DNA of 6,029 bases from Anaerolineaceae bacterium (GTDB lineage: Bacteria; Chloroflexota; Anaerolineae; Anaerolineales; Anaerolineaceae). Positions 1 through 6,029 of the stretch are shown in pieces. The translations under genes were made by a program, and so were the position numbers. Position 1 is the stretch's first letter. Every line of letters begins with the position of its first letter. Where the stretch lies: positions 1 to 6,029 of the forward strand of contig JAQTMA010000064.1 of the NCBI GenBank assembly GCA_028714615.1. The letters run 5' to 3'. The notes under the pieces were generated by a model that saw nothing but the letters and a program-made list of their open reading frames with translations, had not been told where the DNA came from and did no database searches.

Positions 1-26
1 GTATTAATCGAATGAATTACGGTTAC

Positions 27-31
27 GGAGG
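27..31 (+). promoter_or_regulatory. Ribosome binding site that decides the protease start
   Basis: GGAGG lies 4 nt before the ATG at 36. The earlier in-frame ATG at 12 has no such site, and starting there would add eight polar residues in front of a clean lipoprotein signal peptide. This supports the start at 36. Confidence 0.75.
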
Positions 32-35
32 TCAC

Positions 36-1283
36 ATGAATAACCGATATCAGCGCCAGGCATATCTCAGCTTTTTCCTTATCCTGGCGTTCACCCTGGC
101 GAGCTGCAGCTCGAACAACTCACCCCAAGGGCCAGCTTCGGCGCAGTTTCCCACCATAGCACCCATTCCGACGATTCAAGATACCGGATTGCCCACCCGG
201 CCGGCGCCTGCTTCTAGCCCGGCGGTCGCTTCTCCCCCGGTCGCTATTCCCGTAACAAGCAACGCCGCCGTCGCCAGCGCGCCTCCTGTGCCACTGGCTG
301 CGCCAGGCGACTTCGCTAGCTCCATTCGCCAGGTAGCCCAGATGGTCAAGCCGGCTATCGTACAGATCACCAACCAGCAGCTCCAGATCGACCAGTTCAA
401 CCGGCCCTTCACCGTTCCGGCGGGGGTCGGATCGGGGGTGATTTACGACGCACGGGGCCACGTCCTGACCAACAACCACGTGGTCGAAGGCGCGCAGAAA
501 TTGCTCGTCTCGCTGCCGGACGGGCGCTCTTTCCCGGCCAACATCGTCGGAGCAGACCCGCAATCCGACCTGGCAGTGGTCCAGATCAAGGGGGATAACC
601 TGCCGGTGGCCCAATTGGGCGATTCAACCCAACTGCAGGTGGGCGATTGGGTCGTGGCGATCGGTAACGCCTTGGCGCTGCCCGGTGGCCCGACCGTCAG
701 TGCGGGCGTGGTGAGCGCCTTGGGTCGCAGCGTGCAGGAACCAGGCGGCCAAACCAGTGCTCAGGGACCGCTGCTGTTCGACCTGATCCAAACGGATGCC
801 CCTATCAACCCAGGCAACTCGGGCGGCGCGCTGGTCAATCTGGCCGGGCAGGTGATCGGCATCAACACCCTGGTGGCCGGGCAGGCCGAGCCGGGCGTGC
901 AGGCGCAGGGCATCGGCTTTGCCATCTCCATCGCCACCGCCAAACCGGTTGCAGACGCGCTGGTCGCCAACGGGCGCGTGGTGCATGCTTACCTGGGGAT
1001 CGAGTACCAGCCGCTCAATCCGGCCATCTCTGCCCAGCTCGGTATCCGGCAGACGCAAGGCGCGATCATCGGGAACGTTGTCCCGGGTTCACCCGCCGAT
1101 GCGGCCGGCTTGCAGCCGAACGACGTGGTAACGGCCATCGATAACCAACCGCTCAAGGATGAATCCGACCTGGCCAAGATATTGAGCGCTCACAAGCCAG
1201 GGGATGTGATCACCCTGAGCGTCGACCGCGGCAATAAGACCGGGCAGGTGAAGGTAACCCTGGGGGAAGCGCCTACGGGGTAG
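36..1283 (+). CDS. HtrA/DegP-like trypsin-type serine protease with one PDZ domain, predicted lipoprotein
   Basis: This is a predicted cell-surface quality-control protease that cleaves or holds misfolded exported proteins (family S1C). From ATG 36 it has 415 residues. A hydrophobic signal peptide ends in a lipobox, L-A-S-C, with Cys24 as the lipidation site. A low-complexity Pro/Ala/Ser/Val linker follows to about residue 88 and would tether the catalytic part away from the membrane. The protease domain has the full triad: His148 in LTNNHVV, Asp178 in QSDLAVV and Ser262 in NPGNSGGAL. A single PDZ domain covers roughly 318-410, with the binding-loop motif YLGI near its start and the G-S-P-A-x-x-A-G-L signature. 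DegP has two PDZ domains; one is typical of DegS- or HhoA-like members. The gene stands alone on the plus strand and its last 11 bases overlap the convergent glycosyltransferase gene. The family is clear; the exact orthologue is not. Confidence 0.93.
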   Translation: MNNRYQRQAYLSFFLILAFTLASCSSNNSPQGPASAQFPTIAPIPTIQDTGLPTRPAPASSPAVASPPVAIPVTSNAAVASAPPVPLAAPGDFASSIRQVAQMVKPAIVQITNQQLQIDQFNRPFTVPAGVGSGVIYDARGHVLTNNHVVEGAQKLLVSLPDGRSFPANIVGADPQSDLAVVQIKGDNLPVAQLGDSTQLQVGDWVVAIGNALALPGGPTVSAGVVSALGRSVQEPGGQTSAQGPLLFDLIQTDAPINPGNSGGALVNLAGQVIGINTLVAGQAEPGVQAQGIGFAISIATAKPVADALVANGRVVHAYLGIEYQPLNPAISAQLGIRQTQGAIIGNVVPGSPADAAGLQPNDVVTAIDNQPLKDESDLAKILSAHKPGDVITLSVDRGNKTGQVKVTLGEAPTG

Positions 1284-3300
1284 TCCGCTGGTAAACCCGC
1301 CCCTGGGAATCCTCATAGATTAACCGCCATTTTTGCTGCCAGGCGGGGGTAGCCAGCGACTCCGGGTAGCTGCCTTCGCCGCCGCCCCACCAGACCGTGC
1401 GGAAGATGACGTAGTACTGCGGGGGGACCTCCTGGCCCGTTGTCATGCCGTTGGACAGGACCAGCATGTGGTTGGGCCGATTGGTGAACCCAGGGCCGTA
1501 CAGGTAGTAAGGCAGACCGTTTTCCACGTGGACGGCGGCATTCTGGATATTTTTATCCACGTAGTCGTAAGCGCTATGATAGCCGCCCGAACCTACCGGG
1601 TCGCGGAACTGATCTTCGATGACGATGCGATTGCCCGGGCTGGCGACCATCAGCCCGCGATTGGTATAGACGGTCCAGGCGCTGAAGGCCACCACACCAA
1701 TGGCCAGCGCCAGCCGCAGAGGGTGAAGCTTTCCTCCAAGGTTGAGCGCCCACCATGTGGGTCGCTCCGCAAGTACCACCAATAGGATGAATACATACCC
1801 CAGCAGCGCAATGCCAAAACGCCAGGCAATATTGGTGACGGCCTGGTTGGGATCGCCGCCGAAGTAAGCAGATTCAGGCGTCAGGATAAAGCCGGCAAAT
1901 AAAGCCGCCAGCGCGAAAGCCTGCGAACGGGAAGGTTTCCGCCACACGATCGCTCCAACAAGGCATACCAGCCCAATCCCGATCACAAATAGCAGGTTCT
2001 TCGGGATGGCCGTGTAAAACGCCGGGTTGCCCAGGTTGTTGGCAATGCTCCACTGCTGCATCTGATAGGTGGACTGTGCAAATATCCGCCCCATCACGGC
2101 CAGGTTGCGCAGCGCCCACAACCCCCCAGGAAGGATCAACCCCACCGTTCCCAGTAGTAGAGACGCCCCGTTGGGGCGTCTCAGGCTAGGACGTCTCGCA
2201 CTGGGATGTGTGCCCTGCGCACGACGCCACCATCTTGCGCCCGCTCCAGTCGTGTCCCCCGCCCTCTGTAGAGACGCCCCGCTGGGGCGTCTCCCCCCCG
2301 GCGAACTATCCTCCCGGCCCGAGACGCCCCAGCGGGGCGTCTCTACGGTTGGTGAGGTGCCCCAGCGAGGCGTCTCTACGGTTGGTGAGACGCCCCAGCG
2401 GGGCGTCTCTACGGTTGGTGAAGGGAGGCACGCCTGGAAAATGACCATCGCCCACAGTGGGGCGGCAACGTACACGCTGTTGGGTTTAATACTGAACGCC
2501 AGCATGGTCAGTAAGGCCAACCCCACCAGGTGGAACTGCCTTTGGTTGGCGCGCGGTCCGACCGGCGCATGCAGCACCATGCCCAGCAGGATGGTCCCCA
2601 ACAGCAGGTCGTTCTTGCCGATCATGTAAACCAGGTCGTTGAAGATCCAGAACGGGTTGCCGCCTTTCAGCATGCGGCCCGAAAACAGAAGCAGGCTGAC
2701 CAGGAACACCAGCAGCCCGTCTGGCAGGCGGGTATAGCGGCGGCCGAGCAGCCATAAGGTCAGGAACAGGTATAGGGAAATGAAGGCGTGCACGGTACCG
2801 AATAATGCCGTGCTGCCGGTCAAGGTTAGCACGAAGGAGAGCAGCGACTCGTACCCATAAGGGTATTCCGCATAAGCGATGGTCAGCGGCCAGGCGCTTC
2901 CGGTGCGGTAGAGCTCGATGGCTTTGGGGAAATGATAGGCGGCGGCGTCCCAGTGCAGGGTCTCATTCACCGGCGTAAGCGGCCAGCGAATTAGCGGGAT
3001 CAAGATCAGCAGCACCAAAATGGCCAGCCCGGCAGCCAATAGCGCCAGGTTCCAAATCGAAGACCCTTCCGCTTCGCGCTGCAGGGCCGGGAAGAACTGC
3101 TGCTGGCTAGCGCCTGCGCGGAAATACCCCCAGGCGGCCAGCGTTGCCGCGACCAGGGTGACGGTCCCGACCAGGACCGCCGGGCGATACCAACCGGCCA
3201 TCCCCAGCACCTGCGCAGTGAAAACCACGCCGTAGAACAACCCGGTCAACAAACCGAATGTAACAATCGGGAGGTCATTCAGGAACAATCTTTTCTTCAT
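1273..3300 (-). CDS. Polytopic membrane glycosyltransferase (GT-C / family 39-like) with an in-frame repeat insertion
   Basis: This is a predicted integral membrane glycosyltransferase of the lipid-linked-sugar-dependent GT-C fold, probably acting on a cell-envelope glycan or protein; donor and acceptor cannot be read from the sequence. From ATG 3300 it has 675 residues; a GTG at 3315 would add five. Neither start has a convincing Shine-Dalgarno, so ATG is preferred. About 11-12 hydrophobic segments are visible. After the third comes HWDAAAYHFPKA (Asp118), which resembles the acidic motif of the first extracytoplasmic loop of GT-C enzymes. The C-terminal 120 residues are soluble and rich in aromatics. 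Residues about 294-381 are alien: three tandem copies of PTVETPRWG(V/T)S, then an Arg/Gly/Ser-rich stretch, all encoded by palindromic DNA repeats, placed between two membrane segments. Without this block the protein would be near 590 residues. It is the last gene of the minus-strand cluster, starting 21 bases after the amidase stop. The membrane-GT class is a good call; specificity is unknown. Confidence 0.72.
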   Translation of the reverse strand: MKKRLFLNDLPIVTFGLLTGLFYGVVFTAQVLGMAGWYRPAVLVGTVTLVAATLAAWGYFRAGASQQQFFPALQREAEGSSIWNLALLAAGLAILVLLILIPLIRWPLTPVNETLHWDAAAYHFPKAIELYRTGSAWPLTIAYAEYPYGYESLLSFVLTLTGSTALFGTVHAFISLYLFLTLWLLGRRYTRLPDGLLVFLVSLLLFSGRMLKGGNPFWIFNDLVYMIGKNDLLLGTILLGMVLHAPVGPRANQRQFHLVGLALLTMLAFSIKPNSVYVAAPLWAMVIFQACLPSPTVETPRWGVSPTVETPRWGTSPTVETPRWGVSGREDSSPGGRRPSGASLQRAGDTTGAGARWWRRAQGTHPSARRPSLRRPNGASLLLGTVGLILPGGLWALRNLAVMGRIFAQSTYQMQQWSIANNLGNPAFYTAIPKNLLFVIGIGLVCLVGAIVWRKPSRSQAFALAALFAGFILTPESAYFGGDPNQAVTNIAWRFGIALLGYVFILLVVLAERPTWWALNLGGKLHPLRLALAIGVVAFSAWTVYTNRGLMVASPGNRIVIEDQFRDPVGSGGYHSAYDYVDKNIQNAAVHVENGLPYYLYGPGFTNRPNHMLVLSNGMTTGQEVPPQYYVIFRTVWWGGGEGSYPESLATPAWQQKWRLIYEDSQGRVYQRTTP
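2157..2419. repeat. Cluster of palindromic repeats inserted inside the glycosyltransferase gene
   Basis: The block contains five copies of a 23-bp near-palindrome, GAGACGCCCC-n3-GGGGCGTCTC, at 2160-2182, 2271-2293, 2321-2343, 2354-2376 (diverged) and 2387-2409. A degenerate half copy (GCTAGGACGTCTC) lies at 2185-2197. The first two copies are preceded by GTA and the last three are followed by TACGGTTGGT, so the two groups face each other in opposite orientation. The block reads without stops in the frame of the host gene, and also for long stretches in two plus-strand frames. Confidence 0.93.
2321..2419. repeat. Three tandem 33-bp direct repeats
   Basis: The units are 2321-2353, 2354-2386 and 2387-2419. 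Each is the 23-bp palindrome plus TACGGTTGGT. The first and third are identical; the middle one has three substitutions (GAGGTGCCCC and GAGGCG in its arms). Being a multiple of three, each unit adds 11 residues to the host protein, so copy number can change without a frameshift. Confidence 0.95.
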
Positions 3301-3321
3301 CTCAGTAAGGAACACCCCAGT

Positions 3322-4827
3322 CTAGAATGAAATAGTCGGCAAGTAGCGCGGAGCCTGTCTCGCCCGGGTGGCCTGTTCGAAGGCGTAGGCCAGGCGCAGC
3401 AGCACCGGCTCGGACCAGGCCGCCCCGAAGAAAGAGATACCCACCGGCAGCCCGTGGATGAAACCCGCCGGCACGGTGATGTGCGGGTAACCGGCCACTG
3501 CAGCCGGCGATGTGCAGCCGCCGTAACCGTAATCCCCGTGGACGTAGTCGATCAACCAGGCCGGTCCGCCCGTTGGGGCGACGAAGGCATCCAGCTTGTG
3601 CTCGGCCATGACCGCGTCGATCCCCTCGCTGCGCGCCAGGCGATGGTTGGTCTCTACCGCCTTCCGGTAAGCCTCGTCGGTCAACGGGCCTTTCTCCTGA
3701 GCCTGGAGCATGCGCTTTTGACCAAAATACGGCATCACCAGTTCGTGGTTCTTTTCATTGAAGGCAATCAATTCTTCCATTGAATGGACGCGGGCGTCAG
3801 GGCCGAGTCTGGACAGGTAGACGTTCAAGTCTGCCTTAAACTCGTAGAGCAGCGCCTCGATTTCGGTCTCGTCCATCGTCTTGACCGAATCGATGTTGGC
3901 CGGGTCGATCAGAACAGCGCCGCCCGCTTTCAATCCATCCAGGCACGCTTCCATCAACGCGTCGACTTCCGGGTGGAAGTCGAAGAAGTTTCGCGCCACG
4001 CCGATGCGCGCACCTTTCAATCCGTCGGGGTCGAGGAACTGGGTGTAATCGGGATAAGCCTTCCTAGCGCTCTGCGCGGTGGCCGCGTCGTGCAGGTCGA
4101 CCTCTGCCATTGCGCCCAGCAAAATGGCCGCATCCCGGACGCAGCGCGCCAGAGGGCCCGCCGTGTCTTGGGAGTGGGCGATCGGTATAATTCCGGAGCG
4201 GCTGATCAAGCCCAGTGTGGGTTTGATGCCAACTACCCCGTTCGTTTGCGCCGGGCAGGTGATCGAACCGTCCGTCTCGGTGCCGACCGCCGCAGCGCAC
4301 AGGCCGGCCGCCACTGCCACCGCTGACCCCGAACTCGAGCCGCACGGGCTGCGGTCCAGCGCGTAGGGATTGTGGGTTTGCCCACCCCGGCTGCTCCAGC
4401 CGCTGTTCGAGTGGTCGGAGCGGAAATTTGCCCACTCGCTCAAGTTGGCTTTCGCCAGCAGGATCGCTCCGGCTTTGCGCAGCTTGGTGACCAGGCCGGC
4501 ATCTTGCGCGGCAATCGAGCCTTCCAGCGCCAAAGACCCGGCAGTGGTCATCATGCGGTCTGCCGTATCAATGTTATCTTTCAGCACGATGGGGATACCA
4601 TGCAGCGGTCCACGCATTTTCCCGGCCTTGCGCTGGCGGTCAAGGCGGGCGGCGATAGCCAGCGCATCGGGGTTGATTTCGATAATGGCATTCAACCCGG
4701 GACCCTGCCGGTCGATCGTCTCGATGCGGTCCAGGTAGGCTTCGACCAGGTTGCGGGAAGTCACCACACCGGAAGAAAGCAGTTCCTGAAGTTCAGAGAT
4801 GGTCCAATCAGGCTGAAATGGGGTCAT
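3322..4827 (-). CDS. Amidase-signature (AS) family amidase
   Basis: This is a predicted cytoplasmic hydrolase of carboxylic-acid or peptide amides, releasing ammonia or an amine. It has 501 residues, normal for a stand-alone AS enzyme, and no signal peptide. The Ser-cisSer-Lys triad is complete: Lys83 in GIPIVLKDNID, cis-Ser164 in the Gly/Ser-rich CGSSSGS loop, and nucleophile Ser188 in GTETDGSITCPA. The 24-residue gap between the two serines is that of the family. The C-terminal GYPHITVPAG and GLPVGISFFG motifs are also typical. It looks closer to peptide amidase and general amidases than to GatA: no gatC or gatB is nearby and the neighbourhood is unrelated to tRNA charging. ATG 4827 is preceded by GGAGAGG at 4837-4843 (9-nt gap), lies inside the 3' end of the OsmC-like gene (20-base overlap), and so is probably translationally coupled to it. 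Family certain, substrate unknown. Confidence 0.93.
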   Translation of the reverse strand: MTPFQPDWTISELQELLSSGVVTSRNLVEAYLDRIETIDRQGPGLNAIIEINPDALAIAARLDRQRKAGKMRGPLHGIPIVLKDNIDTADRMMTTAGSLALEGSIAAQDAGLVTKLRKAGAILLAKANLSEWANFRSDHSNSGWSSRGGQTHNPYALDRSPCGSSSGSAVAVAAGLCAAAVGTETDGSITCPAQTNGVVGIKPTLGLISRSGIIPIAHSQDTAGPLARCVRDAAILLGAMAEVDLHDAATAQSARKAYPDYTQFLDPDGLKGARIGVARNFFDFHPEVDALMEACLDGLKAGGAVLIDPANIDSVKTMDETEIEALLYEFKADLNVYLSRLGPDARVHSMEELIAFNEKNHELVMPYFGQKRMLQAQEKGPLTDEAYRKAVETNHRLARSEGIDAVMAEHKLDAFVAPTGGPAWLIDYVHGDYGYGGCTSPAAVAGYPHITVPAGFIHGLPVGISFFGAAWSEPVLLRLAYAFEQATRARQAPRYLPTISF

Positions 4828-5356
4828 GGCCTAGCGCCTCTCCATTGAGACTTGTCTCAAACGATACGGGCACGGGTTCGCGCAGCGACTGGGCGGCATG
4901 GCAGCCCATTTCTGCGTGCGCCACCAGCTTCTGCACTTGCTCGCAGGGCGAAGGGCTTTTGATCGTCAGCCGGACTGCCACTTGCTGGAATGCGGTCCCC
5001 CGGCTGGGTAAACCATACTTCGCAGAAGAGTCGAAGGTCGCACGCACGTCCGCGTGCACGTCCTCCAGGTCCACATCGAATTCTGGCGCGAACTGCGCCA
5101 CTTGGGAAACCAGTCAAAACACCACCCCTGCCATGAAATGCTCCAGCGGGCTAGGCGCCTGGTCGCTGCCCCCGCGCGAGGGGGGCTCATCGGCGGCAAA
5201 CTGCCAGCGACCGACCCGCCCTTCGATGTAGGCGTCCTTCACCAGGTGAGCCGTAGCGCGCAGAGTCGCCATCCCGTCCCATTCGCCGTTTTCCAGTTTC
5301 TGGCGGGTAGCATCCAGCACTTCTTTACCGTGCTCCAGGTCAACCAGTCCGGGCAT
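4808..5356 (-). CDS. OsmC/Ohr-family peroxidase-like protein, predicted selenoprotein (in-frame TGA = Sec81)
   Basis: This is a predicted cytoplasmic thiol/selenol peroxidase of the OsmC/Ohr superfamily, which reduces organic hydroperoxides with two active-site cysteines. Read through the TGA at 5114-5116 it has 182 residues, usual for the family. The N-terminal beta region runs to about residue 55, then the subfamily signature DEPP...GGSDQAPSPLE (56-72). The helix PLEHFMAGVVF-U follows, with the TGA (Sec81) at the position of the first catalytic cysteine (usual form PLE-x(8)-C). The second cysteine is Cys152 in EMGCHAAQSLREPVPV, 71 residues later. The two halves are in one frame with no frameshift, and the downstream half is undecayed. 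The gene itself ends in TGA, and the three long neighbours have no internal TGA, so UGA is not generally reassigned. ATG 5356 has AAGGAG 6 nt upstream. A nonsense mutation or sequencing error is the main alternative; a SECIS-like hairpin argues for Sec. Confidence 0.8.
5084..5100 (-). promoter_or_regulatory. Candidate bacterial SECIS stem-loop downstream of the TGA
   Basis: In the mRNA, UGGCGC (5100-5095) pairs perfectly with GCGCCA (5089-5084) around the 5-nt loop AGUUC (5094-5090). The loop begins 20 nt after the UGA, inside the roughly 16-37 nt range of bacterial SECIS elements, and has G at its second position as the consensus asks. UUC (5108-5106) can pair with GAA (5083-5081) below a 5-nt bulge, extending the stem. 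The loop recalls AGGUCU of the E. coli fdhF element. The role would be to bind SelB carrying Sec-tRNA. Pairing is seen; function is inferred. Confidence 0.68.
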
Positions 5357-5362
5357 AAGAAT

Positions 5363-5368
5363 CTCCTT
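5363..5368 (-). promoter_or_regulatory. Ribosome binding site of the OsmC-like gene
   Basis: AAGGAG on the minus strand lies 6 nt before ATG 5356. It shows that translation starts well upstream of the in-frame TGA and that the 5' half is a real expressed part of the gene. Confidence 0.8.
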
Positions 5369-5388
5369 CGATCGGTTTGCGTTTGGGG

Positions 5389-5397
5389 ATTATATCA
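5389..5397 (-). promoter_or_regulatory. Extended -10 promoter of the OsmC-amidase-glycosyltransferase cluster
   Basis: TGATATAAT on the minus strand is a consensus extended -10 (TGnTATAAT). No good -35 hexamer is found 16-18 bp upstream, where the arm of the 85-bp hairpin lies; this is common for extended -10 promoters. Transcription would start near 5382 and leave a leader of about 25 nt. Confidence 0.55.
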
Positions 5398-5401
5398 TTT
5401 A

Positions 5402-5486
5402 AGAAAATACCATCCGCTGATTACGCAAATTATCACGAATATTTTGTATTCGTGATAATTTGCGTAATCAGCGGATGGTATTTTCT
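5402..5486. repeat. 85-bp perfect inverted repeat (40-bp arms, 5-nt loop)
   Basis: The arm 5402-5441 is the exact reverse complement of 5447-5486, separated by TTTTG. The arms contain GCAAATTATCACGAATA and ATCAGCGGATGG. The element is AT-richer than the genes around it. It lies 24 bp after the miniprotein stop and directly upstream of the -10 of the osmC-like gene, so it could act as a terminator for the former (a weak T-rich stretch follows) and shape the promoter of the latter. No target-site duplication is visible. Confidence 0.95.
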
Positions 5487-5509
5487 CGTTCTACTCCAGA
5501 CCACCGGCG

Positions 5510-5611
5510 TTAGTGGTCGGGATGGGCCTCGTGGTCGTTATAAAAACCAGCCACCACGAGCGCCGAGAACAGTAACAATAAGATACCAGAGGCAACCCAC
5601 ATCGCAACCAT
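5510..5611 (-). CDS. 33-residue single-span membrane miniprotein with His/Asp-rich tail
   Basis: This short gene has ATG 5611 and stop TAA 5510-5512. It is preceded by AAGGAGGT, a full anti-16S match, at the ideal 5-nt gap, with a plausible promoter about 40 bp upstream. The product has one transmembrane helix (about residues 5-24, ASGILLLLFSALVVAGF) and a short tail, NDHEAHPDH, rich in histidine and acidic residues. The helix begins almost at the N-terminus, so the tail orientation is uncertain. I do not recognise a family. Small single-span proteins of this size often are accessory subunits of respiratory or transport complexes, and the tail could bind a metal; both are inference. It is followed after 24 bp by the 85-bp hairpin, then by the OsmC-like gene on the same strand, so it may be transcribed alone. 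The coding claim rests on the ribosome site and the coherent hydrophobic pattern. Confidence 0.68.
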   Translation of the reverse strand: MVAMWVASGILLLLFSALVVAGFYNDHEAHPDH

Positions 5612-5616
5612 TCTCC

Positions 5617-5624
5617 ACCTCCTT
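5617..5624 (-). promoter_or_regulatory. Perfect Shine-Dalgarno of the miniprotein gene
   Basis: AAGGAGGT on the minus strand is complementary over eight bases to the 16S rRNA 3' end and lies 5 nt before ATG 5611. It is the strongest ribosome site in the window and the main reason for calling the 33-residue gene. Confidence 0.8.
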
Positions 5625-5647
5625 CTCCGCAGGCGCGACGATGTTTC

Positions 5648-5676
5648 TATATAATAGTATACGGAACGCGCCTCAA
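5648..5676 (-). promoter_or_regulatory. Sigma-70-like promoter of the miniprotein gene
   Basis: On the minus strand, TTGAGG (5676-5671) and TATATA (5653-5648) are separated by 17 bp. The predicted start near 5641 gives a leader of about 30 nt. GGAAC/GTTCC half-sites (5663-5667 and 5680-5684) flank the -35 and could be an operator, but this is weak. Confidence 0.5.
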
Positions 5677-5722
5677 AAAGTTCCTAACAAACCGGTAAGT
5701 TTCTAAAAAATTCCTACCAAAA
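5675..5722. repeat. Two 30-bp-spaced direct repeats upstream of the miniprotein promoter
   Basis: AAAAAGTTCCTAACAAA (5675-5691) and AAAAAATTCCTACCAAA (5705-5721) differ at two positions and lie exactly 30 bp apart, close to three helical turns. They overlap and lie upstream of the -35, a plausible place for an activator or repressor to bind. Confidence 0.5.
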
Positions 5723-5767
5723 CGCACAAACCTCAACTTCCCTCCAAAATGGAGACTCTTTGAGGGC

Positions 5768-5871
5768 GGAGACAAGGACAGAATCGTGTAGGGTGGGTCG
5801 CGAAGCGGGGTTGGAACAAGTCCACCGATAGCCAGAATCATGCCTAACCCGCAACCCACCATCCTGTCTCC
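5768..5871. repeat. Imperfect inverted repeat
   Basis: GGAGACA(A)GGA near 5768-5778 matches TCCTGTCTCC at 5862-5871 with one bulged base. Inside it, GGTGGGT at 5792-5798 matches ACCCACC at 5854-5860. The rest of the interior does not pair well. It looks like a decayed palindromic intergenic element. No gene is seen in it. Confidence 0.6.
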
Positions 5872-5888
5872 ATGTAGGGCCCTACATG
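5871..5888. repeat. 18-bp perfect palindrome
   Basis: CATGTAGGG-CCCTACATG is fully self-complementary with no spacer. It directly abuts the end of the imperfect inverted repeat to its left. It could be a dimeric regulator site or part of a repeat element; no adjacent gene decides this. Confidence 0.8.
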
Positions 5889-5904
5889 TCTAATCTTTCG
5901 AAGT

Positions 5905-5981
5905 GTTCTTGTAGCCCAGGCATCCTTGCCTGGGGTTCCTCCACCAAGAACCCCAGGCAAGGATGCCTGGGCTACAAGAAC
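5905..5981. repeat. Head-to-head pair of palindromic repeats (34-bp perfect arms, 9-nt loop)
   Basis: The arm 5905-5938 is the exact reverse complement of 5948-5981. Each arm is itself a hairpin, CCCAGGC-ATCCTT-GCCTGGG, flanked by GTAG. The element is therefore two inverted copies of one small palindromic unit, an arrangement like the paired REP/BIME elements of other bacteria. It could act as a bidirectional transcription stop for genes beyond the window. The remaining bases to 6029 show no gene. Confidence 0.9.
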
Positions 5982-6029
5982 GCATTGTCTTGCTCACTAC
6001 ACTGCTGACATGAACAGTTCTGCTCTTCT

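Follow-up and report, generated by a model that had tools for sequence, protein, structure and literature searches.

An OsmC-like gene of an Anaerolineaceae bacterium with an in-frame TGA very probably read as selenocysteine, and its relatives in Chloroflexota

Introduction

OsmC-like selenoproteins have been in print since 2005, and that report gives three of them, with the motif UxxT and a SECIS figure (PMC1088965). The bacterial SECIS element is described there as a stem-loop lying just 3' of the TGA codon, with a guanosine in its small apical loop (PMC1088965). The Global Ocean Sampling survey presents an OsmC-like family with UxxT and five sequences (PMC2398784), and an OsmC-like selenoprotein family with the same motif appears also in two further articles (PMC9312934, PMC13188914). 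One survey's tally for Chloroflexi counts three selenoproteins in three families, with no OsmC protein among those tallied, and a literature search for an OsmC selenoprotein in Chloroflexi found nothing.

The window analysed here is a stretch of 6,029 nucleotides of contig JAQTMA010000064.1 from an Anaerolineaceae bacterium. A first-pass annotation had proposed that it encodes an OsmC-like protein with selenocysteine (Sec) in place of the catalytic cysteine, and had stated that such a family is not wholly new. The latter statement is borne out by the 2005 report and by the existence of a family model, NF041052. The analysis described below leads to the conclusion that the window gene is, with high probability, a selenoprotein gene of the NF041052 family, in which UGA at codon 81 is decoded as selenocysteine by means of a hairpin in the mRNA.

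Structure of the OsmC-like gene

The gene occupies positions 4808-5356 of the minus strand and consists of 182 codons and a stop, with the ATG at 5356-5354 and the terminal TGA at 4810-4808. The first-pass annotation had placed these boundaries correctly, leaving the strand unstated. Translation has confirmed its claim that the TGA at codon 81 (5114-5116, minus strand) is the sole in-frame stop, and the PLE-x(8)-U motif and Cys152 (codon 4901-4903, minus strand), a conserved second cysteine presumed to be the resolving residue, are present as it had described. A Shine-Dalgarno-like AAGGAGA at 5362-5368 of the minus strand stands 5' of the ATG, the end of the gene overlaps the start of the next gene by 20 bases (4808-4827), and the base 3' of the Sec-codon TGA is C, again in keeping with the earlier description. 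This C is shared by 23 of the 30 TGA genes compared below, the window gene included, and the other seven have A.

Protein family and fold

The read-through product matches Pfam OsmC over residues 63-166 (E-value, 8.5e-17) and NF041052 over residues 31-172 (139.3 bits; E-value, 8.3e-41; positions 3-144 of the 144 in the profile), and both matches span the TGA. The score exceeds the curated cut-off of 95 bits, indicating that the product belongs to the OsmC-related (seleno)protein family NF041052. The same cut-off is passed by the products of two TGA loci from related genomes (L002 and L003), by two database proteins with Trp at the TGA column (P0027 and P0031) and by four Cys homologues (P0002, P0003, P0019 and P0028). 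An AlphaFold2 model of the window product (pLDDT 94) has the OsmC/Ohr fold, in which both conserved Cys positions are found.

The first-pass term OsmC/Ohr-type is a loose one: the OsmC_like_Se model is passed, and the product stays far under the thresholds of the Ohr families, scoring 19.7 bits against a cut-off of 240 bits for NF052637 and giving no listing for TIGR03561 at an E-value of 0.001. The catalytic residues of Ohr include an Arg and a Glu. In one pairwise alignment, the columns presumed to hold this Arg and Glu are occupied by Lys-40 and Ser-60 of the window product. Asp-56, Glu-57 and Arg-61 are invariant across 11 aligned rows, and judging from the alignment they could be the replacements for the Ohr Arg and Glu. 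Cys152 is invariant in two alignments and conserved in at least 90% of the rows of another.

Homologues at the TGA column

A protein search gave six matches to the single window protein and 243 to a query made of a three-row alignment; from the 120 listed of the latter, 56 homologues (P0002-P0004 and P0008-P0060) were classified by their residue at the TGA column. Twenty-three full-length homologues and one fragment (P0036) carry Cys there, which answers the question, raised in the first-pass annotation, of whether this residue occurs in homologues. Trp is present in six database proteins (P0027 and P0030-P0034), and two homologues are unclassifiable, P0057 being distant and P0045 carrying a deletion. 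The 56 also include proteins that are halves of the gene product: all seven N-terminal halves stop at residue 80, and among the 17 C-terminal halves the first residue is 82 in 14 and 86 in three. As expected of a selenoprotein gene, the in-frame TGA is aligned with a conserved Cys, found in the 23 homologues, and recurs in 29 other genes.

A scan of named-genome contigs with the single protein gave no match, and neither did the viral contigs searched. A tblastn search of plasmids returned 474 records, none of which reaches 60% identity; of the 20 rows listed, 19 are annotated as OsmC family proteins and one record is unannotated.

TGA genes in Chloroflexota genomes

Scanning of named genomes with the alignment has identified six loci, in metagenome-assembled genomes titled Anaerolineaceae bacterium, Anaerolinea sp. 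or Chloroflexi bacterium. Codon 81 is TGA in five of them (L002-L006) and TGT in the sixth (L001). An OsmC match at an E-value of 1e-15 was obtained in 36 of 400 genomes sampled from the same phylum; a single in-frame TGA interrupts the match in 27 of the 36 and is absent from it in the other nine. Loci were retrieved from 25 of the 27 TGA genomes (G110 and G389 lie outside this count), and TGA is at the Sec codon in all 25. The nine matches without TGA comprise a TGC gene (L027 in G299), a gene with an internal deletion around the codon (L049 in G023) and seven low-scoring matches. Since the retrieved locus L023 duplicates L002 and the two were counted as one, the distinct TGA genes number 30, namely the window gene and 29 from Chloroflexota (five from named genomes and 24 more from the 400-genome sample). 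The motif is UxxT in 27 of the 30, and UxxS in the window gene, L002 and L042.

The reading frame is broken elsewhere in three of the 30 genes, before the codon in L006 and soon after it in L040 (G189) and L041 (G221); these breaks and the deletion in L049 may reflect either decay or assembly faults. When 396 genomes of the class of G002 were searched at an E-value of 1e-30, G002 alone gave a match, indicating that the OsmC gene is sporadic in this class.

SECIS-type hairpin

The first-pass annotation had called for a SECIS prediction, and a SECIS-type hairpin that covaries across the relatives was found. The search covered 45 nt past the codon and required a loop of 4-6 bases with a G within its first two bases. 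In the window gene, the hairpin UGGCGC[AGUUC]GCGCCA lies at 5084-5100 of the minus strand with its loop at 5090-5094, so that, as in the published description of bacterial SECIS elements, a stem-loop with a G in a small apical loop lies downstream of the TGA. In 29 of the 30 TGA genes, the best hairpin has its loop beginning 19 nt after the TGA, and the helix beneath is unbroken. In L002, the hairpin GUGGUGC[AGUUU]GCUCCAC is at the same place and has one U-U mismatch in its stem. Other relatives have hairpins such as GGCGA[AGUUU]UCGCC, UGUGC[AGGUU]GCACA and CUUGCUC[GGUU]GAGCGAG, and the helix is thus retained despite base and amino-acid changes.

Covariation was measured in an ungapped alignment of the 30 TGA genes (27 distinct rows), from which the two Cys genes and L023 were excluded. 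In the 27 distinct rows, 87.0% of the cells are paired, compared with 70.5% in shuffles and 30.9 to 55.6% when the pairing is slid, and five of the six hairpin pairs show changes on both sides. The covariation score is 0.400 against 0.131 in shuffles, and none of 500 shuffles reaches the observed score. RNAalifold predicts the same helix without its lowest pair and with one more pair within the loop.

In a control in which synonymous codons were drawn at random 3000 times with the peptide fixed, the window hairpin has a p value of 0.011; the value is 0.05 or less for 18 of the 30 genes and greater for 12. Since an equally good hairpin arises in more than 5% of the draws for these 12 genes, the peptide itself could account for much of the stem. 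Plain folding of 56 nt from the window gives a z-score of +0.63, no better than shuffles, and Rfam gave nothing on the window at gathering scores. The support for the hairpin is its position and covariation, not plain folding.

The natural gene ends were compared in the same way. Four of the 30 genes give no readable end, since the frame is lost soon after the Sec codon in L040 and L041 and the contig ends within L028 and L043. After each of the remaining 26 ends, at most three pairs form at the SECIS position, and a hairpin is absent there. In the window gene, the helix after the terminal TGA (4808-4810, minus strand) has two pairs versus six after the internal TGA.

Selenocysteine machinery in relatives

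The first-pass annotation had also pointed to the genes for selenocysteine synthesis and insertion. All five named TGA genomes (G002-G006) have SelA and SelB above the curated cut-offs, with SelA of G003 in two pieces, and a SelD match over its cut-off. ARAGORN reports a tRNA-SeC (tca) in three of the five (G002, G003 and G005); it found no selC in G004 and G006, where the loci are tRNA-Ser. The named genome with the Cys form, G001, has SelA and SelD, the latter with a TGA; no SelB match exceeds the cut-off, and the locus there is tRNA-Ser only.

In the 400-genome sample, SelB at an E-value of 1e-65 is found in 310 genomes, in 33 of the 36 genomes with an OsmC match and in 25 of the 27 TGA genomes, being missing at this threshold from G392 and G169. 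Since SelB is common in the phylum, its presence in 25 of the 27 adds little, and its distribution is consistent with Sec decoding without being discriminating.

SelD itself contains one in-frame TGA in all six named genomes, G001-G006 (L060-L063, L065 and L066). Among G002-G006, the TGA lies within the above-cut-off match in four, and that of G005 is in a separate piece under the cut-off. Selenophosphate synthetase in these organisms therefore seems to be a selenoprotein too.

Alternative readings of the internal TGA

A single internal stop that one base change could make from TGC or TGT might come from a sequencing error or from a nonsense mutation in a decaying gene, all the more so as some relatives look broken (the deletion in L049 and the frame breaks in L006, L040 and L041). 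However, the 29 other distinct genes have TGA at the same codon, many database proteins are split exactly there, and P0035, a 96% identical C-terminal half from a different contig, has its start past the Sec codon. A covarying hairpin is likewise unexpected under decay, and error or decay is considered very improbable. It is also conceivable that the gene is genuinely split, translation stopping at the TGA and restarting to give two chains that assemble, or that the codon is simply read through with a common amino acid. Restart would be possible in the seven genes with A after the TGA, which read TGAATG, but none of the other 23, the window gene among them, has ATG, GTG or TTG as its next codon. 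In the predicted structure, moreover, such a break would cut a single helix formed by residues 70-89, and a hairpin at a fixed place would be left unexplained, so that this reading too has only a slight probability.

Decoding of TGA as Trp under genetic code 4, which would put Trp at residue 81, draws on the six database proteins with Trp at this column. One of them, P0027, passes the usual C-terminus through another Trp, suggesting, as far as protein sequences alone can indicate, that a code-4 gene caller was used. The natural end is TGA in 16 of the 26 genes with readable ends, indicating that TGA is still a stop in those organisms, and other homologues have Cys at the column. Trp decoding would also give no role to the hairpin or to the Sec machinery of the relatives, and it is the least probable of these readings.

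Proposed mechanism and evolution

Decoding of codon 81 as selenocysteine leads to the following model. The ribosome would meet UGA at codon 81, and the 6-bp hairpin just 3' of it would recruit SelB together with selenocysteyl-tRNA(Sec), thereby placing Sec at the active-site Cys position of the Cys-containing homologues. The resulting 182-residue product would adopt an OsmC/Ohr-type fold. Sec81 would most likely attack a peroxide or a similar oxidised substrate, after which Cys152 may close a selenenylsulfide with Sec81, and a thiol would then reduce it. The frame, the codon, the homology, the covariation of the hairpin, the fold and the Sec machinery of the relatives were obtained by computation; the actual insertion of Sec, the part played by Cys152, and the nature of the substrate and of the reductant are what we infer.

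A midpoint-rooted tree was built from 66 hand-chosen rows, comprising 40 Sec-type (13 of them halves), 20 Cys and six Trp sequences, with L006, L023, L040 and L041 excluded. The labels require seven changes on this tree, compared with a mean of 23.0 when labels are shuffled, indicating that Sec and Cys have been swapped several times, in directions that midpoint rooting does not give. The window product clusters with five halves (96/71, branch not starred), adjoining the Cys protein P0019. With its Sec and Cys forms intermingled on the tree, this small enzyme offers a case in which to follow how Sec is gained and lost.

In the Cys gene L001, with TGT at the codon, a SECIS-like hairpin persists at the corresponding position (L001:10223-10264; p = 0.031), possibly as a relic from before Sec was replaced. 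L027, the other Cys gene with DNA available, has no hairpin. A tentative scenario, more doubtful than probable, is that the Chloroflexota OsmC branch began early as a Sec enzyme and underwent several losses from Sec to Cys, with L001, at the least, retaining a relic hairpin; as the product lies outside the Ohr models, the substrate of its Sec chemistry may be something other than organic hydroperoxides.

Neighbouring genes and other features of the window

The gene downstream of the OsmC-like gene encodes an amidase (3322-4827, minus strand; Pfam Amidase, 6e-100; NF006006, 741 bits against a cut-off of 534), which is 71% identical to one from an Anaerolineales bacterium; taken with the OsmC relatives, this identity makes a Chloroflexota host likely. 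Its ATG (4827-4825) lies within the OsmC-like gene, and the amidase gene is a probable co-transcribed neighbour. The operon with an amidase proposed in the first-pass annotation is confined to the window among the loci compared: a search of 67 loci, most with about 1.5 kb of flank and with the window as positive control, found no relative of the amidase. The neighbours in L001, L002 and L005, named by eye, are genes other than the amidase.

Directly upstream of the OsmC-like gene on its strand, the window has a perfect inverted repeat of 40 nt with its arms 5 nt apart (5402-5486), which may be a terminator or a small mobile hairpin. A second perfect inverted repeat, of 34 nt with its arms 9 nt apart and including CCCAGGCATCCTTGCCTGGG, is found at 5905-5981. 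At 2157-2421, a 35-nt unit occurs in five copies around GAGACGCCCCAGCGGGGCGTCTC within an open reading frame of 680 amino acids (3315-1273, minus strand), and the units are partly translated as SPTVETPRWG repeats. This frame has no Pfam or NCBIfam match at an E-value of 0.001.

Comparison with known systems

The closest described model is NF041052, OsmC_like_Se, and no tested feature separates the window product from it. The Ohr organic hydroperoxide reductases (TIGR03561 and NF052637; for example 6mjn and 1n2f) are different, as the window product is far under their cut-offs. Among solved OsmC-like structures, the identity of the window product is 15-17% to 1lql and 2opl and 28% to 3cje, and 2opl and 3cje have Cys where the window product has Sec when residue 81 is aligned.

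As far as the literature was searched, the window gene, the UxxS motif, the Chloroflexota set and the covariation of the SECIS hairpin are additions to what has been described. With 27 of 400 sampled genomes, this is a clear Chloroflexota set of selenoproteins, the earlier reports giving a few marine sequences (three and five in the surveys cited above). Since database entries split these genes, and some may carry a false Trp, the set should help their annotation. The OsmC-like selenoprotein of the marine surveys (PMC1088965, PMC2398784) belongs to the same Pfam/COG family as the window product, and has in common with it a Sec encoded by an in-frame TGA and a bacterial SECIS element just downstream. 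Set against the surveys by their description of the motif, the marine form has UxxT, like 27 of the 30 genes compared here, whereas the window gene, together with L002 and L042, has UxxS.
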